Source: Paludibacter sp.
Lineage (GTDB): Bacteria > Bacteroidota > Bacteroidia > Bacteroidales > Paludibacteraceae
Direction of reading: 5' to 3'
Assembly (NCBI GenBank): GCA_028710895.1
Contig: JAQTTH010000020.1
Span: forward strand, 1 to 64,000
DNA: 64,000 bases
Shown one piece after another: positions 1 to 64,000 of this stretch. Position 1 is the first letter of the stretch. Every line of letters begins with the position of its first letter. A model generated the notes under the pieces. The model saw only the letters and a program-made list of their open reading frames with translations, was not told the DNA's origin and searched no databases. The translations under genes were made by a program, and so were the position numbers.

Positions 1-269
1 ATTTTCTCGTACTTTGCTAGAAAGTTGTTCATGGTATTTATATGATTGGTAGTCAGATAAATATACGGATTTTATCCGAAATGAACAACTTTTTTTATGC
101 TATTTCTCTAAATGCACTACGGGTTATATCAATAAAATCTTACTTTTGTCGGTGACAAACTTAGTTTCAATAACCAAAAAGAAATCGTCTTGATAATCCG
201 ATAAGGATATTTCGGGACGATTACTCATAGTGTGCCACCGCTGTTTGATTGCCTATTTATCAAACCCGT

Positions 270-596
270 TTAAAGATCTGCAGTAAACTTTTTACCCCAG
301 TTCTTCAATTCTGTTAGTACTCCTTCAAGTGCTTTTCCCTTTTCGGTAAGCGAGTATTCCACTTTTGGAGGAACTTCAGCATAAACAGTACGGATAATAA
401 TATCGTTCTGTTCCAGCATTTTCAGTTCTTTTACCAACATACGGGTGTTTATACCATCAATACTTCTTTCAAGTTCTTTAAATCTTTTTGTGCCACCCAT
501 TAAAACGTAAATAATGGTGAATGTCCATTTACCGCCAATCAGATCAATTGTTCGTGTAATAGGACATTGCGTTTTTTCAAAAATACTTTTACTCAT
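270..596 (-). CDS. HxlR-family winged-helix transcriptional regulator
   Basis: The 108-residue protein has the full HxlR (PF01638) layout. An N-terminal Cys11 is followed by the family signature GGKW at 21-24 and the RF-x-EL stretch near 38. The recognition helix around 49-63 has the family-typical I-N-x-R-x-L-x-x-x-L-K-x-L spacing, and the wing P-K-V-E-Y-S-L-T-E-K-G lies at 77-87. HxlR proteins are dimeric DNA-binding regulators that often sense electrophiles or redox stress, frequently through the N-terminal cysteine. It is transcribed divergently from the Old Yellow Enzyme gene, and the two -7 boxes are only about 12 bp apart, so it probably controls that gene and itself. The effector is unknown. 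Confidence 0.93.
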   Translation of the reverse strand: MSKSIFEKTQCPITRTIDLIGGKWTFTIIYVLMGGTKRFKELERSIDGINTRMLVKELKMLEQNDIIIRTVYAEVPPKVEYSLTEKGKALEGVLTELKNWGKKFTADL

Positions 597-659
597 AAAC
601 AGTTGATTTTAAACGATACTTTACAATTTGTTACTACTTCACATTTCGGTAACTACTTG

Positions 660-687
660 CAAAGGTATAACTAATACTTTATTTTTG
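660..687. promoter_or_regulatory. Divergent -7 boxes between HxlR and OYE genes
   Basis: A minus-strand box TACCTTTG (660-667) points to the HxlR gene and a plus-strand box TATTTTTG (680-687) points to the oxidoreductase gene. Both match the Bacteroidetes TAnnTTTG pattern. Their closeness means one bound regulator could affect both. No clear operator palindrome was identified by eye. Confidence 0.5.
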
Positions 688-726
688 CGAAATATAATTT
701 TAAACCGACTTAATAACTAAAAGAAA

Positions 727-1839
727 ATGAATAAATTATTTTCCGAAATCAAACTTAGAAACGCTTCGCAAACATTGAAAAATGCAATTGCAGTTGCTCC
801 AATGACAACCTCGCAAAGCAATCCCGACGGAACTGTGAGTGAAGCAGAAGCCGCCTGGCTCGAACGATTGGCAGCAGACGATTATGGTATGGTTATAACT
901 TGTGCCTCGGCCATTTCGAAACAGTCTATTGCTTTTCATAATCAATTGAGTGTGGGGGATGATAGTAAGCTCCCGGGTTTGACTCAGCTTGCCCAACGGC
1001 TGAAGGGTTATAAGGCCAAAACCATTATTCAACTTTGTCATGGAGGATCGCGAGCCACTCCCGAACTGACAGGTTCGCCGGCATACAGTGCGAGTAGTTA
1101 TTCCATGCCACAAATTCAGGACTTTGTTTCTCCTCTTGCACTTTCAATAGCCCAAATTAAAGACATAATAAACGATTTTGCAGCCGCTTGCGAACGGGTT
1201 GCCAAAGCCGGTTTCGATGGTATTGAGTTTCACGGCGCTAATGGTTATTTGTTTACTCAGTTTATCAGTACCATGACAAATTTACGGGATGATGAATATG
1301 GTGGAAATTTAGTCAATCGGGCCCGCTTTAGCCGGGAGGTGGTTCGGGCTTGTCGAAGCAGAGTTCCGGCCGACTTTATTCTGGGCTTTCGGATGAGTTT
1401 CGAAAGTATGGGTATGGAAACCGGACTGGATATGGATGAAAATATTCAAATATCCAATTGGCTGGCTGAAGACGGCATCGATTACCTGCATGTTTCGCAC
1501 TTACAATACGACTCACCCAGTATAAAATATCCCGACCAAATTGCTCTTCAATATATCAGCACGCGTATCGACAAAGATTTACCGTTGATATGCGCCGGCG
1601 GAATAACAACTTTTGAGGATGCTAATAAGGCATTGGAATATGGTGCCGACATAGTAGCCATAGGTCGTGCAGCCATTGGTAATGTAAACTTACCGGGTTA
1701 TTTTGCTCAGAACGAAGAGTTGCCTTTTACCATGCCTTATTCCGAAAACCATTTACGTGAGATAGGTATTGGCGAAGACTTTTTGAATTATTTCAGACTG
1801 CCTTTTATAAAGGCTAATTTAAAAATTATGAAAGAGTGA
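727..1839 (+). CDS. Old Yellow Enzyme family NADH:flavin oxidoreductase
   Basis: This 370-residue TIM-barrel flavoenzyme belongs to the OYE family (PF00724), which reduces activated alkenes such as enones, nitro compounds or other electrophiles with NAD(P)H through bound FMN. Visible motifs are the N-terminal V-A-P-M-T segment near 23, Q-L-C-H-G-G-S-R near 102, the active-site H-G-A-N-G-Y-L followed by Q-F-x-S and N-L-R-D-D-E-Y-G-G from about residue 169, and the phosphate-binding A-G-G-I-T plus A-I-G-R-A near 290-315. Length fits the single-domain YqjM/OYE type. It is followed four bases later by a DinB-like gene and lies divergent from an HxlR regulator, a common arrangement for electrophile-responsive reductases. 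The native substrate cannot be inferred. Confidence 0.93.
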   Translation: MNKLFSEIKLRNASQTLKNAIAVAPMTTSQSNPDGTVSEAEAAWLERLAADDYGMVITCASAISKQSIAFHNQLSVGDDSKLPGLTQLAQRLKGYKAKTIIQLCHGGSRATPELTGSPAYSASSYSMPQIQDFVSPLALSIAQIKDIINDFAAACERVAKAGFDGIEFHGANGYLFTQFISTMTNLRDDEYGGNLVNRARFSREVVRACRSRVPADFILGFRMSFESMGMETGLDMDENIQISNWLAEDGIDYLHVSHLQYDSPSIKYPDQIALQYISTRIDKDLPLICAGGITTFEDANKALEYGADIVAIGRAAIGNVNLPGYFAQNEELPFTMPYSENHLREIGIGEDFLNYFRLPFIKANLKIMKE

Positions 1840-1843
1840 AGCC

Positions 1844-2362
1844 ATGATAAACAAATCAGTTCAACCCATTAAAGCTCAACTGGAGTTGCAAAACAGTTTA
1901 TTTGAAAATGTTTTGCGAAATATATCGGAAGAGAATGCCAAATTCGGATTAGATGAACATGTCAGTTCGGTAAAGTGGCTGGCCGGACACATTGTGAATA
2001 CAAGAATGACTTTGACAAGTATCCTTTTGGGAGTAGGGCAGGACCCTGTTTATGCACAATTGTTTGACAAAGGAACTTCTCAAATAACGGGTCAGACTTA
2101 TCCAACAATTGATGAACTATTGGATAAATGGAAACTCATTTCAGTAGAACTATTCACAAGTATCGAGAGCCTGACGGAGGAAAAATTGTTTTCCCCGCCA
2201 CCTTTTCAAACATCCATACCGGATACTACCTTATTGGGGTTAATTGCTTTCTTAACCATTCACGAGGCTCATCACATTGGTCAGATTTCAGCCTTTCGGA
2301 AAATATCGGAAGCAAATGCAAACAAAGATCTGGTGTTTTATGATCGTGTAATTTGTAACTAA
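1844..2362 (+). CDS. DinB-superfamily putative metal-dependent hydrolase
   Basis: The 172-residue four-helix-bundle protein shows the DinB/YfiT metal-binding histidine pattern: His49 in W-L-A-G-H, and His140 and His144 in H-E-A-H-H-I-G-Q. Members bind a divalent metal and include thiol-dependent transferases and many proteins of unknown activity. The start lies four bases after the stop of the OYE gene, so the two are almost certainly co-transcribed, suggesting a joint role in handling reactive small molecules. That role is inferred from context only. A terminator follows at 2384-2427. Confidence 0.85.
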   Translation: MINKSVQPIKAQLELQNSLFENVLRNISEENAKFGLDEHVSSVKWLAGHIVNTRMTLTSILLGVGQDPVYAQLFDKGTSQITGQTYPTIDELLDKWKLISVELFTSIESLTEEKLFSPPPFQTSIPDTTLLGLIAFLTIHEAHHIGQISAFRKISEANANKDLVFYDRVICN

Positions 2363-2383
2363 TCCATGGAGTATTCAGGATAG

Positions 2384-2427
2384 ACAAAAAAAGAGAGAAT
2401 GCCGGGGAGCACATTCTCTTTTTTTGT
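2384..2427 (+). terminator. Terminator after OYE/DinB operon
   Basis: An A-rich arm ending in GAGAGAATG pairs with CATTCTCT followed by seven T. The flanking A and T tracts make it usable from both strands, so it may also serve the convergent minus-strand gene. Confidence 0.75.
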
Positions 2428-2447
2428 TTTGTATATGTTGATTGAAT

Positions 2448-2480
2448 AAAGATAGTCTCTCTTTGAGAGAGACTATCTTT
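2448..2480. repeat. REP-like palindrome, copy 1
   Basis: Near-perfect palindrome with arms AAAGATAGTCTCTC and GAGAGACTATCTTT around a short TTT-containing centre. It belongs to the family found at 3591, 5420, 5869, 6173, 7390 and 13752, centred on the RAYT gene. It lies just after the stop of the FN3-like gene and before the OYE operon terminator. Confidence 0.85.
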
Positions 2481-2489
2481 CAGATATAT

Positions 2490-3113
2490 TTATCGTGGAA
2501 TAAACACCATGGGTTCACTTGGTACTCCCCATCCATGCGTGTTGCCACCCGACACACGTATATAAATCTTTTGACCAGCCGTTAGATCGCGTATTTCGAG
2601 CCGATTCAGTCCACCAAAATCGATAACGGTTTTCCAACTTTCAGGATCATCAGAGGTGGTGCTTATTTCCACTTTGTAACGGTCTGCATCGGGCAATGCA
2701 TCCAAAAATATTTTGGCACTGCAGGCTACGCTTCCATCTTCAATCCGTTTAATCAACGCCTTGCCGGGAATACCATGTTCCACAGGGTCGTTGTTACAAT
2801 CGAAACCCGAAAGCAGGATAATAGCCATATCGCCGTTGGCTATTTTGTTTACGTAGATAATAAGTGATTTCAGCATACCGTACACAACTTCAGTCTGATC
2901 AACTATGGCCTGATTTTTCAGTTTACTGCCATCTTTGGCTTTAATGTTCGTGTCCAGTTTAGTTACTTCCGAACCAAAATCTTCCATAGTAGGGTCGGGG
3001 GTTGGGAAAGTTGATTTGGCGGCCAGTATACTTGTGTACACTCTACCTCCCAGATTATACACTTTCTGGGGATCTTTACTCTTTAAATGCAAAACAGCAA
3101 TGTTTGTTTTCAT
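2490..3113 (-). CDS. FN3-like domain protein, unknown function
   Basis: The chosen start at 3113 is preceded by an AAAGGA-like ribosome binding site; an upstream in-frame ATG would add 25 residues without one. The 207-residue product begins M-K-T-N-I-A and has no signal peptide. The first ~120 residues are helical (L-K-N-Q-A-I-V-D-Q... M-L-K-S-L-I-I-Y-V-N), and the last ~90 resemble a fibronectin type III fold, with K-V-E-I-S-T-T-S-D-D-P-E-S-W, the L-T-A-G-Q-K-I-Y-I-R-V edge and a G-W-G-x-P-S-E-P end. Similar two-part hypothetical proteins occur widely in Bacteroidetes. No function can be given. Confidence 0.75.
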   Translation of the reverse strand: MKTNIAVLHLKSKDPQKVYNLGGRVYTSILAAKSTFPTPDPTMEDFGSEVTKLDTNIKAKDGSKLKNQAIVDQTEVVYGMLKSLIIYVNKIANGDMAIILLSGFDCNNDPVEHGIPGKALIKRIEDGSVACSAKIFLDALPDADRYKVEISTTSDDPESWKTVIDFGGLNRLEIRDLTAGQKIYIRVSGGNTHGWGVPSEPMVFIPR

Positions 3114-3261
3114 ATCCTTTATTTTTTGAGGTTTAACGCTGCCAAAATTAAAGGGGATAATGATTTCCTGCAAATTTTTTCGAGCCAACTTAGTACAGTA
3201 TCATAACACTGAACTAAGTTGAGAAATATTGTACTTTTATTGCCAATACTTCACTCATTAT

Positions 3262-3576
3262 AAGGGTCAGAAATAAAATAGTTCCCTTCCTTTTCTTTTT
3301 TCGACGGGTAGAAAAAGAAATCTTACGGGAAACATTTTCAATCTTACGGGTCAGAAAAATAATATGACCCGTCAGATTCTTTTTTGGAAGTGAACTATTT
3401 CAAATCTTACGGATCAGAAAAATAATTTGACCCGTATAATTTCTTTTTATACGGGAACTATTTTCAATTTGACCCGTCAGAAAAATAATGTGACCCGTCA
3501 GATTTCTTTTTAGAAGGGAACTTTTTTGAATTATACGGGAAAGATTTCTTTTTGGAAGGGTACTTTTGTAGTGGAG
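3262..3576. repeat. Array of 21-bp-phased degenerate repeats, copy A
   Basis: A five-base core, ACGGG or its complement-like form ACCCG (with variants such as AAGGG), recurs exactly every 21 bp: 3262, 3283, 3304, 3325, 3346, 3367, 3388, 3409 and on to 3556, about 15 units. The A/T-rich spacers alternate between forms such as TCAGAAAAATAAT and GAACTATTTTCAAT. The same array type appears at 29056-29391 in the same orientation. Because 21 is a multiple of 3, short open frames exist here on the minus strand, but they are by-products of the repeat. Confidence 0.85.
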
Positions 3577-3590
3577 ACCCCACATTGCCA

Positions 3591-3622
3591 GAGATAGTCT
3601 CTCTCAAAGAGAGGCTATCTCT
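3591..3622. repeat. REP-like palindrome, copy 2
   Basis: GAGATAGTCTCTCT arm, CAAA centre, AGAGAGGCTATCTC arm: same family as copy 1, with one C-for-T change in the right arm. It lies directly beside the 21-bp array. The rest of the gap to 3880 shows AT-rich sequence and nothing I can assign. Confidence 0.85.
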
Positions 3623-3881
3623 AAAGAGAAAGAAAGGCTATCGTTTGTAACGAGTGATTGTTGGTTATTTGTTTTCAACAAAAAATGAATTCGCTACTTT
3701 CTTGTTTTTGCCGGTATTGCGTTTTAAACACTATACCATTTACCCCTTGTTGTAAACGAGGAGGAGGGGAAACTTATCCTGCACAGTAGTTACACAACAA
3801 AAGCCGGAACAAAAATGAAATAACCTCAAAACAAATAAGTTTTTTTAGAATACGCTATATCTCATTAACCTTATAATAGGC

Positions 3882-3889
3882 TATTTTTG
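3882..3889 (+). promoter_or_regulatory. -7 promoter box of DUF4337 gene
   Basis: TATTTTTG matches TAnnTTTG and sits 21 bases before the chosen ATG. This argues against the in-frame TTG at 3887, which lies inside the box. Confidence 0.5.
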
Positions 3890-3910
3890 CAAGAAGAAAA
3901 AACTAAAATT

Positions 3911-4444
3911 ATGGCAGACGAAAAAAAAGAACCCTGGTTAAATTACCTGGCCCTTACAACTATTATATTTGCTGTAGCCGCCACATTATCAACGTTTAAG
4001 GGTGGTGGTTATTCCACCCGTTCCGTGTTGAGTCAGGAACAAGCATCGAATAAATGGTCATACTTTCAGAGCAAAGGTATGAAGTTGTACCTTTACGAAA
4101 CGCAGCGCGACATGCTGGTATTAAATGTACAACAGATACCAAAATCGGAAAAAGCCGTTATTGAATCGTATCAGAAAAAGATTGATGAATATGAACAGTC
4201 GGTTAAACGGTACGAAAAAGAAAAGGCTGAAATCAAAAAAGATGCTGAAGCCTCTGAAGCGATTCGTGACGAAGCAAAGAAGCATTCAAATGAATTTGGA
4301 ATGGCAGTAATATTCCTGCAAATATCTATTTTAATATCGTCCATTGCTGCATTAATCAAAAGGAGATATCTTTGGATAATAGGCATGGGAGTGGGAGTGG
4401 TTGGATTAATTTATTTCATGAACGGATTCCTGTTGTTGTTCTAA
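3911..4444 (+). CDS. DUF4337-like membrane protein with central coiled coil
   Basis: The 177-residue protein starts M-A-D-E-K-K-E-P-W. The first membrane segment is near residues 12-28, a long charged coiled coil rich in K and E runs from about 75 to 120, and two more membrane segments occupy roughly 128-147 and 152-175. This architecture matches DUF4337 (PF14235), small inner-membrane proteins of unknown function. The ATG at 3911 was preferred over an upstream TTG that overlaps a promoter box. It is monocistronic, with its own promoter and a strong terminator at 4472-4509. No role can be proposed. Confidence 0.82.
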   Translation: MADEKKEPWLNYLALTTIIFAVAATLSTFKGGGYSTRSVLSQEQASNKWSYFQSKGMKLYLYETQRDMLVLNVQQIPKSEKAVIESYQKKIDEYEQSVKRYEKEKAEIKKDAEASEAIRDEAKKHSNEFGMAVIFLQISILISSIAALIKRRYLWIIGMGVGVVGLIYFMNGFLLLF

Positions 4445-4471
4445 TCGCATTTTTTTCAATCAAAGAAAAAT

Positions 4472-4509
4472 GAAAGACCGATGTGAGAAATCACGTCGGT
4501 CTTTTTTTC
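4472..4509 (+). terminator. Terminator after DUF4337 gene
   Basis: Stem AAAGACCGA-TGTGA pairs with TCACG-TCGGTCTTT and is followed by a run of T. Confidence 0.85.
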
Positions 4510-4574
4510 TAAGCACACGATTGAGTCCCAAAGAGTGCTTTACTTAGATAGTGTTTAATAACTGTTGGTGATGC

Positions 4575-5339
4575 CTAATTCCATATTCCGTTCATTTCGG
4601 TTAGTATAACGGGTTTTCCATCGGTAACAATGATGGTATGTTCATGTTGAGCCATAAACCCACCTTTATTCCCAATCATTGTCCAACCATCACCTAACGT
4701 TTCAGCATAGGTGGAGGTGGTTGAAATGAAGGTTTCGATAGCAACAACCGAGTTCTTTCTGAATCGTTCTGTATTGTATTTATCCCGAAAATTCGGGATT
4801 TCATCCGGTGCTTCATGGAGTTTTCGTCCAACACCATGTCCTGTCAGATTTTTGATTACTTTATAGCCTCGTTTTTTTGCTTCAGTTTCAATCAAATGTC
4901 CTATATCCGAAATACGTACGCCACCTTTTATGTTGTAAATAGCTTTATATAAAATGTCTTTTGACGCTTCAACGAGATTTTGATACTGATATTTATCACT
5001 CCCTAATACAAATGATCCACCATTATCGGAATAGAAACCATTTAACTCAGCAGAAACATCTATATTTATCAAATCTCCTTCCTGCAATATTGTAATGTCA
5101 GACGGGATACCATGACAAAACTCATTGTTGACACTTATGCATGTCCAGCCCGGGAAGCCGTAACTTACATAGGGTGCTGATTTTGCGCCCATTTCCAACA
5201 ACAGTTTTCCACCAAAATCGTCCAGCTCTTTGGTTGTCATGCCCGGTTGTGCATAGTTTCTCATTTCTTTGAGGGTATAAGCAACCGCTTCGCTTGCTTT
5301 TTTTATTCCAATTAATTCTTCTTCTTTTGTAATCGACAT
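4575..5339 (-). CDS. map: Type I methionine aminopeptidase
   Basis: This 254-residue protein is a complete pita-bread-fold aminopeptidase that removes the initiator methionine from nascent proteins. All five metal ligands are visible: Asp94, Asp105, His168 in T-G-H-G-V-G, Glu202 and Glu233 in Q-H-E-H-T. The conserved substrate His76 is present in F-C-H-G-I-P. The usual bacterial map lies with ribosomal protein and secY genes; here it stands alone between accessory genes and repeats, so it may be a second copy. Whether the genome has another cannot be seen from this window. Confidence 0.95.
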   Translation of the reverse strand: MSITKEEELIGIKKASEAVAYTLKEMRNYAQPGMTTKELDDFGGKLLLEMGAKSAPYVSYGFPGWTCISVNNEFCHGIPSDITILQEGDLINIDVSAELNGFYSDNGGSFVLGSDKYQYQNLVEASKDILYKAIYNIKGGVRISDIGHLIETEAKKRGYKVIKNLTGHGVGRKLHEAPDEIPNFRDKYNTERFRKNSVVAIETFISTTSTYAETLGDGWTMIGNKGGFMAQHEHTIIVTDGKPVILTEMNGIWN

Positions 5340-5419
5340 GTTGAATCTATTTTTTATTTATGTCTTTTAAAACAGCTTCCTTTCCTGGAAAGTTCATTGG
5401 TTCTGCTGCTTCTTGTGCT

Positions 5420-5452
5420 AGATATAGTCTCTCTTTAAGAGAGGCTATATCT
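5420..5452. repeat. REP-like palindrome, copy 3, at 3' side of RAYT
   Basis: AGATATAGTCTCTCTT arm pairs with AAGAGAGGCTATATCT, a compensated variant in which both feet read ATAT rather than AT. The matching change in both arms suggests the hairpin is under selection or arose by palindrome copying. It lies about 20 bp beyond the RAYT stop codon. Confidence 0.85.
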
Positions 5453-5471
5453 TGGGAAAAATAATCTAATT

Positions 5472-6119
5472 TTAAATTAACCCAAACTCTTTTGCTTTGT
5501 TTTTGTCAATAAGCTTCCCAACTCTTAATCCAACATAATCACGGTATGAAGAATATACATAGTCTTCGGCTTTATCTACAATATTGGCTTTGACAGGATT
5601 ATTGTGAATATAGTTCAAACACACTATAGGATACTCTTTTTCCGGAATCAGCACATTTATTTGTGTACCGGAAGCTGTGTTGAAATATGAAGGTGTAATT
5701 CCTTCAGTCTTTGTTACACACTCGGCTTTTGTATGCGCTTTAAATAATGAACCTGTTCTTTTTTCCTGTTTGTTGATAGCCTGAGTATATGAACGAATAA
5801 GAAAACCTATTGAATCATTGAAAGTGCGGAGTTTTTCATTACAGATAGCCTCTTCTTTATCTTCTTTACAGATAGCCTCTCTTTGAGAGAGACTATCTGT
5901 TTTTGCACTATCGGATATATTAATTTCAAGTGTATGTACATATACCATAATATGAAAATGATTAGGCATTAAACACCAGGCAATTATATCAGCATAGGGG
6001 ATGATATATTCACGCATTTTTCGTAGGAACAAAAGATAATTTTCATCCTTGAAAAAAATCTTTTGACGATTATTTCCCTGATTGTAAATGTGGTATATAT
6101 GACCTGTTTCAAATATCAT
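5472..6119 (-). CDS. REP-associated tyrosine transposase (RAYT, Y1/HUH family)
   Basis: The 215-residue product carries the IS200-like Y1 transposase signatures of RAYT proteins. These are an N-terminal G-H-I-Y-H-I-Y-N-Q-G, the HUH pair in M-P-N-H-F-H-I-M (His54 and His56), a candidate catalytic tyrosine in S-Y-T-Q-A-I-N-K (about Tyr112), Y-I-H-N-N-P-V-K-A near 171-179 and a Y-x-Y-S-S-Y-R-D-Y end. RAYTs nick single-stranded palindromic REP sequences. I start at the ATG at 6119; the longer frame would translate a neighbouring palindrome. Palindromes of one family lie on both sides, and one is inside the gene (5869-5900), encoding residues about 75-84. An otherwise intact HUH core suggests activity is possible. 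Confidence 0.88.
   Translation of the reverse strand: MIFETGHIYHIYNQGNNRQKIFFKDENYLLFLRKMREYIIPYADIIAWCLMPNHFHIMVYVHTLEINISDSAKTDSLSQREAICKEDKEEAICNEKLRTFNDSIGFLIRSYTQAINKQEKRTGSLFKAHTKAECVTKTEGITPSYFNTASGTQINVLIPEKEYPIVCLNYIHNNPVKANIVDKAEDYVYSSYRDYVGLRVGKLIDKNKAKEFGLI
5842..5900. repeat. REP-like palindrome, copy 4, inside the RAYT coding region
   Basis: A full palindrome (5869-5900, arms CAGATAGCCTCTCTTT and GAGAGAGACTATCTG) is preceded by a partial second copy (from 5842, AGATAGCCTCTTCTTTATCT). Both are translated in frame, giving a repeated E-A-I-C tetrapeptide between the HUH motif and the tyrosine helix. Confidence 0.85.
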
Positions 6120-6172
6120 ATGTTCTTGTTGTTTTAAGTTATTGGCTAAAAAAAGAGAGATAGTCCGAAAAA

Positions 6173-6204
6173 GAGATAGTCTCTCTTTAAGAGAGGCTAT
6201 CTCT
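6173..6204. repeat. REP-like palindrome, copy 5, at 5' side of RAYT
   Basis: AGAGATAGTCTCTCTT arm pairs with AAGAGAGGCTATCTCT. A broken half-copy (GAGAGATAGTCCG) lies at 6155-6167. It sits about 54 bp upstream of the chosen RAYT start, so the gene is bracketed by palindromes. Confidence 0.85.
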
Positions 6205-6217
6205 GCGAAATCCTTAC

Positions 6218-6270
6218 TGCCGCACAATTGTATCGTGTGGCTTATTATCTTCTTTTAATACCGGGATTGC
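6218..6270. repeat. CGATACAAT-type dispersed repeat, copy 1
   Basis: CTGCCGCACAATTGTATCGTG followed after a short AT-rich loop by a degenerate second arm (ATTGCGCGGAGC). Related segments occur near 7226, 23294, 25671-25751, 26139 and 26948, always between minus-strand genes. Confidence 0.55.
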
Positions 6271-6300
6271 GCGGAGCTGTGAGCATTCAAACTCAAGGCT

Positions 6301-6663
6301 TTATTTCAAATTGAGCGTATTAATTATAATAGCTCCGTTGGTTTCTTTTCGTCCATATATAATTGAACTACCACTCTTGTCGACATAGGCAACATCTGCA
6401 ATATCGTTTTTTCTAATTGGTAATACAATGGTGTCTTTGTTTTTGTCGTAATCAAAAACAATTCCATCAATTGCAATTATTGGCGAATTTATGATAGTGC
6501 CTCTTTGGTAAGCAACTGTAACCGAATCAATCAACTGAAATTTTGAAATGTCACTGTCACTTAGCAGAAATACATGTTGTTTAGCTTTATCTGCTGCTAT
6601 CTGATATTTTGTAGTGAAACTTACCAGTGTGCAGATAAGAATGATAAAAAGTGTTTTTTTCAT
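6301..6663 (-). CDS. Small secreted protein with TonB-receptor plug-like end
   Basis: The 120-residue protein has an N-terminal hydrophobic signal segment (residues 4-17) and no lipobox. Its C-terminal part, about residues 94-117 (V-D-K-S-G-S-S-I-I-Y-G-R-K-E-T-N-G-A-I-I-I-N), resembles the last strand of a TonB-dependent receptor plug domain, where the motif S-I-Y-G-x-x-x-x-N-G-V-I-x-I-T-T is typical. Free-standing plug-like proteins occur in Bacteroidetes but their role is not established. Its neighbour downstream is the RAYT element. It is probably exported to the periplasm; function unknown. Confidence 0.7.
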   Translation of the reverse strand: MKKTLFIILICTLVSFTTKYQIAADKAKQHVFLLSDSDISKFQLIDSVTVAYQRGTIINSPIIAIDGIVFDYDKNKDTIVLPIRKNDIADVAYVDKSGSSIIYGRKETNGAIIINTLNLK

Positions 6664-6737
6664 ATTCTAATAAAATGATTGTTTTTGAATTTTTGTATTG
6701 GCATCAATTACAAATCTCAGCTAGCAGGTACAATCAA

Positions 6738-7163
6738 TCATTGTTCTAATGTCTTGAATGTTACTTCACTGTAAGGACAACCAAAAGCAGTGATTTGTCC
6801 AGATGGTTTTTTATTGGTAGGATTAAACCTTGCCATAGGTTGAATATAATATGTGGTATTTGGTTTTAAATCCTTTATAGTCATTTCTACTGTACCTTCT
6901 GCCTTATCGAAGTTAATCTCTTTGTATAAACTGTCATCCACTATTACATATGTTCTGCCAATATAAATAAACAAACCTGATATTTTCTCGGTTCCATATT
7001 TGTGTATTGTGAGAGTTGCTTCTACGGTAGCTGAAGTAGCTGTAATATTCTTAATCGAATCGACATAAAAATCAAAATCAATGTAGGTTTCCTTTGGTTC
7101 GTTATTACAACTGCTTAAAACGAAAACCGCTAATAGAATGCTTAGTATGAATCGTTGTTTCAT
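6738..7163 (-). CDS. Lipoprotein with single FN3-like domain
   Basis: The 141-residue protein has a signal peptide ending in a lipobox (L-S-S-C, Cys19), followed by one beta-sandwich resembling fibronectin type III. It shows I-T-A-T-S-A-T-V-E-A-T-L at the front and L-K-P-N-T-T-Y-Y-I-Q-P-M-A-R near residues 104-117, the classic FN3 tyrosine corner. It is probably anchored in the outer membrane. It lies 74 bp upstream of the plug-like small secreted gene on the same strand, so the two could share a transcript. No ligand or partner can be inferred. Confidence 0.75.
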   Translation of the reverse strand: MKQRFILSILLAVFVLSSCNNEPKETYIDFDFYVDSIKNITATSATVEATLTIHKYGTEKISGLFIYIGRTYVIVDDSLYKEINFDKAEGTVEMTIKDLKPNTTYYIQPMARFNPTNKKPSGQITAFGCPYSEVTFKTLEQ

Positions 7164-7225
7164 ATAGTATATTGATTATTTGATTGTAGCATATGGCTTA
7201 ATTATTTTCTCTTAATACTGTGTAC

Positions 7226-7270
7226 CAGGCGATACAATCGCGCGATAGCTACGCACGACGTGTGTTAGCT
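7226..7270. repeat. CGATACAAT-type dispersed repeat, degenerate copy
   Basis: CCAGGCGATACAATCGCGCGATAG matches the core seen at 25721 and 26139, but the second arm (GCACGACGTGTG) is degenerate. Confidence 0.4.
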
Positions 7271-7389
7271 GTTTTATATCCAGTAATTTTATTGCAGAGA
7301 AGTATATATTATTTTATGCTCCAAAGGTAAAAAACATATTTAACATCATAGCTATTTTTCATAAAAATTTTCAAAATCTATTCACTTTC

Positions 7390-7423
7390 AGAGATAGTCT
7401 CTCTTGGAGATAGTCTCTCTCTA
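7390..7423. repeat. REP-like element, copy 6, rearranged to a direct repeat
   Basis: AGAGATAGTCTCTCT followed by GGAGATAGTCTCTCTC. Here the left arm is repeated directly instead of inverted, so no hairpin forms. It lies just after the AraC gene stop codon. Confidence 0.75.
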
Positions 7424-7430
7424 CGAAAAC

Positions 7431-8318
7431 TCACTTTCCTTTAAGGTATTCCGCAGGTGTTTTACCCATAAACTTTTTAAAGCTGTTGTAAAAGTTTACC
7501 TTGCTGCCAAAACCGCATTCCAAGCCAATAGCTTCGAGTTTCAGGCATTTGTTCTTGCCTTGTTGCAATATGCGGCATACATGTTCCACCCTGTATTTAT
7601 TTACAAAGTCGGTAAATGTATATTCGGTATAATGATTAATGGTGCCTGAAATACGATGAACGGGAATACCTGTATGTTCTGATACCAGTAGCAGGGTGCA
7701 TTTATTCGATAAGTAGAGTTGTTCAGTTATCATTACTTCGTGCAGGTGTTGTATCACTTTCCGGGCCTGTTCGTCTTCGTCGGGGTTCCCTGTTAGTTTA
7801 GTTATAGGTAAACCTGCTGCATTCTCACTTCTTTTGGCTGTGGGACTGGTTTCGGTTGGTTGGAGTTTGGTGGAGATAAAATATCCAAAGCCGGGAATGG
7901 AAACAACGCCCAGCATACAGTTATAGAGTTGAATATCGAAGAAGGTATCGAATGTCAAATCAAATTCGGGAACCGAGAAACTGGCATACAAACAACTGAC
8001 GCAGGTTATTGAAGGGAAGAAAATGAATAACACCTGCAATTCCTTTCGCAGCGTCCAGGTATCGGGATTATAATGTTCGCGCCGGAAATACGAAAGCGTC
8101 ATATACAACAAGGCGTAAACTCCAAAAAACAGGAGGATATAATCTGTCAGCACCATGCCTTTGTGGAACTCGTGAATATTGCTAAATCCAAAAGGTTGAA
8201 GGATATTACAAAGCACCACCAGAATGAATATCATCCAGATAAAGTATATCCGCCCTTTTCGAAGTGCCAGAAACAACGGAAACGGACGGTTCAGGTAGTT
8301 ACAGATTTGTTTTTGCAT
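7431..8318 (-). CDS. AraC-family regulator with membrane-spanning N-terminus
   Basis: This 295-residue protein combines an N-terminal half containing several hydrophobic segments (roughly residues 25-42, 58-76, 95-118 and 130-148) with a C-terminal AraC double helix-turn-helix domain (about 195-293). The latter has Y-R-V-E-H-V-C-R-I-L, the second helix motif I-G-L-E-C-G-F-G-S-K-V-N-F-Y-N-S-F-K-K and the family-typical F-M-G-K-T-P-A-E-Y end. Membrane-bound AraC regulators of this design are common in Bacteroidetes. The signal sensed and the target genes are unknown; adjacent genes give no hint. Confidence 0.88.
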   Translation of the reverse strand: MQKQICNYLNRPFPLFLALRKGRIYFIWMIFILVVLCNILQPFGFSNIHEFHKGMVLTDYILLFFGVYALLYMTLSYFRREHYNPDTWTLRKELQVLFIFFPSITCVSCLYASFSVPEFDLTFDTFFDIQLYNCMLGVVSIPGFGYFISTKLQPTETSPTAKRSENAAGLPITKLTGNPDEDEQARKVIQHLHEVMITEQLYLSNKCTLLLVSEHTGIPVHRISGTINHYTEYTFTDFVNKYRVEHVCRILQQGKNKCLKLEAIGLECGFGSKVNFYNSFKKFMGKTPAEYLKGK

Positions 8319-8424
8319 AGTGTATTGTTGCTATGACTTTGTAAAAGTTGAATGATTTAAGATTCGGTAATTAACGTTGTAAACATGTGCGTTATTATCA
8401 AAGTTCTGTTAATATAAATTAAAA

Positions 8425-8465
8425 ACAAAGCGAATAATTCAAAAAAGATGAATTATTCGCTTTGT
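8425..8465 (-). terminator. Terminator for 8599-9507 gene
   Basis: A perfect 15-bp stem (CAAAGCGAATAATTC with GAATTATTCGCTTTG) is followed on the minus strand by TTTTTAATTT. The rest of the 8319-8598 gap shows nothing I can assign. Confidence 0.75.
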
Positions 8466-8598
8466 AAGCTGATTAATAGTCAAATAAACAGACATATAAC
8501 TGTTTGTATTCAATTCAGCAAGCCAGAAACTTTGTTTTGTCCTTTTAGGTGAACTATTGAGGATAAAACCGCACCTGTTCGAATACTAAATTTTTATT

Positions 8599-9507
8599 TT
8601 AAAACTTCCTTGGTTCTGCAATTACTCTATACCAGTTTGAACTATTATAATCGTCACTCCCAATTGAAATCAGAGCAATGTGAGCAGTTGGGGTATCCCA
8701 TATTTCGAGCGGATAATCCGCAAAGGGTGGTTCTGATCTGATTATGTATTTAAACCGTTTCTCGTATTCTGGTCGTAATGGTGACTGGGAAATACTATCT
8801 TCATATAAGAATGTACTTTTCCCATAGATTCCGGTAATGTAGTTATGATAGAATTGGCGGATTGTATTTCTTTCTTCCCGGGTATCATATAACTTTTCTA
8901 AATTATCTTCTCCTGAATGATCTGAATTTATGTTTATACTCCATCCAAAAAATTCGAAGCGAACTGAAGGATATTTATTAGAATCAAAGGATTTGATCAA
9001 CCATAAATAAACTCCGAATTTTTTATTTTCCTGAGTTAAGTTGTCGGCAAAATACAGGTATTCGTCTTTTTTTAAGTTCCATTTAAATGACAAAAAATCT
9101 CCCTTGGGGTTAGTCACTGTAAATTCGATAGAATCAGAAAGTGTAGCTATCTTGTTTTTATATGTTTTAATATATACTTTGTGCTTTCCGATACGATAAT
9201 CGGTTACACATTTTTTCAAGGCAAAGTCCTGATTATTTATTTGAACGATACTATCCAATGAATTCCAAATTGGATTAGCTGCCTGACCATCACCAATCCA
9301 GAATATACTATCATATTTTGACCGGATATCTTCAGTTGATAAATTCAGTTTAAGTACAATCGTGTCAAAGGGTTCAACAACAAGTTTCGAAGCTGTGATT
9401 TTTAAATTCTTCTCTACAATGATATCATTGTTCTGATCATTACATGAACTAAACATGAGCAATAAAGGCAGAATAAGCCAAAAGACGTAATTTAAATTCT
9501 TTTTCAT
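8599..9507 (-). CDS. Hypothetical lipoprotein
   Basis: The 302-residue product has a signal peptide with lipobox F-S-S-C (Cys22). The segment to about residue 135 looks like one Ig-like or PKD-like beta-sandwich (L-V-V-E-P-F-D-T-I-V-L-K-L, then I-G-K-H-K-V-Y-I-K-T-Y). The remaining 165 residues are aromatic-rich with no recognised family. It is probably a surface or periplasmic lipoprotein. It stands alone with its own terminator and is not near any susC/D pair. Function unknown. Confidence 0.75.
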   Translation of the reverse strand: MKKNLNYVFWLILPLLLMFSSCNDQNNDIIVEKNLKITASKLVVEPFDTIVLKLNLSTEDIRSKYDSIFWIGDGQAANPIWNSLDSIVQINNQDFALKKCVTDYRIGKHKVYIKTYKNKIATLSDSIEFTVTNPKGDFLSFKWNLKKDEYLYFADNLTQENKKFGVYLWLIKSFDSNKYPSVRFEFFGWSININSDHSGEDNLEKLYDTREERNTIRQFYHNYITGIYGKSTFLYEDSISQSPLRPEYEKRFKYIIRSEPPFADYPLEIWDTPTAHIALISIGSDDYNSSNWYRVIAEPRKF

Positions 9508-9820
9508 GAGTAAATAGTTATTAAGTGTTTATTGAAATTCGCATTGACTTTCAATCTTATTGGTTTAACCCAGATTTTATGCTGGTCAATGAGAATGTTG
9601 TTTGTTGAGTTGTAAAATTACAAACATTTTTCTAAATTTCGTCTATTTTATTCACTTAATTTGAAATTAAATAAATGAACAGACCCTGACACCCGGCAGT
9701 AAGTGTTCCAAACCCGTGCTACCTGAGTTAGCAACAATCAACCGTTCGTTTTGAACACGATAAGCTTACCGTTGTTTTAATTTTGTATGTTATACGAAAA
9801 TAACTAATTTTGAAACAAAA
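9508..9820. other. Intergenic gap with possible promoter of LytS/LytTR operon
   Basis: AT-rich stretch between divergent genes. A TAATTTTG box (9778-9785) and a second at 9804-9811 precede the kinase gene; a TTTTG at 9749-9753 could be the -33 element but the spacing (24 bp) is long. Nothing else identifiable. Confidence 0.3.
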
Positions 9821-10594
9821 ATGTCAATGAATTCTGTAACCTTACTTTTGATTGTTCTGGTGCTCATAACGATAGCAGTTATAGGGCTTGCAGTTTATTT
9901 CTATTTGAGGTTTCGCGAGGCAGAGAAACAGCAAAAGGAAACCACAGCCCGATTACTGGAGTTGAGTAATCAGGTACGACCTTTGCAACTGGAAGCCCTG
10001 GAAGCCCTGGAAGCAAAATTGAATCCGCATTTGTTTAAGAATATCCTAAACTCCATCCAATCACATGCTTATCAAACCTATTTTGCTATCGACAAACTGG
10101 CTAATGTGTTGGATTATATACTGTACGAAAGTCGCAAGGAATTTGTCAGTCCAAAAGAAGAAGTAGAGTTTGCCTTAAACCTGATTGAAATTAATAAAAT
10201 CAAAGTGAGTCCCTTGTTCGACCTGAAAGTAAAAACAAGGTTGAATACTGCTGAGCCGATGTATGATCAAAAGCTGTTGGCTCCTTTAATCTCCATCGAT
10301 TTGATAGAAAATGCCTTTAAGCACGCCGATATACAAAGTCCCGAGGCTTTTATTGCCATAACATTGGAATTCAAAGACAATCATTTCGGGCTGACTGTTG
10401 CCAATAAAATTTCGTCGAAACCCCCTATGAAGAAAGAAAAGGGAGGTATAGGGATAAAAGCACTGGAACAACGGTTGCGAATTATTTACGAAAACAATTT
10501 TAAGCTTGACAGCTATATTGAAGATAATGTTTATGTTGCACATTTAAATATCGACCTCTTTGAATACAAAGTTAAGGTGCTTGCTGCTCGATGA
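9821..10594 (+). CDS. LytS-type sensor histidine kinase
   Basis: The 257-residue protein has one N-terminal membrane helix (about 7-28), a linker helix, then the His_kinase (PF06580) phosphoacceptor region with His70 in L-N-P-H-L-F-K-N. A HATPase part follows, with N-box D-L-I-E-N-A-F-K-H and glycine box G-G-I-G-I-K-A-L-E-Q-R-L. The usual N-P-H-F-L-F-N motif is altered to N-P-H-L-F-K-N, but the acceptor His is kept. No sensor domain exists beyond the membrane anchor. Just before the His, the nine-base unit CTGGAAGCC occurs three times (9989-10015), giving L-E-A-L-E-A-L-E-A. The partner response regulator overlaps its 3' end by 35 bp. Confidence 0.9.
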   Translation: MSMNSVTLLLIVLVLITIAVIGLAVYFYLRFREAEKQQKETTARLLELSNQVRPLQLEALEALEAKLNPHLFKNILNSIQSHAYQTYFAIDKLANVLDYILYESRKEFVSPKEEVEFALNLIEINKIKVSPLFDLKVKTRLNTAEPMYDQKLLAPLISIDLIENAFKHADIQSPEAFIAITLEFKDNHFGLTVANKISSKPPMKKEKGGIGIKALEQRLRIIYENNFKLDSYIEDNVYVAHLNIDLFEYKVKVLAAR

Positions 10595-11279
10595 TGAATT
10601 GCCGGGGCTGACATACTTGAAAATGCTCTGCGAACAAATACCTGAGTTGGAAGTTGTAAAAGCTTTCAATCAACCCGATGTGTTTCTTTCGGAGTTAGAC
10701 CACCTTGATTTTGACCTTTGCATACTGGATATTGAAATGCCTCAGATAAATGGCATTCAACTGGCAGAGATGCTCACCGGAAAACTCATAATCTTTACTA
10801 CCGCCCACAAGGAATATGCTGCCGAAGCATTTGATTTGGAAGCAGTTGATTTTATACGAAAACCCATTGAGTTGGAAAGACTACATAAGGCCGTACGAAA
10901 AGCCATAAAGCAGGCAAATGACACGAAACATAACAGAAAATTCAGTTATCTGAACACGGATAAAGGAAAATCATTGCTGGTTTTTGATCAGTTATGTTAC
11001 ATTAAATCGTCGGCAATTGATAGCCGGGATAAAGATGTGTTGTTGAAAGATGGGTCGAAAATCTGCCTGAAGAATATCTCTTTCGAAAAACTACAAACTA
11101 TCCTTCCTCCGAATAGGTTTTGCCGCATCAACAAGCAGGAAATTATTGCGCTTGATATTGTACAACATTTCTCATTCGACCAAATTACTTCTAAGGTTGT
11201 TGATGAACAAAACAAACCCCGGATGTTTTATTTAAGCGAAGTGTATCGGAATGCCTTTCTGGAAAAGGTAAAAATCTGA
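10560..11279 (+). CDS. LytTR-family response regulator
   Basis: The 239-residue protein has a receiver domain with the acidic pair Asp11/Asp12, phosphoacceptor Asp57 in C-I-L-D-I-E-M-P, Thr80/Thr81 and Lys101. It is followed by a LytTR DNA-binding domain (about 130-235) with the typical I-K-S-S...K-D-V-L-L-K-D-G and F-C-R-I-N-K-Q-E-I-I motifs. Initiation at the TTG at 10560 best fits the receiver N-terminus (no ATG is available) and places the start inside the kinase gene, consistent with translational coupling. Together with the upstream kinase it forms a two-component pair; its targets are not evident. The antiporter gene downstream is a possible but unproven one. Confidence 0.92.
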   Translation: MNTKLRCLLLDDELPGLTYLKMLCEQIPELEVVKAFNQPDVFLSELDHLDFDLCILDIEMPQINGIQLAEMLTGKLIIFTTAHKEYAAEAFDLEAVDFIRKPIELERLHKAVRKAIKQANDTKHNRKFSYLNTDKGKSLLVFDQLCYIKSSAIDSRDKDVLLKDGSKICLKNISFEKLQTILPPNRFCRINKQEIIALDIVQHFSFDQITSKVVDEQNKPRMFYLSEVYRNAFLEKVKI

Positions 11280-11455
11280 TTCATTACATTATTTTTCAGC
11301 CTTGTTACATAATAGCCCTGATTCAGTTTGCAACCATTGACTTTGATGTTTTTTAATAATATCTTTGTTGCTGAATCACGGATAGTAAGCCTTATTATTA
11401 CTTACTTAAAGGATGAATCTAAAAAAAGTTGTTTACCTCAAATACACCAGCCTAT

Positions 11456-13735
11456 ATGTTTAAGAAATTTAGAAACGTGTTTTTTTACGTGCTGATTATC
11501 GGCAGTTTTTCGGCATTAATGTATTGGATCGATTTTATGGGTTCAAAACAGGAAATAGCCTCGAAAATAGTGTTACCAAGCACCGGAAAAACACATTGGA
11601 TGGAATTTCTACATTCCTTGTTGCAAAACATCGGTCATCCGCTGGCTATTCTGTTGGCACAAATAGTCACCATTATATTGGTGGCACGCATATTCGGTTG
11701 GATATGTAAAAAGATAGGACAACCCACTGTGATTGGCGAAATTCTGGCCGGTATTGTTTTGGGACCTTCGCTGGTTGGTATGTATTTCCCGGAGTTTTCC
11801 GCAGCTCTTTTTCCTGTTCAGTCGCTCGGTAACCTGAATTTCCTGAGCCAGATAGGTCTTATCTTATTTATGTTTATAGTAGGCATGGAGATAGATATTA
11901 ATGTATTGAAAAACAAGGCTCACGATGCAGTGGTTGTAAGTCATGCCAGTATCATTGTTCCTTTCTCGCTGGGAATGGGATTGGCCTATTTTATTTATCA
12001 GTCGTTTGCACCTGTCGGAGTACGATTTACTTCGTTCGGTCTTTTTATAGGCATATCCATGAGCATAACTGCTTTTCCCGTATTGGCCCGAATTGTTCAG
12101 GAAAGGGGAATTCACAAAACCCGGTTAGGAACCATAGTTATAACCTGTGCAGCAGCCGATGATATAACCGGATGGAGTATTCTGGCGGCTGTCATTGCCA
12201 TTGCCAAGGCAGGTTCATTTATAAGCTCACTATATACAATATTGCTTGCTGTGGCCTATGTGTTTCTGATGATTAAAATTATTCGACCGTTTTTAAAGCG
12301 TGTGGGCGATTTGCATACTTCGAGTGCCAATCTGAGTAAATCCATTGTGGCTATATTTCTTGTAACGCTTATCCTGTCGGCATGGACCACTGAGATTATT
12401 GGTATTCATGCTTTGTTTGGAGCTTTTATGGCAGGAGCAATTATGCCTGCAAATCAGAAATTCAGGAATATATTCATTGAAAAAATCGAAGATATTGCTT
12501 TGGTGCTTTTGCTTCCGTTGTTCTTTGTTTTTACGGGTTTACGTACCGAAATAGGATTGCTGAATGATGCCTATTTATGGAAGATTACCGGATTGATTAT
12601 TCTGGTGGCTATCACGGGTAAATTTGTAGGAAGTGCATTGGCAGCTAAGTTTGTAAGGCAAAGTTGGAAAGATAGTCTCACTATCGGTGCTTTGATGAAT
12701 ACACGTGGATTGATGGAACTTGTGGTGTTGAATATTGGTTACGACCTGGGCATACTTACTCCCAAAGTTTTTGCCATGATGGTGATAATGGCTTTGGTAA
12801 CAACCTTTATGACCGGACCCGCACTGGATTTAATCAACTGGGCGTTTAAATCGAAAGCCGAAGATAAGATAAACGAAATCAGTCTGATAAATAAGTTCAA
12901 GATACTGGTATCATTCGGCGACCCCAATAATGGTAAGGTTCTGGTTCGGTTGGCTAATTGCCTGATAAAAAAATCAAACGGTAATTCAGCCATAACAGCC
13001 ATGCATTTATTCCCAAGTGCAAAAACGCATCAATTTGATTTAGATGTGTACGAGAACGAGAGTTTTGCTCCAATTTTTGAGGAATCGAAATATATCAATC
13101 AGAAAATCACGACGCTGTTTAAAGTAACCAATGATATTGAATCGGATGTTGCCGAAGTGGCCAACAAAGGAGAATATGACTTGTTGCTCATTGGTATCGG
13201 ACAATCAATCTTTGAAGGTAGCTTGTTGGGGAAAATACTCGGTTTTACAACCCGTATCATCAATCCTGACAGATTGATTAATCAGGTTACAGGCCGGGAA
13301 AATATCTTTGAGAACTCACCGTTCGACGAAAGAACACGTTCCATCATTGCCAAAAGCAAGGTTTCGGTTGGGGTTTTGATTGATAAAGGATTTAGTAAAA
13401 CGGATCTGATTTGTATTCCGGTTATTAATCCCAACGACGAATTTCTAATTGGATTTGCACAGAAGTTGATTAATTTCTCCGAATCGCAGGTATCCTTTAT
13501 CGATTTCGACCATCAGATTCATAAAAATCCCCAACTCAAGGAATCAATACGTGCTATGGAACAAATTGCGCCAAATCATGTACGGTTGTTGAACGAAGGA
13601 AAAATAAGTCCCGATTTTATCAAACAGCAAAACCTTATGCTCATTAGCATGGAAAGTTGGAAGTACCTTATCGACACAAAGCATTATTGGCTTACAACAA
13701 TTCCTTCAACCTTAATTATTGCTGAGAAAGAATGA
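11456..13735 (+). CDS. CPA2-family cation:proton antiporter
   Basis: I start at ATG 11456 rather than the in-frame TTG nine codons earlier. The 759-residue protein has about 13 hydrophobic segments up to residue ~460, matching the Na_H_Exchanger fold (PF00999). Landmark stretches include G-Q-P-T-V-I-G-E-I-L-A-G-I-V-L-G-P-S, the T-A-F-P-V-L-A-R-I segment and A-A-D-D-I-T-G-W, where the double Asp is the usual ion-binding site. The ~290-residue cytosolic tail resembles a pair of degenerate USP-like domains (F-K-I-L-V-S-F-G-D-P-N-N-G-K), not a Kef TrkA-N domain. It exchanges Na+ or K+ for protons at the inner membrane; the specific cation cannot be told. Confidence 0.9.
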   Translation: MFKKFRNVFFYVLIIGSFSALMYWIDFMGSKQEIASKIVLPSTGKTHWMEFLHSLLQNIGHPLAILLAQIVTIILVARIFGWICKKIGQPTVIGEILAGIVLGPSLVGMYFPEFSAALFPVQSLGNLNFLSQIGLILFMFIVGMEIDINVLKNKAHDAVVVSHASIIVPFSLGMGLAYFIYQSFAPVGVRFTSFGLFIGISMSITAFPVLARIVQERGIHKTRLGTIVITCAAADDITGWSILAAVIAIAKAGSFISSLYTILLAVAYVFLMIKIIRPFLKRVGDLHTSSANLSKSIVAIFLVTLILSAWTTEIIGIHALFGAFMAGAIMPANQKFRNIFIEKIEDIALVLLLPLFFVFTGLRTEIGLLNDAYLWKITGLIILVAITGKFVGSALAAKFVRQSWKDSLTIGALMNTRGLMELVVLNIGYDLGILTPKVFAMMVIMALVTTFMTGPALDLINWAFKSKAEDKINEISLINKFKILVSFGDPNNGKVLVRLANCLIKKSNGNSAITAMHLFPSAKTHQFDLDVYENESFAPIFEESKYINQKITTLFKVTNDIESDVAEVANKGEYDLLLIGIGQSIFEGSLLGKILGFTTRIINPDRLINQVTGRENIFENSPFDERTRSIIAKSKVSVGVLIDKGFSKTDLICIPVINPNDEFLIGFAQKLINFSESQVSFIDFDHQIHKNPQLKESIRAMEQIAPNHVRLLNEGKISPDFIKQQNLMLISMESWKYLIDTKHYWLTTIPSTLIIAEKE

Positions 13736-13751
13736 TCTATTAATTGATTGC

Positions 13752-13784
13752 AGAGATAGCCTCTCTTTGGGAGAGACTATCTCT
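13752..13784. repeat. REP-like palindrome, copy 7
   Basis: AGAGATAGCCTCTCTTT arm, then GGGAGAGACTATCTCT. It lies between the convergent antiporter and glyoxalase-like genes, where it could also serve as a transcription-stop hairpin. This is the last copy I can find; the remaining 50 kb appears free of the family. Confidence 0.85.
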
Positions 13785-13792
13785 GTGAAAAA

Positions 13793-14320
13793 TTACTTTG
13801 TCGTCTTACTTCCAAGTTGTTTTCCTAATTTTTCATACTCTTTGTCGTTGGGTTGCCAGAGTTCAATTTTGTTGCCTTCCATATCCAGGATATGAGCAAA
13901 CTTACCGTAGTCGTAGGTTTCAATGGTATCTACAACGGTTACGCCTTCCTTTTTTAATCCTGCCACAAGCGCTTCAATGTTTTCAACCCGGTAGTTTATC
14001 ATAAAGTCTTTGGTAGATGGTTCGAAGTAGGTTGTTTTTTCGGAAAATACACTCCATTGCGTAAATCCTTTTTGGGTAGAGTCAGCGCCCTGATACCATT
14101 CAAATACAACGCCATACTGATTTGCGTTTAATCCGAGATGTGTTTTATACCAGTCTCTCATTTTACGGGGGTCTTTGCATTTAAAAAATATTCCCCCAAT
14201 GCCTGTTACTTTCTTCTGTTCCGGTTTGTTGTCAGTTTGGTTTGTTGTTGCTGCCTTAAATGCATAGCCCAAACCAAATGAAGCAGCAAGTGCCAGGATG
14301 ATTAATAGTGTCTTTTTCAT
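13793..14320 (-). CDS. Exported glyoxalase/bleomycin-resistance-like protein
   Basis: The 175-residue protein has an N-terminal signal or membrane anchor (residues 3-20), then a vicinal-oxygen-chelate fold of about 125 residues. The half-domain patterns G-I-G-G-I-F-F-K-C-K-D-P-R-K-M-R-D-W-Y and G-N-K-I-E-L-W-Q-P are characteristic, the latter carrying the C-terminal metal Glu. VOC proteins include glyoxalase I, dioxygenases and antibiotic-binding proteins, so the activity is open. An exported version is unusual, since most are cytosolic. The downstream side carries REP copy 7. Confidence 0.82.
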   Translation of the reverse strand: MKKTLLIILALAASFGLGYAFKAATTNQTDNKPEQKKVTGIGGIFFKCKDPRKMRDWYKTHLGLNANQYGVVFEWYQGADSTQKGFTQWSVFSEKTTYFEPSTKDFMINYRVENIEALVAGLKKEGVTVVDTIETYDYGKFAHILDMEGNKIELWQPNDKEYEKLGKQLGSKTTK

Positions 14321-14400
14321 TGTCTATAAATTCTGTTTACATATGATTAAGCTGAGAATTACAGATTAATACAAAGGTGATCTTGTTTGTTGAATGCAGT

Positions 14401-15489
14401 TTAGTTTTTGCCGAATGATATATCTTTTAATCCCCTATAACTTACTCTCATTGCTGTGTCAAGGTTATTCCTGATAAATGGTTCTGCTATTTTTACCATG
14501 AAATAGGCTATTAAAACTAATATAGAAATTGGCACAATGGGTAACAGGATGGATGGAATGTTTATTATTTTCGACATTTTGCATATTAAAGAAACCATCA
14601 TATTTTCATGTATCAGATAGAGAGGATAACTAATTAATCCAAAGAAAAGAAATACAGGGTTTTCGAGCATAATTCTTATTTTACTGAAATAGATTGGTGT
14701 GTAAAAAAGAACCAAAATGAAAGCTGAGAACACCAGCGATGTCGGATCATGACGATATGGAACAATATTTAAAAGACCAACCAGAATTGAAAAATAGAAG
14801 TACTGTTTTTTTTGACTTTTAAAATAGAGATAGGCTAATGAACCACTCACAAACCAACCATAAAAAGTGAAAGAGAAGAATTCAGACAAAGTATTTAAAA
14901 AAACGATATTCAGTTTTGTTCCTAAAACGGATAATAAAAACATAGAAAAAATAGCAATTATTGCGTTTATCTTCTTGAGCGTAAAATAGCATATACCAAA
15001 AACAAAATAAAATTTAAACTCAACAAATAATGACCAAAAGGCTCCTTCTAACAGGTTTATCTTTATTCCGGTAATCATTTCAATGCAATTAGGATCTATA
15101 AAAGTCAAACCGGGTAAAACAGAATATATATCGGGGCTACCTGCGGGTCTTTCATGGAAAAATCCGGCAGTAAAATATATTAAAACCGTTGCAACAAGCA
15201 TGGCAGGGAATAGCCTCAACCATCTTTTATAAATAAAACCTCCGAAATTTTTGTTTTTTTCCAGTGACATTAAAATTACAAAACCAGAGATTAAAAAGAA
15301 TAATTGTACTCCTAAATTACCGTATTTGAATACAGGAAAATCACCATACGAATTTCCATATGGCACAATTGCAGGCCATTTTGAAAATGCATGAAAGCAA
15401 AGTACTAACAGAATAGCAATCCCTCTTAATCCATCCAAAAATTTTATTCTCATCATTTTGTATTTTTTATAATTAGCACTTGTATCCAT
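14401..15489 (-). CDS. Acyltransferase 3 family membrane protein
   Basis: The 362-residue integral membrane protein begins with the family signature F-L-D-G-L-R-G-I-A at residues 17-25 and the catalytic His33 in C-F-H-A-F. It then has about ten hydrophobic segments and an F-F-L-I-S-G-F-V-I motif near 60-70. Acyltransferase-3 (PF01757) proteins move acetyl or other acyl groups onto extracytoplasmic glycans such as O-antigen or exopolysaccharide. An alternative start at Met12 or Met13 would give a more usual short N-terminus. No glycan synthesis genes are adjacent, so the acceptor is unknown. Confidence 0.9.
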   Translation of the reverse strand: MDTSANYKKYKMMRIKFLDGLRGIAILLVLCFHAFSKWPAIVPYGNSYGDFPVFKYGNLGVQLFFLISGFVILMSLEKNKNFGGFIYKRWLRLFPAMLVATVLIYFTAGFFHERPAGSPDIYSVLPGLTFIDPNCIEMITGIKINLLEGAFWSLFVEFKFYFVFGICYFTLKKINAIIAIFSMFLLSVLGTKLNIVFLNTLSEFFSFTFYGWFVSGSLAYLYFKSQKKQYFYFSILVGLLNIVPYRHDPTSLVFSAFILVLFYTPIYFSKIRIMLENPVFLFFGLISYPLYLIHENMMVSLICKMSKIINIPSILLPIVPISILVLIAYFMVKIAEPFIRNNLDTAMRVSYRGLKDISFGKN

Positions 15490-15549
15490 ATTTTTCAGGA
15501 TAATAAGAGGGAGATAAATATTTACCCGATTTTGCAGGAAGTGGGGTAA

Positions 15550-18500
15550 TTAATTCCTGAACTGATTCAGGTTTTTCTCGAGGTAGGTATTTATTTGTGT
15601 CAACTGGTTTCGCAAATTTGTTACTTCCACACCGAATTTGTTTTTATTCTCCGGATTCGGTATCAACTTTTCCAGTTTTGCAAGATACTTTGGATCGGCA
15701 CCAATGATACCAAAAGATGACCTTATTTTATGTGCTGCCTGCTGTAAAACCTCAAACTCTCCGGTTCTCATCCATGTGCCCAGATTTGTCAGTAATTCAT
15801 TCGATTGTTTCAGAAATAAACTAATCATATTCATTTCGAAACTCTTATCACCTCCCGATAATTCTTTCAGCATTGTAAACGAAACGATATCCTGTTTTTC
15901 CTTTTTGGCTTCCTGATTGGTACGGTGTGCTTTTGCACCACTTACAGGGCGTACCCACGAACTGATAGCATTTAGAAAATCCTGCTTTACATAGGGTTTC
16001 GATATAAAATCATTCATGCCTTTTTCAAAGCAAATTTCCCATTCACCCAGCAGCGAATGTGCCGAACAGGCAATAATCGGAATATCCAGTTTCAATTCTT
16101 CCCGTATGATTCTTGTTGCTTCGTATCCATCCATATTGGGCATTTGAAGGTCCATAAGGATTAGGTCATACTCATTAGCTTTTACTTTTTCAATAGCCAC
16201 AAGTCCATCTTCAGCAATATCTATAATGGCATTGTTTTGCTTGAGGAAAGTACTTGCCAGTATCTGATTCAGTTCATTATCCTCAGCTATCAGAATTCTG
16301 AAATCTGCCATACTTTTAGCCTGAGCTGGTTCTTCAGCAATAACAAGTTCCTCGGTTTCAGTTTTGGTGCTTATTTCGAAATCAATTTCAAACGAAAACA
16401 ACGAACCTTTTCCGGGATTACTCGACAATTCAATCTTGCTGTTGTGTTTTTCCACTAACATCTTGACAATATTCAGTCCAAGACCTGTGCCTCCAAAAAT
16501 ACGGGTAGTAGAGGCTTCGGCCTGCGTAAATCGTTCAAATATTTCTTCCTGTTTGTCTTTCGATATACCAATACCCGTATCGCTCACAATAAACTTAATA
16601 TGGGACACTTCCGGGGTTTGGTGTAATTCTATAATCTTTAGTTTAACCGAGCCTTCGCTCGTGAATTTTATAGCATTGCTAATGAGGTTAGTCAGAATCT
16701 GAATAAGGCGGGTTTGGTCACCAATCACAAAATCGGGAATCTCATGGTCGATACTCGAAAGCAGTTTAATTCCCTTTGCTGCAGCTTTAGGAGCTTCCAG
16801 TTTAATGACATATTCGGCAATCGATTTCAGATTGATACTGCTTCTTTCCAACTGAATAGCACCGCTTTCGAGCTTTGATGTATCCAGGATATCGTTGATA
16901 ATCACCATTAGATTTTGTGAAGCACTGGCAACAATGTTGACATGCTTTTCCTGTTCGGGAGTGAGTGGAGTTGATTTCAGTAAATCGTTGAACCCGATGA
17001 TAGCATTCAGCGGAGTGCGTATTTCGTGCGTCATATTCGACAAAAATATATCCTTTGCTTTTGTTGCCATCTCGCTGTTTCGCATAGCATTCTCCAGCTG
17101 CTCTTCCATTTCTTTCCGTGCTGTGATATCTCTGCTTATCGAAATAAATTCTACAGGCACATTCATATCATTCACAAAAGGTACTATGGAGGTGTCTACC
17201 CAAAAATATTCACCCGATTTGGTTCTGTTTTTAAATTCACCCTGCCATATTTTCCCCGATTTGATCGTTTTCCAAACCAGGGCCATATATTCTTTCGGAT
17301 GTTCTCCCGAATTTAAAATCTTATTGTCTTTTCCTATCAGTTCCGATTCCGAATAACCCGATATCTCACAGAACTTAGCATTGACCGATTTGAGAATACC
17401 GTTTTTATCCGTTACCGAAAGAATGGCGGTTTTGTCGAGTGCATTACGCAGTTGTTCGATTTCGTTCATCGACTTTTTAAGCGCCGAAATATCGTGTGCG
17501 ATGGCCATAAATCCGGTAATTTCATTCTTACTGTTCCGGAGCGCAGTCATCGATAGTTCAGTAACTATCCTTTTCTTATCTTTGGCAATGTAGGTCCATT
17601 CATGCACATCCTTTAAACCCAATCCTGCCTTCAGAATAAATACATCAGAGTGGGCCACATACGGTCTGTTCAGTTCTATAGCCAATGCCTCGGCTCTTTC
17701 GGTTATTTCCTTGGCATCGTGGAGCATAAGCGGACTCTTCTTATTGACAAGCTCTTCTGCTTTGAATCCCAGCATCCGCTCAGCACCTTTGTTGAACAGG
17801 GTTATTATTCCTTTCGAATTGGTTGTAATAACCGAATAATCAGTCCCGTTTAGTATGGAGTTCTGAAACTCAACAAGGCTTAATGTTTCTTCCTTTCTCT
17901 TTAGCTCTTCAGTTACATCGCGTGCAATGGCATACCATTCGCCCGACTGAGAATTAGAATTTGCTATGAGGCTCAAATGGATGTATCCATCTTTCTTTTT
18001 TTTGTAGCGTATAACTAAATTGCTACTTTTTTTCCCTTCAGTCAGGTTTCTGATCTCTTCTTTAGCCACCGGTAAATCATCCGGATGAATATGGCTTATG
18101 AAAGGAGTGTGTATCAATTCTTCAGATTTCCATCCCAAAATGGAAGTAAATGCAGGATTTATTTTCCTGAAATTACCTTCAGCATCCACAATACATATTA
18201 AATCCACAGCCAGATTAAATAGTTTCTCCAGTTTCTCGCGTTCAAAGTTTCTTTTTCTCGATACAATTTGAGATACAACTTCTTTGGCCAGCAATTCCAG
18301 GGCCTGTAACTGATTCGCACTTAACTTTTTGGGTTCACGGTCGATGACACATAGTGTACCCAGATTATATCCATCGGGGTCGGTGAGGGGATACCCTGCA
18401 TAAAAACGTATATTAGGCTGGTCGGTTACGAGGGGATTGTTACTAAAACGATTATCGGTTGTAGCATCTTCCACTTCGAACGCATCGAAGCCCATTATAG

Positions 18501-18738
18501 CATGCTGACAAAAGGATATTTCGCGGGGTGTATGTGTTGCTTCCAGTCCAATCCGCGATTTAAACCATTGACGATCCTTGTCAATAAGGCTTACAAGGGC
18601 GATGGGAACGCCGCAAATTAATGACGCAAGCTGGGTTAGCCGGTCAAATTCCGCTTCGTTGTTTGTGTCCAGAATGTTGTATTCGTCTAATGCTGCTAAA
18701 CGTTTTTCTTCATTTTCGGGGATTGGATACTGTTTCAT
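15550..18738 (-). CDS. Cytosolic hybrid histidine kinase: GAF, three PAS, HisKA, HATPase, REC, Hpt
   Basis: The 1062-residue protein lacks signal peptide and membrane helices. In order: a GAF domain (about 20-165), three PAS domains (about 175-280, 295-420, 430-545), HisKA with acceptor His near 570 in M-T-H-E-I-R-T-P-L-N, HATPase (about 670-790) with T-G-I-G-I and F-G-G-T-G-L-G-L, a receiver domain (about 815-930) with Asp near 862 in L-M-D-L-Q-M-P-N-M-D-G, and a C-terminal Hpt domain with His near 1001 in A-A-H-K-I-R-S-S. It is therefore a complete His-Asp-His phosphorelay. I use ATG 18738, not the GTG four codons earlier. The final response regulator must lie elsewhere. The signal is unknown, though PAS arrays often bind haem, flavin or small ligands. 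Confidence 0.93.
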   Translation of the reverse strand: MKQYPIPENEEKRLAALDEYNILDTNNEAEFDRLTQLASLICGVPIALVSLIDKDRQWFKSRIGLEATHTPREISFCQHAIMGFDAFEVEDATTDNRFSNNPLVTDQPNIRFYAGYPLTDPDGYNLGTLCVIDREPKKLSANQLQALELLAKEVVSQIVSRKRNFEREKLEKLFNLAVDLICIVDAEGNFRKINPAFTSILGWKSEELIHTPFISHIHPDDLPVAKEEIRNLTEGKKSSNLVIRYKKKKDGYIHLSLIANSNSQSGEWYAIARDVTEELKRKEETLSLVEFQNSILNGTDYSVITTNSKGIITLFNKGAERMLGFKAEELVNKKSPLMLHDAKEITERAEALAIELNRPYVAHSDVFILKAGLGLKDVHEWTYIAKDKKRIVTELSMTALRNSKNEITGFMAIAHDISALKKSMNEIEQLRNALDKTAILSVTDKNGILKSVNAKFCEISGYSESELIGKDNKILNSGEHPKEYMALVWKTIKSGKIWQGEFKNRTKSGEYFWVDTSIVPFVNDMNVPVEFISISRDITARKEMEEQLENAMRNSEMATKAKDIFLSNMTHEIRTPLNAIIGFNDLLKSTPLTPEQEKHVNIVASASQNLMVIINDILDTSKLESGAIQLERSSINLKSIAEYVIKLEAPKAAAKGIKLLSSIDHEIPDFVIGDQTRLIQILTNLISNAIKFTSEGSVKLKIIELHQTPEVSHIKFIVSDTGIGISKDKQEEIFERFTQAEASTTRIFGGTGLGLNIVKMLVEKHNSKIELSSNPGKGSLFSFEIDFEISTKTETEELVIAEEPAQAKSMADFRILIAEDNELNQILASTFLKQNNAIIDIAEDGLVAIEKVKANEYDLILMDLQMPNMDGYEATRIIREELKLDIPIIACSAHSLLGEWEICFEKGMNDFISKPYVKQDFLNAISSWVRPVSGAKAHRTNQEAKKEKQDIVSFTMLKELSGGDKSFEMNMISLFLKQSNELLTNLGTWMRTGEFEVLQQAAHKIRSSFGIIGADPKYLAKLEKLIPNPENKNKFGVEVTNLRNQLTQINTYLEKNLNQFRN

Positions 18739-18990
18739 ATGATTGAACACTATTTATCGGATAATTAGCATTGTTTCTGATACCGAAGCCATGCAACTTA
18801 CAGTTTATTTTTTTTATAAACGAATATTTATCCTGAAAGTTGACAATTGCGCTGTAATTTGCATAACAAAATGTAAATATAAAGGATTTTCCCCGTACAG
18901 CCATAGCATACTCACAATCAATTCCTTTAATTATATCACACTTCACCCAGGTGCGTTACAGAGACATTGATTGGTTACAACTTTTTTAAA

Positions 18991-19028
18991 AATAAAGAGA
19001 GACACCCTTTTGTGAGTGTCTCTTTATT
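18991..19028 (-). terminator. Terminator after nitroreductase/rhodanese pair
   Basis: Arm AATAAAGAGAGACAC pairs with GTGTCTCTTTATT, with T-rich sequence following on the minus strand. Confidence 0.8.
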
Positions 19029-19038
19029 ATGTTCCGGT

Positions 19039-19431
19039 TTAGCAACCACAACTTTTGGGTTGGTCCAACTCGCTGAGAATCCCTTCAGTCGGGTATTTAT
19101 CCCTTTTCCACCATTCCAGTCCGCCTATCAGTTCTTTTACTCTGAATCCCAATTTTGTCATGTTTAAAGCCCCTTTTGTAGAAGCATTACAGCCTATTCC
19201 ATCGCAATAAGTTACATATAGCATCGATTTATCCAAATGGCTTGTCGTTTCGTTGGTCATTTCCCGATGGGGTAAGTTTATTGCATTTTGAATATGTTCA
19301 TTCAGATATGCCTCATGCGAACGGGCATCAATAACAATGACTTTATCGCCCCGGCTAACAGACTCATATAAGTCCCATGAGTCTATTTCAAACTCCAGTT
19401 TATGACTGTAATAGTTTAGTTGTTCTTCCAT
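19039..19431 (-). CDS. Rhodanese-domain protein with Cys-rich tail
   Basis: The start at 19431 lies 11 bp after the nitroreductase stop codon; the longer frame overlapping that gene is rejected. The 130-residue single rhodanese domain contains V-I-D-A-R-S near 34, a active-site loop C-D-G-I-G-C-N-A-S-T-K-G with Cys76 as persulfide cysteine and Cys81 within the loop, and ends P-K-S-C-G-C. Rhodaneses carry sulfane sulfur. The second loop cysteine and the Cys-Gly-Cys tail suggest additional thiol or metal chemistry, but that is inference. It is co-transcribed with the nitroreductase. Confidence 0.85.
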   Translation of the reverse strand: MEEQLNYYSHKLEFEIDSWDLYESVSRGDKVIVIDARSHEAYLNEHIQNAINLPHREMTNETTSHLDKSMLYVTYCDGIGCNASTKGALNMTKLGFRVKELIGGLEWWKRDKYPTEGILSELDQPKSCGC

Positions 19432-19442
19432 TTTAGTGTTGT

Positions 19443-20165
19443 TTAGATCTCGTGATAAACTTCGTCGAAAGGGACTCTCATTCGGTCGCCCCAAATTCCG
19501 TTTTCTTCTCTTATTCCACAGGAAACAACCATATTTACTTCGGCACCATAAGGCAAATTCAGCATGCGTTTCACTTTTAGTCCATCAAAACCTTCCATGG
19601 GGCAGGTATCGTAGCTTTCGGCAGCCATTGCCAGCATAAAGGTTTGTACTGCCAGCGCACAGGTTTTATGAACAACTACTCTTACATCGTTCTCAGATAC
19701 CTGATAGGTGATGGGTCTAAAAATACCAATGAGGTTTACAAGTAATTTACGCACAATTCCGAAAATGCCTAAAAAACGGGAATATAAAAATGGCATTACT
19801 TTTCCATAATATAACTGACTCCTTTTGATTCTTTTCTCCTGTTTCTCTTTGGGGCTGTTTTTCAGAATATTCTGAGTTTCCAACTCCAAAACCTTGTTGG
19901 CTCTTTTGCGATAAAGGTCCCGTCTTGTTACAAACACTACCATCTGTTGGGCAGTGGTAGCCGCCTGCTGATCCAGACAGGCAACAGCAAGTTTTTTTAG
20001 TATCTCAGGATTGGTAATGTGATAAAACTCCCAAAGCTGCATATTGGAGCTGTTAGGGGCTAATGTAGCAAGTTCTAAACAGTGTTTTACTTTTTCTGTA
20101 TCAAGCGGGATATTTTTGTAATTTCTTACTGAACGTCGGTAATTGATTATTTCTTCAAATGTCAT
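19443..20165 (-). CDS. Nitroreductase-family flavoprotein
   Basis: The 240-residue protein opens with the nitroreductase FMN-binding signature Y-R-R-S-V-R-N-Y near residues 8-15, has L-A-P-N-S-S-N-M-Q-L-W-E-F near 35-47 and ends with E-E-N-G-I-W-G-D-R. The family (PF00881) uses FMN and NAD(P)H to reduce nitro groups, quinones or flavins. A longer-than-usual middle segment (about 75-135) is rich in Arg and Lys. It leads a two-gene operon with the rhodanese gene 11 bp downstream. Confidence 0.88.
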   Translation of the reverse strand: MTFEEIINYRRSVRNYKNIPLDTEKVKHCLELATLAPNSSNMQLWEFYHITNPEILKKLAVACLDQQAATTAQQMVVFVTRRDLYRKRANKVLELETQNILKNSPKEKQEKRIKRSQLYYGKVMPFLYSRFLGIFGIVRKLLVNLIGIFRPITYQVSENDVRVVVHKTCALAVQTFMLAMAAESYDTCPMEGFDGLKVKRMLNLPYGAEVNMVVSCGIREENGIWGDRMRVPFDEVYHEI

Positions 20166-20229
20166 TTGCGATGTGTATTTGTATATTGCTAATTAAACGG
20201 TTGTTTTACCTGAAAGTTTGATTAAAATC

Positions 20230-20372
20230 TTATTCGCAGCAAAAATACCCAATTTTAGTTAGTTTTGTTTCTGAAAAAATGATTTATATTTGCAGTACAG
20301 ATTTTAGTTCCCGGGTTTTAGATATAAAGTTTATAAAAAGAAAGAGGCCTTCGTGAGAAAGCCTCTTTTTGC
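20230..20372 (+). ncRNA. Candidate small RNA cassette A (promoter plus terminator)
   Basis: A promoter-like block (TTTCTGAAAAAATGATT then box TATATTTG at 20285-20292) is followed about 75 bases later by a hairpin (AAAGAGGC/GCCTCTTT, GTGA loop, 20341-20370) ending in T5. There is no open frame of note between. A sister cassette with the same promoter block, hairpin and post-hairpin sequence lies at 21601-21728. The predicted RNA runs from about 20298 to 20370. The hairpin is near-symmetric, so it could also stop minus-strand transcripts of the 20509 gene. Confidence 0.5.
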
Positions 20373-20392
20373 GTAATGTGAGGTTGTGTTAT

Positions 20393-20440
20393 GTCGGAAC
20401 CATGATTAATTAGGATAAAACGATGTGTCAGATTGTCGGA
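20393..20440. repeat. Dispersed GTCTGAACC-type repeat, degenerate copy
   Basis: GTCGGAACCATGATTAATTAG with following AAAACGAT resembles the element at 23197-23289 and 28674-28762, which begin GTCTGAACC or GTCTAAACC and contain GATTAA blocks. Confidence 0.45.
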
Positions 20441-20508
20441 ACTATCTTTCTTTGTTCATATCTAGTCTGGTGGCTATGCCATAAAACCCAAAATAGTACT
20501 GCAGCCTT

Positions 20509-21387
20509 TTATTTGTTGTTTATTTTTTTTAAATCGTCAAATTTTATATAATCATATTCCGGTGTACATTTTAAAAGTTGGTCTAATACCGAAATATGTC
20601 CGGCACCAAATAACACTAAAATTCTATCATTAGGCGAAGTCGTTACCTGTTGAATGTTTCTAAAGATTCTCAAATTTCGATCATACCAATATGTTGCTAA
20701 TGCGTCTGCACCATTATATTTCCCATTCTTAAAATCACCTAACAGATAGTAGCCATAATCTCTTAAGAATCTTTTTGGGGAATTGAAGTATTTAAAATAG
20801 TCAAAAAGCGGGATTTTAGTATTTAGTTCTGTTTCGTATTCAACCCATTTTTTATAATCCGAATTGGCTTTGAATGTATAGTCTTTAAATATTTCGTCGA
20901 TGTATGGTTTAATTACGCTCGAATCTTTCGTTTCTGTCAGGTCGTCAGCAATAGTGCTTGCATCAACTGAATAAATAGTATCTAATTTAGATCTATCTAC
21001 AAGTCTAAACGCTATTTGTTGTATTTCATCCCGCCCTAAATCTTTCTCACCTGTTTTATATTTTCTGTATTTTTCCATGGCTTTCCATTTTACAGGTGCT
21101 TCAATACAAATTTTAGTAGGTTTAAATAAAGCGATATAGTCTAATAATTTTTGTAGCTCTTTTTGCTTTTGTTCCGACAAAATATCAATCTGTTTCGATT
21201 TATCAACTTTATTGGCATCAAGGTTTGGATATCCAAAATGAAAAGTACCCAAAAGAAATATTTTAGGTAAACTGTCAATTCCCTTTGGTATCAGAAATTC
21301 ATCAGGATCTTTAATTGTTTGTGCGTTTGTAATAAGGGTGCTCAGTAATAATCCGAACAGCAAAAGATAGTATTTAAAATGTATCAT
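20509..21387 (-). CDS. DUF5694-like secreted protein (TraB/ChaN-like fold)
   Basis: The 292-residue protein has a cleavable signal peptide (M-I-H-F-K...N-A-Q, about 22 residues) and no lipobox. It shows L-L-G-T-F-H-F-G-Y-P-N (His50), a conserved I-C-I-E-A-P (Glu96) and a late V-L-F-G-A-G-H-I-S-V-L motif. This is the same order of catalytic-looking residues seen in TraB/PrgY/GumN-type proteins, and fits DUF5694. Members are thought to be metal-dependent peptidase or haem-related proteins but have no settled activity. It is transcribed alone between the two small-RNA-like cassettes. Confidence 0.78.
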   Translation of the reverse strand: MIHFKYYLLLFGLLLSTLITNAQTIKDPDEFLIPKGIDSLPKIFLLGTFHFGYPNLDANKVDKSKQIDILSEQKQKELQKLLDYIALFKPTKICIEAPVKWKAMEKYRKYKTGEKDLGRDEIQQIAFRLVDRSKLDTIYSVDASTIADDLTETKDSSVIKPYIDEIFKDYTFKANSDYKKWVEYETELNTKIPLFDYFKYFNSPKRFLRDYGYYLLGDFKNGKYNGADALATYWYDRNLRIFRNIQQVTTSPNDRILVLFGAGHISVLDQLLKCTPEYDYIKFDDLKKINNK

Positions 21388-21429
21388 ATTCCAATTTTAT
21401 TCGTTTTGATTCGTAAAATAACTTTCGTT

Positions 21430-21512
21430 GTTGTAGTCTCCATACTACGACAAATTAGTAACAAGGCCCAGCCTTGTGATACTTTATTTAATTTGAAATT
21501 TAAGATTATTGG
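21430..21512. repeat. Dispersed repeat, GTAGTCTCCAT type, copy 1
   Basis: The stretch starting GTTGTAGTCTCCATACTACG and ending in TTTGAAATTTAAG aligns with 28494-28565 (GTAGTCTCCATTAG ... CTTTGTGATTCTTTATT ... TTTGAAATTTAA). Shared blocks in the same order indicate common descent. Confidence 0.55.
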
Positions 21513-21600
21513 GTTCACCTAATAACCTAAAAATATTACGCTAAGCTTAACGAGAGAGAAACCTGAATTGTTCATTGCTGTATTATCTTTCGTGAAACTA

Positions 21601-21728
21601 CCCAATTTTGGGTATTTCTGTTTCTGAGTAAATGATTTATATTTGCAAGCTTGGATTATGATTTAAATATAAATCATAGGGTTTGCTAGACATAAAAAAG
21701 AGGCCTTCGTGAGAAAGCCTCTTTTTGC
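21601..21728 (+). ncRNA. Candidate small RNA cassette B (promoter plus terminator)
   Basis: The second cassette has GTTTCTGAGTAAATGATT, the box TATATTTG (21638-21645), about 50 divergent bases including a small hairpin (ATGATTTAAATATAAATCAT), and an AAAGAGGC/GCCTCTTT hairpin with T5 (21695-21725). Promoter, terminator and the 20 bases after the terminator match cassette A, while the RNA body does not. Predicted transcript runs from about 21651 to 21727. The hairpin may also terminate the 21804 gene on the minus strand. Confidence 0.5.
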
Positions 21729-21803
21729 GTTATGTAAGGTTGTGCTATAGTTGAATAGCAATTAAAATCAGATGAAATGATATATAAGGTTGTAGCATCT
21801 CTC

Positions 21804-23126
21804 TCAATACCGAATCGAGTCTTGTGACATTGCTGTGATTACTTCGTTTTGAAAATTATATAGTTTCACGTAGGTTTGCGAAGAAGCTGTAGCATTCTGA
21901 GGAGTAATAACAACAAAACTCATGGTGGTGGGAGCTACCCCATTATGATCAATCCAGGTTCCTGAATTTGCATAAATGCATTTCTCTGCTTTATAGTTTG
22001 TCGACGCAATAATCTTTGGATCGTGTGTATGACCGAATATAACCATTCTTTTATCCGAACCGGGGTTCAGAAAATACTGATTCGTTGCCTGAAACTCCGA
22101 TTCACTTGCCTGACCCGAATTGGCTATTGCCTGACTTACAGGAATAGGTATAGCCACGTGATTGAGCGTTTGTCGTTGAGTCCAGCTATCCTGAATACCT
22201 TTATAGAACCTGACATCTATCACTCCGCCGGGAGTGGTTTGATAGGGAAGTATATCGTTTACAGCATAGTTTCCATTAAAACCATTTACATTGGTGACGA
22301 TAATCTTCTCGTCAAATTTGTTGGCTATCGGGTAAGTGGCTAATGCCTTGCTCCATACATACCAGTATACATACATCAAACTCTGACTTGCATCCGCCAA
22401 AGTATTCTGCGTGACAACAGGGGGGGTGTCGGCAGGCGTTGCCGGTTCCTGCATTACATGCAGCACAGCTATTCTTGTGTAAAAATAGCCCGGAGGCAAA
22501 ATGGTACCCGGAGCAATATTCTGATTGGAAACAGGGTCGGGGGCACAGAAGAAATTATAACGATGTCCATGTTCAATGGCTATCTCAGGTATATTCACCG
22601 GCGAATAAGTTCCCAGGCCCTGTTCATTATCCCGGGCCTGATGTATTCCGGGAAGTATACGCTCCACATTGGCGGCCGTAATAGTCAAATCATGATTCCC
22701 AGGCACATAGGTTACGCGTATCTTCTTTTCTTTGATGATGCTATTAAAAGCATCTATCACGCCTTTATTGGTTGCTGCAATTCGTTTTACAAAATCGGAC
22801 TGATCTTTTCCCTGATACGTATCCACATTGGCCGGTACAAACCATTCGTCGAGCATATCGCCGGCAATAACCAATTCTTTTACGTTGGGTGCAGCTTTTA
22901 TTTGTTTGAGCAATTTCTCCAATGATCCCAGATTTTTACTGCACTCAGCATACGTCAAATCGGCACCCAGATGAAGATCACTCATCACTACGATCATGTT
23001 CCGCTCATTGCCACCATTATTAAAAGCACCTATTGTATGATCTACCGCATCGTCGGTGCACGATGAAAACAGTGTTACACACAGAACTATCAAACTCAAA
23101 ACAGCGATACGTGTCGGATTTTTCAT
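21804..23126 (-). CDS. Calcineurin-like metallophosphoesterase lipoprotein
   Basis: The 440-residue product has a lipoprotein signal (L-F-S-S-C, Cys23) and the metallophosphatase motif set: M-S-D-L-H-L-G (Asp50, His52), G-D-M-L-D-E-W (Asp90), G-N-H-D (144-146) and a late G-H-T-H-D. It therefore binds two metals and hydrolyses a phosphoester in the periplasm or at the cell surface. A long insertion of about 150 residues between G-N-H-D and G-H-T-H, rich in P and T, is not part of the minimal fold and may shape substrate choice. Single-gene transcription unit. The substrate is unknown. Confidence 0.9.
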   Translation of the reverse strand: MKNPTRIAVLSLIVLCVTLFSSCTDDAVDHTIGAFNNGGNERNMIVVMSDLHLGADLTYAECSKNLGSLEKLLKQIKAAPNVKELVIAGDMLDEWFVPANVDTYQGKDQSDFVKRIAATNKGVIDAFNSIIKEKKIRVTYVPGNHDLTITAANVERILPGIHQARDNEQGLGTYSPVNIPEIAIEHGHRYNFFCAPDPVSNQNIAPGTILPPGYFYTRIAVLHVMQEPATPADTPPVVTQNTLADASQSLMYVYWYVWSKALATYPIANKFDEKIIVTNVNGFNGNYAVNDILPYQTTPGGVIDVRFYKGIQDSWTQRQTLNHVAIPIPVSQAIANSGQASESEFQATNQYFLNPGSDKRMVIFGHTHDPKIIASTNYKAEKCIYANSGTWIDHNGVAPTTMSFVVITPQNATASSQTYVKLYNFQNEVITAMSQDSIRY

Positions 23127-23196
23127 TGGGATTGATTGTATAGTTTATTTTAGTACCTGCAAGATTGTTTGTTTTTATTGTCAATGATTCTAATCC

Positions 23197-23289
23197 GTCT
23201 GAACCACGATTAATTCAGATGAAAACGATTAATCAGAAAGTGTGAATTTTTTTATCTGATTCATCTCTGCTGTATCCTGATTCAGACTT
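23197..23289. repeat. Dispersed GTCTGAACC-type repeat with inverted ends
   Basis: It begins GTCTGAACCACGATTAATTC and ends CCTGATTCAGAC, so the terminal GTCTGAA/TTCAGAC form inverted repeats around about 80 bp. Similar elements lie at 20393 and 28674. A CGATACAAT-type fragment (CACGCAATACAATTACGCAGG, 23294-23314) follows directly. Confidence 0.6.
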
Positions 23290-23322
23290 TTTCCACGCAA
23301 TACAATTACGCAGGACATGGAC

Positions 23323-24006
23323 TTACAGACTGTTATAATATTTGATTATTTTAATAAGATTTTCTTTTTTGGTATTTCTTATTTTTTCCAGCTTAATAAA
23401 CGTTTCTATTTTGGTCCGTTGATCCTGCAATGCTTTAAGGACTGAATTCATATTCCCGATTTTGAATGCCTGGTTCTGATTGTTCACCAAATAGAACAGA
23501 TCGGTATTACTTTCATACCTCGATCGAATTAATCCTTCTATTGGTTTCGTCTCTGAGTGCTTAAATTCCACTCTTCTTTTTTGAACAAGTTTGTATTTAC
23601 CCGCTTCAAGCAATTCATAATAACCTCCTTTTTCGATAAATGACAGGTATATAAATGTAGATTCACCTAATACAATTTTAGATACGGATTGAGGACTGTC
23701 CACATAATAAATTATTCCATCCATCTTATATTCCATATGATCAGCGTAGATGTTGTAGCGAATCGGAAGTTTGAAGGCCGCTGTATCCTTTATGTAAAAT
23801 GTACCATTTATAAATTCATCATTTAAATAAGGAGTTCCATCAATGTTATCAAAATCATGATAATCTTGATTCAGGTACCTTTTTTCAAAGGGTAAAACAG
23901 ATAAGGGGTCAGGATTCGCAAATGTTATGATTTGCGGACGTTGTCCAAATGATATCAACGATGACATCATTAAGAGTGCACTGAAATAAATCTTACATGT
24001 TTTCAT
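23323..24006 (-). CDS. Hypothetical secreted protein
   Basis: The 227-residue protein has a signal peptide ending S-F-G-Q (about residue 22) and no lipobox. The mature part is mostly beta-rich and then becomes a Lys/Ile/Asn-rich helical tail (L-K-A-L-Q-D-Q-R-T-K-I-E-T-F-I-K-L-E-K-I-R). It contains F-I-N-G-T-F-Y-I-K-D and G-G-Y-Y-E-L-L-E-A-G-K-Y-K-L stretches seen in Bacteroidetes proteins of unknown function. It belongs to the minus-strand run of small genes to 28417. No function assigned. Confidence 0.7.
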   Translation of the reverse strand: MKTCKIYFSALLMMSSLISFGQRPQIITFANPDPLSVLPFEKRYLNQDYHDFDNIDGTPYLNDEFINGTFYIKDTAAFKLPIRYNIYADHMEYKMDGIIYYVDSPQSVSKIVLGESTFIYLSFIEKGGYYELLEAGKYKLVQKRRVEFKHSETKPIEGLIRSRYESNTDLFYLVNNQNQAFKIGNMNSVLKALQDQRTKIETFIKLEKIRNTKKENLIKIIKYYNSL

Positions 24007-24145
24007 ATTTCAATAATTTAAAAGATTAATATATTCATTTTCGATTCAGTTATAAAAGTTTGCTTCAAAACAATCCTTTTGTTAGAGATTTGAGTCTGAA
24101 CGACGTATTCCGTCAGCCATTGTACCAACATTTCTCTTGTATTGA

Positions 24146-24574
24146 TTATTTCAAACTCTTCTTGTATTTTACTATTTCTTTTAAATCCTCTAACTGTCTT
24201 TTTTCATCAATGTCGAGAACTAACGGAAATAATTTTCCCACAGTTTTCGCTTCTTCGAAGTTCTGTATAATTTTCTCGTTTATTTGCAAACTGAAGATTC
24301 CTAAACGGGTTTTCTCTGTAAAATAAAAACCTGTCTTTATATATTTTTCCCATATCGAAAGCCAGAAAACAGTCTTTTTCTTATAAGTCACTTTACAAAG
24401 CCATGCTTTTCCATCTTTATAAAAATTCCATTCGGGTTTTAATTCAAATTCGACATCTGTTATAATTTTAATCAATTCTTCGTAAACCCCGAAAATATCT
24501 TTTCCAAGTGCATTTTCAAGGACTTCATTTGTCGGATGAATTTCGGAATCTCTCAATAATATATTTTCTGTCAT
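24146..24574 (-). CDS. DUF3788 family protein
   Basis: This 142-residue cytosolic protein fits DUF3788 (PF12663): an N-terminal L-R-D-S-E-I-H-P-T segment, W-N-F-Y-K-D-G-K-A-W-L-C-K-V-T-Y-K-K-K-T-V-F-W near 49-71, G-F-Y-F-T-E-K near 82, and a Lys-rich C-terminal helix. The fold resembles the DUF1801/YdhG group, which bind small molecules or metals in some members, but no activity is established. It is free-standing in a run of minus-strand genes. Confidence 0.82.
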   Translation of the reverse strand: MTENILLRDSEIHPTNEVLENALGKDIFGVYEELIKIITDVEFELKPEWNFYKDGKAWLCKVTYKKKTVFWLSIWEKYIKTGFYFTEKTRLGIFSLQINEKIIQNFEEAKTVGKLFPLVLDIDEKRQLEDLKEIVKYKKSLK

Positions 24575-24680
24575 TATATGTTGATTTTGATATTTATCAG
24601 CCGCGAAACTTTTAAAATCAGAAAATTGGGTGCTCTTAATTTTCAGTTATTACTATGCTACGTTTAGCAAGGGGCTAAGC

Positions 24681-25634
24681 TTAATTAAAGTCCCTAATTA
24701 ATCGAATCTTATCATCCCAATTTGTAGAATTCAGGTTTTTGTTATCTCCACATTTTTCCTGTAGTTTTTTTGCAATTGAGATATATACAATCAATTCTTC
24801 ATCTGAAATAGCTAAGTGTTTGAATATATTTGAAAAATAATCTAACTTATTGTTTTCAAGCAGGTGAATAGCACAGTCAAGACATATACGTAAATTCATT
24901 ATATCATTGTAGTTAAATCTATAAGTAGGGTATTGTGGGTCAATGCTTTTAAATTTCAACGAATAATACTCCATCTCTAATATGTTTTCAAAAAATGAAT
25001 CGCGATTATGAGACCTATTAAAACTTCGGTTATTGAACAAAACATCGTCTAACACCGAAAACACAAGTGGAAAAAGTTTTCTGGCATTTTTACTTTTAGG
25101 GACTGGTAAATCATAGCATATCTCATAAATTTTTTTTGACCTTTCTTTTATTGATTTGATTGAATGGTAGTAATTCATAAAGTCGTTGGCTGTAAACAAC
25201 GTGAATATCTCATTTTCGGGAGTATTTATTTTGTGGCAATTGGGGGGTAAACTAATGCCATTTTTCTCACAGAACCGGACAAACCGGAGCATCGCTTTTT
25301 CGGTGGACAATGTTATTACAGGTACTAATGAATCGGGTGAAAAAAATCGATCCCACGAAAATGTTGGACGATTTGTGCTGAAGTGTGTCCGGATTGAAAT
25401 GGCTGCAACCTGAGTTATTCGAATTGTTGTGTAGCAATAGAAATGCCATCCCTTATCATTTACTGGATTATAATCAAACTTATATGAAATCTCAGCATAA
25501 CCACTTCGATCTTTTTTTGTATCCTTGGGAAGCGAAAAAACCGGCTCTTTCAAATCGGGATTTTCAACATTGAATACATCGAACCACAACACATGTTGTT
25601 TTACAAATTTGACATTTTCCATTATGTATGTCAT
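24681..25634 (-). CDS. Hypothetical protein
   Basis: The 317-residue protein has no signal peptide or membrane segment and I do not recognise its family. The first ~100 residues look beta-rich (G-W-H-F-Y-C-Y-T-T-I-R-I), the remainder alpha-helical and rich in F, N, K and Y. An alternative start is Met5. It lies among other small unknown genes and is preceded by a CGATACAAT-type repeat. AT-rich codon use matches its neighbours, so recent transfer is not obvious. Confidence 0.6.
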   Translation of the reverse strand: MTYIMENVKFVKQHVLWFDVFNVENPDLKEPVFSLPKDTKKDRSGYAEISYKFDYNPVNDKGWHFYCYTTIRITQVAAISIRTHFSTNRPTFSWDRFFSPDSLVPVITLSTEKAMLRFVRFCEKNGISLPPNCHKINTPENEIFTLFTANDFMNYYHSIKSIKERSKKIYEICYDLPVPKSKNARKLFPLVFSVLDDVLFNNRSFNRSHNRDSFFENILEMEYYSLKFKSIDPQYPTYRFNYNDIMNLRICLDCAIHLLENNKLDYFSNIFKHLAISDEELIVYISIAKKLQEKCGDNKNLNSTNWDDKIRLIRDFN

Positions 25635-25670
25635 TTTTAAATTTAATAACTATATAACATTCTAACTCAT

Positions 25671-25751
25671 GCTGCCGCACGAATTGCATCGTGTGGTAAT
25701 ACTACTGATTATTTATTTTCCCACGCGATACAATTCGGGCAGGAGCAAGGG
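25671..25751. repeat. CGATACAAT-type repeat, complete inverted copy
   Basis: GCTGCCGCACGAATTGCATCG... (25671-25696) is the imperfect inverted complement of CCACGCGATACAATTCGGGC... (25721-25751), separated by about 24 AT-rich bases. The arms pair over about 20 positions. The downstream tail GGAGCAAGGG is shared with copies at 26139 and 26948. Confidence 0.65.
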
Positions 25752-25778
25752 TTCTAATGCCTGAATAAGAAGGTCTTT

Positions 25779-26093
25779 TTACCCGTTTTCATGCATAATA
25801 AGTACTTGTTCAATATTGGATCCAAAAGGTACTCCTTTTGAAATCACCAGTAATCTTCTATTATACAGCATAGCTTCTTTTGCCAATAAATAAAAGCTTT
25901 CCGGCCAATCAGATGAATACCCCTCATTTCTACTGCAATTGTTGATTTGAACATGATATTCTTTTAAATTTTGCGCATAACCGGTAAAAACTACCCAATA
26001 GAATTCAGAGGTAAAATCTTTTGACAATTCGTCAATGAATTCCGGTAGAATTTCTTTTCCGGTTACTTTTCCCTGAAATTGATTCTTTTCCAT
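25779..26093 (-). CDS. Small hypothetical protein
   Basis: The 104-residue cytosolic protein has an F-Y-W-V-V-F-T-G-Y-A-Q core and an L-A-K-E-A-M-L-Y-N-R-R-L-L-V-I-S helix-strand pair that suggests an alpha/beta fold. No family recognised. A good ATG follows a 5' AT-rich leader, and repeat elements flank it on both sides (25671-25751 and 26139-26168). It could be expressed alone or with the following phosphatase-like gene. Confidence 0.55.
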   Translation of the reverse strand: MEKNQFQGKVTGKEILPEFIDELSKDFTSEFYWVVFTGYAQNLKEYHVQINNCSRNEGYSSDWPESFYLLAKEAMLYNRRLLVISKGVPFGSNIEQVLIMHENG

Positions 26094-26138
26094 AATTTCA
26101 TAAAATTAAAGAGTTAATAAATAACGTTATTTATTTTC

Positions 26139-26168
26139 TACGCGATACAATCGGGCGGGAGCAAGGGC
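26139..26168. repeat. CGATACAAT-type repeat, single arm
   Basis: CTACGCGATACAATCGGGCG followed by GGAGCAAGGG: one arm of the inverted element seen at 25671-25751. A further trace, GGATGGGAGCAAGGG, occurs at 26955-26969. Both sit immediately after a minus-strand stop codon. Confidence 0.6.
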
Positions 26169-26170
26169 TT

Positions 26171-26872
26171 TTATTTTAGAGTTATCACAATTCCTTTATG
26201 ATCACTTAAAATTCCCTTTTCCACAAATACGTTGCTCTCAATCAAATTTGGTAGAAAATGCTTTGGTATAATAATATGGTCAATATTCTTCTCCAGTTTA
26301 TCGGTGGTGTTTACCAGATTACAGCGCTCAAAAAGATCTTTCAATGATTCCGTTGTTTCAGCATTTATCGTATATTGTTTTTCATTTTCCAGAAAGGATG
26401 TGTTTAAATCACCAACAATAATTAAATTCTGATTCAATGCGTATATCTTCTCACAATCCGCTATACAATTTTCAAGTTCCTTTTTCGCAAAAGGTTGTTT
26501 TTTATACTGAGTTCCTATTATTGTAGCATATATAATAATGTTTCCCAGATAGGTCTCAAACTCCAATGCCAGCGAAGTTTTCGCGTCATTCACATTATAT
26601 CTTTTTACACACGGACTCTTTGAGTAGATGATAGTTCGATAGGCTGTTTCTCCCTTCAAATAGTCGGTATAATTCAAACCTTCATAAATTGTGTTTGCAG
26701 GTATCTGATCAGAGAAATAGTTGTACTTAAAACTGCTAATATTTAGGTCTATTGTTTCTGTCAGAACCAGAAAATCAAAGTCCTGCTCGTCTAACAATTG
26801 CTCAACTTTCTTACAATGGTTGGCCGATGTATATTTTTCGGCCCAATCTATATTGAATGTAGCTAATTTCAT
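26171..26872 (-). CDS. Endonuclease/exonuclease/phosphatase family protein
   Basis: The 233-residue protein shows the EEP fold (PF03372) motif order: F-N-I-D-W with Asn7, L-T-E-T with metal Glu39, I-V-G-D-L-N-T-S-F, and the terminal S-D-H-K-G with Asp224 and His225. These residues form a Mg-dependent phosphodiester or phosphomonoester hydrolysis site. No signal peptide, so cytosolic. Members span nucleases, sphingomyelinases and inositol phosphatases; the short length and lack of a DNA-binding extension leave the substrate open. Confidence 0.85.
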   Translation of the reverse strand: MKLATFNIDWAEKYTSANHCKKVEQLLDEQDFDFLVLTETIDLNISSFKYNYFSDQIPANTIYEGLNYTDYLKGETAYRTIIYSKSPCVKRYNVNDAKTSLALEFETYLGNIIIYATIIGTQYKKQPFAKKELENCIADCEKIYALNQNLIIVGDLNTSFLENEKQYTINAETTESLKDLFERCNLVNTTDKLEKNIDHIIIPKHFLPNLIESNVFVEKGILSDHKGIVITLK

Positions 26873-26977
26873 TTGTAGATTTCTTTATTTCGGATTTGAA
26901 ATCCATTCCACCAACTTTTCTCAGTTAATGATTATTGTATATCCTTGAGGACTGGATGGGAGCAAGGGTAGTAATTC

Positions 26978-27502
26978 CTAACCAAATAATAATGAAGGAA
27001 TCCCCAATCCTATTATTATGCCATAGAAAAGGTCTGCCCATATCATACGCAACGCGTTGAAAAGATAAATAAGTCCGATTATGGGGAATGACACTATAGC
27101 CAATATATTAAAATGTTTAACACTAACTTTGGCTTGCTCGAAAATATTGGTAGCATCTTCGTCGGAAGGAATGGCATGCATACCAATAGACACACCCAAC
27201 CAGACAAGGAAGTATGAAAACAAGTGGTCTATTTCAAAGAATTTCACGGGCAGATAAGCGGGAATGCAAATAAGCAGACACAAAAGAGTATTTACAAGAA
27301 ATGGTCCCATTGAAATCAGAAACGTAGTCGTAAAATTGTCGGTACGTTCATGTTTCACAAACCCCTGAGGATTATCAAATTGAAAATAACAAACTTCAAA
27401 TACAGCTACTTTTCGTATCTTGCAAAAAATCATGTGTGCAAACTCATGTACAATGATTCCGGGGAATGTAAATATCGCAATAATTTTACCGGGTATAAAC
27501 AT
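26978..27502 (-). CDS. Small integral-membrane metalloprotease-like protein (HEFAH motif)
   Basis: The 174-residue protein has about five hydrophobic segments and a zinc-binding H-E-x-x-H motif (His19, Glu20, His23) in the first, as in M50-type or DUF3267 membrane proteases. An acidic S-D-E-D-A-T-N region near 110-118 could supply the third metal ligand. It starts six bases after the stop of the zinc-ribbon/TPR gene, so the two are co-transcribed and may act together at the inner membrane. Its substrate is unknown and activity is inferred from the motif only. Confidence 0.75.
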   Translation of the reverse strand: MFIPGKIIAIFTFPGIIVHEFAHMIFCKIRKVAVFEVCYFQFDNPQGFVKHERTDNFTTTFLISMGPFLVNTLLCLLICIPAYLPVKFFEIDHLFSYFLVWLGVSIGMHAIPSDEDATNIFEQAKVSVKHFNILAIVSFPIIGLIYLFNALRMIWADLFYGIIIGLGIPSLLFG

Positions 27503-27508
27503 AATCTT

Positions 27509-28417
27509 TTAAATTTTAGACCAACCAGTTGGAAATTGTTTTTTGAATTGTTCTCTTCTAATAATCTGCTTTGAATAAATTCTATATTCTATTAGATTCA
27601 TATATTCCTTCATTTGCTTACTTGTACTATCCAATGACATTGCCTTAGCCAGACAGGTGTATGTTTGTGTTTTATATTCTTCGTTTTTCGTTTCAGCATA
27701 CAGGCACGAATAAGCTGATGCTACACCTGCCCATGATTGAGCCTGAGTGGAATCCAAAGCCAGATACTGGTTTGAAGCATCCAAAAATCCTTTATAATTC
27801 TTTTTGTCAAAAAAGCTTCCGGCACGTGCCTGAATGATAAACGATTTCAAATTTACATCGGCAGGAATTGCCTGTTTGTATTTTTCAAACAGAAATAGCG
27901 CTTCCGTGCAACTATCTTTTACCAATAAATCAATCCCTTTGAAAAAACCTGCCATAGCTTTTATATCTTCAACCTCAGGAACTTCAATCACTGCCAAACT
28001 CATCAACCTGCTGGCATTTTCATAGTTTCCATTAACATAATTGGTATTTGCAGTATGAATATGTTCGTAGGCTTTGAAGAATCTTAAATTCCAGATAAAT
28101 CCTATTATTATAATCGCAATTGTGCCGGCAATAAATGCCTTTACCCAGTCGGGAAATACCTGCTTGTCAATGACTTTTTTACATTCTAGACAAATTGGAT
28201 AAATCGAAAGTTTAGGCAATTCTTCACCACCATTGTCGTGATTGCAGTTAGAGCACACTGTGGGGTCTAACTCACGAATCACCTTCTTACCGTTTAGCAA
28301 TTCTTTCTCTTCAAATTCTTTTTCAAAACATTCGATGCAATAAAGAGTATTCTCAACTATTACCATTTTGTTTTGTTCAGCTCTTTTACCGCATATTTCA
28401 CATTTTTTATATCTCAT
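27509..28417 (-). CDS. Zinc-ribbon, single-TM, TPR-like membrane protein
   Basis: The 302-residue protein has eight cysteines in four C-x-x-C pairs (C6/C9, C27/C30, C55/C58, C76/C79), suggesting two zinc-binding modules in the cytosol. One membrane helix (about 93-109) follows, then a helical repeat region (about 115-270) resembling TPRs (A-W-A-G-V-A-S-A-Y... L-A-K-A-M-S-L-D). It is the first gene of an operon with the HEFAH membrane protein six bases downstream. The pairing of a scaffold-like TPR protein and a membrane protease suggests a joint membrane process, which is inference. Confidence 0.75.
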   Translation of the reverse strand: MRYKKCEICGKRAEQNKMVIVENTLYCIECFEKEFEEKELLNGKKVIRELDPTVCSNCNHDNGGEELPKLSIYPICLECKKVIDKQVFPDWVKAFIAGTIAIIIIGFIWNLRFFKAYEHIHTANTNYVNGNYENASRLMSLAVIEVPEVEDIKAMAGFFKGIDLLVKDSCTEALFLFEKYKQAIPADVNLKSFIIQARAGSFFDKKNYKGFLDASNQYLALDSTQAQSWAGVASAYSCLYAETKNEEYKTQTYTCLAKAMSLDSTSKQMKEYMNLIEYRIYSKQIIRREQFKKQFPTGWSKI

Positions 28418-28488
28418 AGTTTATCAATTTTCTTCTACTTCTGCTGAGAGTTATTTGGATTAATACCAATTTTTATAAGTTTGCACCT

Positions 28489-28620
28489 TTGTTTGGCGTA
28501 GTCTCCATTAGAAAGAAGACTTTGCTTTGTGATTCTTTATTCTGTTTGAAATTTAATTCTTACTATGGAAAGCCTGAGTTTCCTTTCAACATGAGTTAGC
28601 CTGAAGACTACGCCAAACAA
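28489..28620. repeat. Dispersed repeat, GTAGTCTCCAT type, copy 2, with inverted ends
   Basis: TTGTTTGGCGTAGTCT (28489-28504) is exactly complementary to AGACTACGCCAAACAA (28605-28620). The 100 bp between resembles 21430-21512. It has the shape of a small non-autonomous element, but I see no target-site duplication. Confidence 0.6.
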
Positions 28621-28673
28621 CCGGATTACTACGTTACTCTTAATGAGAATAATGTTATTTAGTGCTATATTTT

Positions 28674-28762
28674 TGTCTAAACCAAGATTAAACCAAATAA
28701 GAAACAATCTGATTCCAAAATCTCTGTTTTAATTTGATTCATCTGCTTATACAAGTTCGGAC
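28674..28762. repeat. Dispersed GTCTAAACC-type repeat
   Basis: Starts GTCTAAACCAAGATTAAACC and ends TACAAGTTCGGAC; related to 23197-23289 and 20393-20440. The following 28763-29050 stretch is AT-rich with nothing I can assign. Confidence 0.5.
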
Positions 28763-29055
28763 ATTTTACTTTTTGTTTCCAAAGGTAAATAACTTAATTA
28801 TCATAACAATGTCTTTTCATGATTATTTTCACACTAGATTAAAAATTCATATGTTAGCGTGGTTTATGAGTATATAATGAAGGTGTTAGGGTAGGAGAAA
28901 AGAGAATGTTTTTCCAGAAGCTTATTGCTTCAGAGCAGGTTAGTAAGATATCCTTACGCTAAAGTAGCATACCCTTGTAGCAGATAGTTTAGGAAGGTGG
29001 GTTGTTGGTTTATCCTTGTGCAAGAAAGAAACGTCCTTGTGGGGTATGATTTCTA

Positions 29056-29391
29056 TCGGGAACAATTTAGAAAGTATCGGGTAAAAAAAATAATTTGACC
29101 CGTATAATTTCTTTTTGTACGGGAACTATTTTCTATTTGACCCTTCCAAAAAATAATATTACCCGTCAAATTCTTTTTTGTATGGGAACTATTTTGAATT
29201 ATACGGGTCAGAAAAATAATTTGACCCGTATAATTTCTTTTTATATGGGAACTATTTTCTATTTGACCCGTCAGAAAAATAATGTGAAGGGAAAGATTTT
29301 AAATATATCGGGTAATATTTTCAATGTGAAGGGTCAAATAATTTTTATGAAGGGAAACATTTTCAATTAAACGGGAAGGATTTTTGAAGCA
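29056..29391. repeat. Array of 21-bp-phased degenerate repeats, copy B
   Basis: The same core (TCGGG, ACCCG, ACGGG, AAGGG) recurs exactly every 21 bp: 29056, 29077, 29098, 29119, 29140, 29161, 29182, 29203 and on to 29371, sixteen units. Spacer types alternate as in the array at 3262-3576, and orientation is the same. An open frame across it (29095-29370) is low-complexity and follows from the 21-bp period. Confidence 0.85.
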
Positions 29392-29410
29392 CCTGGTCAA
29401 AAAATGAGTT

Positions 29411-30583
29411 TTATTTACGGCATTCGAGTATCACCTTTGTATCGGGAGCCAGTGTGCAGGCAAATAAATACAGGTCGCCGCCATCTTTTAGCTGAAGCTT
29501 TTTGCGTAGTTCCTCTACGCTGAGGGGATAATTGCGTGTAGTGATATTGGCTTTGGAGTTGTTGGCCGATAATTCTTTCAGGTCTTTTTTGGAACTTCCC
29601 CGTTGTTTCAGTACTTCAAATATGCGTCCGGGGAATTCAAGCACTTGTTTATCAGACGTGTATAAGTGCGTATTTTGCTGCAGTTTACGCAGTCCGTAAC
29701 GTGCTGCAATAAGTTTAAAGGCTCCGCTTTTCATTACCGCTGCATTGGGTTCGTAGAGGTATTTCTCCACAGCGGTAGCATAGGTCGCAGCAGCCCGGCT
29801 TTCTTCGTCTTGCACGAAATCAAAGACCTCGTTTTTGTTATTCTTACCCGTGTTTAGTGTGTATATATGCTGCTGGGTGTGCGTGTATTGGTCGAGCAGG
29901 AGCAACACCTCTTTACACTCATTATCTACACTCAGAATATGTATTTCGGCAGTGTTTGGAAGTTCCTTTACGGCAGCCGTTATGTCCATCATGGGCGATA
30001 ACTTAATCAGTACCCGCCTTGCCTTGCTCAACAGCTGTGCCGACAGGGCCGAAACATCCGGTTCGCAGTCGGAGAGGAACACTACTTTTTTTCCTGCGGA
30101 ACTGCGGCGTGCCGGGTCGATAAATACCCAGTCGACCCCTTCCATGCTGCTCAGGTAGTTTTCGGTTTCGGCGTTTATTACCTGTATGTGGGGTAGATTC
30201 AGCGCTCTGAAATTGTGTGTGGCCAGCTCGCAGAGTTCGGCTTGCCGCTCCACGTAGGTAGCGTGCTTAAACCCGCGCGCCATAAAACTGCAATCCACTC
30301 CGAATCCGCCCGTGAGGTCGACGAGTGTATTGCCTTCGCAGAGGCTTGCTTTGTACTTAGCCGTTGATTCAGAGGAAGATTGCTCCAACGAGAGCTGCAC
30401 AGGGTAAAGGATATCGTCGTTGTTATAAAACAGGGGTACTTTGGTCTTTATTTTCTGCATACCGTTGATCTGACGGATAGCCAGGGGCATATCAACAAGG
30501 GGAAACCTGGCCTGCTGCAGTACCAGCTGATGGATATTAGCATCCCTGTTGTCGGTAATAAACTGTTTTGTTTCCTGATTCAT
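29411..30583 (-). CDS. THUMP-like domain SAM-dependent methyltransferase (PG_1098 type)
   Basis: The 390-residue protein has a central class I methyltransferase with SAM motif L-V-D-L-T-G-G-F-G-V-D (residues 87-97), acidic loop Y-V-E-R-Q near 110, and the putative catalytic D-P-A-R-R at 156-160. It is followed by a ferredoxin-like and a C-terminal THUMP-like region (about 285-390). This is the architecture of Bacteroidetes PG_1098-type proteins, thought to modify RNA because the THUMP fold binds it; target unknown. It has higher GC than the surrounding sequence, typical of a conserved core gene. Downstream (29056-29391) is the 21-bp array, with no clear terminator between. Confidence 0.9.
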   Translation of the reverse strand: MNQETKQFITDNRDANIHQLVLQQARFPLVDMPLAIRQINGMQKIKTKVPLFYNNDDILYPVQLSLEQSSSESTAKYKASLCEGNTLVDLTGGFGVDCSFMARGFKHATYVERQAELCELATHNFRALNLPHIQVINAETENYLSSMEGVDWVFIDPARRSSAGKKVVFLSDCEPDVSALSAQLLSKARRVLIKLSPMMDITAAVKELPNTAEIHILSVDNECKEVLLLLDQYTHTQQHIYTLNTGKNNKNEVFDFVQDEESRAAATYATAVEKYLYEPNAAVMKSGAFKLIAARYGLRKLQQNTHLYTSDKQVLEFPGRIFEVLKQRGSSKKDLKELSANNSKANITTRNYPLSVEELRKKLQLKDGGDLYLFACTLAPDTKVILECRK

Positions 30584-30691
30584 GCGCTGCGTGTTTTCGC
30601 CTCAAAATTACGTTTATTTTGTTGAATGAGAAAAAAAGGGAAGAAGAATAGAAAGAAATAGAATGCTTATAGGGTGGAATTGCTGACTTTT

Positions 30692-30850
30692 CATAATATC
30701 GCACCTACGGAGCTAAATATTGGAATGTCTTTCTATATTCTACCATAATTACGTTCCTAACGGAACTTTTAAATCAAAAGCTGCAGAGCAGCGATAGTAT
30801 GGTAGAAAGTAATCAGAACCATTCATTAAGCTCCCTAGGAGCGACATTGT
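30692..30850. repeat. Nested inverted-repeat element, copy 1
   Basis: Outer arms (ATAATATCGCACCTACGGAG ... AAGCTCCCTAGGAGCGACAT) enclose inner arms (CTACCATAATTACG ... CGATAGTATGGTAG) with a TTCCTAACGGAA palindrome near the centre. The second copy at 63585-63753 conserves every arm. The rest of 30584-31261 contains AT-rich sequence and a direct GGGGGTTGGGGGG element at 31227-31260, and no gene. Confidence 0.75.
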
Positions 30851-31226
30851 GTTTAAATAAAAAGAAATGGAACGCGGATAAGGCGGATGAAGCTGATATA
30901 CACGGATAATTTTATTTACTGATCTATTAAAGATTCCGACTTCACAAGTGAAGTCAACTGATTTTCAATTGGAACAAATTATCTGCTATTTACGAAGCAA
31001 ATAAAATCAGTATATACTCTCCGTCTTATAGGTTTATTTAAATCAGCTACTATCCGCTCATTCAGCGATAATCCGCGTGCTATTATTACATTCTTTTTTA
31101 TGTTTTCTTTTGTGGTTTAAATACATTATTTCTTTAAGTGTGACAGGTCTTAAAAAATAAGGTGTCCGAACATACATTCAAACACCTTATTCCTACTATA
31201 AAAACTAATAAAAAACAATCTAAAAT

Positions 31227-31260
31227 CCATTCTTAAGCCCCCTTTAGGGGGTTGGGGGGC
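31227..31260. repeat. C/G-rich intergenic repeat
   Basis: AAGCCCCCTTTAGGGGGTTG followed by GGGGGCTT: short palindrome plus G-run. Variants lie at 31779-31800, 33389-33420, 33911-33940 and 33989-34022. Confidence 0.6.
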
Positions 31261-31261
31261 T

Positions 31262-31675
31262 TTACCACATTAATACCACCCTGAAATCCATACCATCAGG
31301 TCGGATGGCTGCAAAGTCGGAACTTGTAACGTATATATCCATGCCGCCCTGCGTATAATCAAAATCAACAGTCTGTGTCCAGAAATTCCCTGCCGTGTTC
31401 TGATAATGGCGAACATAAGGCAAAAGCTGTTGAGCCGCGCTGTTGTAGTAATATGCAGTCACCGAGCCGGAATTGAAAACTACCGAGTTGATTTCAGGCA
31501 TGGAGAAATGGCAGGAATAATATCGGTTCAGCCCATTACCGTCGGTATGTTCCACCCAATTGGATTGCTTTACGGTGAGATTGATAATTTGCTTTGTTGA
31601 AAGTGGTTCGGGAACTGAATCCTGACATGAAACAACAAGTACTGCTACCAGGAATAAGAAAATGGCTTTTTTCAT
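31262..31675 (-). CDS. Small hypothetical lipoprotein
   Basis: The 137-residue protein has a lipoprotein signal ending V-V-S-C (Cys17). The mature part contains W-V-E-H-T-D-G-N-G-L-N-R-Y-Y, a P-E-I-N-S-V-V-F-N-S-G-S-V-T-A-Y-Y stretch, and W-T-Q-T-V-D-F-D-Y. This looks like one beta-rich domain common in short Bacteroidetes lipoproteins of unknown function. It is flanked by repeat elements on both sides and appears monocistronic. Confidence 0.7.
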   Translation of the reverse strand: MKKAIFLFLVAVLVVSCQDSVPEPLSTKQIINLTVKQSNWVEHTDGNGLNRYYSCHFSMPEINSVVFNSGSVTAYYYNSAAQQLLPYVRHYQNTAGNFWTQTVDFDYTQGGMDIYVTSSDFAAIRPDGMDFRVVLMW

Positions 31676-32117
31676 ACGAATATCTTTTTAATGGTGAATA
31701 GCTGGGAAAACTTTTTTTATGCTTACAATTTCTGTGCCTGAAAAAATGGGAGGGTAGTATGGGGCTTAAAATCATCAGACCCCCAACCCCCAAATGAGGG
31801 CTTGAAGACACAGTCTCTGATATTTACGTAGACAGCTACTAAAATCTATAAGAAAATAGGGGCGTTAGCCCTGCTATCTTAAAAAATATTTTACCTTCAA
31901 AGAGTAAGATGACAGGGCTACGCCCCTTATTTATTAGTTTATATTTGTGTTACGAATATATCAGGGCTAACGCCCCTATAATTGCAATTTTCACACACTA
32001 CCATATACTTCAACATCCCCGAAATATTTTCAACATTAAGTTGCAGAAAGACAAACAACTATAAAAAATATTGAAATTTTCTTGCGTCAACAGACAAAAG
32101 GTGATAATAATTTTACG
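31676..32117. other. Gene-free stretch with GGGGCGTTAGCCCTG repeats
   Basis: Three related blocks occur here: AGGGGCGTTAGCCCTG (31858-31873), CAGGGCTACGCCCCTT (31913-31928) and CAGGGCTAACGCCCCT (31962-31977). The first can pair with either of the others. A C-rich AGACCCCCAACCCCC run lies at 31779. No gene was found in this stretch. Confidence 0.6.
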
Positions 32118-32125
32118 TACTTTTG
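32118..32125 (+). promoter_or_regulatory. -7 promoter box of the riboswitch transcript
   Basis: TACTTTTG fits TAnnTTTG and lies about 10 bases before the start of the cobalamin riboswitch. No convincing -33 element was seen. Confidence 0.5.
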
Positions 32126-32132
32126 TATCCGA

Positions 32133-32408
32133 TTTTGGTATCGAAACAATCTTCATTGATTCGATAAAAAGGGAATCCGGTCAAATTCCGGAACAGTACC
32201 CGCTGCTGTAGACTCCTTCACTAATTGACAATTCACAATTGAGAATTGAAAATTATTGAAAAACGTTTTGAACAACACTTTTGCCACTGGGACCCCTCCC
32301 AGCCTCCCCGAAAGGGAGGAGCTGTTCCCTCCTTTGGAGGGATTGAGGGAGGTCCGGGAAGGCGTTCAAATACGGGAGTAAGTCAGAAGACCTGCCATTT
32401 TCAACAAC
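32133..32408 (+). promoter_or_regulatory. Cobalamin (B12) riboswitch
   Basis: The conserved Cbl aptamer blocks are in order: P1/P2-like TATCGAA/TTCGATA, GGGAATCCGGTCAAATTCCG, GAACAGTACCCGCTGCTGT, the GCCACTGGG box, GGGAAGGCG, and the B12 box AGTCAGAAGACCTGCC. Two variable helices carry long repeat-like inserts: an AATTGACAATTCACAATTGA block at 32221-32250 and a G/C-rich AGCCTCCCCGAAAGGGAGGA block at 32285-32355. A hairpin (TTTTTGCT ... AGCAAAAA, 32410-32440) follows and may be the expression platform. The controlled gene is the lipoprotein at 32574. Confidence 0.9.
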
Positions 32409-32573
32409 TATGTTTTTGCTTTCGGGATTAATAGCAAAAAGGGTCTGAACACTTCACTGTGTACATATTCTTCATTTTTTATTGTTGTCGGTAACGATAA
32501 TTACATCCTGTGCATTGACGTATTGTTTTTTGTTGAATCGTATTTATCTATTTAATAATCAATAATAAAAAAA

Positions 32574-33308
32574 ATGAAAACATTTAAATTTTTCCTTTCT
32601 GTTGCTATCGTAGCCTTGTCATTTACTGCTTGTACAACCGAGTCTCCGGTTCCCGATTCCTTTACTGTTTCAACGCTTGTTGACTTCGAAAACGTGAAAC
32701 TTAATTCAGATAGTATCTGGAATGGTTCGGATGGTTCAGGTTCGTTCACAACTAAAGTTGCCACGTTCAATAACAATTATAACAGTGCCTGGTTTTCATG
32801 GTCGGGTTTTGCATGTTCGGCTAAAAAAGATACAAAGACAAGTGGCTATACAAACCAATACAGTGTATCTGCAGGTAGTGGTGCATTAGGTTCAAAACAG
32901 TTTGCCCTGACTTACGGTACAGCTACTTTACTTTGCGATAGCAATGTGTATGGCAATTTTAGTATCAAGAGCCTTATGCTCACTAATTCTACGTATACCT
33001 ACCTGGATATGCAAAACGGAAGTGCATATAGCAAAAAGTTTGTTGCCGGCGACTGGTATAAAATCACAATTACAGGATATTTAAATAATACTAAAACCAG
33101 CGCGGTTGATTATTATCTGGCCGATTTCCGTAATGGAAAATCATTCTTATCAAATACCTGGACTAAAGTGGATGTAAGTGCCCTGGGTAAGGTGAATAAG
33201 GTTGTCTTCACACTCGATTCGAGCGATAAAGGCACCTATGGAATGAATACACCTGCCTATGCCTGTGTCGACAATATTGAGTTTACACAAACTATTTCGA
33301 CAAAATAG
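32574..33308 (+). CDS. DUF4465 lipoprotein, candidate cobalamin-binding surface protein
   Basis: The 244-residue product has a lipoprotein signal (F-T-A-C, Cys20), then a beta-sandwich matching DUF4465 (PF14717). It shows V-D-F-E-N-V-K-L-N-S-D-S-I-W-N-G-S-D near 37-54, W-F-S-W-S-G-F-A-C-S near 74, and C-V-D-N-I-E-F near the end. Its leader contains a cobalamin riboswitch, so expression should fall when B12 is plentiful, as for uptake systems. Surface cobalamin-binding lipoproteins of Bacteroides have been described (BtuG, BtuH); I believe the BtuH group shares this domain but cannot check. No btuB or btuF lies nearby, so it is an orphan member. A terminator follows at 33480-33513. Confidence 0.85.
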   Translation: MKTFKFFLSVAIVALSFTACTTESPVPDSFTVSTLVDFENVKLNSDSIWNGSDGSGSFTTKVATFNNNYNSAWFSWSGFACSAKKDTKTSGYTNQYSVSAGSGALGSKQFALTYGTATLLCDSNVYGNFSIKSLMLTNSTYTYLDMQNGSAYSKKFVAGDWYKITITGYLNNTKTSAVDYYLADFRNGKSFLSNTWTKVDVSALGKVNKVVFTLDSSDKGTYGMNTPAYACVDNIEFTQTISTK

Positions 33309-33388
33309 AAATTTTCAATCCCCTGAATGCGTCTAAGAATACTTCAATAAGGCGTATTGACATTGACAAACTATAAGATACTACGTCT

Positions 33389-33420
33389 TTAAGCCTCCGC
33401 CAGCTGGCGGATTGGGGGTC
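33389..33420. repeat. C/G-rich intergenic repeat with CCGCCAGCTGGCGG palindrome
   Basis: Perfect 14-bp palindrome followed by a G-run, a variant of the 31227 element. Lies between the lipoprotein stop and its likely terminator. Confidence 0.6.
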
Positions 33421-33479
33421 TAAATCATAAAGTATGAATTCCTGCTTTTATCTGCCATAATATTTGCATTTCATACTGT

Positions 33480-33513
33480 AAGCCGGGGCTATTTGAGTCC
33501 CGGCTTTTTTTAT
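33480..33513 (+). terminator. Terminator after DUF4465 gene
   Basis: AAGCCGGG pairs with CCCGGCTT followed by seven T. It is 170 bp beyond the stop codon. Confidence 0.8.
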
Positions 33514-33590
33514 TTGTAATTTTTTTTCGCTAATAGTTTTCTGAAAATGAATAGGGTAGGGAGTTTCAGAAAAAAATATACCGGGAAAAG

Positions 33591-33621
33591 TTTGTGAATC
33601 TGACAAAATGTACTACTTTTG
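33591..33621 (+). promoter_or_regulatory. Textbook promoter of the SRP RNA
   Basis: TTTG (33591-33594), 19 bp spacer, then TACTTTTG (33614-33621). This matches the Bacteroidetes -33/-7 consensus and spacing exactly and lies about 8 bases before the RNA 5' end. Confidence 0.8.
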
Positions 33622-33628
33622 TGCCCGG

Positions 33629-33721
33629 ATAAGTCCTACACGACCAGCTCCCTTTGAACTCCCCCAGGGCTTGACCGCAGCAAGGGTATTTGGTTGTAGC
33701 GGTGCGATGTAGGGGGCTTAT
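33629..33721 (+). ncRNA. ffs: Signal recognition particle RNA, bacterial small form
   Basis: The ~93-nt RNA closes with AAGTCCTACA (33631-33640) pairing to TGTAGGGGGCTT (33709-33720). The conserved SRP internal loop is present: TTTGAACTCCCCCAGGGC on the 5' side and CGCAGCAAGGGTA on the 3' side, the Ffh-binding region. The apical loop reads TTGACC in place of the usual CGGAAG. It targets membrane and secretory proteins with Ffh and FtsY. tRNA-Thr follows seven bases later, so both may come from one transcript ending at the 33805 terminator. Confidence 0.9.
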
Positions 33722-33727
33722 CCACTT

Positions 33728-33801
33728 GCCTCTTTAGCTCAGTTGGCCAGAGCACGTGATTTGTAATCTCGGGGTCGTTGGTTCGAATCCGACAAGAGGC
33801 T
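33728..33801 (+). tRNA. tRNA-Thr (anticodon TGT)
   Basis: The 74-nt cloverleaf has acceptor pairs GCCTCTT/AAGAGGC with T discriminator, D-arm GCTC...GAGC, anticodon loop TTTGTAA with TGT, and T-arm GTTGG/CCGAC with TTCGAAT. CCA is not encoded. The anticodon stem CGTGA/TCTCG has one central T-T mismatch. It reads ACA codons (and probably others). Confidence 0.95.
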
Positions 33802-33804
33802 CAA

Positions 33805-33843
33805 CAAAAAAGCCGCTTCCATTCAGTTGGAAGCGGCTTTTTT
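33805..33843 (+). terminator. Terminator after SRP RNA/tRNA-Thr
   Basis: AAAAAAGCCGCTTCCA pairs with TGGAAGCGGCTTTTTT. The same stem recurs at 34553 and, with one compensated change, at 35790. Confidence 0.85.
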
Positions 33844-33910
33844 ATTGGGAAATATAAGAATTGAATGCTGATAAGTCTCAAACTCTGACTTACTTTTGTC
33901 TCATGAGAAA

Positions 33911-34022
33911 CAACCGCCCCTAAATCCCCTAAAGGGGACTTAAAGAGTGGTTTGCAAGAATCTCATAATAAATTTAAAGACGATGCTAATTCAAAGTCCC
34001 CTTTAGGGGATTTAGGGGCGGA
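33911..34022. repeat. Inverted pair of C/G-rich repeats
   Basis: CCGCCCCTAAATCCCCTAAA (from 33912) is the complement of TTTAGGGGATTTAGGGGCGG (to 34021). The two arms are about 60 bp apart and sit directly downstream of the rhodanese stop codon, where they could form a large hairpin. Confidence 0.65.
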
Positions 34023-34029
34023 AATAAAA

Positions 34030-34395
34030 TTACTCCTGCGTGATGGGATATCCCGATACCACCCATTCATTGAAACCGTTATTCAAATCATAGATTTCTG
34101 TATTCAATCCGGCTAGTTTTGCTGCAGCCATTTTGCTTTTAAACCCTCCCTGGCAATAAACTGCCAATACTTTATAGGCACTATCTTCTTCCAGAGCAGC
34201 CACAAAATCCGAACTATGCATATCCAGATTGATAGCACCTTCTATGTGTCCCAATTCAAATGATTCTGCATCGCGAACATCAATAATGGTAACAGAATTA
34301 TAATCCAGTACTTCCTTGAAATCTCTGGCCGATAATGATTTTATGTTGGATGCAGTTTGTTTTGCTTTTCCGGCGTATGTATATGATTGACTCAT
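34030..34395 (-). CDS. Single-domain rhodanese sulfurtransferase
   Basis: The 121-residue protein has I-I-D-V-R-D (37-42), H-I-E-G-A-I-N (50-56), and an active-site loop C-Q-G-G-F-K-S with Cys81. The C-x-x-G-x-K/R-S form is typical of single-domain PspE/GlpE-like rhodaneses that carry sulfane sulfur. No signal peptide, so cytosolic. Neighbours do not point to a pathway. It is monocistronic, with the inverted C/G repeat pair just downstream. Confidence 0.88.
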   Translation of the reverse strand: MSQSYTYAGKAKQTASNIKSLSARDFKEVLDYNSVTIIDVRDAESFELGHIEGAINLDMHSSDFVAALEEDSAYKVLAVYCQGGFKSKMAAAKLAGLNTEIYDLNNGFNEWVVSGYPITQE

Positions 34396-34552
34396 TTTTT
34401 GCTTATAATTTAATTTGTTACTTTTTAGTTATGTGCCTCAAAAAGGCTTTAAATATCCAATATCTAACACGAAAGTAATTTAATTGTTTAGAATAAGCCG
34501 GAACAAAGCTTATAATGGACAACCCGGTGAATACTATACTGCTTCTAAAAAT

Positions 34553-34583
34553 AAAGCCGCTTCCAATTCAATGGAAGCGGCTT
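34553..34583 (-). terminator. Terminator after sugar-binding lipoprotein gene
   Basis: AAAGCCGCTTCCA/TGGAAGCGGCTT with TATTTTTA following on the minus strand; near-identical to the tRNA-Thr terminator stem. Confidence 0.75.
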
Positions 34584-34604
34584 CTGTTATAATATTCACC
34601 CTGT

Positions 34605-35549
34605 TTATAAGTTATCCAATTCTTTTTCGGCATTGCTTTGGTCGATAACCTTTACATCATACAGCATTTGCAATTCGTAGGGTTTATCGATGATTGCGTT
34701 ATAGAGATTCTTTACACCTTCATAGCCCATAGCGTGAAAATTCTGCTTCATGGTAGCACAGTTAGGATTATCCTTGATATACCGTAATAAAGGTCGTGAA
34801 ACGTCGAAGAATACGGAAATACCACCACCCTTCATAAAATCCGACAAAGCTTTGATGCTGTCGAGACCATTCAGTACCGGAACGCCCCACATCATTTGTA
34901 CTCCATTTATATTTTTATTGCGTTTCAGTTGGTAGGTAAGCAGTTCTTTAGCATAATCGGGCATTTCCAGGCAGTTAAACACTTCACCAATTTGACTGTT
35001 GCTAATCTGTGACCGGAATCCTGAAATTCTGTCAGTCATATTCAACGCACTCATTCCACCAATTACAATAACGATTTTATTCGGTTTTTTATGGGCTTTG
35101 GCATAGAGGTTTAGCATGGTTTGAGCACAAATCTTGCCGGCTTTTTTATTATCGGTACCAATGTAGAAAAGCCTGTCGCTGTACGGACTGTCGGAGTCAA
35201 ACGTAGCCACCTTGATACCGGCCTTCATGGCTCTGTTGATAGGTTCCTTCAGCATAACGGCATCATTACAACTAATCAGAATTCCATCCACTTTGTAGCG
35301 AATCAGATTGTCGATTAATTCTTTTTGTTTGTTACCATCAATAGAAGTAGGTGGTTCCCAGGTTACAACAACCCCCAAATCCTTGGCAGCTTCCAGGGCG
35401 CTTTCTTTTACCTGATCGAAGATAGCATTATCTACTTTGGGGATAATAGCTATAACTATCTCTTTCTTTTCATGTACTTTGGGTTTACATGAACTAAAAA
35501 CACCTGCAAAAATACAGAGTGCTGTGAGTAAAATCCAATTCTTTCTCAT
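34605..35549 (-). CDS. Periplasmic sugar-binding-like lipoprotein (Peripla_BP_4)
   Basis: The 314-residue lipoprotein (V-F-S-S-C, Cys21) has the two-lobed type I periplasmic binding fold. It contains I-A-I-I-P-K-V-D-N-A-I-F-D-Q near 34, V-D-G-I-L-I-S-C-N-D near 88, V-A-T-F-D-S-D-S-P near 113, and I-G-T-D-N-K-K-A-G near 129, as in ribose- or xylose-binding proteins. No ABC transporter, kinase or chemoreceptor gene is adjacent. It may serve a signalling role or a distant transporter. Ligand unknown. Confidence 0.85.
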   Translation of the reverse strand: MRKNWILLTALCIFAGVFSSCKPKVHEKKEIVIAIIPKVDNAIFDQVKESALEAAKDLGVVVTWEPPTSIDGNKQKELIDNLIRYKVDGILISCNDAVMLKEPINRAMKAGIKVATFDSDSPYSDRLFYIGTDNKKAGKICAQTMLNLYAKAHKKPNKIVIVIGGMSALNMTDRISGFRSQISNSQIGEVFNCLEMPDYAKELLTYQLKRNKNINGVQMMWGVPVLNGLDSIKALSDFMKGGGISVFFDVSRPLLRYIKDNPNCATMKQNFHAMGYEGVKNLYNAIIDKPYELQMLYDVKVIDQSNAEKELDNL

Positions 35550-35789
35550 ATTAGTAATAATTAAAGGTTTTATTGAAATTATATAGAGATATTCATTTCA
35601 ATCAGCTCAAATTAGCTAAAAAAAGCAGGAAATATTTCACTTATTTTTTATAAATACTAAACAAAACTAAATATGACTTTGTTTTGCCGGACGTTGTTTA
35701 TTTGATGATTTTTGAATATAAATTCAGCAACTTTAAATAAGTGGGTAGTGAATATCAGTTAAATGGGCAGTAAAAAGGTTAGCAGTACT

Positions 35790-35826
35790 AAAAAACCGCT
35801 TCCAAATCAATGGAAACGGCTTTTTA
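35790..35826 (-). terminator. Terminator after YihY/BrkB gene
   Basis: AAAAACCGCTTCCA pairs with TGGAAACGGCTTTTTA, third variant of the GCCGCTTCCA stem in 2 kb. One arm reads ACGG where others read GCGG. Confidence 0.7.
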
Positions 35827-35845
35827 AACATGTATTACGTTACAC

Positions 35846-37171
35846 TTAAATATCTTTTACAAGTATTTGTTCTGTATGTTCTTCCGAGCGTTGTTTGATG
35901 TCAAGGGTTTTCTGCCAAAAACTATCAAGTAGTTCATTTTTATTGGTCAGAAATAACTCAGATCCATGTATTTCCATTTTGTTGAACAGCAAACTAACAC
36001 TCAGTTGATTGATATCTATGGCAGGTTGATAGGTTTTCATCTTAGTGCTTTCGTTATATACTTCAATGAGTATTGACACCTCCACGAGCTTTGCTACCAA
36101 CTGGTTGACTAGACGAATTGGTAATTTGTAATTTGTTGCAATCTGTTCGGTGGATAGGGGTGGTTTCTGATTTTCGAACTGTTTTACAATAACATGGGTA
36201 ATAAAAAGAGTCACAAAGTTTTTGTAGCGCGTGCTTATGTTCTTCGTATCAAGTTCAAAATCAAAATTCTGAATGTTTTGCGATGCATAGGATATTTCAG
36301 CTCCAAGCAATACAATCAGACAGGATATCTGTAGCCAAAGCAGCAACAAAGGTAAGGCGGCAAAGCTACCGTATATAACGTTGTAACGCGATAAATACAC
36401 CTGTCCGTTGATATAAAGCATTTGGAATACCTGAAACGCTGAACCGGCTACAATACCGGCGATAAGGGCATTTTTAAACCGCACCCGGGTATTGGGAATC
36501 ATCATGTAGGTGATTGTGAACACTATCCAGTTGATAAAGTAGGGAATAAACTTCACTCCAAATCGCAGCATTGGACTCAACACCTGATAAACATAGGTCT
36601 GAGATACGGCAGAGCTGACATAAATTGAGAGTCCACCCGAAAATACGATAAGGATAGGAATGATGAGAATGGTAGAAAAATAGGTTGTGAACTGACGAAT
36701 GGGAGAACGCGATTTTTTTACCTGCCAGATACTGTTGAAAGCCCGTTCGACCTGCATAAAGAAGTTCATTACCGACCAGATTAAAACCACAAGGCCTACA
36801 CCAATGAAAATTCCTCCCTGTATTGTTTTCAAATATTGCTCAACGAATCCCATAACCGTTGGAATCAAATCTGCCTGCCCGATAAATGAGTCCTTAAGCG
36901 AGTTTTCAATCATTTTCTCCACGCCAAACCCTTTGCCAATAGCAATTATTAAGGCAAACAGCGGTATAATAGCAAATAAAATGGAGTAGGACAGGGCCGA
37001 AGCACGAATAGTAAGATTATCAGCAACAAATCCCCTGATTGCCAGCGAAACAATTTTGATGAACCGATAAGTCATCCGCTTTGTTTTCGATAACTCATTC
37101 TCTGTTATTTTCCAGATATCATAGCTGATAAATGAAAATATCCGGGTGAAAAATGCAATAAGTTTCGACAT
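35846..37171 (-). CDS. YihY/BrkB-family inner-membrane protein
   Basis: The 441-residue protein has the YihY/virulence factor BrkB domain (PF03631) over about residues 45-310. It has six hydrophobic segments and the motifs L-T-I-R-A-S-A-L-S-Y-S-I-L-F-A-I-I-P near 55-72, W-S-V-M-N-F-F near 130, and Y-G-S-F-A-A-L-P-L-L-L-L-W near 272. The remaining ~130 residues look like a winged-helix-like cytosolic tail (L-S-T-E-Q-I-A-T-N-Y-K-L-P-I-R-L-V). Older annotation as RNase BN is not supported. Likely an integral inner-membrane protein of uncertain transport or structural role. Confidence 0.88.
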   Translation of the reverse strand: MSKLIAFFTRIFSFISYDIWKITENELSKTKRMTYRFIKIVSLAIRGFVADNLTIRASALSYSILFAIIPLFALIIAIGKGFGVEKMIENSLKDSFIGQADLIPTVMGFVEQYLKTIQGGIFIGVGLVVLIWSVMNFFMQVERAFNSIWQVKKSRSPIRQFTTYFSTILIIPILIVFSGGLSIYVSSAVSQTYVYQVLSPMLRFGVKFIPYFINWIVFTITYMMIPNTRVRFKNALIAGIVAGSAFQVFQMLYINGQVYLSRYNVIYGSFAALPLLLLWLQISCLIVLLGAEISYASQNIQNFDFELDTKNISTRYKNFVTLFITHVIVKQFENQKPPLSTEQIATNYKLPIRLVNQLVAKLVEVSILIEVYNESTKMKTYQPAIDINQLSVSLLFNKMEIHGSELFLTNKNELLDSFWQKTLDIKQRSEEHTEQILVKDI

Positions 37172-37234
37172 AAGGTTTATGTAATTAGTAATTAATGCTT
37201 GATAATTATTAATTAGAAGGAGGTGAAAAAAAAT

Positions 37235-37649
37235 AGTAGGTCTGTAAGCCGGGTTCTGTACTCTGCCTGCGCAAAGTGTTTGTCATTTATCTCGAACAAA
37301 TGTCACCATTTGCCTCTAGCAATCTACCCCCCGACATCGGGCGAGCAACCCTACATGCGTCGGTATACATGATCTTGCAACCCATAAGGCGTACGGCATC
37401 CCGTGTTACCACGAAACCCGGTGAGCTCTTACCTCACCTTTTCACCCTTACTCCATGACCTAATCCGCCTCGCTTTGGGCGAGGCTCCCTCTCTAAAAGA
37501 GAAGGCTAAAGGAACTCGGAACTCGAAGCGGTTTTTCTCTGTTACGTTACTCTGCCTTCACAAACAGCTTCCCGTTAGGAAATATGGCGCTCTGCGTTGC
37601 CCGGACTTTCCTCCATTCCCGAGGGAAAAGCGACAAACCGACCTACTAT
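37235..37649 (-). ncRNA. rnpB: RNase P RNA, bacterial type A, with enlarged P12 region
   Basis: On the minus strand the RNA starts AGTAGGTCGG and ends GACCTACT. It contains the conserved GAGGAAAGTCCGGGC, CAGAGAAAAACCGC, GGTAAGGGTGAAAAGGTG-like and GGTAACACGGGATG-type blocks, and the 3' ACAGACCTACTA. It is the catalytic RNA that matures tRNA 5' ends. A block of about 100 nt in the P12 region (37440-37540) contains GCCTCGCCCAAAGCGAGGC and CTTCTCTTTTAGAGAGGG hairpins that look like dispersed repeats. A TATCTTTG box on the minus strand (37657-37664) precedes the 5' end. Confidence 0.93.
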
Positions 37650-37656
37650 TTAACTG

Positions 37657-37664
37657 CAAAGATA
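37657..37664 (-). promoter_or_regulatory. -7 promoter box of RNase P RNA
   Basis: Minus-strand TATCTTTG matches TAnnTTTG, about 8 bases before the RNA 5' end. Confidence 0.6.
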
Positions 37665-37828
37665 GAGATAATATTTTAATTTTTACTTTTCTTTGTATAG
37701 TTCATTTTAAATCAACTATATAGAATTGAAAGACAGTCTTAATACGGAAATTTTTCTTTATTGTGCAACTTTCTAAGTCGTTTGTTGTTTATAACTACGA
37801 ATATATTTAAATTTTAAATAAATACGGT

Positions 37829-39124
37829 ATGAGTAATTTGGGTATTAAAAAAGGAGATAAAGTTGTTATAATAGGAGGTGGGTTTGCCGGACTGCAATTG
37901 GCAAGAACGCTGATTAAAGCTGATTTGAAAGTCATTCTGGTCGACAAACAGAATCATCATCAGTTTCAACCCTTGTTTTACCAAATTGCAAGCGGACGTC
38001 TCGAACCATCAAGCATTTCGTTTCCTTTCCGGAAAATATTTCAGAAAAGCAAGACTGTTGATTTCCGGATGGCCGATATAACTCAAATTCTACCTGCCGA
38101 AAAGAAAATAATGACGGCATATGACCGTACAATTACTTACGATCATCTGATTATTGCTACAGGTTGCCGTACTAATTTTTTCGGGAACAAAGAGTTGAGT
38201 GAAAACTGTTTTTCAATGAAAACAACACAGGAATCAATTGATATTCGTAATAAAATTCTGTTTAGTTTCGAAAAAGAGATATTTGCACGCCCGGAAGAGA
38301 AACAAGCCTGGATGAATATTGTCATTGTGGGCGGTGGTCCAACAGGAGTGGAGCTTTCAGGTGCATTTGCCGAATTGAAAAAGAATGTATTACCGAAAGA
38401 TTACCACAACATTGATTTTTCAAAGTTCAATATCATCCTCTGCGAAGGAAGTAAAAATACGCTCAATAATATGAGTGAAGAATCGAGAGCCGCATCGCGA
38501 AAATACCTTGAAGATATGAGTGTTATCGTGAAAACAGAAACAATACTGGTATCGTACGATGGTAATGAAGCTGTTTTGAACACAGGTGAGCGTATTCCTA
38601 CGAAAAATGTAATCTGGGCAGCCGGAGTTACCGGAAACATTATCAACGGCCTTGCAGAGGAGAATACAATACGAAACCGGTACATTGTTGACAGACTAAA
38701 CCGAATAAAAGGTGTTGATAATATATATGCTTTGGGCGATGTAGCCTATATGGAAACGCCACTTTACCCGAAAGGACATCCTCAGGTAGCCAATGTGGCA
38801 ATTAATCAGGCTAAAAACCTGGGATTAAACATTCTCAAATCACTGAAAGATGAGAACTACGAAGCTGTTCACTACGAATATCACGATTTGGGCATGATGG
38901 CAACAATCGGTAAACACAAAGCAGTGGTGGAATTACCTTTTATCAAGTTGAAGGGAGTTATTGCCTGGTATATATGGATGTTCCTGCACTTAATGCTTAT
39001 TTTGAGCGTCAGAAATAAAATCGTTATTTTCTTCAACTGGGCCTGGAGTTACCTGACAAAAGATACCTCGTTGAGATTGATAACTTATATTGACTATAAG
39101 AAAGAGAAAGTAATAAATTCATGA
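37829..39124 (+). CDS. ndh: Type II NADH dehydrogenase (NDH-2)
   Basis: The 431-residue flavoprotein has the N-terminal FAD site V-V-I-I-G-G-G-F-A-G (12-21), a second Rossmann motif V-I-V-G-G-G-P-T-G-V-E near 163-176 for NADH, and the A-L-G-D-V-A FAD site near 304. A C-terminal hydrophobic tail (I-W-M-F-L-H-L-M-L-I) would hold it to the membrane. It passes electrons from NADH to quinone without pumping ions. It ends at a shared terminator with trpB2 and is monocistronic. Confidence 0.92.
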   Translation: MSNLGIKKGDKVVIIGGGFAGLQLARTLIKADLKVILVDKQNHHQFQPLFYQIASGRLEPSSISFPFRKIFQKSKTVDFRMADITQILPAEKKIMTAYDRTITYDHLIIATGCRTNFFGNKELSENCFSMKTTQESIDIRNKILFSFEKEIFARPEEKQAWMNIVIVGGGPTGVELSGAFAELKKNVLPKDYHNIDFSKFNIILCEGSKNTLNNMSEESRAASRKYLEDMSVIVKTETILVSYDGNEAVLNTGERIPTKNVIWAAGVTGNIINGLAEENTIRNRYIVDRLNRIKGVDNIYALGDVAYMETPLYPKGHPQVANVAINQAKNLGLNILKSLKDENYEAVHYEYHDLGMMATIGKHKAVVELPFIKLKGVIAWYIWMFLHLMLILSVRNKIVIFFNWAWSYLTKDTSLRLITYIDYKKEKVINS

Positions 39125-39125
39125 T

Positions 39126-39160
39126 AAAAAAAGGCTTCGAAATCAATCGAAGCCTTTTCT
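39126..39160. terminator. Bidirectional terminator between ndh and trpB2
   Basis: AAAAAAAGGCTTCGA pairs with TCGAAGCCTTTTC; flanking A and T tracts on both sides serve the convergent genes. Confidence 0.85.
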
Positions 39161-39180
39161 ATTTTCGGTTGCCTGATTAT

Positions 39181-40548
39181 TTATTGAACAAGGCCTGATA
39201 TTTTGCTAATGTTATCTGCAATAGCTTCATCCGACAAAGAGTAGTTCACCAAGTCATCGGCCAAATATTGATCGTAAGCAGCCATATCTACCAATCCATG
39301 ACCGGAAAGGTTGAACAAAATCGTTTTGCTTGTTCCTTCTTCCTTGCATTTCAATGCTTCGTTGATAGCCGCTGCAATAGCATGAGCCGATTCAGGAGCA
39401 GGAACAATACCTTCGGTCTGTGCAAATAGTACACCAGCCTTAAATGAATCCAGTTGTTCAATATCAACAGCTTCCATCAAATCGTCTTTCATCAACTGAC
39501 TAACAATAGTTCCTGCACCGTGATAACGAAGTCCACCGGCATGAATATGAGCAGGAGCAAAGTTATGACCAAGCGTAAACATAGGTAGAAGAGGAGTATA
39601 GCCTGCTTCATCACCAAAGTCATACTGGAATACACCGCGGGTAAGCTTTGGACAAGAAGCTGGTTCAGCAGCAATAAAACGGGTAGTTTTACCTTCTTTG
39701 ATATTATGACGCATAAATGGAAAAGCAATACCCGAGAAATTTGAACCTCCACCAAAACAACCGATAACTACATCAGGATATTCTCCTGCCATTTCCATTT
39801 GCTTTTCAGCTTCCAAACCAATTACTGTTTGGTGCAACGATACGTGATTCAACACACTACCAAGCGTATATTTACAGTTTGGTGTTTGCATTGCCAACTC
39901 GATAGCCTCCGAAATGGCAGTACCCAAACTTCCCTGATAATTAGGGTGATCTGTCAAAATCTGACGGCCGGCTTTGGTTGACATACTGGGTGATGGAATT
40001 ACCTGAGCACCCCATGTTTGCATCAACGAACGACGATAGGGCTTTTGTTCGTAGCTGATTTTCACCATATAAACAGCTAATTCCAGTCCAAACGTTTTGG
40101 CTGCGAACGATAAGGCAGTACCCCACTGACCGGCACCTGTTTCGGTTGTAATATTGGTTGTTCCTTCTTTTTTGCAATAGTATGCCTGAGCCAAGGCTGA
40201 GTTCAGTTTATGTGAACCTACAGGGCTTACACTTTCATTCTTGAAATAGATATGAGCAGGTGTATCAAGCGCTTTTTCCAGGTTATAAGCACGAACAAGT
40301 GGAGTGGGGCGGTATATCTTTAATTTCTCGCGTACTTCTTCAGGTATATCAATCCATGCATCAGTCTGATTTAATTCCTGCTCAGCTAAATCCTTAGCAA
40401 ACAAGGGAGTTAAATCATCTACAGTCAATGGTTGTTTCGTCCCCGGATGCAACATAGGCATTTGCTTTGTAACCAAATCGGCAACGATATTATACCATTT
40501 GGTTGGCAACTCTTTTTCCTCTAAAAGAAACTTTTTTGTTTTTTCCAT
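39181..40548 (-). CDS. trpB2: Tryptophan synthase beta chain, TrpB2 type
   Basis: The 455-residue PLP enzyme is longer than TrpB1 (about 400) and carries the TrpB2 N-terminal extension (residues 1-80). The PLP lysine is Lys114 in G-S-H-K-L-N-S-A, and the phosphate-binding C-F-G-G-G-S-N-F near 248-255 is present. TrpB2 makes tryptophan from indole and serine, often without a partner alpha subunit. No trpA or other trp genes lie here. The ~200-nt leader contains a Trp-rich leader peptide, an antiterminator and a terminator, so the gene is probably repressed by charged tRNA-Trp through attenuation. Confidence 0.93.
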   Translation of the reverse strand: MEKTKKFLLEEKELPTKWYNIVADLVTKQMPMLHPGTKQPLTVDDLTPLFAKDLAEQELNQTDAWIDIPEEVREKLKIYRPTPLVRAYNLEKALDTPAHIYFKNESVSPVGSHKLNSALAQAYYCKKEGTTNITTETGAGQWGTALSFAAKTFGLELAVYMVKISYEQKPYRRSLMQTWGAQVIPSPSMSTKAGRQILTDHPNYQGSLGTAISEAIELAMQTPNCKYTLGSVLNHVSLHQTVIGLEAEKQMEMAGEYPDVVIGCFGGGSNFSGIAFPFMRHNIKEGKTTRFIAAEPASCPKLTRGVFQYDFGDEAGYTPLLPMFTLGHNFAPAHIHAGGLRYHGAGTIVSQLMKDDLMEAVDIEQLDSFKAGVLFAQTEGIVPAPESAHAIAAAINEALKCKEEGTSKTILFNLSGHGLVDMAAYDQYLADDLVNYSLSDEAIADNISKISGLVQ

Positions 40549-40594
40549 GATCTCGTAATTTAATCTTTAAGTATGATAATATATTTAATTTCGA

Positions 40595-40631
40595 TAAAAA
40601 GAAAGCCTGTCGTTAGGCTAAACAACAGGCT
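40595..40631 (-). terminator. Attenuator terminator in trpB2 leader
   Basis: On the minus strand an 11-bp stem (AGCCTGTTGTT with AACGACAGGCT, loop TAGCCT, one G-T pair) is followed by TTTCTTTTT. It lies 56 bases upstream of the trpB2 start, so it would stop transcripts before the gene. Confidence 0.8.
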
Positions 40632-40683
40632 GTTATGCTGAAATACGTTGCTAATTCATGCCACAAACAGAACCTTATTGTTT
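40620..40683 (-). promoter_or_regulatory. Antiterminator pairing in trpB2 leader
   Basis: AAACAATAAGG (40683-40673), immediately after the leader-peptide stop codon, can pair with CCTGTTGTTT (40629-40620) in the 5' arm of the terminator. Pairing there blocks terminator formation. A ribosome on the stop codon would cover the first element. Confidence 0.65.
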
Positions 40684-40734
40684 TCAAAGGTACCTATGCC
40701 AACGCCAATATAAAACAGAATCACTACGGTTCAT
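40684..40734 (-). CDS. trpL: Tryptophan-containing leader peptide of trpB2
   Basis: A 16-codon frame read on the minus strand gives MNRSDSVLYWRWHRYL, with two Trp codons at positions 10 and 12. It begins about 14 bases after the predicted transcription start and stops just before the antiterminator arm. E. coli TrpL is 14 residues with Trp at 10 and 11, so the geometry is closely similar. No ribosome binding site is obvious, as is common in Bacteroidetes. The peptide likely has no function beyond sensing Trp-tRNA supply. Confidence 0.75.
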   Translation of the reverse strand: MNRSDSVLYWRWHRYL

Positions 40735-40753
40735 ATAACTTGAATTATGTAGG

Positions 40754-40761
40754 CAAAGGTA
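40754..40761 (-). promoter_or_regulatory. -7 promoter box of trpB2 leader
   Basis: Minus-strand TACCTTTG; a start about 7 bases downstream (near 40747) places the leader peptide ATG at about +14 and trpB2 at about +200. Confidence 0.6.
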
Positions 40762-40884
40762 GAAACATTTTTGAAAAACTAAAATAAATATGATTGTTTT
40801 TTGATTGATTTGACACTTTTTATAGGCTTTCGTTTCAAAATATATTCAATTATGCAGGGCTTCTATACTTTAAAATAAAAATTG

Positions 40885-40892
40885 TACTTTTG
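40885..40892 (+). promoter_or_regulatory. -7 promoter box of yicC operon
   Basis: TACTTTTG, 57 bases before the yicC start. Confidence 0.55.
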
Positions 40893-40949
40893 CTGCCAAT
40901 ATTACAGCATTCGGCTTACTGATTCAAGCTGATAAACAAATGAAAGAAT

Positions 40950-41825
40950 ATGGTACAATCAATGACCGGCTTCGGTAAAGCCGCTTGCGAATACGGAAAT
41001 AAAAAGATAGTAGTTGAAATTAAATCACTCAACAGCAAACAGTTGGATGTATCAACCCGGATTTCGGGTTTGTACCGCGAAAAGGATATTGAAATCCGCA
41101 ATGAACTATCTCAAAAGCTGGAACGTGGCAAGATTGATCTTTCATTGTATGTTGATAATTCCGGCAAAGAGTCTGTTACTCAAATCAATCAATCGGTTGT
41201 TGAATCGTATTATCAGCAAATCAAGACATTATCAGATAATATTGGCATTGATGTTCCGGCCAATTGGTTCGATGTGTTACTCCGCTTGCCCGATACAATG
41301 AAAACTGAAGCTGTAGAACTGGATGAAAATGAATGGGTTGAGATAAAGAAAACGATCGGTTTGGCTATCGACCAGCTAACTAACTTTCGCATTCAGGAAG
41401 GAAAATCATTGGAGAATGTATTTAATACTAAAATAGCTCATATTGGTGATTTACTGATAGAAACAGCACCATTTGAAGCAGAGCGTGTTGAGAAAATCAA
41501 GGCGCGTTTGGAAGAAAACCTGCAAGCTCTGTCGGATAAAATTGATTACGACAAGAACAGATTAGAGCAGGAGTTGATCTTTTATATCGAGAAGCTGGAT
41601 GTAAATGAAGAAAAAGTACGCTTACGCAATCACCTTGATTATTTCATTGAAACAATGCAACATGAGAAGTCGCCGGGGAAGAAACTGGGATTCATTGCAC
41701 AAGAAATTGGCCGTGAGATAAATACGCTCGGTTCCAAGGCTAATAATAGCGAAATGCAGAAAATTGTTGTCCTCATGAAAGATGATTTAGAACAGATTAA
41801 AGAGCAGGTTTTGAATGTTTTATAA
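40950..41825 (+). CDS. yicC: YicC/YloC-family endoribonuclease
   Basis: The 291-residue protein fits the family: N-terminal domain with M-V-Q-S-M-T-G-F-G and S-L-N-S-K-Q-L-D near 27-34, and C-terminal DUF1732 with K-L-G-F-I-A-Q-E-I-G-R-E-I-N-T-L-G-S-K near 247-265. YicC proteins form toroidal hexamers that cut RNA; in E. coli YicC affects small-RNA turnover. gmk and nadD follow with gaps of 78 and 44 bp on the same strand, an arrangement seen in many genomes (yicC-gmk). Confidence 0.93.
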   Translation: MVQSMTGFGKAACEYGNKKIVVEIKSLNSKQLDVSTRISGLYREKDIEIRNELSQKLERGKIDLSLYVDNSGKESVTQINQSVVESYYQQIKTLSDNIGIDVPANWFDVLLRLPDTMKTEAVELDENEWVEIKKTIGLAIDQLTNFRIQEGKSLENVFNTKIAHIGDLLIETAPFEAERVEKIKARLEENLQALSDKIDYDKNRLEQELIFYIEKLDVNEEKVRLRNHLDYFIETMQHEKSPGKKLGFIAQEIGREINTLGSKANNSEMQKIVVLMKDDLEQIKEQVLNVL

Positions 41826-41903
41826 TCATAAAACACGAGATTTAATCAATATATAAATGATTCTCCTAACTACAAATTAGAAACTACTGGCTATAAACTA
41901 ACA

Positions 41904-42479
41904 ATGGTTGGCAAATTAATTATATTTTCAGCTCCATCCGGAGCAGGCAAAAGTACACTCGTTCAGTATTTATTAGGACGCGGATTGGATATGGAGTTTT
42001 CCATTTCTGCAACGAGTCGCTCACCCAGAGGCACCGAAAGACATGGTGTTGAGTATTATTTTCTTACACCCGACGAATTTCGTCAAAAGATTAAAAATCA
42101 GGAGTTTCTGGAATACGAAGAAGTTTATCCAAATTGTTACTATGGTACGCTTCGCAGTGAAATAGAACGCATTACAAGTCAGGGTAAAAACATAGTTTTT
42201 GATGTTGATGTTGTTGGTGGACTGAATATAAAAGAAAACTTTGGTGACAAAGCACTTGCACTTTTTATTGCACCTCCAAGTATCGAAGTTCTTCATGAGC
42301 GACTCCAAAATCGTGGGACTGATTCTGCTGAAATGATTGAAAAAAGAATTGGTAAAGCAGATTTCGAAATGACATTTGCTCCTCAGTTTGATAAAATTGT
42401 TGTAAACGACGATTTGGAGCTGGCAAAAGCTGAAACTGAACGATCAATACGGGAGTTTTTGGAGAAAAATCATCATTAA
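41904..42479 (+). CDS. gmk: Guanylate kinase
   Basis: The 191-residue protein phosphorylates GMP (and dGMP) to GDP with ATP. The P-loop is S-A-P-S-G-A-G-K-S-T (9-18), and the GMP-binding T-S-R-S-P-R and Y-Y-F-L-T segments follow near 37-53. Length is normal. It is the second gene of the yicC-gmk-nadD set, linking nucleotide and NAD synthesis. Confidence 0.96.
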   Translation: MVGKLIIFSAPSGAGKSTLVQYLLGRGLDMEFSISATSRSPRGTERHGVEYYFLTPDEFRQKIKNQEFLEYEEVYPNCYYGTLRSEIERITSQGKNIVFDVDVVGGLNIKENFGDKALALFIAPPSIEVLHERLQNRGTDSAEMIEKRIGKADFEMTFAPQFDKIVVNDDLELAKAETERSIREFLEKNHH

Positions 42480-42523
42480 CCTGCTTACAGAGAGAAGAAT
42501 CACTGTAAATATTAGTTTTCAAT

Positions 42524-43108
42524 ATGAACATTGCACTCTATTTTGGTTCGTTCAATCCCATTCATTTGGGTCATCAAAAGTTAGCAGAATGGTTGATTGA
42601 CAATGAGATAGTGGATGAAGTCTGGTTTGTAATCTCGCCTTGCAACCCATTAAAAAACCAATCCGAATTGATTGATGAATATATCCGACTGGATATGTTG
42701 ATGTTGACTATTCATGATCAACCAAGATTTAAAGCCTCTGATATTGAATTTGTAATGCCAATACCTTCATATTCTATTGACACATTACATGAGCTATCCT
42801 CTCAGTTCCCTGATAATCAATTTAAACTGATGATTGGAAGTGATAATGCACTGGTATTTGATCAGTGGAAAAATCATGAAACTCTTTTAAAAGAGTATCC
42901 TGTTTTAGTTTATCCGCGTAGTGGATATGACTTTGCTGAAGTTGCTGATAAATATCCTCAAATGCAATTACTTAGCACCCCTTATTTCAATATTTCATCT
43001 ACCCAAATCCGCGAATTCATCGCAAACAAAAAGGACGTAAGCCAATGGTTACATCCTTCAGTTTATCAATTTATTATTGAGAACAATCTGTATCAGAATT
43101 CTTTATAG
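42524..43108 (+). CDS. nadD: Nicotinate-nucleotide adenylyltransferase
   Basis: The 194-residue enzyme joins nicotinate mononucleotide and ATP to make deamido-NAD. The nucleotidyltransferase signature G-S-F-N-P-I-H-L-G-H lies at 8-17, and the C-terminal I-S-S-T-Q-I-R-E motif near 159-166 is intact. It completes the yicC-gmk-nadD run. The convergent MBL gene ends three bases beyond it, leaving no room for a separate terminator. Confidence 0.95.
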   Translation: MNIALYFGSFNPIHLGHQKLAEWLIDNEIVDEVWFVISPCNPLKNQSELIDEYIRLDMLMLTIHDQPRFKASDIEFVMPIPSYSIDTLHELSSQFPDNQFKLMIGSDNALVFDQWKNHETLLKEYPVLVYPRSGYDFAEVADKYPQMQLLSTPYFNISSTQIREFIANKKDVSQWLHPSVYQFIIENNLYQNSL

Positions 43109-43111
43109 AAA

Positions 43112-43747
43112 TTACAGGTACGGATTACTCTTTTTCTCGTTTCCAATGGTTGTTGAAGGACCATGACCACAATAAACAATAGTAGAGTCGGGCAGGGGAA
43201 GCAACTTTTTTGTAATAGAACTGATTAAAGTGGCATAATCGCCTTTTACCAAATCCGTTCTCCCAATAGAACCTTGAAAAAGAACATCTCCCGCAAATAA
43301 CACCTCATCGGTTTCAGAATAAAAAGCCATACTTCCGGGTGAATGACCGGGAACGTGAATTGCTTTTAAGCTGGAGTTTCCAAATTTTATTTCCTGATAT
43401 TCAGCAACATATGAAGCTAAAGCTTGTGCTTCTTCATTTATAGGTAAACCAAATGCCCGCGCCTGAGCAGCAACATTAAGCAATAAAAACTCATCATCCT
43501 GACCAGCTTCCGGTGCAATACCAAAAGTGTCATATATAAATTTATTTCCAAACTGATGATCCAAGTGCAAGTGAGTGTTTATAACGCGTTTAAGCGTTAG
43601 TTTGTTTTCTTCGAAATACAACTTTATCAATCGTTTTTCACCGTCGTTGTAACAACCTGCATCAATGATAACAGCTTCATTTGTTTCATCGTGCAAGATG
43701 TATGTGTTTTCCTGAAAAGGATTGAATGTGAATGTTTTAATTATCAT
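43112..43747 (-). CDS. Metallo-beta-lactamase fold hydrolase (glyoxalase II-like)
   Basis: The 211-residue MBL protein has the H-x-H-x-D-H motif T-H-L-H-L-D-H (His59, His61, Asp63, His64), plus V-P-G-H-S-P-G-S and F-A-G-D-V-L-F near 128-155 and C-G-H-G-P near 192. Its size and sequence fit the short glyoxalase II-like/YcbL group, which may hydrolyse thioesters. It is 27 bp from rsmG on the same strand and likely co-transcribed. Substrate not certain. Confidence 0.9.
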   Translation of the reverse strand: MIIKTFTFNPFQENTYILHDETNEAVIIDAGCYNDGEKRLIKLYFEENKLTLKRVINTHLHLDHQFGNKFIYDTFGIAPEAGQDDEFLLLNVAAQARAFGLPINEEAQALASYVAEYQEIKFGNSSLKAIHVPGHSPGSMAFYSETDEVLFAGDVLFQGSIGRTDLVKGDYATLISSITKKLLPLPDSTIVYCGHGPSTTIGNEKKSNPYL

Positions 43748-43774
43748 TTTTAATTATTTTCTAACTTGTTTAGC

Positions 43775-44395
43775 TTATAATGGAACGAAAACTGCCTTCT
43801 TTGTTTTAAAGAACTCCTCAGCAAAGAACTCACTTACATCGTAAAGCTCTGCAACATTTTTATACGGTTGAATTTCGTGTTGTAACTCACCACCTTTCAG
43901 GCAGATAAGTCCATTAGGAAGAGCATTTTTATGTTTTTTGCTGACATTCTTTTGAACAAGTTTTACCAAATCACCCAATGGCATAACAGCACGACTTACA
44001 ACAAAATCATATTTATCTTTTTCGTCCTGCACTCTCAGGTGCTTTAATTTTATGTTTTTTAAGCCTATAGCAGTAGATACTTCGGTTCCAACTTTAATCT
44101 TTTTGCCGATGGAATCAATTAAAACAAATTGAGTTTCGGGAAACATTATAGCCAGAGGAACTCCCGGGAAACCACCACCTGTTCCTACATCCAAAATAGT
44201 TGTACCAGGTTGAAAATGAATAATTTCAGCTATTGCTAGTGAATGAAGCACATGATGTTCATAAAGATGTTCAATATCTTTACGCGAAATAACATTGATT
44301 TTTTCATTCCAATCGGCATAAAGCGCATATAATGCTTCAAACTGTGACTTTTGGATCTCAGTGATATTCGGGAAGTATTTAAGAATCAGTTCCAT
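43775..44395 (-). CDS. rsmG: 16S rRNA (guanine527-N7)-methyltransferase
   Basis: The 206-residue class I methyltransferase matches RsmG (GidB): an N-terminal W-N-E-K-I-N-V-I-S-R-K-D motif (29-40), SAM-binding L-D-V-G-T-G-G-G-F-P-G (68-78), and V-V-S-R-A-V near 134. It methylates G527 of 16S rRNA; loss gives low-level streptomycin resistance in other bacteria. It is paired with the MBL gene and divergent from fabD. Confidence 0.95.
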   Translation of the reverse strand: MELILKYFPNITEIQKSQFEALYALYADWNEKINVISRKDIEHLYEHHVLHSLAIAEIIHFQPGTTILDVGTGGGFPGVPLAIMFPETQFVLIDSIGKKIKVGTEVSTAIGLKNIKLKHLRVQDEKDKYDFVVSRAVMPLGDLVKLVQKNVSKKHKNALPNGLICLKGGELQHEIQPYKNVAELYDVSEFFAEEFFKTKKAVFVPL

Positions 44396-44567
44396 TTCAT
44401 TTATTTTGGGCCAAAGTTAGTCGTTTTTCTTTGAAGTATAAAATCGGATTATAGGTTTGTCATAAAAGACAAATTATAGAAATAGGATTAATTACCTAAT
44501 AATCAATCTGAAAGCATTTCAACTTTTCAATTACAACCAGACATTATGTATTCTGCATTAAAAATAT

Positions 44568-44575
44568 TATCTTTG
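44568..44575 (+). promoter_or_regulatory. -7 promoter box of fabD
   Basis: TATCTTTG, 38 bases before the fabD start. Confidence 0.6.
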
Positions 44576-44613
44576 CGCTCCATTTTGAAACTCAACACGT
44601 AACAAATATATTT

Positions 44614-45486
44614 ATGAAAGCTTATGTTTTTCCTGGTCAGGGAGCTCAATTCGTAGGAATGGGTAAAGATCTATACGACCAATCACCTTTGGCAAAAGAG
44701 TATTTTGAAAAAGCAAATGGAATTCTCGGATATCGTATTACCGATATCATGTTCGAAGGTACTCCTGAAGATTTGAAACAAACTAAAGTTACTCAACCGG
44801 CTGTATTTCTTCATTCTGTGATCTCAGCTTTGGTTTTGGGCGAAGAATTTAAACCTGAAATGGTTGCCGGTCACTCATTGGGCGAATTCTCAGCTTTAGT
44901 TGCCGCTGGTGCATTATCATTCGAAGATGGATTAAAACTTGTTTATGCACGTGCTATGGCCATGCAAAAAGCCTGTGAAATAGAGCCATCGACTATGGCT
45001 GCTGTACTTGGATTGAGCGACGAAGCAGTAGAAGAAGGTTGCGAATCGGTAAAAGATGCTATCGTTGTTCCTGCTAACTACAATTGTCCGGGACAATTAG
45101 TTATTTCTGGTTCAATTGAAGGTATCGACAAAGCGTGCGAAATTTTGAAAGAAAAAGGAGCGAAGCGTGCGTTGAAATTGCCTGTAGGTGGTGCATTTCA
45201 CTCTCCACTAATGCAACCAGCCAGTGAAGAACTACAAGCTGCCATCAATGCAACTACTTTTAGCACACCAATTTGTCCGGTTTATCAAAACGTAAATGCC
45301 TATCCACAAACAGAAGCAGAAGCTATCAAACAAAATCTGATTGCACAGCTTACAGCACCTGTACGTTGGACTCAAACCGTAAAAAACATGGTTACCGATG
45401 GCGCTAGTGAGTTTTTCGAACTTGGACCCGGTGATGTTTTGAAAGGTTTGGTAAAGAAAATTAGTCCTGAAGTGACAGTAGGTTAA
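44614..45486 (+). CDS. fabD: Malonyl-CoA:ACP S-malonyltransferase
   Basis: The 290-residue enzyme loads malonyl groups onto acyl carrier protein for fatty acid synthesis. It has the N-terminal F-P-G-Q-G-A-Q (6-12), nucleophile Ser88 in G-H-S-L-G-E, and the catalytic His196 in G-A-F-H-S-P. It is usually found in a fab cluster; here it stands alone with its own promoter and terminator. Confidence 0.96.
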   Translation: MKAYVFPGQGAQFVGMGKDLYDQSPLAKEYFEKANGILGYRITDIMFEGTPEDLKQTKVTQPAVFLHSVISALVLGEEFKPEMVAGHSLGEFSALVAAGALSFEDGLKLVYARAMAMQKACEIEPSTMAAVLGLSDEAVEEGCESVKDAIVVPANYNCPGQLVISGSIEGIDKACEILKEKGAKRALKLPVGGAFHSPLMQPASEELQAAINATTFSTPICPVYQNVNAYPQTEAEAIKQNLIAQLTAPVRWTQTVKNMVTDGASEFFELGPGDVLKGLVKKISPEVTVG

Positions 45487-45510
45487 TTCAGAATTTTATA
45501 CTTCAAATTT

Positions 45511-45547
45511 AAAGCTGCAAAGATTTGTTTCTTTGCAGCTTTTTTAC
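45511..45547 (+). terminator. Terminator after fabD
   Basis: AGCTGCAAAG pairs with CTTTGCAGCT followed by T6. Confidence 0.9.
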
Positions 45548-45651
45548 TCTGAAATGATGTGGTTTTATTGTATTAGTTACCTGCAAATCTTACTTTTAGA
45601 CCATTTAGAGTGAAATTTCGAAATTCTGATTTAGCTATAAAGTTTTTTTTG

Positions 45652-45659
45652 TACTTTTG
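45652..45659 (+). promoter_or_regulatory. -7 promoter box of aspS
   Basis: TACTTTTG, 46 bases before the aspS start. Confidence 0.55.
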
Positions 45660-45705
45660 TTTCCCATTGAAAATTGAAAATTAAAGAATTGGTAAATATT
45701 TAAAT

Positions 45706-47463
45706 ATGTTTAGAACACAGACTTGCGGCGAGCTTCGACTTGCTAATGTAGGACAACAAATCACTTTATCCGGTTGGGTTCAACGCACACGTAAAATGGG
45801 CGGAATGACTTTCGTGGATATTCGCGACCGTTATGGTATTACGCAATTGGTTTTTAATCAGGATGTAAATGCCGAGCTTTGCGATCAGGCAAATAAATTG
45901 GGACGTGAGTTCGTTATTCAGGTAACCGGCGAAGTTGCTGAACGTAGCAATAAAAATGCGAACATGGAAACCGGAGAAGTTGAAATTCTTGTTACAGAGA
46001 TGAATATTCTGAACGAAGCAAAAACACCTCCATTTACTATCGAAGATAATACCGACGGTGGCGATGATATTCGGATGAAATACCGTTACCTGGATTTACG
46101 TCGTAATAGTGTGCGTCAAAATCTGGAATTACGTCATAAAATCACCTTCGAAATACGTCGTTATTTGGATCAAATGCAGTTTTTGGAGGTAGAAACACCT
46201 ATTCTGATTGGTTCTACACCTGAGGGAGCCCGTGACTTCGTTGTACCTTCACGCATGAATCCGGGTGAATTCTATGCCTTACCACAATCACCACAGTTAT
46301 TTAAGCAACTTTTGATGGTTTCCGGTTTTGATCGTTATTTCCAGATTGCCAAGTGTTTCCGCGACGAAGATTTGCGTGCCGACCGCCAACCTGAATTTAC
46401 CCAAATTGACTGCGAAATGTCATTTGTTGATCAGGAAGATGTGCTTAACATTTTCGAAGGAATGATGAAGCATTTGTTCAAATTCGTAAAGAATATTGAT
46501 ATTGCTGAAGCATTTCCACGTATGACGTGGCAGGATGCCATGAAATATTATGGTTCAGATAAACCTGATATCCGCTTTGATATGAAATTTGTTGAGCTAA
46601 AAGATGCTGTTTCTGGTCACGATTTTGTTGTTTTTGATAGCGTTCCATACGTTGCAGGTATTTGTGCAACAGGTTGTGCCGGATATACACGTAAACAATT
46701 GGACGAATTGACTGACTTTGTAAAACGTCCACAAATAGGAGCGAAGGGGTTGGTTTATATCCGTTGTGAAGTTGATGGTTCTTTTAAATCTTCTGTTGAT
46801 AAATTCTATTCAAACGACGATTTGAAAGCTATAGCTACATTGTTTGATGCTCAGCCAGGAGATTTAATTCTGATTTTGGCCGGAAATAAAATTAAAACTC
46901 AAAAAGCACTTTGCGAGTTGCGTTTAGAAGTAGCCGGTAGGTTAGGACTTCGTGATAAAAATGTATATGCACCATTGTGGGTAATTGACTTTCCGTTGTT
47001 TGAATGGGACGAAGAAACTCAGCGTTATTATGCTACACATCACCCATTTACATCACCAAATTTGGATGATGTACCTTTGTTGGATACTGATGCAGGACAG
47101 GTTCGTGCAACAGCTTATGATATGGTTATTAATGGTGTAGAGCTTGGTGGTGGATCAATTCGTATTCATGACAGTGCATTACAGAATCGTATGTTTGAAT
47201 TGCTTGGATTTACGCCTGAGAAAGCTGAGGCTCAGTTTGGTTTCCTTATGAGTGCTTTCCAATATGGAGCACCGCCTCATGGTGGTTTGGCATTTGGTTT
47301 AGATCGTCTGGTTTCTTTATTTGCCGGACTTGATAGCATTCGTGACTGTATTGCATTCCCAAAGAATAATTCAGGTCGTGATGTTATGGCAGATGCGCCA
47401 TCGGTAATTGATCAGGCTCAATTGGACGAATTGAATCTTATTATTGATATAAAAGAAAAATAA
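45706..47463 (+). CDS. aspS: Aspartyl-tRNA synthetase
   Basis: The 585-residue class IIb synthetase has an OB-fold anticodon domain (about 1-105), the catalytic core with motif 2 [14 protein letters not shown] near 218-231, the bacterial GAD insertion (about 280-410) and motif 3 G-L-D-R-L near 530. The P-S-R-M segment and the length near 590 fit the bacterial type. Whether it is discriminating or charges tRNA-Asn too cannot be told by eye. Monocistronic. Confidence 0.96.
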
Positions 47464-47483
47464 TTTCCTGAATGCAAAACTGT

Positions 47484-47518
47484 AAAAGCCACTAAGCGTA
47501 ATTGTTTAGTGGCTTTTG
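47484..47518 (+). terminator. Terminator after aspS
   Basis: AAAAGCCACTAA pairs with TTAGTGGCTTTT. Confidence 0.85.
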
Positions 47519-47746
47519 TTTATTTGATTATTGAAGCGAATAAAATAGGAGATTGAAGAAGGCTCAGAATTATTTGCATTTTTATATTATACATAATATA
47601 AATTATAGGAAAATGATTGAATAACTATTTCCACGGATATGATGACATTTTAATAGATAATGGAATAACTTTGTATTACGATAAACGTTGTATGAATAAG
47701 GCTTATAAATCATCTTATCGTTACTCACAACCGAAAAAATAAATCT

Positions 47747-48934
47747 ATGAAAATGTACACAGAAGTTTTGATAGCGTTATTGACAATGATAGCTATTCCG
47801 GATATTTATTTCTATTTTAAGTTGAAAGATAAGAATGTAAAACCAATTTACATCATTCTGCACATCATTCCAGCGTTGTTTTTCACTATTTTATTTTTGT
47901 ACATGAAACTTGAACTGGACCATTTACAAAATTTTAGAATTGTTGCCGGTATTATGTGGTTGTATTTTTTCTTTTTGCTTATTTATATTCCAAAAGTAAT
48001 TCACATTATTTTCTATTTTCTTGATTATCTTTATATAAAGATATTCAAACATGACAACATCTATTTCGATATATCCAGAATTGCTTTAAGCATAATTGCT
48101 GTCATAATTATGTTAATAAGTGCATATGTTACGCCCCGAAACTTCGATGTCGTTAAGGTGAAAATTTCAATACCAAACCTTCCTGCAGCATTTGATGGAT
48201 ATAAAATTGTACAACTTTCTGATATTCATTTAGGAAGTTGGAGTCGAAAATTTAATAAACTAAATCCGGTAATTAAGCTCGTAAATGCACAAAATGCAGA
48301 TATTATTGTATTTACTGGTGATATGGTGAATAATTTTGCTAATGAAGCACAAGGCTGGAAGCCCTATTTTCTTGAATTAAAATCAAAAAATGGCAAGTAT
48401 GCAATACTTGGGAATCATGATTATGGTGATTATACTGAATGGAAATCGTATAATGAACGTGTGGAAAACCGACAAATGATTAAGCAAGCCATTCGTGATT
48501 TTGGTTTCCGGTTGTTGCTTAATGAAAACGTTTATTTGAGAAAAGGATCTGATAGTCTTATGCTTGTTGGTGTAGAAAACTGGGGAAAAAGTTTCCAGTT
48601 TCGATACAGTGATTTGCCTAAAGCTCTCGTAGGAACTCCACCAAGTTCCCCCAAAATACTACTTTCGCATGACCCTACACAGTTTGATGCCGAAATTGCA
48701 GGTAGAAAAGATATTGTTTTGACTTTATCGGGTCATACTCATGCTGCACAATTGGGTTTTAAAATTAGTAACCGTCTGTTTTCTCCGGCATCACTTGTAT
48801 TTAAATACTGGTCAGGATTGTACAAAGTCAATAATCAATACATTTACGTTAATCGCGGAATTGGATATATCGGACTTCCTATGCACATTGGCGTACGACC
48901 TGAAATTACTGTTATTGAATTGAGAAAAAAATAG
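47747..48934 (+). CDS. Membrane-anchored metallophosphoesterase (YkuE-like)
   Basis: The 395-residue protein has about four N-terminal hydrophobic segments (about 1-130), then a calcineurin-like phosphoesterase: Q-L-S-D-I-H-L-G-S near 157, F-T-G-D-M-V near 189, L-G-N-H-D-Y near 222, L-S-H-D-P near 305, S-G-H-T-H-A near 330. These are all metal ligands of the family. Members of this design hydrolyse phospholipid-like or lipid A precursor substrates at the membrane. Monocistronic; substrate unknown. Confidence 0.9.
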   Translation: MKMYTEVLIALLTMIAIPDIYFYFKLKDKNVKPIYIILHIIPALFFTILFLYMKLELDHLQNFRIVAGIMWLYFFFLLIYIPKVIHIIFYFLDYLYIKIFKHDNIYFDISRIALSIIAVIIMLISAYVTPRNFDVVKVKISIPNLPAAFDGYKIVQLSDIHLGSWSRKFNKLNPVIKLVNAQNADIIVFTGDMVNNFANEAQGWKPYFLELKSKNGKYAILGNHDYGDYTEWKSYNERVENRQMIKQAIRDFGFRLLLNENVYLRKGSDSLMLVGVENWGKSFQFRYSDLPKALVGTPPSSPKILLSHDPTQFDAEIAGRKDIVLTLSGHTHAAQLGFKISNRLFSPASLVFKYWSGLYKVNNQYIYVNRGIGYIGLPMHIGVRPEITVIELRKK

Positions 48935-49183
48935 CAGTTCATTGAAAATTTTCGTTTTGCAATGCAAAGTATGAATATCTATCATTCTTTGCATTTTTTT
49001 CATCACCCTCACTCCTACTCTTTTATTTCGGCTAAACTATTCCATAAAAACTTTGTTCTAATATAAATTTTGTAATATTTACAAAATGATAGATTTTCAA
49101 GTTGAACTTAATAAAATGATAACTTTTAAATCTATTTAAATTACAATTTATATATAAAACAAAATCACCTTAAATTTAGTAGT

Positions 49184-51079
49184 ATGACTTTTGATGAACA
49201 AAAAGGGATGTATTTTCCATCGGAAGATATTATCAATCAGGCAAATGTACCCGAATACGAAAAGCTTTACAAGTATTCGATTGAAAACCGTGAACAATTC
49301 TGGGCTGAACAGGCCGAATATCTTGATTGGTATAAAAAATGGGATAAAGTGCTTGATGAGAGTAATAAACCATTTTATAAATGGTTTGCCGGAGGAAAAA
49401 TTAATATTGTACACAATGCAATTGACAGACATTTAAAAACAGCAAACCGCAATAAAATAGCTATTATTTGGGAAGGTGAAAATGGCGATGTGCGTACGTT
49501 TTCATACCATGCACTTGATCGTGAAGTTTCTAAGTTTGCCAATATCCTGAAAAGCATGGGGGTACGTAAAGGCGATATTGTGACAATATATATGCCTCAG
49601 GTTCCTGAACAGATCTTTGCCATGCTCGCATGTGCCAAAATTGGTGCAGTGCATAGTGTTGTTTATGGCGGATTTAGTCAGGAAGCACTTTCAGAACGTA
49701 TACGCGATGCAGAAAGCCGGGTTGTTGTAACCGCCGATGGTGGATTTCGTCGTGGTAAAATTGCCGACCTGAAAGGTATTGTAAATGAAGCTGTGGTACT
49801 TTGTCCAACTGTTGAAGTTGTTATTACTGTGAAACGTACCGGACACGAAGTCTATATGGAAAATGACCGCGATTATTGGTATCATGATCTTGAATCGCTA
49901 CCAATCGCAAGTCCGAAATGTGAAACTGAACAGACAGATGCCAACGATATGCTGTTTTTGTTATATACTTCAGGTTCAACAGGAAAGCCGAAAGGTTTGA
50001 TGCATAATCATGGAGGTTATTGCGTTTATACTTCTACCACACATCGTATGGTTTTTGATATTAAACCGGAAGATCGTTTTTGGTGTGCTGCAGATCCGGG
50101 TTGGATTACAGGACACAGTTATTTGGTCTATTCACCACTGATTAATGGTGCAACAATATTTATGTACGAAGGTGCACCGAACCATCCCTATCCGAATCGT
50201 TGGTGGCGTATGATTGAGAAATACGGAATAAATATACTCTACACCTCTCCTACTGCTATCCGTGGTTTAATGCGTTATGGCGATTCATGGGTTACCCGTC
50301 ATGATTTGAGTTCACTCCGGTTATTAGGTTCAGTTGGTGAGCCAATCAATCCTGAGGCATGGCGTTGGTATTACAAAGTGGTAGGCAATGAAAACTGCCC
50401 GATTATGGATACGTGGTGGCAGACCGAAACTGGCGGGTTCATGATAACACCTTTACCTATTATGCCATTGAAACCGGGTTCAGCATCAAAACCATTTTTT
50501 GGAAATGAAATTGGTGTTGTTGGCGAAGATCATATGGATGTAAAAGCAGGTGAAGAAGGTGCGTTGGTGGTTAAAAATGTATGGCCGGGACTGGCTGCAG
50601 GAATTTATAAAGACCCCGAGAAATTTATTGAGACTTATTGGAAAAAATTTGAGAAAGAAGGTTGGTATCATCCGGGAGATTCCGCTAAGATTGATGAAGA
50701 TGGATATATCTGGGTTATTGGTCGAAGTGATGATGTGATAAAAGTTAGCGGTTATCGTCTTGGAACCGCTGAAATTGAAAGTGCTCTGGTAAGTCATCCG
50801 CTTGTTATTGAAGCAGCAGTAATACCACTTCCACATAAACTGAAAGGATTTGGAATACATGCATTTGTAATTTTGAAAAATGGTGCTGTAGAATCACGTG
50901 AATTGGAAACTGAACTAAAAAATCACGTAGCCAAAGTGATGGGGCCAATTGCGCGTCCTGAAGAAATCCTGTTTGCAGAATCATTACCCAAAACCCGTAG
51001 TGGTAAAATAATGCGTCGCGTACTAAAAGCCCGGGCATTGGGACAAGATGAAGGTGATTTGTCTACCCTGGAAGAATAA
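49184..51079 (+). CDS. acs: Acetyl-CoA synthetase, AMP-forming
   Basis: The 631-residue adenylate-forming enzyme activates acetate to acetyl-CoA. It has Y-T-S-G-S-T-G-K-P-K-G near 261-271, the W-W-Q-T-E-T-G core motif near 410, G-D-S-A-K-I-D-E-D-G-Y near 500, and the acetylatable lysine near Lys608 in T-R-S-G-K-I-M-R-R. Its length is slightly shorter than E. coli Acs (652). It lies downstream of a 250-bp AT-rich gap and ends at a strong terminator. It would let the cell reuse acetate. Confidence 0.95.
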   Translation: MTFDEQKGMYFPSEDIINQANVPEYEKLYKYSIENREQFWAEQAEYLDWYKKWDKVLDESNKPFYKWFAGGKINIVHNAIDRHLKTANRNKIAIIWEGENGDVRTFSYHALDREVSKFANILKSMGVRKGDIVTIYMPQVPEQIFAMLACAKIGAVHSVVYGGFSQEALSERIRDAESRVVVTADGGFRRGKIADLKGIVNEAVVLCPTVEVVITVKRTGHEVYMENDRDYWYHDLESLPIASPKCETEQTDANDMLFLLYTSGSTGKPKGLMHNHGGYCVYTSTTHRMVFDIKPEDRFWCAADPGWITGHSYLVYSPLINGATIFMYEGAPNHPYPNRWWRMIEKYGINILYTSPTAIRGLMRYGDSWVTRHDLSSLRLLGSVGEPINPEAWRWYYKVVGNENCPIMDTWWQTETGGFMITPLPIMPLKPGSASKPFFGNEIGVVGEDHMDVKAGEEGALVVKNVWPGLAAGIYKDPEKFIETYWKKFEKEGWYHPGDSAKIDEDGYIWVIGRSDDVIKVSGYRLGTAEIESALVSHPLVIEAAVIPLPHKLKGFGIHAFVILKNGAVESRELETELKNHVAKVMGPIARPEEILFAESLPKTRSGKIMRRVLKARALGQDEGDLSTLEE

Positions 51080-51104
51080 TTTTCTCAAACATAATAATGA
51101 TATG

Positions 51105-51150
51105 AATAAACCCTTCTTCTACAAACTGTAGATGAAGGGTTTATTTTTTA
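51105..51150 (+). terminator. Terminator after acs
   Basis: AATAAACCCTTC pairs with GAAGGGTTTATT followed by T-rich sequence. Confidence 0.85.
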
Positions 51151-51312
51151 TATCATAGAATAATATGGCTCAAAATGAATATCCGGAACTCATTGAAAAT
51201 AATATTTCATTTTTTTTGAAAATTGATTAACAAAATCTACTGTGAATTAAAATAAAATTTGTAGCTTTGGAGTTTAAATTATTTAATTGAAAAATATATT
51301 AGATATTTGATT

Positions 51313-51816
51313 ATGGAAGATCCAAATAAAAAAATCGAACAACTTGAGTCAGAAATGAAAAGTATATTGGCCAGGATTGACGAACTTAAAATTGAGTATA
51401 CAAGAAAGAAATCAGAAGTACGGAATCTGATAGTAAGAAAACCGGAAAGACATGCCCCCAGAAAGCCAAATTATATTGATGAGGTGCTAAACGATTACCT
51501 CCATGTACCAGTTTATAATATTGGTAACTACAGACTAGAAGTGAATCCACGAGTTCTTTATCTGGATGGCATTAAAATAGTTTCACTCACTCAAAAAGAA
51601 GTGAATTTACTGGTTGTATTGGCTGCAAATATCAATGAATTTGTAGAACGCAAATTTACTCTCAAAACCGTTTGGCAGGAAGTAAATTATCAAAATAGCA
51701 GAAGTATGGATGTTTATGTATGTAAGCTAAGGAAACTATTATCTGATGATCCCAAGATAAGTATTGTCAATCAGCATGGATACGGATTTAAATTGGTAAT
51801 ATCTCAGCCGGTATAA
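51313..51816 (+). CDS. Winged-helix regulator (OmpR/PhoB type) without receiver domain
   Basis: ATG 51313 is preferred over the TTG at 51307. The 167-residue protein starts with a coiled coil (about 5-50) and has a Trans_reg_C DNA-binding domain (about 75-165): L-Y-L-D-G-I-K, L-T-Q-K-E-V-N-L-L, V-W-Q-E-V-N-Y, M-D-V-Y-V-C-K-L-R-K-L-L and the wing G-Y-G-F-K-L-V. The receiver domain is absent, and the N-terminal coiled coil replaces it, probably for dimerisation. A promoter box (TAGCTTTG, 51262-51269) precedes it. Target genes unknown. Confidence 0.87.
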   Translation: MEDPNKKIEQLESEMKSILARIDELKIEYTRKKSEVRNLIVRKPERHAPRKPNYIDEVLNDYLHVPVYNIGNYRLEVNPRVLYLDGIKIVSLTQKEVNLLVVLAANINEFVERKFTLKTVWQEVNYQNSRSMDVYVCKLRKLLSDDPKISIVNQHGYGFKLVISQPV

Positions 51817-51926
51817 CCCTCAATGTTATAATTGATAGAAATGGCAATATTATTCTGCTAACCCGCTTGTACGACGAAGTTGAATTTAGTCGAATGACTA
51901 CCTTGCTAGATTCCATATTGAAATAG
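51792..51926 (+). pseudogene. Possible remnant of a redoxin/TlpA-like C-terminus
   Basis: A short open stretch overlapping the regulator's 3' end reads G-I-T-L-N-V-I-I-D-R-N-G-N-I-I-L-L-T-R-L-Y-D-E-V-E-F and stops at 51926. The pattern I-I-D-R-N-G-N-I then Y-x-x-x-x-F-x-x-M-x-x-L-L resembles the last strand and helix of Bacteroidetes thioredoxin-like proteins. No start or catalytic part is present. Could also be chance. Confidence 0.35.
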
Positions 51927-51929
51927 TAC

Positions 51930-51961
51930 AAAAAAGCAAACCTTGATAGGTTTGCTTTTTT
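51930..51961 (+). terminator. Terminator after winged-helix gene
   Basis: AAAAAGCAAACCT pairs with AGGTTTGCTTTTT. Confidence 0.8.
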
Positions 51962-52100
51962 GTTGTAGAGTAACTATCAGTAACTAATCTATATTTATCC
52001 GAATAAATCGGACAAAAACGATGATATTTAAAAATGAATGCGTATTTTTGACTGAATAATAAAAATGGAATACAATCTACACCACATTAAAAAATGAAGT

Positions 52101-52937
52101 ATGAATAAAAATAATATTTTTGTCATTGTTACAGCATTCATAATGCTGGTAGTTATGAGTTGTAAACAAGCTACCCATACGAATGAAAAAACGAATAATG
52201 TTAGTGACTCAATTTCAGAAAATGCTAGCCAGTCAACAAATTTGAAAGCTAACTCGGTTGCACAAATTTATGCTAAGCATCAGATACCGGTACTTTGTTA
52301 TCACCGTATTTCAGATGGTAATAAAGGCGATTATACAGTAAGTCCGGCTACTTTTTCAGCACATATGAAAATTTTAGCCGATAGCGGTTATCACTCCATA
52401 TCTCCCGATCAATTATACGGTTACCTGGTTTACAATAAAACTCTCCCGGCTAAACCATTTATTGTGAGTTTCGATGATTCAAGAGTTGAACATGCCGAAA
52501 TTGCTGCTCCGGTATTGGAGAAGCTTGGATTCAGGGGGGCATTTTTTATTATGACAATAACCTATAATAAAAAGAATTATATGACTAAAGATCAGATTGC
52601 CGGGTTGGCAAAAGCCGGGCATACTGTTGGTTTACATAGTTGGGATCATACTATGGTCATTAAGTATAAAGAAGCAGCTGACTGGCAAAAACAAGTTGTA
52701 GAACCAAAGAAAAAACTGGAAGGAATTACCGGTAAGCCCGTAGAATACTGGGCTGATCCAAATGGAGTTTACGATCATAAGAGCGTTGTTGAGCTGAGCA
52801 AATACTTTAAATTGTCGTTTTCACTGGCAACAAAGCGCGACTCACTACAACCCTTGCAATGTATTCGTCGTATAATTGTACCAGAATGCAGTCCGGAAGG
52901 GTTACTAAAATCAATGCGGAGAAGTTTTAGCAGATAG
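52101..52937 (+). CDS. Polysaccharide deacetylase lipoprotein
   Basis: The 278-residue lipoprotein (V-M-S-C, Cys21) has a NodB-type deacetylase domain: V-L-C-Y-H-R-I-S near 67, S-F-D-D-S-R with Asp125/Asp126, the metal histidines His179 and His183 in H-S-W-D-H, and W-A-D-P-N-G near 217. The usual T-F-D-D-G-Y reads S-F-D-D-S-R; the Asp pair is kept. It would remove acetyl groups from a surface or periplasmic glycan. The next gene starts 28 bp later, so they likely share a transcript. Confidence 0.9.
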   Translation: MNKNNIFVIVTAFIMLVVMSCKQATHTNEKTNNVSDSISENASQSTNLKANSVAQIYAKHQIPVLCYHRISDGNKGDYTVSPATFSAHMKILADSGYHSISPDQLYGYLVYNKTLPAKPFIVSFDDSRVEHAEIAAPVLEKLGFRGAFFIMTITYNKKNYMTKDQIAGLAKAGHTVGLHSWDHTMVIKYKEAADWQKQVVEPKKKLEGITGKPVEYWADPNGVYDHKSVVELSKYFKLSFSLATKRDSLQPLQCIRRIIVPECSPEGLLKSMRRSFSR

Positions 52938-52965
52938 AAAGTAAAAATAAATCAATAACATACAT

Positions 52966-53973
52966 ATGAAAAGACAAATTATTCCAATAGTGCTTGCATG
53001 TATTCTTATTTTCAGTGGTTGTAACCAGAAAAACGGGAAAAAGACAAGAGCCAAATCCGGAGAAGTAAAGCAAGAAGAAGTTTCAATAAAAGTAGATACA
53101 CTAGCCTATCAAAAGAAACTTATTGCACTTGCAAATGGTGATACCATGGGTCATTGGCCAAACAACCTCCGCTCCTACCCATTGGATGGTGCTATTTTAC
53201 CCTTTAAAAGAATTATTGCCTATTATGGTAATCTTTATTCAAAAAAAATGGGAGTTTTAGGTGAATATCCACCGAAAGAATTGTGGCGAAAATTAAATAT
53301 AGAACTCGCTGCCTGGAAAAAAGTTGATCCAACAACTCCGGTAATACCTGCTATCCATTATATTGCTATTGTTGCTTCGGGAACTCCCGGAAAAGATGGA
53401 AAATACCGCACACGCATGCCTGCCCATCAAATTGATTCAGCTTTGGCGATTGCAAAAATGGGAAATGCAATTGTATTTTTGGATATACAGGTTGCGCTTA
53501 GCAAAGTGCAGCAGGAAGTTCCTACATTAGAAAAATACCTGAAAATGCCTAATGTACATTTGGGTATCGACCCTGAGTTTTCGATGAAAGAGGGACACAG
53601 ACCCGGGACTAAAATTGGAACTATGGATGCAACTGACATAAATTACTGCTCGAATTACCTTGCAAAGCTTGTAAAAGACAATAATTTACCTCCTAAAATA
53701 CTTATAGTACACCGTTTTACACAGGGAATGGTTCGAAATTATAAGAATATAAAATTGCATCCCGAAGTACAGATTGTAATGAATATGGATGGCTGGGGTG
53801 AACCGATATTGAAACGTAGTACGTATAAATTATATATCTACAAAGAGCCTGTTCAGTTCACAGGATTCAAATTGTTCTATAAAAATGACCTGAAGAAAGC
53901 TCCAAATGTAATGCTGACACCTGCAGATTTAATGAAGTTGAAGCCACAACCAATTTACATTCAGTACCAATAA
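52966..53973 (+). CDS. Hypothetical lipoprotein paired with deacetylase
   Basis: The 335-residue lipoprotein (F-S-G-C, Cys19) has a Lys-rich linker then a domain with alternating strands and helices: I-I-A-Y-Y-G-N-L near 83, I-P-A-I-H-Y-I-A-I near 125, V-F-L-D-I-Q near 169, H-L-G-I-D-P-E-F near 196, and I-V-H-R-F near 249. The order suggests a TIM-barrel with acidic residues at strand ends (D-I-Q, D-P-E-F), as in glycoside hydrolases. I do not recognise a family. Its pairing with a deacetylase suggests glycan work, which is inference. Confidence 0.7.
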   Translation: MKRQIIPIVLACILIFSGCNQKNGKKTRAKSGEVKQEEVSIKVDTLAYQKKLIALANGDTMGHWPNNLRSYPLDGAILPFKRIIAYYGNLYSKKMGVLGEYPPKELWRKLNIELAAWKKVDPTTPVIPAIHYIAIVASGTPGKDGKYRTRMPAHQIDSALAIAKMGNAIVFLDIQVALSKVQQEVPTLEKYLKMPNVHLGIDPEFSMKEGHRPGTKIGTMDATDINYCSNYLAKLVKDNNLPPKILIVHRFTQGMVRNYKNIKLHPEVQIVMNMDGWGEPILKRSTYKLYIYKEPVQFTGFKLFYKNDLKKAPNVMLTPADLMKLKPQPIYIQYQ

Positions 53974-53996
53974 AAACATAGTCTTAATAAGATAGC

Positions 53997-54033
53997 AAAG
54001 CCGGATAAATCATATTTATCCGGCTTTCTTTTT
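53997..54033. terminator. Bidirectional terminator
   Basis: AAAGCCGGATAAAT pairs with ATTTATCCGGCTTT; T-rich on the plus strand. It sits between convergent genes. Confidence 0.85.
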
Positions 54034-54054
54034 GGAATTCATGCTTAATGTAAT

Positions 54055-57000
54055 TTATATCACAAATAATTTACCCGTATAAATCTTTTTATTTGAGTCT
54101 GAGCTTAACCGAATCAAATACATGCCACTCTGATTCATCCCATTAATCTTTAATGGAGATTCCGAAGAATGAAGCACTTTTATTGTTTCTCCAAGCGTAT
54201 TTACAATTTCAATTGTTGCATTCTGCATTTCATTCGAAGTTATATTACAAGCAATTTGAAAATTTGCATTTCGAACAACCGGATTTGGGAAAACAGATAA
54301 ATTATCTTCTATGACTGTATTAATTCTTGTATTTACACTCGATTGTACCTGGGCAATCTCGGTAGGTGTAAGTGCAATGTCAAATAGCTGCACATCATCA
54401 ATAGTTCCGTTGAAATCGATATTGCTCGATGCAGAAGTAGTATCCCACCATTGAGTGCGACCAATGTAGTTCCGGGTATTGGCGCCAATAGCAGTCAACT
54501 GATAAGGTTCATACGTTATCGTTGTGGCACTGGCAGTTTCCACTCCATTCAGGTATATTTTTGTAGTTTTTGTTTTCGCATCAAAAGTCATAGCTACTTT
54601 TGCTTCCTGAGCAACAGTTAATGCTGTTGACGAATTAATAAGGGTTGTAGTACCACCATTGTATTTGTAACCGGCAGTAAATGCACTTGCCCGAAGCAGA
54701 ATACTATTTGAACTGGCCGAACCAAAATCGAATATACGGGGTTGCGATGCCAGACTTGCAGGTTTAACCTTAGCCAGAAAACTACAACTGAGGAGGTTGT
54801 TGATAATCCCATTCGGAGCAGTTGCATATCCATTAGTCGTAAATCCGGCAGCTGTATTAGCTGATAGATCAAGTGTTCCATTTACAACTGCACTTCCGTA
54901 AACAATTCCATCGTTCCCTTTGCCTGATTTATCCTGAACATATTTCACACCATTACTTGTATATAAATCGGCAGATTCGAACCTGTAAATAAACACCTTG
55001 TTATTATCAATATTGCGTGGATAAACAGTTGTATTAAATGTTTTAGATACTCCGCTAACAGTAGCTGTTAGTACTATCGGGGTAGCTGAAAGAGGAAATG
55101 TCACCAATCCGGTGCTGCTGATAACATTTATATTGTCTGATGTCCATGTTATTGCAGTTCCCGATGCTGTTTTAGCAGGCAATACTACGTCAGTATAAAT
55201 ATTTTGAGGAATAGCAAGCGCATTCAGCTCAATTTCAGTCAAAAGAGCCGTATTAAACGTATAAGCTAAACTGATTTCAGTAAGTGATTTTACTTCCCCT
55301 TGTGTCAAAGCCCGGTTATAAATGCGACAATCTTCAATCCACCCCAAAAATCCACCCAACGAAAGATCACCTAAAGTAAGATTCGGAACTTCGACAACCT
55401 GATCAATTAAACCGTTACGGAAAACTTTCAAAACTCCATTCTCATAGGTAAGTGTCAGGTTGAAGTATTTCAGTTTCGTAGGATCCCACCAAACTCCACC
55501 AGTAGCACGAGCCTCTATTTGCCATATATCTGAATTTCCTAATAAGTTAGTACTGTTGTAAGTTGTTGATCCAATCGTAATATACGGTTTGAGGGTTGTT
55601 GCATTCAATCCATAGGTAATATTACCCATTTTTAAAATTGTACCGCTGTAAGCACCTTCGTAAATATAAGGTGTGAGTGAGACAGTGAATGCAGGAGCAC
55701 TTTGAGCTGTCAATGTTGCGTAAGTATCTTTTGTTGAAACTAACACGCCATTCGAAGTGTGTGCCGTTCCGGTAATTGTACCAGAAAAATTCTCGTTTGT
55801 AAGCAGGCCATTTGACAAATCAATATTATCTGCGGGTAAAGCATAACTGCTATACACTGCTGTGCAATATCCCTTTGGTTGCGAAGAACTTACAATCCAG
55901 TCGTAGTAATTACCATGCATCCATACCAACCTGAAGGGTGAATTTCCCGAATTCGCAACAATAAACGGACGAACATTATTCAGAGTAGAATTAGTTGTTA
56001 TCTGTTCTGACGAAGTAATTGTTCCATCAGCTCCTATTGTGTACTTCATCAGCTCGTATACGCTTCCTGAAGTTCCCGTAACAGGAATGGAAGCATAAAC
56101 GATATTTGGATTTGCATCATCAATGGCTAATCCTGCGCTATAGCAAAGTTCCAATCCGGCCGTTTGGTGGAATTTACCACCGGCATTTGCCAGAAATGTC
56201 TTTCTCCAGCTTGTACCTGTCCACTTGGCATAGTAATAATTATGTGTCAGTTTATCGTTGCTAATTTGCACCATAGCAATTACCGGTAAACCATCTTTAT
56301 CCAAAGCTGTTTGCCAAACCCAGTCGCGCTGATCGGTTGGAGCATCTACTACTGCATTCGGGTAGCTGGCAGGGTATGTTGTTTTATTTACATTATGTAC
56401 TCCGTTGGCAATTGTCGAAAGTACTGTTCCTGTAATGTCTTTCAGTTGCAGTGTATTGATATCCACGTAATTAAAATAGACATAATTCGGATATTCATTG
56501 TCGGGATGCCCTGTTGTATAGGTCAGATACAATTTATCCTTTCCGTTGGACGTATATTTGCAATACGGACGTGCTCCTGTTGATTGTACCATCTGATACG
56601 GTCCCCAAACCACGCTTACATTGTCTTGTGCATCCGGAATAGACAGCTTTGCAATAGTTGGATGCCAGTTGATACCACGCCAACAAAGATAAATATGTGT
56701 TGGATCGTCCGAAAGAATAAAAGGTGAAGGATAGGTTGTATTATCGGCTGTAACTATTTTCATTTCAGCTCCCAGACTTGTAATATCTCCGGCTTTTTTG
56801 GATATTCTGTAATAAAAACAGGCTTCATCGGTATGCCTTGAATAAAAAATCATAACACGTTCATCCGGTAAAATCAAAAACGATGGATTATCGTGGTCGT
56901 CGGGCTGAAAGTACGAACGAATAAGCACTTCGTTGTTTTTTCCAGTAAGGAAATTGTGCTGTGTGGCTTTGATATTGCCATGCACATCAATGTATCCGAT

Positions 57001-57231
57001 ATAAGTACTGTTGATGGTGCCACCGGCATTTTCATAATGCAAAGCTCTTGGGTCGGCAAACCAACACCAGGCACCTTCTTTCGAAATTACATTGCCCTCG
57101 TAGGTTGCTGTTGTTACATTGGTAACCTTTTTCAGATTGTTATTGTCATTTGCGGCACTAATACCAGCTGCAGAGACTAAAATGGATACAGCTAAAAGGC
57201 CATTCCGGCATTGTGAGATTGTTTTTTTCAC
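54055..57231 (-). CDS. Secreted BNR-repeat/LamG protein with T9SS sorting domain
   Basis: The 1058-residue protein has a signal peptide (about 1-27) and a BNR_4-like beta-propeller (about 45-470) beginning A-W-C-W-F-A-D-P-R-A-L, as in polysaccharide lyase-like and sialidase-like proteins. A LamG-type domain (about 480-660) follows, then an atrophied bacterial Ig domain with T-W-T-S-D-N near 690-760, a second LamG domain (about 770-960), and a type IX sorting domain ending G-M-Y-L-I-R-L...G-K-L-F-V-I. It should be exported and fixed to the outer surface or released. The substrate is probably a complex glycan, but no neighbouring CAZyme genes fix it. Confidence 0.88.
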   Translation of the reverse strand: MKKTISQCRNGLLAVSILVSAAGISAANDNNNLKKVTNVTTATYEGNVISKEGAWCWFADPRALHYENAGGTINSTYIGYIDVHGNIKATQHNFLTGKNNEVLIRSYFQPDDHDNPSFLILPDERVMIFYSRHTDEACFYYRISKKAGDITSLGAEMKIVTADNTTYPSPFILSDDPTHIYLCWRGINWHPTIAKLSIPDAQDNVSVVWGPYQMVQSTGARPYCKYTSNGKDKLYLTYTTGHPDNEYPNYVYFNYVDINTLQLKDITGTVLSTIANGVHNVNKTTYPASYPNAVVDAPTDQRDWVWQTALDKDGLPVIAMVQISNDKLTHNYYYAKWTGTSWRKTFLANAGGKFHQTAGLELCYSAGLAIDDANPNIVYASIPVTGTSGSVYELMKYTIGADGTITSSEQITTNSTLNNVRPFIVANSGNSPFRLVWMHGNYYDWIVSSSQPKGYCTAVYSSYALPADNIDLSNGLLTNENFSGTITGTAHTSNGVLVSTKDTYATLTAQSAPAFTVSLTPYIYEGAYSGTILKMGNITYGLNATTLKPYITIGSTTYNSTNLLGNSDIWQIEARATGGVWWDPTKLKYFNLTLTYENGVLKVFRNGLIDQVVEVPNLTLGDLSLGGFLGWIEDCRIYNRALTQGEVKSLTEISLAYTFNTALLTEIELNALAIPQNIYTDVVLPAKTASGTAITWTSDNINVISSTGLVTFPLSATPIVLTATVSGVSKTFNTTVYPRNIDNNKVFIYRFESADLYTSNGVKYVQDKSGKGNDGIVYGSAVVNGTLDLSANTAAGFTTNGYATAPNGIINNLLSCSFLAKVKPASLASQPRIFDFGSASSNSILLRASAFTAGYKYNGGTTTLINSSTALTVAQEAKVAMTFDAKTKTTKIYLNGVETASATTITYEPYQLTAIGANTRNYIGRTQWWDTTSASSNIDFNGTIDDVQLFDIALTPTEIAQVQSSVNTRINTVIEDNLSVFPNPVVRNANFQIACNITSNEMQNATIEIVNTLGETIKVLHSSESPLKINGMNQSGMYLIRLSSDSNKKIYTGKLFVI

Positions 57232-57544
57232 GTGATATAAATTTATGAATTCATTTGAAACAGTATAAGATAAAATAATTGATTATCAGAATACTTGCTC
57301 AGTAACTATTTGACAACAAAAATACTAAATACGTTTTTCCATGAGGAGGAAAATTAAGTCAAAGTATAAGACAAATTCAGAAATGTCGGTTAGCAATACA
57401 TTTATTATTTGAAGTCATATTATTTGAGAAGTATAATTACAGGCAATGTTCACAATAAAGGTATTTGCGACTTTAAGTAAATTATATTATTTTTGTTTTC
57501 GGAAAAGCATCAATGTTGTGTTCGGTAAAAATACAAATCCATAA
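57232..57544. other. AT-rich gap with promoter of HD gene
   Basis: A TATTTTTG box (57488-57495) lies 50 bases before the HD gene. The rest of the divergent gap shows nothing I can assign. Confidence 0.4.
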
Positions 57545-58198
57545 ATGAATCAGGAAGATATAATTCAAAAAACCATCCAGTTTGTGAAAGAAGCATTAGT
57601 AGATGCAGAAGGTGGACACGACTGGTGGCATATTTACAGGGTATGGCAATTGGCTAAAACATTAGCAGTATCTGAAAATGCTTCATTATTCGTAGTGGAA
57701 TTAGGTGCTTTATTGCACGATATTGCCGATTCGAAGTTTCATGGTGGAAATGAAGAACTGGGACCTGAGAAAGCAAGGAAATTTTTAAGTTCGCTCTGGG
57801 TGGAAGATTCCGTGATAGCACATGTTGAGAATATCATTATGCATATCTCATTCAAAGGTGGAAATGAAACTCAAGGATTTAAATCGCCTGAATTGGATAT
57901 TGTACAGGATGCTGATAGATTGGATGCTTTAGGTGCCATAGGCATTGCCCGCACGTTTAATTATGGAGGTTTTAAAAACAGGGAACTTTATAATCCGTAC
58001 ATAAAACCTAACCTAAACATGACCAAAGAGGAGTATAAAAACAGCACTGCTCCTACCTTGAATCATTTCTACGAAAAACTTTTATTATTAAAAGACCGAA
58101 TGAATACAGTTACCGGACAAAAAATGGCAGAACAACGCCATCGGTTTATGGAATCTTACTTAGATGAGTTCTATAAAGAGTGGAATGGAGAAGTGTAA
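57545..58198 (+). CDS. HD-domain phosphohydrolase (YedJ-like)
   Basis: The 217-residue protein has the HD-fold metal ligands: His29 in H-D-W-W-H, His58/Asp59 in L-L-H-D-I-A, and Asp122 in D-A-D-R-L-D-A-L-G-A-I-G-I-A-R. The H-D-W-x-H-x-x-R-V pattern matches YedJ/YpgQ-type hydrolases that act on nucleotides or pyrophosphates in other bacteria. Cytosolic. The FKBP lipoprotein follows on the same strand after 66 bp. Substrate not known. Confidence 0.9.
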   Translation: MNQEDIIQKTIQFVKEALVDAEGGHDWWHIYRVWQLAKTLAVSENASLFVVELGALLHDIADSKFHGGNEELGPEKARKFLSSLWVEDSVIAHVENIIMHISFKGGNETQGFKSPELDIVQDADRLDALGAIGIARTFNYGGFKNRELYNPYIKPNLNMTKEEYKNSTAPTLNHFYEKLLLLKDRMNTVTGQKMAEQRHRFMESYLDEFYKEWNGEV

Positions 58199-58264
58199 TA
58201 GATAGTTTGATATAACCGGATTGTAGAAATCTAAAACAATTAAGAAATTTTAAAAGCAAAAGCA

Positions 58265-58789
58265 ATGAAAAGAGTGATTCTTCCTTTAATCTCAGTAGCT
58301 ATCGTTCTGTTAGCCTCTTGTAATAACGATGCTCCTTACAGCATTAACCAATGGAAAAAAGACAATATCAGTTACTTCAACAACATGAAAGATAGTGTAG
58401 GATTTGTTAAAGACACTATTGCTACAACAGTGGGGAATCTGACCTATTATTATAAAATAATTACTCCCGGAAGCCAGACAGGAGGAAGTCCTACCATAAA
58501 CAGCTATGTGAAAGTAAATTACAAGGGAAAACTGATAAACGGATCTGTTTTCGATAAAACCTATACAGGTTCGAATCCGGCAACTGACAGTACGGCAATG
58601 CCTATCAGTTTTTATGCCAACCGATTAATTACGGGTTGGACAGCCAATCTTGTTCAAATGAAAGTAGGTGAACTCAGAACAGTTGTTATTCCACAGGAAC
58701 TTGGTTACGGTGTTTATGGAATGAGTCCTTCTATCCCACCCTATGCTACACTACGGTTTGATATTCAATTGATTTCATTTGGTTTATAA
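58265..58789 (+). CDS. FKBP-type peptidyl-prolyl isomerase lipoprotein
   Basis: The 174-residue lipoprotein (L-A-S-C, Cys19) has a C-terminal FKBP domain (about 65-174) with V-K-V-N-Y-K-G-K-L-I-N-G-S-V-F-D near 80-95, G-W near 120, and L-G-Y-G-V-Y-G-M-S-P-S-I-P-P-Y-A-T-L-R-F-D-I near 146-167. It speeds proline isomerisation in secreted or outer-membrane proteins. It may be co-transcribed with the HD gene and ends at a terminator. Confidence 0.93.
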   Translation: MKRVILPLISVAIVLLASCNNDAPYSINQWKKDNISYFNNMKDSVGFVKDTIATTVGNLTYYYKIITPGSQTGGSPTINSYVKVNYKGKLINGSVFDKTYTGSNPATDSTAMPISFYANRLITGWTANLVQMKVGELRTVVIPQELGYGVYGMSPSIPPYATLRFDIQLISFGL

Positions 58790-58803
58790 AGTTTATCTAA
58801 TAA

Positions 58804-58845
58804 TAAAAAATCCCTTGTCAGATAATTCTGGCAAGGGATTTTTTA
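58804..58845. terminator. Bidirectional terminator between FKBP and CotH genes
   Basis: AAAAATCCCTTG pairs with CAAGGGATTTTTT; serves the convergent FKBP and CotH genes. Confidence 0.85.
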
Positions 58846-58865
58846 TTATTATTGATTGTTTTTAC

Positions 58866-61800
58866 TTATTTCTTAATCATTACCCGGCTGTTTTGACTTC
58901 CGGCTTTAATCATATAAATGCCTGCATTCATATCGGATACATCAATAGTTACATGGCCAGCTTCAACTGCTACTACTTGTTTAAGCAATTGTCCTACTGC
59001 TGAATATAATTCTACTCGCGTATTAGCTTCAAAAGGTCCATCAATATTCAATTGATTGCTTGCCGGATTTGGATAGATCTTTAATTGAATTCCATTTGTA
59101 AATGATGGATTATTTAATCCGCTAATCATACTTTTTAGGGTCCAGTTTTGAGGAAAATGGTTATCTACTGCTGGACTCTTCAACGCTAAATAAGTATCTG
59201 TTGTAAATGCAGCAACCGGCCATCCTTCGGCAACTGAGTAACTCAGGTAATCGGCAACCATTCCGTATTGATTGAGTATTTCAATTGCTTCGCCTTCATT
59301 CGACAATTTACCATCAGTCCATTGTACTACCTTTCGGTTAGGACTCCAGCTGGTAGCATCGGATGTAACAAACAATGTATCACCGGGTGCAAGCACTGTT
59401 CCGGCAGGAATTACGCAATTGATACCTTTATCAATCGTATAATTCGATAAGTCAACCGTTTTATCTGAAGGGTTGTACAAAGCCAGGTATTCGGGTTGAA
59501 CGGTGAACAACGGATTTATGTATATGCCACAGAACATTATAGCCGATTCAAACGCAGGAAGTTGATTGAATGTTGTTCCTACTCCGGTTGCCGGCGATCC
59601 AGAACCCAATCTAAAATCGTACAAGGTTGGATTTACAAATAACGGATTCGCAAACGTATTGGAGCCTTCGGGAATCAGGCGGGTATTGTCGGAAATACAA
59701 TTTGTAAACTGTATTGTCGATTTATTATCCGACTCAAACGAAGCTGTGTAAGCATTTGACAAAACGCTGTTTCGTACTTTGGCATTTCCACCGGCACGTC
59801 CCGGATTTTTTTCGTAGCAACTTACTGCTGAACCATTGCCATAGAATGTACACCGATTAATGCTTATACTGCTTGAATCCTTTACTCCCACTCCCATATT
59901 GCAATTGATAAGCATACTATTGGTCAGTATAACTGACGAACGCTGACCAACCGAAACACCCTTATCGAACGAATTGACAATCAGAACACTGTCAATTAAT
60001 ACATTGCGGGTTTCTTCGCCAATATCAATTGCATCGGCATTGTTTCCGAGTATATTATAAATTTTCGTATTGCGGATAATACCGTTTTCAATACCATCGT
60101 AATCAATACCATCCGAATCGAACTCAGGGTTACCTACAAAAGTACAGTTCTCAATGCGGGCATGTCCGTATTTAATATTAATAAGGTCACTTGTAACCGA
60201 CGAGTGAATGTAACTATTTGTCAATACAACATCAGAGTATCTGGATGCTATTGGATTTAATTTCGTTTTATTGATAAGTATATGATCCAGATTCAGATTA
60301 CCATAAAAAGCCGAGATAGCTCCCACACGTTGTGGTATTGGACCTTTAGTGGCATCTGCTACAGTTACATAAGTCAGATTTGAAGTGGCGCTGCTATTCC
60401 AGAAATTAAGTGCACCCCAGCCCTGTCCTGCATATACCGGATTTATTTTGAAAGAAATACTATCCGTTGCAGTACCAATGGCATTGATATTACCATGAAT
60501 ATATACATTGCTTTTAGGCGACATGTATATTTCTACTCCCGGTTCAATTGTCAGTGTTACATTTTTATTGATAGTTACATCGTCGCGAACAATATACGGT
60601 GAACAACTCTTGTATAAAGTTGTGTTTGTAGCAACTACCGGAGGTACAACGCAGGATGCAGTTTGCTCATAAACAGCTGTAAGGCACATATCAGCAGTCA
60701 GATTAAAAGGATAGGTTTTACTTGTTGACACATAGGTATTTCCAACTTTATAATAGGCCAGCTCCATATCGAAGCTCAAATCGGAACTTGTCACTTCGGA
60801 TTGGTGAACTTCCACAGCGATGATGTTACTTCCTGTATGCAATAAGCTTTTATCGATATGAAATGCATTGAATGTTTTCTCGTTGACCGAAGCTGTGGCA
60901 GTTGTAGCAAGGGTTTTATAATCAATTGTGCCGGGTTTCATATTATCGCGGATAATCTCTACACCATTCAGATACACAACAGCCCCATCGTCTTTGAGTA
61001 AATTCAACCAGTAATCATTTCCGGTTAAGTCGGCTTCAGTAACAGTAAAGTTGTTCCTGAAATAGGTTGTGACGTATTTATTGGAACTGGATGAACCGTA
61101 ACTTACTGTTGTAATCTGGTCGGTTTCGCCATAACCAAGCTTTGCCTGCCCTGTTTTCCAGCTTGTGTCCGTAAAACCTGCATCTTTCCAGCTTGTTCCA
61201 GGATCAGTACCATTGTCGAGATACTTCCAGGTCGATTGTTTGGCTACAAGTACCTGCTTGGTTGGATTGGCCCATCCCAGAAAGCTGTAACCTGCTTTTT
61301 CTTCGGTTGTAAGTTGCGAATTCAGGTTCTTCGGATAAAGTGCCGAAGATTGATTTTGAGCTATTTTAAACGTATTTAGTTTCAGAGTACCGGCATTTGC
61401 AGGGTAAACCGAAGTAGTAAGCTGAGCCGATGCACTAAAACCATAATTCATCAAATCATTCAGTAATACAGCCGGTCTTTCTTCTACAAATGATTTTATC
61501 TTTACAATTTCATTTTCCCAGTAATCAACCGAAGGCATTGCATTCCCGTACGAAGAGGTTGTACCCAACCAACGGGCTACATGACGTGCCATTTCAGGAG
61601 CAATTTCGGCACGGTGTTTATCTACAAGGTTTGTCATTGTTTCGGGATAGAAACTTGTATAGAGATGATCGGCCAATCGTTTGCCAAAATACGCTTTATA
61701 AGCAGGATTCAGCATCAACCTCGAAAACGGAAACGAAGTCTGACCAACCGAGAAGCTAATTACATCGCCTGTTGAACTGAAGAATCCCCTGTCGAGATCC

Positions 61801-63302
61801 ATGACAATCCATTTCCATTTTCCAAAAGTCTTTGGTTTCCATGCCATTACATTATGATCAATGGATGAGTTTCCCGAAGCTATCTCGGTAATAACCAAAT
61901 CGGTGAAGTTTTCAACATCCATTTTCTCAGCTACGGCATCGTAGTTAGCCTGAACAGATAAATCCTTTGAGAATAGGGTCTTTAACTCTGTATAGGCCAC
62001 TAAATCGCCACATTCGGCATAATCCTCGTTCTCAACCATATCGAAAGTACCGGCATCCATTCCATAGTGTTTCTCAATGTAGTCGGTTTCAATTTTTTCC
62101 CTGAAATTGTGGATACCCATATATTGACCGTTGACATAAACTGTACACCAGCGCCAGGCCGAAATGTCCAGATTCATATTTAGTTGTGTGGCATTCTGTC
62201 CCAGAATATCCCGCATCAGGGTATTACTCCAGTCGTTCCCCGAAGCTCGCAGTGCAAAGGTTTTAAATCCCGCTCTCGGTGATTCCCGGAAGATTGTATA
62301 GTCGAGTGTCCCAGTTCCGTAGCGCTTTTTGAAATAAACACCAAGCATTTTTTGTGGTAATTGCCAGGAATACAATCCGTTTATTTTTACTCCTGCTACT
62401 TCATTGAATGCAGCGCGGTCGGCACCGTTGTTTTCAAACAATTCGATGTTTACAGGCACTTCCCAGTCGGGTTTAAATGTTTGTGCATAAATACCAATTG
62501 TTGCATCCCAGAAATTGGCGGGATTAGTTGAAAGGGAAACAGCCGGTAATCCCCGGGCCTCCATGTTGTCATTGATAAAATAGGTATTAGTAGCAGTTGC
62601 TCCCGGTAACATATCGGGTTTGAAAATTCTGGCGCGAACAACAGTAGTTGCACTCAGTTCAATAGGCGTAGTGTACAGAGGCGAAGTAATTACAGGTTCC
62701 GAGCCATCCAGTGTGTACCGAATATCGCCACCTAAATCGGTAAAGAGCTTAACGGATAAGTTGCTGTTATAAATTCCTCCCCGGATATTAAACTCGGGTT
62801 GATTTAGTGCAAAATCGCTAAAGAACTCAGTCGTATTCGCTGCATTAGGGGTTGGTTTTGCAAAATGTCCCCAAAGCGAGAGGTTATTTATATTTCTTCC
62901 TGTTGAAATATCAGGTTGCTGATTGACATAGCTAACTGAATCAATAAGGGTGAGATCGGGTTTGAAAAAAGCAATTTGTTCTACCTGAGCATCGAGTTTA
63001 AAACTTGTATGATTACCAACACTCATGCCATCGGCCCAAAATATGGCATAACCCTTTGCTGCTATTGTTACATTGCCAATCATCCATTTCAATGGCACAT
63101 TTATGTTATCCGACAGATAATAACCCGTCAGATCGACAGTGGAGGTGCCGTCGTTGTAAATCTCTATCCAATCGGCATCGGCATTATAATCGGGGTCGGT
63201 AACAGTTGATGCATTGGAAGCCATAAATTCGTTGATATACAACTGACTAAACAAGAGTATCGGAAGAAAAACGAGAAGTGTGAGGATTTGTAATCGTTTC
63301 AT
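58866..63302 (-). CDS. Giant secreted CotH-kinase protein with lamin-tail domains and T9SS signal
   Basis: The 1478-residue protein has a signal peptide (about 1-19) and a lamin-tail domain (about 20-140; L-Y-I-N-E-F-M-A-S-N). A chitobiase/Fn3-like segment (about 175-245; I-R-Y-T-L-D-G-S-E-P) and a CotH region (about 290-600) follow, the latter with W-K-W-I-V-M-D-L-D-R-G-F-F and M-A-R-H-V-A-R-W. Next come galactose-binding-like repeats near 690-870, a right-handed beta-helix (about 900-1230), a second lamin-tail domain and a T9SS type A sorting end (I-Y-P-N-P-A-S-N). CotH domains in spores are protein kinases; the role of these secreted forms is not clear. No partner genes lie nearby. Confidence 0.88.
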   Translation of the reverse strand: MKRLQILTLLVFLPILLFSQLYINEFMASNASTVTDPDYNADADWIEIYNDGTSTVDLTGYYLSDNINVPLKWMIGNVTIAAKGYAIFWADGMSVGNHTSFKLDAQVEQIAFFKPDLTLIDSVSYVNQQPDISTGRNINNLSLWGHFAKPTPNAANTTEFFSDFALNQPEFNIRGGIYNSNLSVKLFTDLGGDIRYTLDGSEPVITSPLYTTPIELSATTVVRARIFKPDMLPGATATNTYFINDNMEARGLPAVSLSTNPANFWDATIGIYAQTFKPDWEVPVNIELFENNGADRAAFNEVAGVKINGLYSWQLPQKMLGVYFKKRYGTGTLDYTIFRESPRAGFKTFALRASGNDWSNTLMRDILGQNATQLNMNLDISAWRWCTVYVNGQYMGIHNFREKIETDYIEKHYGMDAGTFDMVENEDYAECGDLVAYTELKTLFSKDLSVQANYDAVAEKMDVENFTDLVITEIASGNSSIDHNVMAWKPKTFGKWKWIVMDLDRGFFSSTGDVISFSVGQTSFPFSRLMLNPAYKAYFGKRLADHLYTSFYPETMTNLVDKHRAEIAPEMARHVARWLGTTSSYGNAMPSVDYWENEIVKIKSFVEERPAVLLNDLMNYGFSASAQLTTSVYPANAGTLKLNTFKIAQNQSSALYPKNLNSQLTTEEKAGYSFLGWANPTKQVLVAKQSTWKYLDNGTDPGTSWKDAGFTDTSWKTGQAKLGYGETDQITTVSYGSSSSNKYVTTYFRNNFTVTEADLTGNDYWLNLLKDDGAVVYLNGVEIIRDNMKPGTIDYKTLATTATASVNEKTFNAFHIDKSLLHTGSNIIAVEVHQSEVTSSDLSFDMELAYYKVGNTYVSTSKTYPFNLTADMCLTAVYEQTASCVVPPVVATNTTLYKSCSPYIVRDDVTINKNVTLTIEPGVEIYMSPKSNVYIHGNINAIGTATDSISFKINPVYAGQGWGALNFWNSSATSNLTYVTVADATKGPIPQRVGAISAFYGNLNLDHILINKTKLNPIASRYSDVVLTNSYIHSSVTSDLINIKYGHARIENCTFVGNPEFDSDGIDYDGIENGIIRNTKIYNILGNNADAIDIGEETRNVLIDSVLIVNSFDKGVSVGQRSSVILTNSMLINCNMGVGVKDSSSISINRCTFYGNGSAVSCYEKNPGRAGGNAKVRNSVLSNAYTASFESDNKSTIQFTNCISDNTRLIPEGSNTFANPLFVNPTLYDFRLGSGSPATGVGTTFNQLPAFESAIMFCGIYINPLFTVQPEYLALYNPSDKTVDLSNYTIDKGINCVIPAGTVLAPGDTLFVTSDATSWSPNRKVVQWTDGKLSNEGEAIEILNQYGMVADYLSYSVAEGWPVAAFTTDTYLALKSPAVDNHFPQNWTLKSMISGLNNPSFTNGIQLKIYPNPASNQLNIDGPFEANTRVELYSAVGQLLKQVVAVEAGHVTIDVSDMNAGIYMIKAGSQNSRVMIKK

Positions 63303-63584
63303 GAATTTGGTGTTACAAGTAGAAAAAAGGTTGATGGAAAACTATGCTGAAAATGCAAAATAGAATTAAATAAATCCTGTATTTTAATGCAAATGTAAGT
63401 AAATAAAATTTAAAAATATAGTTAACGTCAAATAGTCCACGATTTTGAACGAAATGTAAACTCCGACTGTACTATTTCCTACAAATAACAGAGAATACCC
63501 TGTATTAAATCTTACATTGCCGCCGGTCCAAGGCTTACTTGCAATTGAAAATCCCACATATATATTGAAGTCATCTTGACTCTT
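63303..63584. other. AT-rich gap
   Basis: Upstream region of the CotH gene. No gene, RNA or clear promoter recognised; a nested repeat follows at 63585. Confidence 0.4.
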
Positions 63585-63753
63585 TATAATGTCGCTCCTA
63601 CGGAGCTTCAACTCTGAAATGTTTTATATTTTATCTACCATAATTTCGTTCCTAACGGAACTTCTATTTTTTTTTAGCTTCGGAGAAGCGATATTATGGT
63701 AGAAAACAGGTTATGATTCGTTTTTATTAAGCTCCATAGGAGCGATATTATAG
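63585..63753. repeat. Nested inverted-repeat element, copy 2
   Basis: Outer arms ATAATGTCGCTCCTACGGAG and AAGCTCCATAGGAGCGATAT, inner arms CTACCATAATTTCG and CGATATTATGGTAG, central TTCCTAACGGAA palindrome. Matches 30692-30850 in order and spacing. Confidence 0.8.
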
Positions 63754-63838
63754 AAATAACTAAAGTCAATAATTCAATTTTCCGATAAGTCAGGACGACT
63801 TCATTGTATTGAAAGATTGGTGGAAACTTATATAAACA

Positions 63839-63873
63839 AAACATCCCGGTTCGTTTGCAGAATCCGGGATGTA
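63839..63873 (-). terminator. Terminator of the right-edge gene
   Basis: ACATCCCGG/CCGGGATGT hairpin with TTTTGTTTATA following on the minus strand, 24 bp beyond the stop codon of the partial gene. Confidence 0.75.
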
Positions 63874-63896
63874 ATAAACTGTATTAAAACCTGTTA

Positions 63897-64000
63897 TCAG
63901 GTATTTTGAATCAACTTAATGTATTCGGCCAATATTGCCAGCGAATAATCGCCTGCATGCTGGTTTACAAAGCCAATGGCCGAAGTATGGGCATTTTCGT
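63897..64000 (-). CDS. Partial gene, C-terminus only, unidentified
   Basis: An open frame enters from the right edge and ends at 63897. Its 33 visible residues include T-S-A-I-G-F-V-N-Q-H-A-G-D-Y and end L-A-E-Y-I-K-L-I-Q-N-T. The strong terminator 24 bp downstream and the smooth codon use support a real gene. Family not recognised from this fragment. Confidence 0.6.
   Translation of the reverse strand, partial: ENAHTSAIGFVNQHAGDYSLAILAEYIKLIQNT

Follow-up and report, generated by a model that had tools for sequence, protein, structure and literature searches.

A stand-alone trpB2 gene of Paludibacter sp. is very probably preceded by a ribosome-mediated, tryptophan-responsive transcription attenuator. 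The comparison of related leaders makes a convincing case that this is a real and recurrent switch of the classical type, a new example of a known mechanism. Its notable points are a lone salvage gene as the target, the apparent sufficiency of one Trp codon, and the frequent absence of the leader as a block. The elements of the leader were read from the sequence on the minus strand, at positions 40761 to 40595 of the window, i.e., of the whole 64,000-nucleotide stretch of DNA that was analysed. The order given in the preliminary description (a promoter box, a frame with Trp codons, AAACAATAAGG, CCTGTTGTTT within the terminator arm, and trpB2) was recovered in full:

40754..40761 (-), promoter box TACCTTTG of the TAnnTTTG type, for the leader transcript, from the sequence
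40684..40734 (-), leader peptide frame MNRSDSVLYWRWHRYL, 16 codons, with ATG at 40734 and TGA ending at 40684
40705..40707 (-), first Trp codon TGG, peptide position 10, kept in each of the 26 aligned leaders
40699..40701 (-), second Trp codon TGG, peptide position 12, another residue in 5 of 64 leaders
40687..40697 (-), strand 1 AUAGGUACCUU, whose predicted partner is AAGGUUCUGU, masking part of strand 2
40673..40683 (-), strand 2 AAACAATAAGG, 5' strand of the putative antiterminator, with compensatory changes relative to strand 3
40620..40629 (-), strand 3 CCTGTTGTTT, common to the antiterminator and the terminator, within the 5' arm of the latter
40604..40631 (-), terminator hairpin of 11 bp with a 6-nt loop, from terminator prediction and covariation
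40595..40603 (-), U-rich tail TTTCTTTTT, from the sequence
39181..40548 (-), trpB2, encoding a TrpB-like enzyme (NF009057, 711 bits; TIGR01415, 605 bits)
40685..40692 (-), second TACCTTTG box, overlapping the leader stop codon, probably by chance

Strand 1 was assigned from the minimum-energy fold of the leader portion preceding strand 3. In the window, AAACAATAAGG begins immediately past the leader stop codon, and the U-rich tail is separated from the trpB2 start by 46 nt. The likely genes flanking trpB2 on both sides lie on the opposite strand, and trpB2 is apparently a single-gene transcription unit.

Within the window alone, the pairing is not clearly above chance. The fold of 101 nt has a z-score of -1.56, and 14 of 200 shuffles were equally good; the 2:3 duplex is no better than that of shuffled strands (z -0.3), and 38 of 63 foreign partners paired with the window strand 2 as well as its own partner or better. 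Because the window by itself was not decisive, 217 trpB2 upstream regions were gathered, 137 from genomes of the genus and the family and 80 from named genomes; these two sets overlap. The trpB2 places left out of the sample include those of G048, G080, G054, G093, G151, G158, and G165, and three entries were dropped before counting (L002 and L003, which are not trpB2, and L027, which has no upstream sequence).

A strict detector, requiring a short frame with two nearby Trp codons followed by a strong terminator 25-160 nt downstream, was positive in 64 of the 217 upstream regions and in none of the controls (217 reverse complements and 651 dinucleotide shuffles). By source, these are 50 of 137 regions from genus and family genomes and 14 of 80 from named genomes; one of the 14, L175, is a false positive, with frames that fall within or overlap an upstream ORF of 84 residues. 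The 64 positives include five second copies (L101, L104, L107, L114, and L172). For the curated set, L175 and these five copies were removed, L103 and L108 were also kept out as copies, eight leaders missed by the strict rule were added (L008, L009, L012, L020, L026, L039, L042, and L153), and the identical cores of L072 and L074 were merged, giving a final set of 64 leaders. From it, 26 leaders of type A, in which strand 2 pairs with the terminator 5' arm, were picked by eye for alignment, and 16 leader clusters were made with a crude similarity cut. When those missed by the strict rule are included, leaders of the same design were found in 57 of the 137 genus and family regions, spread over 13 of the 33 genus labels drawn. 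Further leaders occur in records labelled Tannerella, Prevotellaceae, Petrimonas, Salinivirgaceae, and unclassified Bacteroidales or Bacteroidetes. Where a named record has a trpB2 protein identical to that of a genus member, its label is Paludibacter sp. or unclassified Bacteroidales, which places the genus in or near Paludibacter. The check proposed at the outset was to align related trpB2 leaders for a Trp frame and covarying stems; both recur, with compensatory changes. It is this comparison with relatives, not the window alone, that argues convincingly for the attenuator and is decisive.

The leader block of 15 codons is open in 14 of 14 genus leaders, and the other two reading frames of the same block contain stops in 2 and 9 of them. 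The fraction of single-base codon differences that are synonymous is 0.31 (128/408) against 0.18 expected, these differences being pairwise and hence not independent. All 26 aligned leaders carry the first Trp codon, a constancy that is partly built in, since the leaders were selected for having a Trp frame. A less biased search was made in 48 genus genomes with R1, a covariance model of the type-A trpB2 leaders. It gave strong matches (76-138 bits) at 15 places, of which 14 belong to its own training set and one is a leader in G012; 14 of the 15 have Trp, and the sole Trp-less match is that of G012, a genome with no detected trpB2. The short frame with regulatory Trp codons is conserved as a frame.

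The number of Trp codons varies among the 64 distinct leaders: one in 5, two in 27, three in 28, and four in 4. The second codon is replaced in L008, L009, L012, L020, and L153, and the five single-Trp leaders always keep the first. The frame with two Trp codons that had been described is present in the window, and most leaders have at least two, but two are not essential, and a single Trp codon seems to be enough. In the available text of a published model of attenuation, a single regulatory codon is a working but less favourable case (PMC1183508). The stop codon lies within AAACAATRAGG in 8 of 14 genus leaders, whose peptides end in KQ; it comes earlier in the window species and in L006, L020, and L026.

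Both alternative helices can be followed in the 26 aligned leaders. In the antiterminator (2:3), 92.7% of 260 cells are paired and three pairs show double changes; when the partners were slid by 1-3 columns, 33-56% of the cells were paired. In the terminator (3:4), 97.2% of 286 cells are paired, and five pairs show double changes. The altered 2:3 pairs include AAACGA/TCGTTT (L044 and L047), GGACAA/TTGTCC (L058), AGACAA/TTGTCT (L060), and GAACAA/TTGTTC (L117). In L044 and L047, a U-to-C change in strand 3 is matched by an A-to-G change in both strand 2 and strand 4 (columns 62, 135, and 151); a strand that serves two alternative helices calls for such double compensation. At the end of the 2:3 helix, either of the final two G-C pairs is disrupted in 7 of the 26 leaders, L026 has no strand-2 motif, and no excess of 2:3 pair types over shuffles was found (250 of 500 shuffles).

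Leaders also prefer their own partners. With one leader taken per cluster (16 in total), the pairing of strand 2 with its own strand 3 has an energy of -13.0 kcal/mol, versus -9.9 kcal/mol with swapped partners, and none of 2000 permutations reached the own value; for an extended strand 3, the values across the 16 clusters are -16.2 and -12.4, again with 0 of 2000 permutations. The mean foreign pairing is beaten by 11 of the 16 first cluster members when strand 3 is taken as first defined; extending it by six bases of the 3' arm raises this number to 15. A permutation over all 64 leaders ignores relatedness; the reliable one is that over the 16 clusters. Many leaders of other genera follow a second design, recognised by eye, in which strand 2 matches the terminator loop (GGAGG, GGTGGA, and GGGTT in strand 2 against CCTCC, TCCACC, and AACCC in the loop). 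The region of the 1:2 hairpin has a mean z-score of -1.82 in the 26 type-A leaders and -1.64 in the 38 others, the value for the window species being only -0.52.

As for the spacing, the distances from the first and the second UGG to the start of strand 2 are 24 and 18 nt in the window, and strand 2 begins 23-25 nt past the first Trp codon in 13 of 14 genus leaders. The footprint of a ribosome extends about 12-13 nt. With this spacing, strand 2 is expected to be free when a ribosome stalls at Trp and covered when it stands at the stop codon. The intrinsic terminator lies between the leader and the gene, and the covarying antiterminator 2:3 and the terminator 3:4 are mutually exclusive. The comparison of the leaders shows the Trp-bearing frame, the spacing, and these two helices.

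The TAnnTTTG sequence, which we take to be the -7 promoter box of the Bacteroidota type, was found exactly within 80 nt upstream of the leader start in 45 of 64 leaders, at a median of 29 nt, compared with 202 of 3200 shuffled 80-mers. In the 14 leader-bearing genus members, the distance from the box to the gene start is 204-222 nt (271 nt in L017). The promoter box that had been placed ahead of the peptide thus recurs at relatives' leaders.

From this arrangement we infer the start site, the stalling, the termination, and the direction of control as follows. RNA polymerase would start just past the TACCTTTG box at 40761, followed by a ribosome translating the 16-codon leader. A shortage of charged tRNA-Trp would stall this ribosome at UGG 40707 (or 40701) and leave strand 2 (AAACAAUAAGG) unpaired; strand 2 would then take strand 3 (CCUGUUGUUU) before strand 4 is synthesized, so that no terminator would form and trpB2 would be transcribed. 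A ribosome that reaches the stop codon would cover strand 2, and the terminator would form. With no ribosome on the leader, strand 2 would be partly masked by a local 1:2 hairpin, and termination would likewise be favoured. In the fold predicted without strand 4, the 2:3 helix forms (-15.7 kcal/mol). Once all strands have been made, however, the terminator remains the predicted minimum (-22.5 kcal/mol) even if a ribosome stands at the second Trp codon. Given that the finished RNA prefers the terminator, antitermination must be kinetic, with timing deciding the outcome. The E. coli-like attenuation proposed in the preliminary description is supported, as the order, the spacing, the frame, and both alternative helices recur with compensatory changes.

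Other readings of the leader have to be weighed against Trp-dependent attenuation. An arrest peptide similar to TnaC, in which free tryptophan stalls a specific nascent chain, would make excess Trp act in the opposite sense. The one constant Trp codon, with Arg next to it in many leaders, the single Trp in 5 of 64 leaders, and the tryptophanase-subfamily protein encoded in the genome are all compatible with such a peptide. Nevertheless, TnaC-type peptides are defined by conserved nascent-chain residues around one Trp, and these were not found among the trpB2 leaders: the residues preceding Trp vary, the first Trp stands anywhere from position 8 to position 15 in 63 of 64 leaders, and other leaders carry WWW, WWR, or WCW. 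In addition, strand 2, untranslated in the window species, accounts for the recurrent KQ end, and the leader contains an intrinsic terminator with an alternative helix. This makes an arrest peptide very improbable. We give the same small weight to a partial terminator that merely sets a constant level of expression, the short frame being a leftover. The leader is often absent, and two upstream regions (L028 and L031) retain a terminator without a frame, as judged by eye; this reading, however, leaves unexplained the open frames with Trp at a fixed spacing and the compensatory changes in both helices.

Still harder to credit is a bypass of the leader, in which the second TACCTTTG box (40692-40685) would be the real promoter and the peptide would not be made. 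This box is a perfect TAnnTTTG. However, the other 63 leaders have no counterpart at that place, and a box anywhere in their leader-to-gene interval was found only in L009 and L197, while the upstream box recurs in relatives. Moreover, a transcript starting about 7 nt past the second box would miss part or all of strand 2 and still meet the terminator. Finally, Trp control could operate as proposed and the leader RNA or peptide could also affect other messages in trans; such a role is described for Sinorhizobium peTrpL in the accessible part of that work (PMC7298713). Attenuation would release an RNA of about 150 nt, and the genome has two Trp attenuators; on the other side, the peptide is poorly conserved outside the Trp region. 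A trans activity is unlikely, if slightly less so than the preceding readings.

The Trp attenuator is unevenly distributed within the genus, being present in 14 of the 36 genus members examined and absent in 22. The two nearest relatives, whose trpB2 is 95% and 93% identical, have neither the frame nor the stems; a similar promoter region is followed by the gene start region, and the distance from box to start is 94-102 nt shorter, as if the peptide-terminator block had been removed. A lack of the frame and the stems in close relatives had been named in advance as evidence against the attenuator, and this holds for the nearest two but not for other members of the genus. Because the latter have the leader, the absence in the nearest two looks like loss. 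On a trpB2 tree of 102 proteins constructed by a quick method, the distribution of the leader needs at least 14 changes, 6 of which are forced by well-supported branches.

Several single loci can be mentioned in this respect. Upstream of trpB2, L028 and L031 have a terminator remnant with a CAGCCTGTYGTTT arm and no Trp frame, and can be read by eye as half-lost attenuators. L232 (G012:C416:1-450) is a leader of the trpB2 type in which the Trp codons are gone (MNLIDYLFSCRNKTIVIKQ) and the terminator is broken; it would represent decay in progress, although the loss of the gene from G012 is not proven, as the contig ends there. In three other regions, the usual place of the leader just upstream of trpB2 is taken by a tRNA-Ser (GCT) gene (L033:1307-1394, L034:1306-1393, and L037:1227-1316).

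A broader picture can be offered only tentatively, and we consider it possible rather than probable. Indole salvage by TrpB2 in Bacteroidales would have its own fast-evolving Trp attenuators, of type A, sharing the terminator 5' arm, and of type B, sharing the terminator loop, in which single Trp codons suffice. The peptide-terminator block would be a module lost from, or gained behind, the same promoter time and again, and sister species would switch between Trp-controlled and unregulated indole salvage.

Besides the window trpB2, the genome has one other tryptophan synthase beta gene. It heads a trpBEGDCFA operon on contig C22 (gene names read from ORFs), which is preceded by the Bacteroid-trp RNA RF01692 (54.6 bits, cut-off 49) with the leader MNTVLTVNKFWWWHLQIS. 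The window leader itself has no match to RF01692, either with E-values up to 5 or at the gathering cut-off of 49 bits, and no match to the Trp_leader family RF00513 was found in the window (gathering cut-off 41 bits); among the related leaders, L072 scores 24.6 bits against RF00513. A permissive Rfam search revealed no T-box or riboswitch at the leader, only RF02900 (an sRNA) with E=4. Elsewhere, the window holds a Cobalamin riboswitch (32119-32413), a Bacteroidales small SRP RNA (33620-33727), and an RNase P RNA (37229-37649). A search of the genome for TrpR and TRAP (PF01371 and PF02081) gave 0 matches, and the positive controls matched; this counts in favour of the ribosome-mediated attenuator. 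The tryptophanase-subfamily protein of the same genome (L243, G000:C27:259434-260555; NF009709, 569 bits) is below the cut-offs of the equivalog models for TnaA and tyrosine phenol-lyase; it is possibly a source of indole or another beta-eliminating lyase.

Across 200 family genomes, searched for RF01692 with stricter filters and E-values up to 0.1, three matches lie before trpB2, at 31-34 bits against the cut-off of 49. In turn, R1 also matches 22 trp-operon leaders among the 48 genus genomes at 30-44 bits (counted from the list). Given these weak matches, a remote common origin of the trpB2 leaders and Bacteroid-trp is possible. Ten further places were read, nine of them weaker R1 matches and one an RF01692 place; among them are two ilvD leaders and the RF01692 place, which has a Trp frame. 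The former, L239 (G009:C101:87300-89100) and L240 (G002:C1:159400-161200), have leaders rich in Ile, Val, and Leu (MIYEVVYTIIIIVVLLLVNKQR and MTSQRLYTILVLVVLLLVNNQR, respectively), followed by a terminator and a dihydroxy-acid dehydratase gene (NF009103, 803 bits in L240, cut-off 710), and are likely branched-chain attenuators within the genus. The latter, L242 (G021:C147:1-1200), is another match to Bacteroid-trp (49.3 bits), close to the end of a contig, and its Trp frame apparently starts with TTG. The remaining further R1 places were set aside as apparently ordinary terminators after genes or as unclear.

The trpB2 leader suggests that the conversion of indole to Trp is set by the charging of tRNA-Trp independently of the trp operon in the same cell. 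To the targets of Trp attenuation in Bacteroidota it would add a salvage gene that stands alone, in place of a biosynthetic operon. From cross-feeding with E. coli, a TrpB2 of Bacteroides (BT_RS23500) has been suggested to convert indole to Trp, as stated in the available text (PMC11535334); in light of this suggestion, the control of trpB2 could matter for how indole is exchanged in anaerobic communities. Close relatives with and without the leader behind a similar promoter provide a natural comparison.

Trp attenuation is a textbook mechanism, and the window leader resembles E. coli trpL (RF00513): a promoter, a short peptide with Trp near its end, a possible 1:2 helix, the 2:3 and 3:4 helices, an intrinsic terminator, and the gene follow one another, and the spacing is such that strand 2 would be left free by a ribosome that stalls at Trp. 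Unlike trpL, the leader appears to control a lone trpB2 and is not matched by RF00513, the genome has no TrpR match, and a single Trp codon may suffice. In Bacteroidota, the Bacteroid-trp RNA (RF01692) has been catalogued (Weinberg et al. 2010, PMC2864571) and, in the consulted portion of a later paper, is described as similar to the E. coli leader and located before the trp operon of Flavobacterium psychrophilum (PMC6414381). It shares the phylum and the logic with the window leader, whereas the gene and the strand sequences are different. Leader-peptide attenuators have also been described at amino-acid operons of F. psychrophilum (PMC9723704). These, too, combine a leader peptide with a structured 5' region in a member of Bacteroidota; however, their targets are biosynthetic operons, and trpB2 is not mentioned in the available parts of these two sources (PMC9723704, PMC6414381). 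In the literature found, as far as its accessible text extends, Trp attenuation in Bacteroidota has so far rested on computation.

The attenuation of a stand-alone trpB2 had been presented as undescribed in Bacteroidetes. In the texts retrieved by our literature searches, no report of a trpB2 attenuator in Bacteroidota was found, and in the main text of a survey of premature terminators (PMC2965389) the words Bacteroidetes, Bacteroides, tryptophan, and trpB are absent. The case is less novel than had been implied, given that Trp-leader attenuation in the phylum is already known from Bacteroid-trp. Judging by the accessible text, the nearest case in print is the candidate attenuator before trpB2A of Corynebacterium diphtheriae (PMC1262725). 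There, too, a second trpB copy is under predicted Trp attenuation; in this actinobacterium, however, trpB2 is followed by trpA in a biosynthetic operon, and that text does not state whether the gene is of the COG1350 type, whereas the leader in the window stands before a salvage gene that is apparently transcribed alone.
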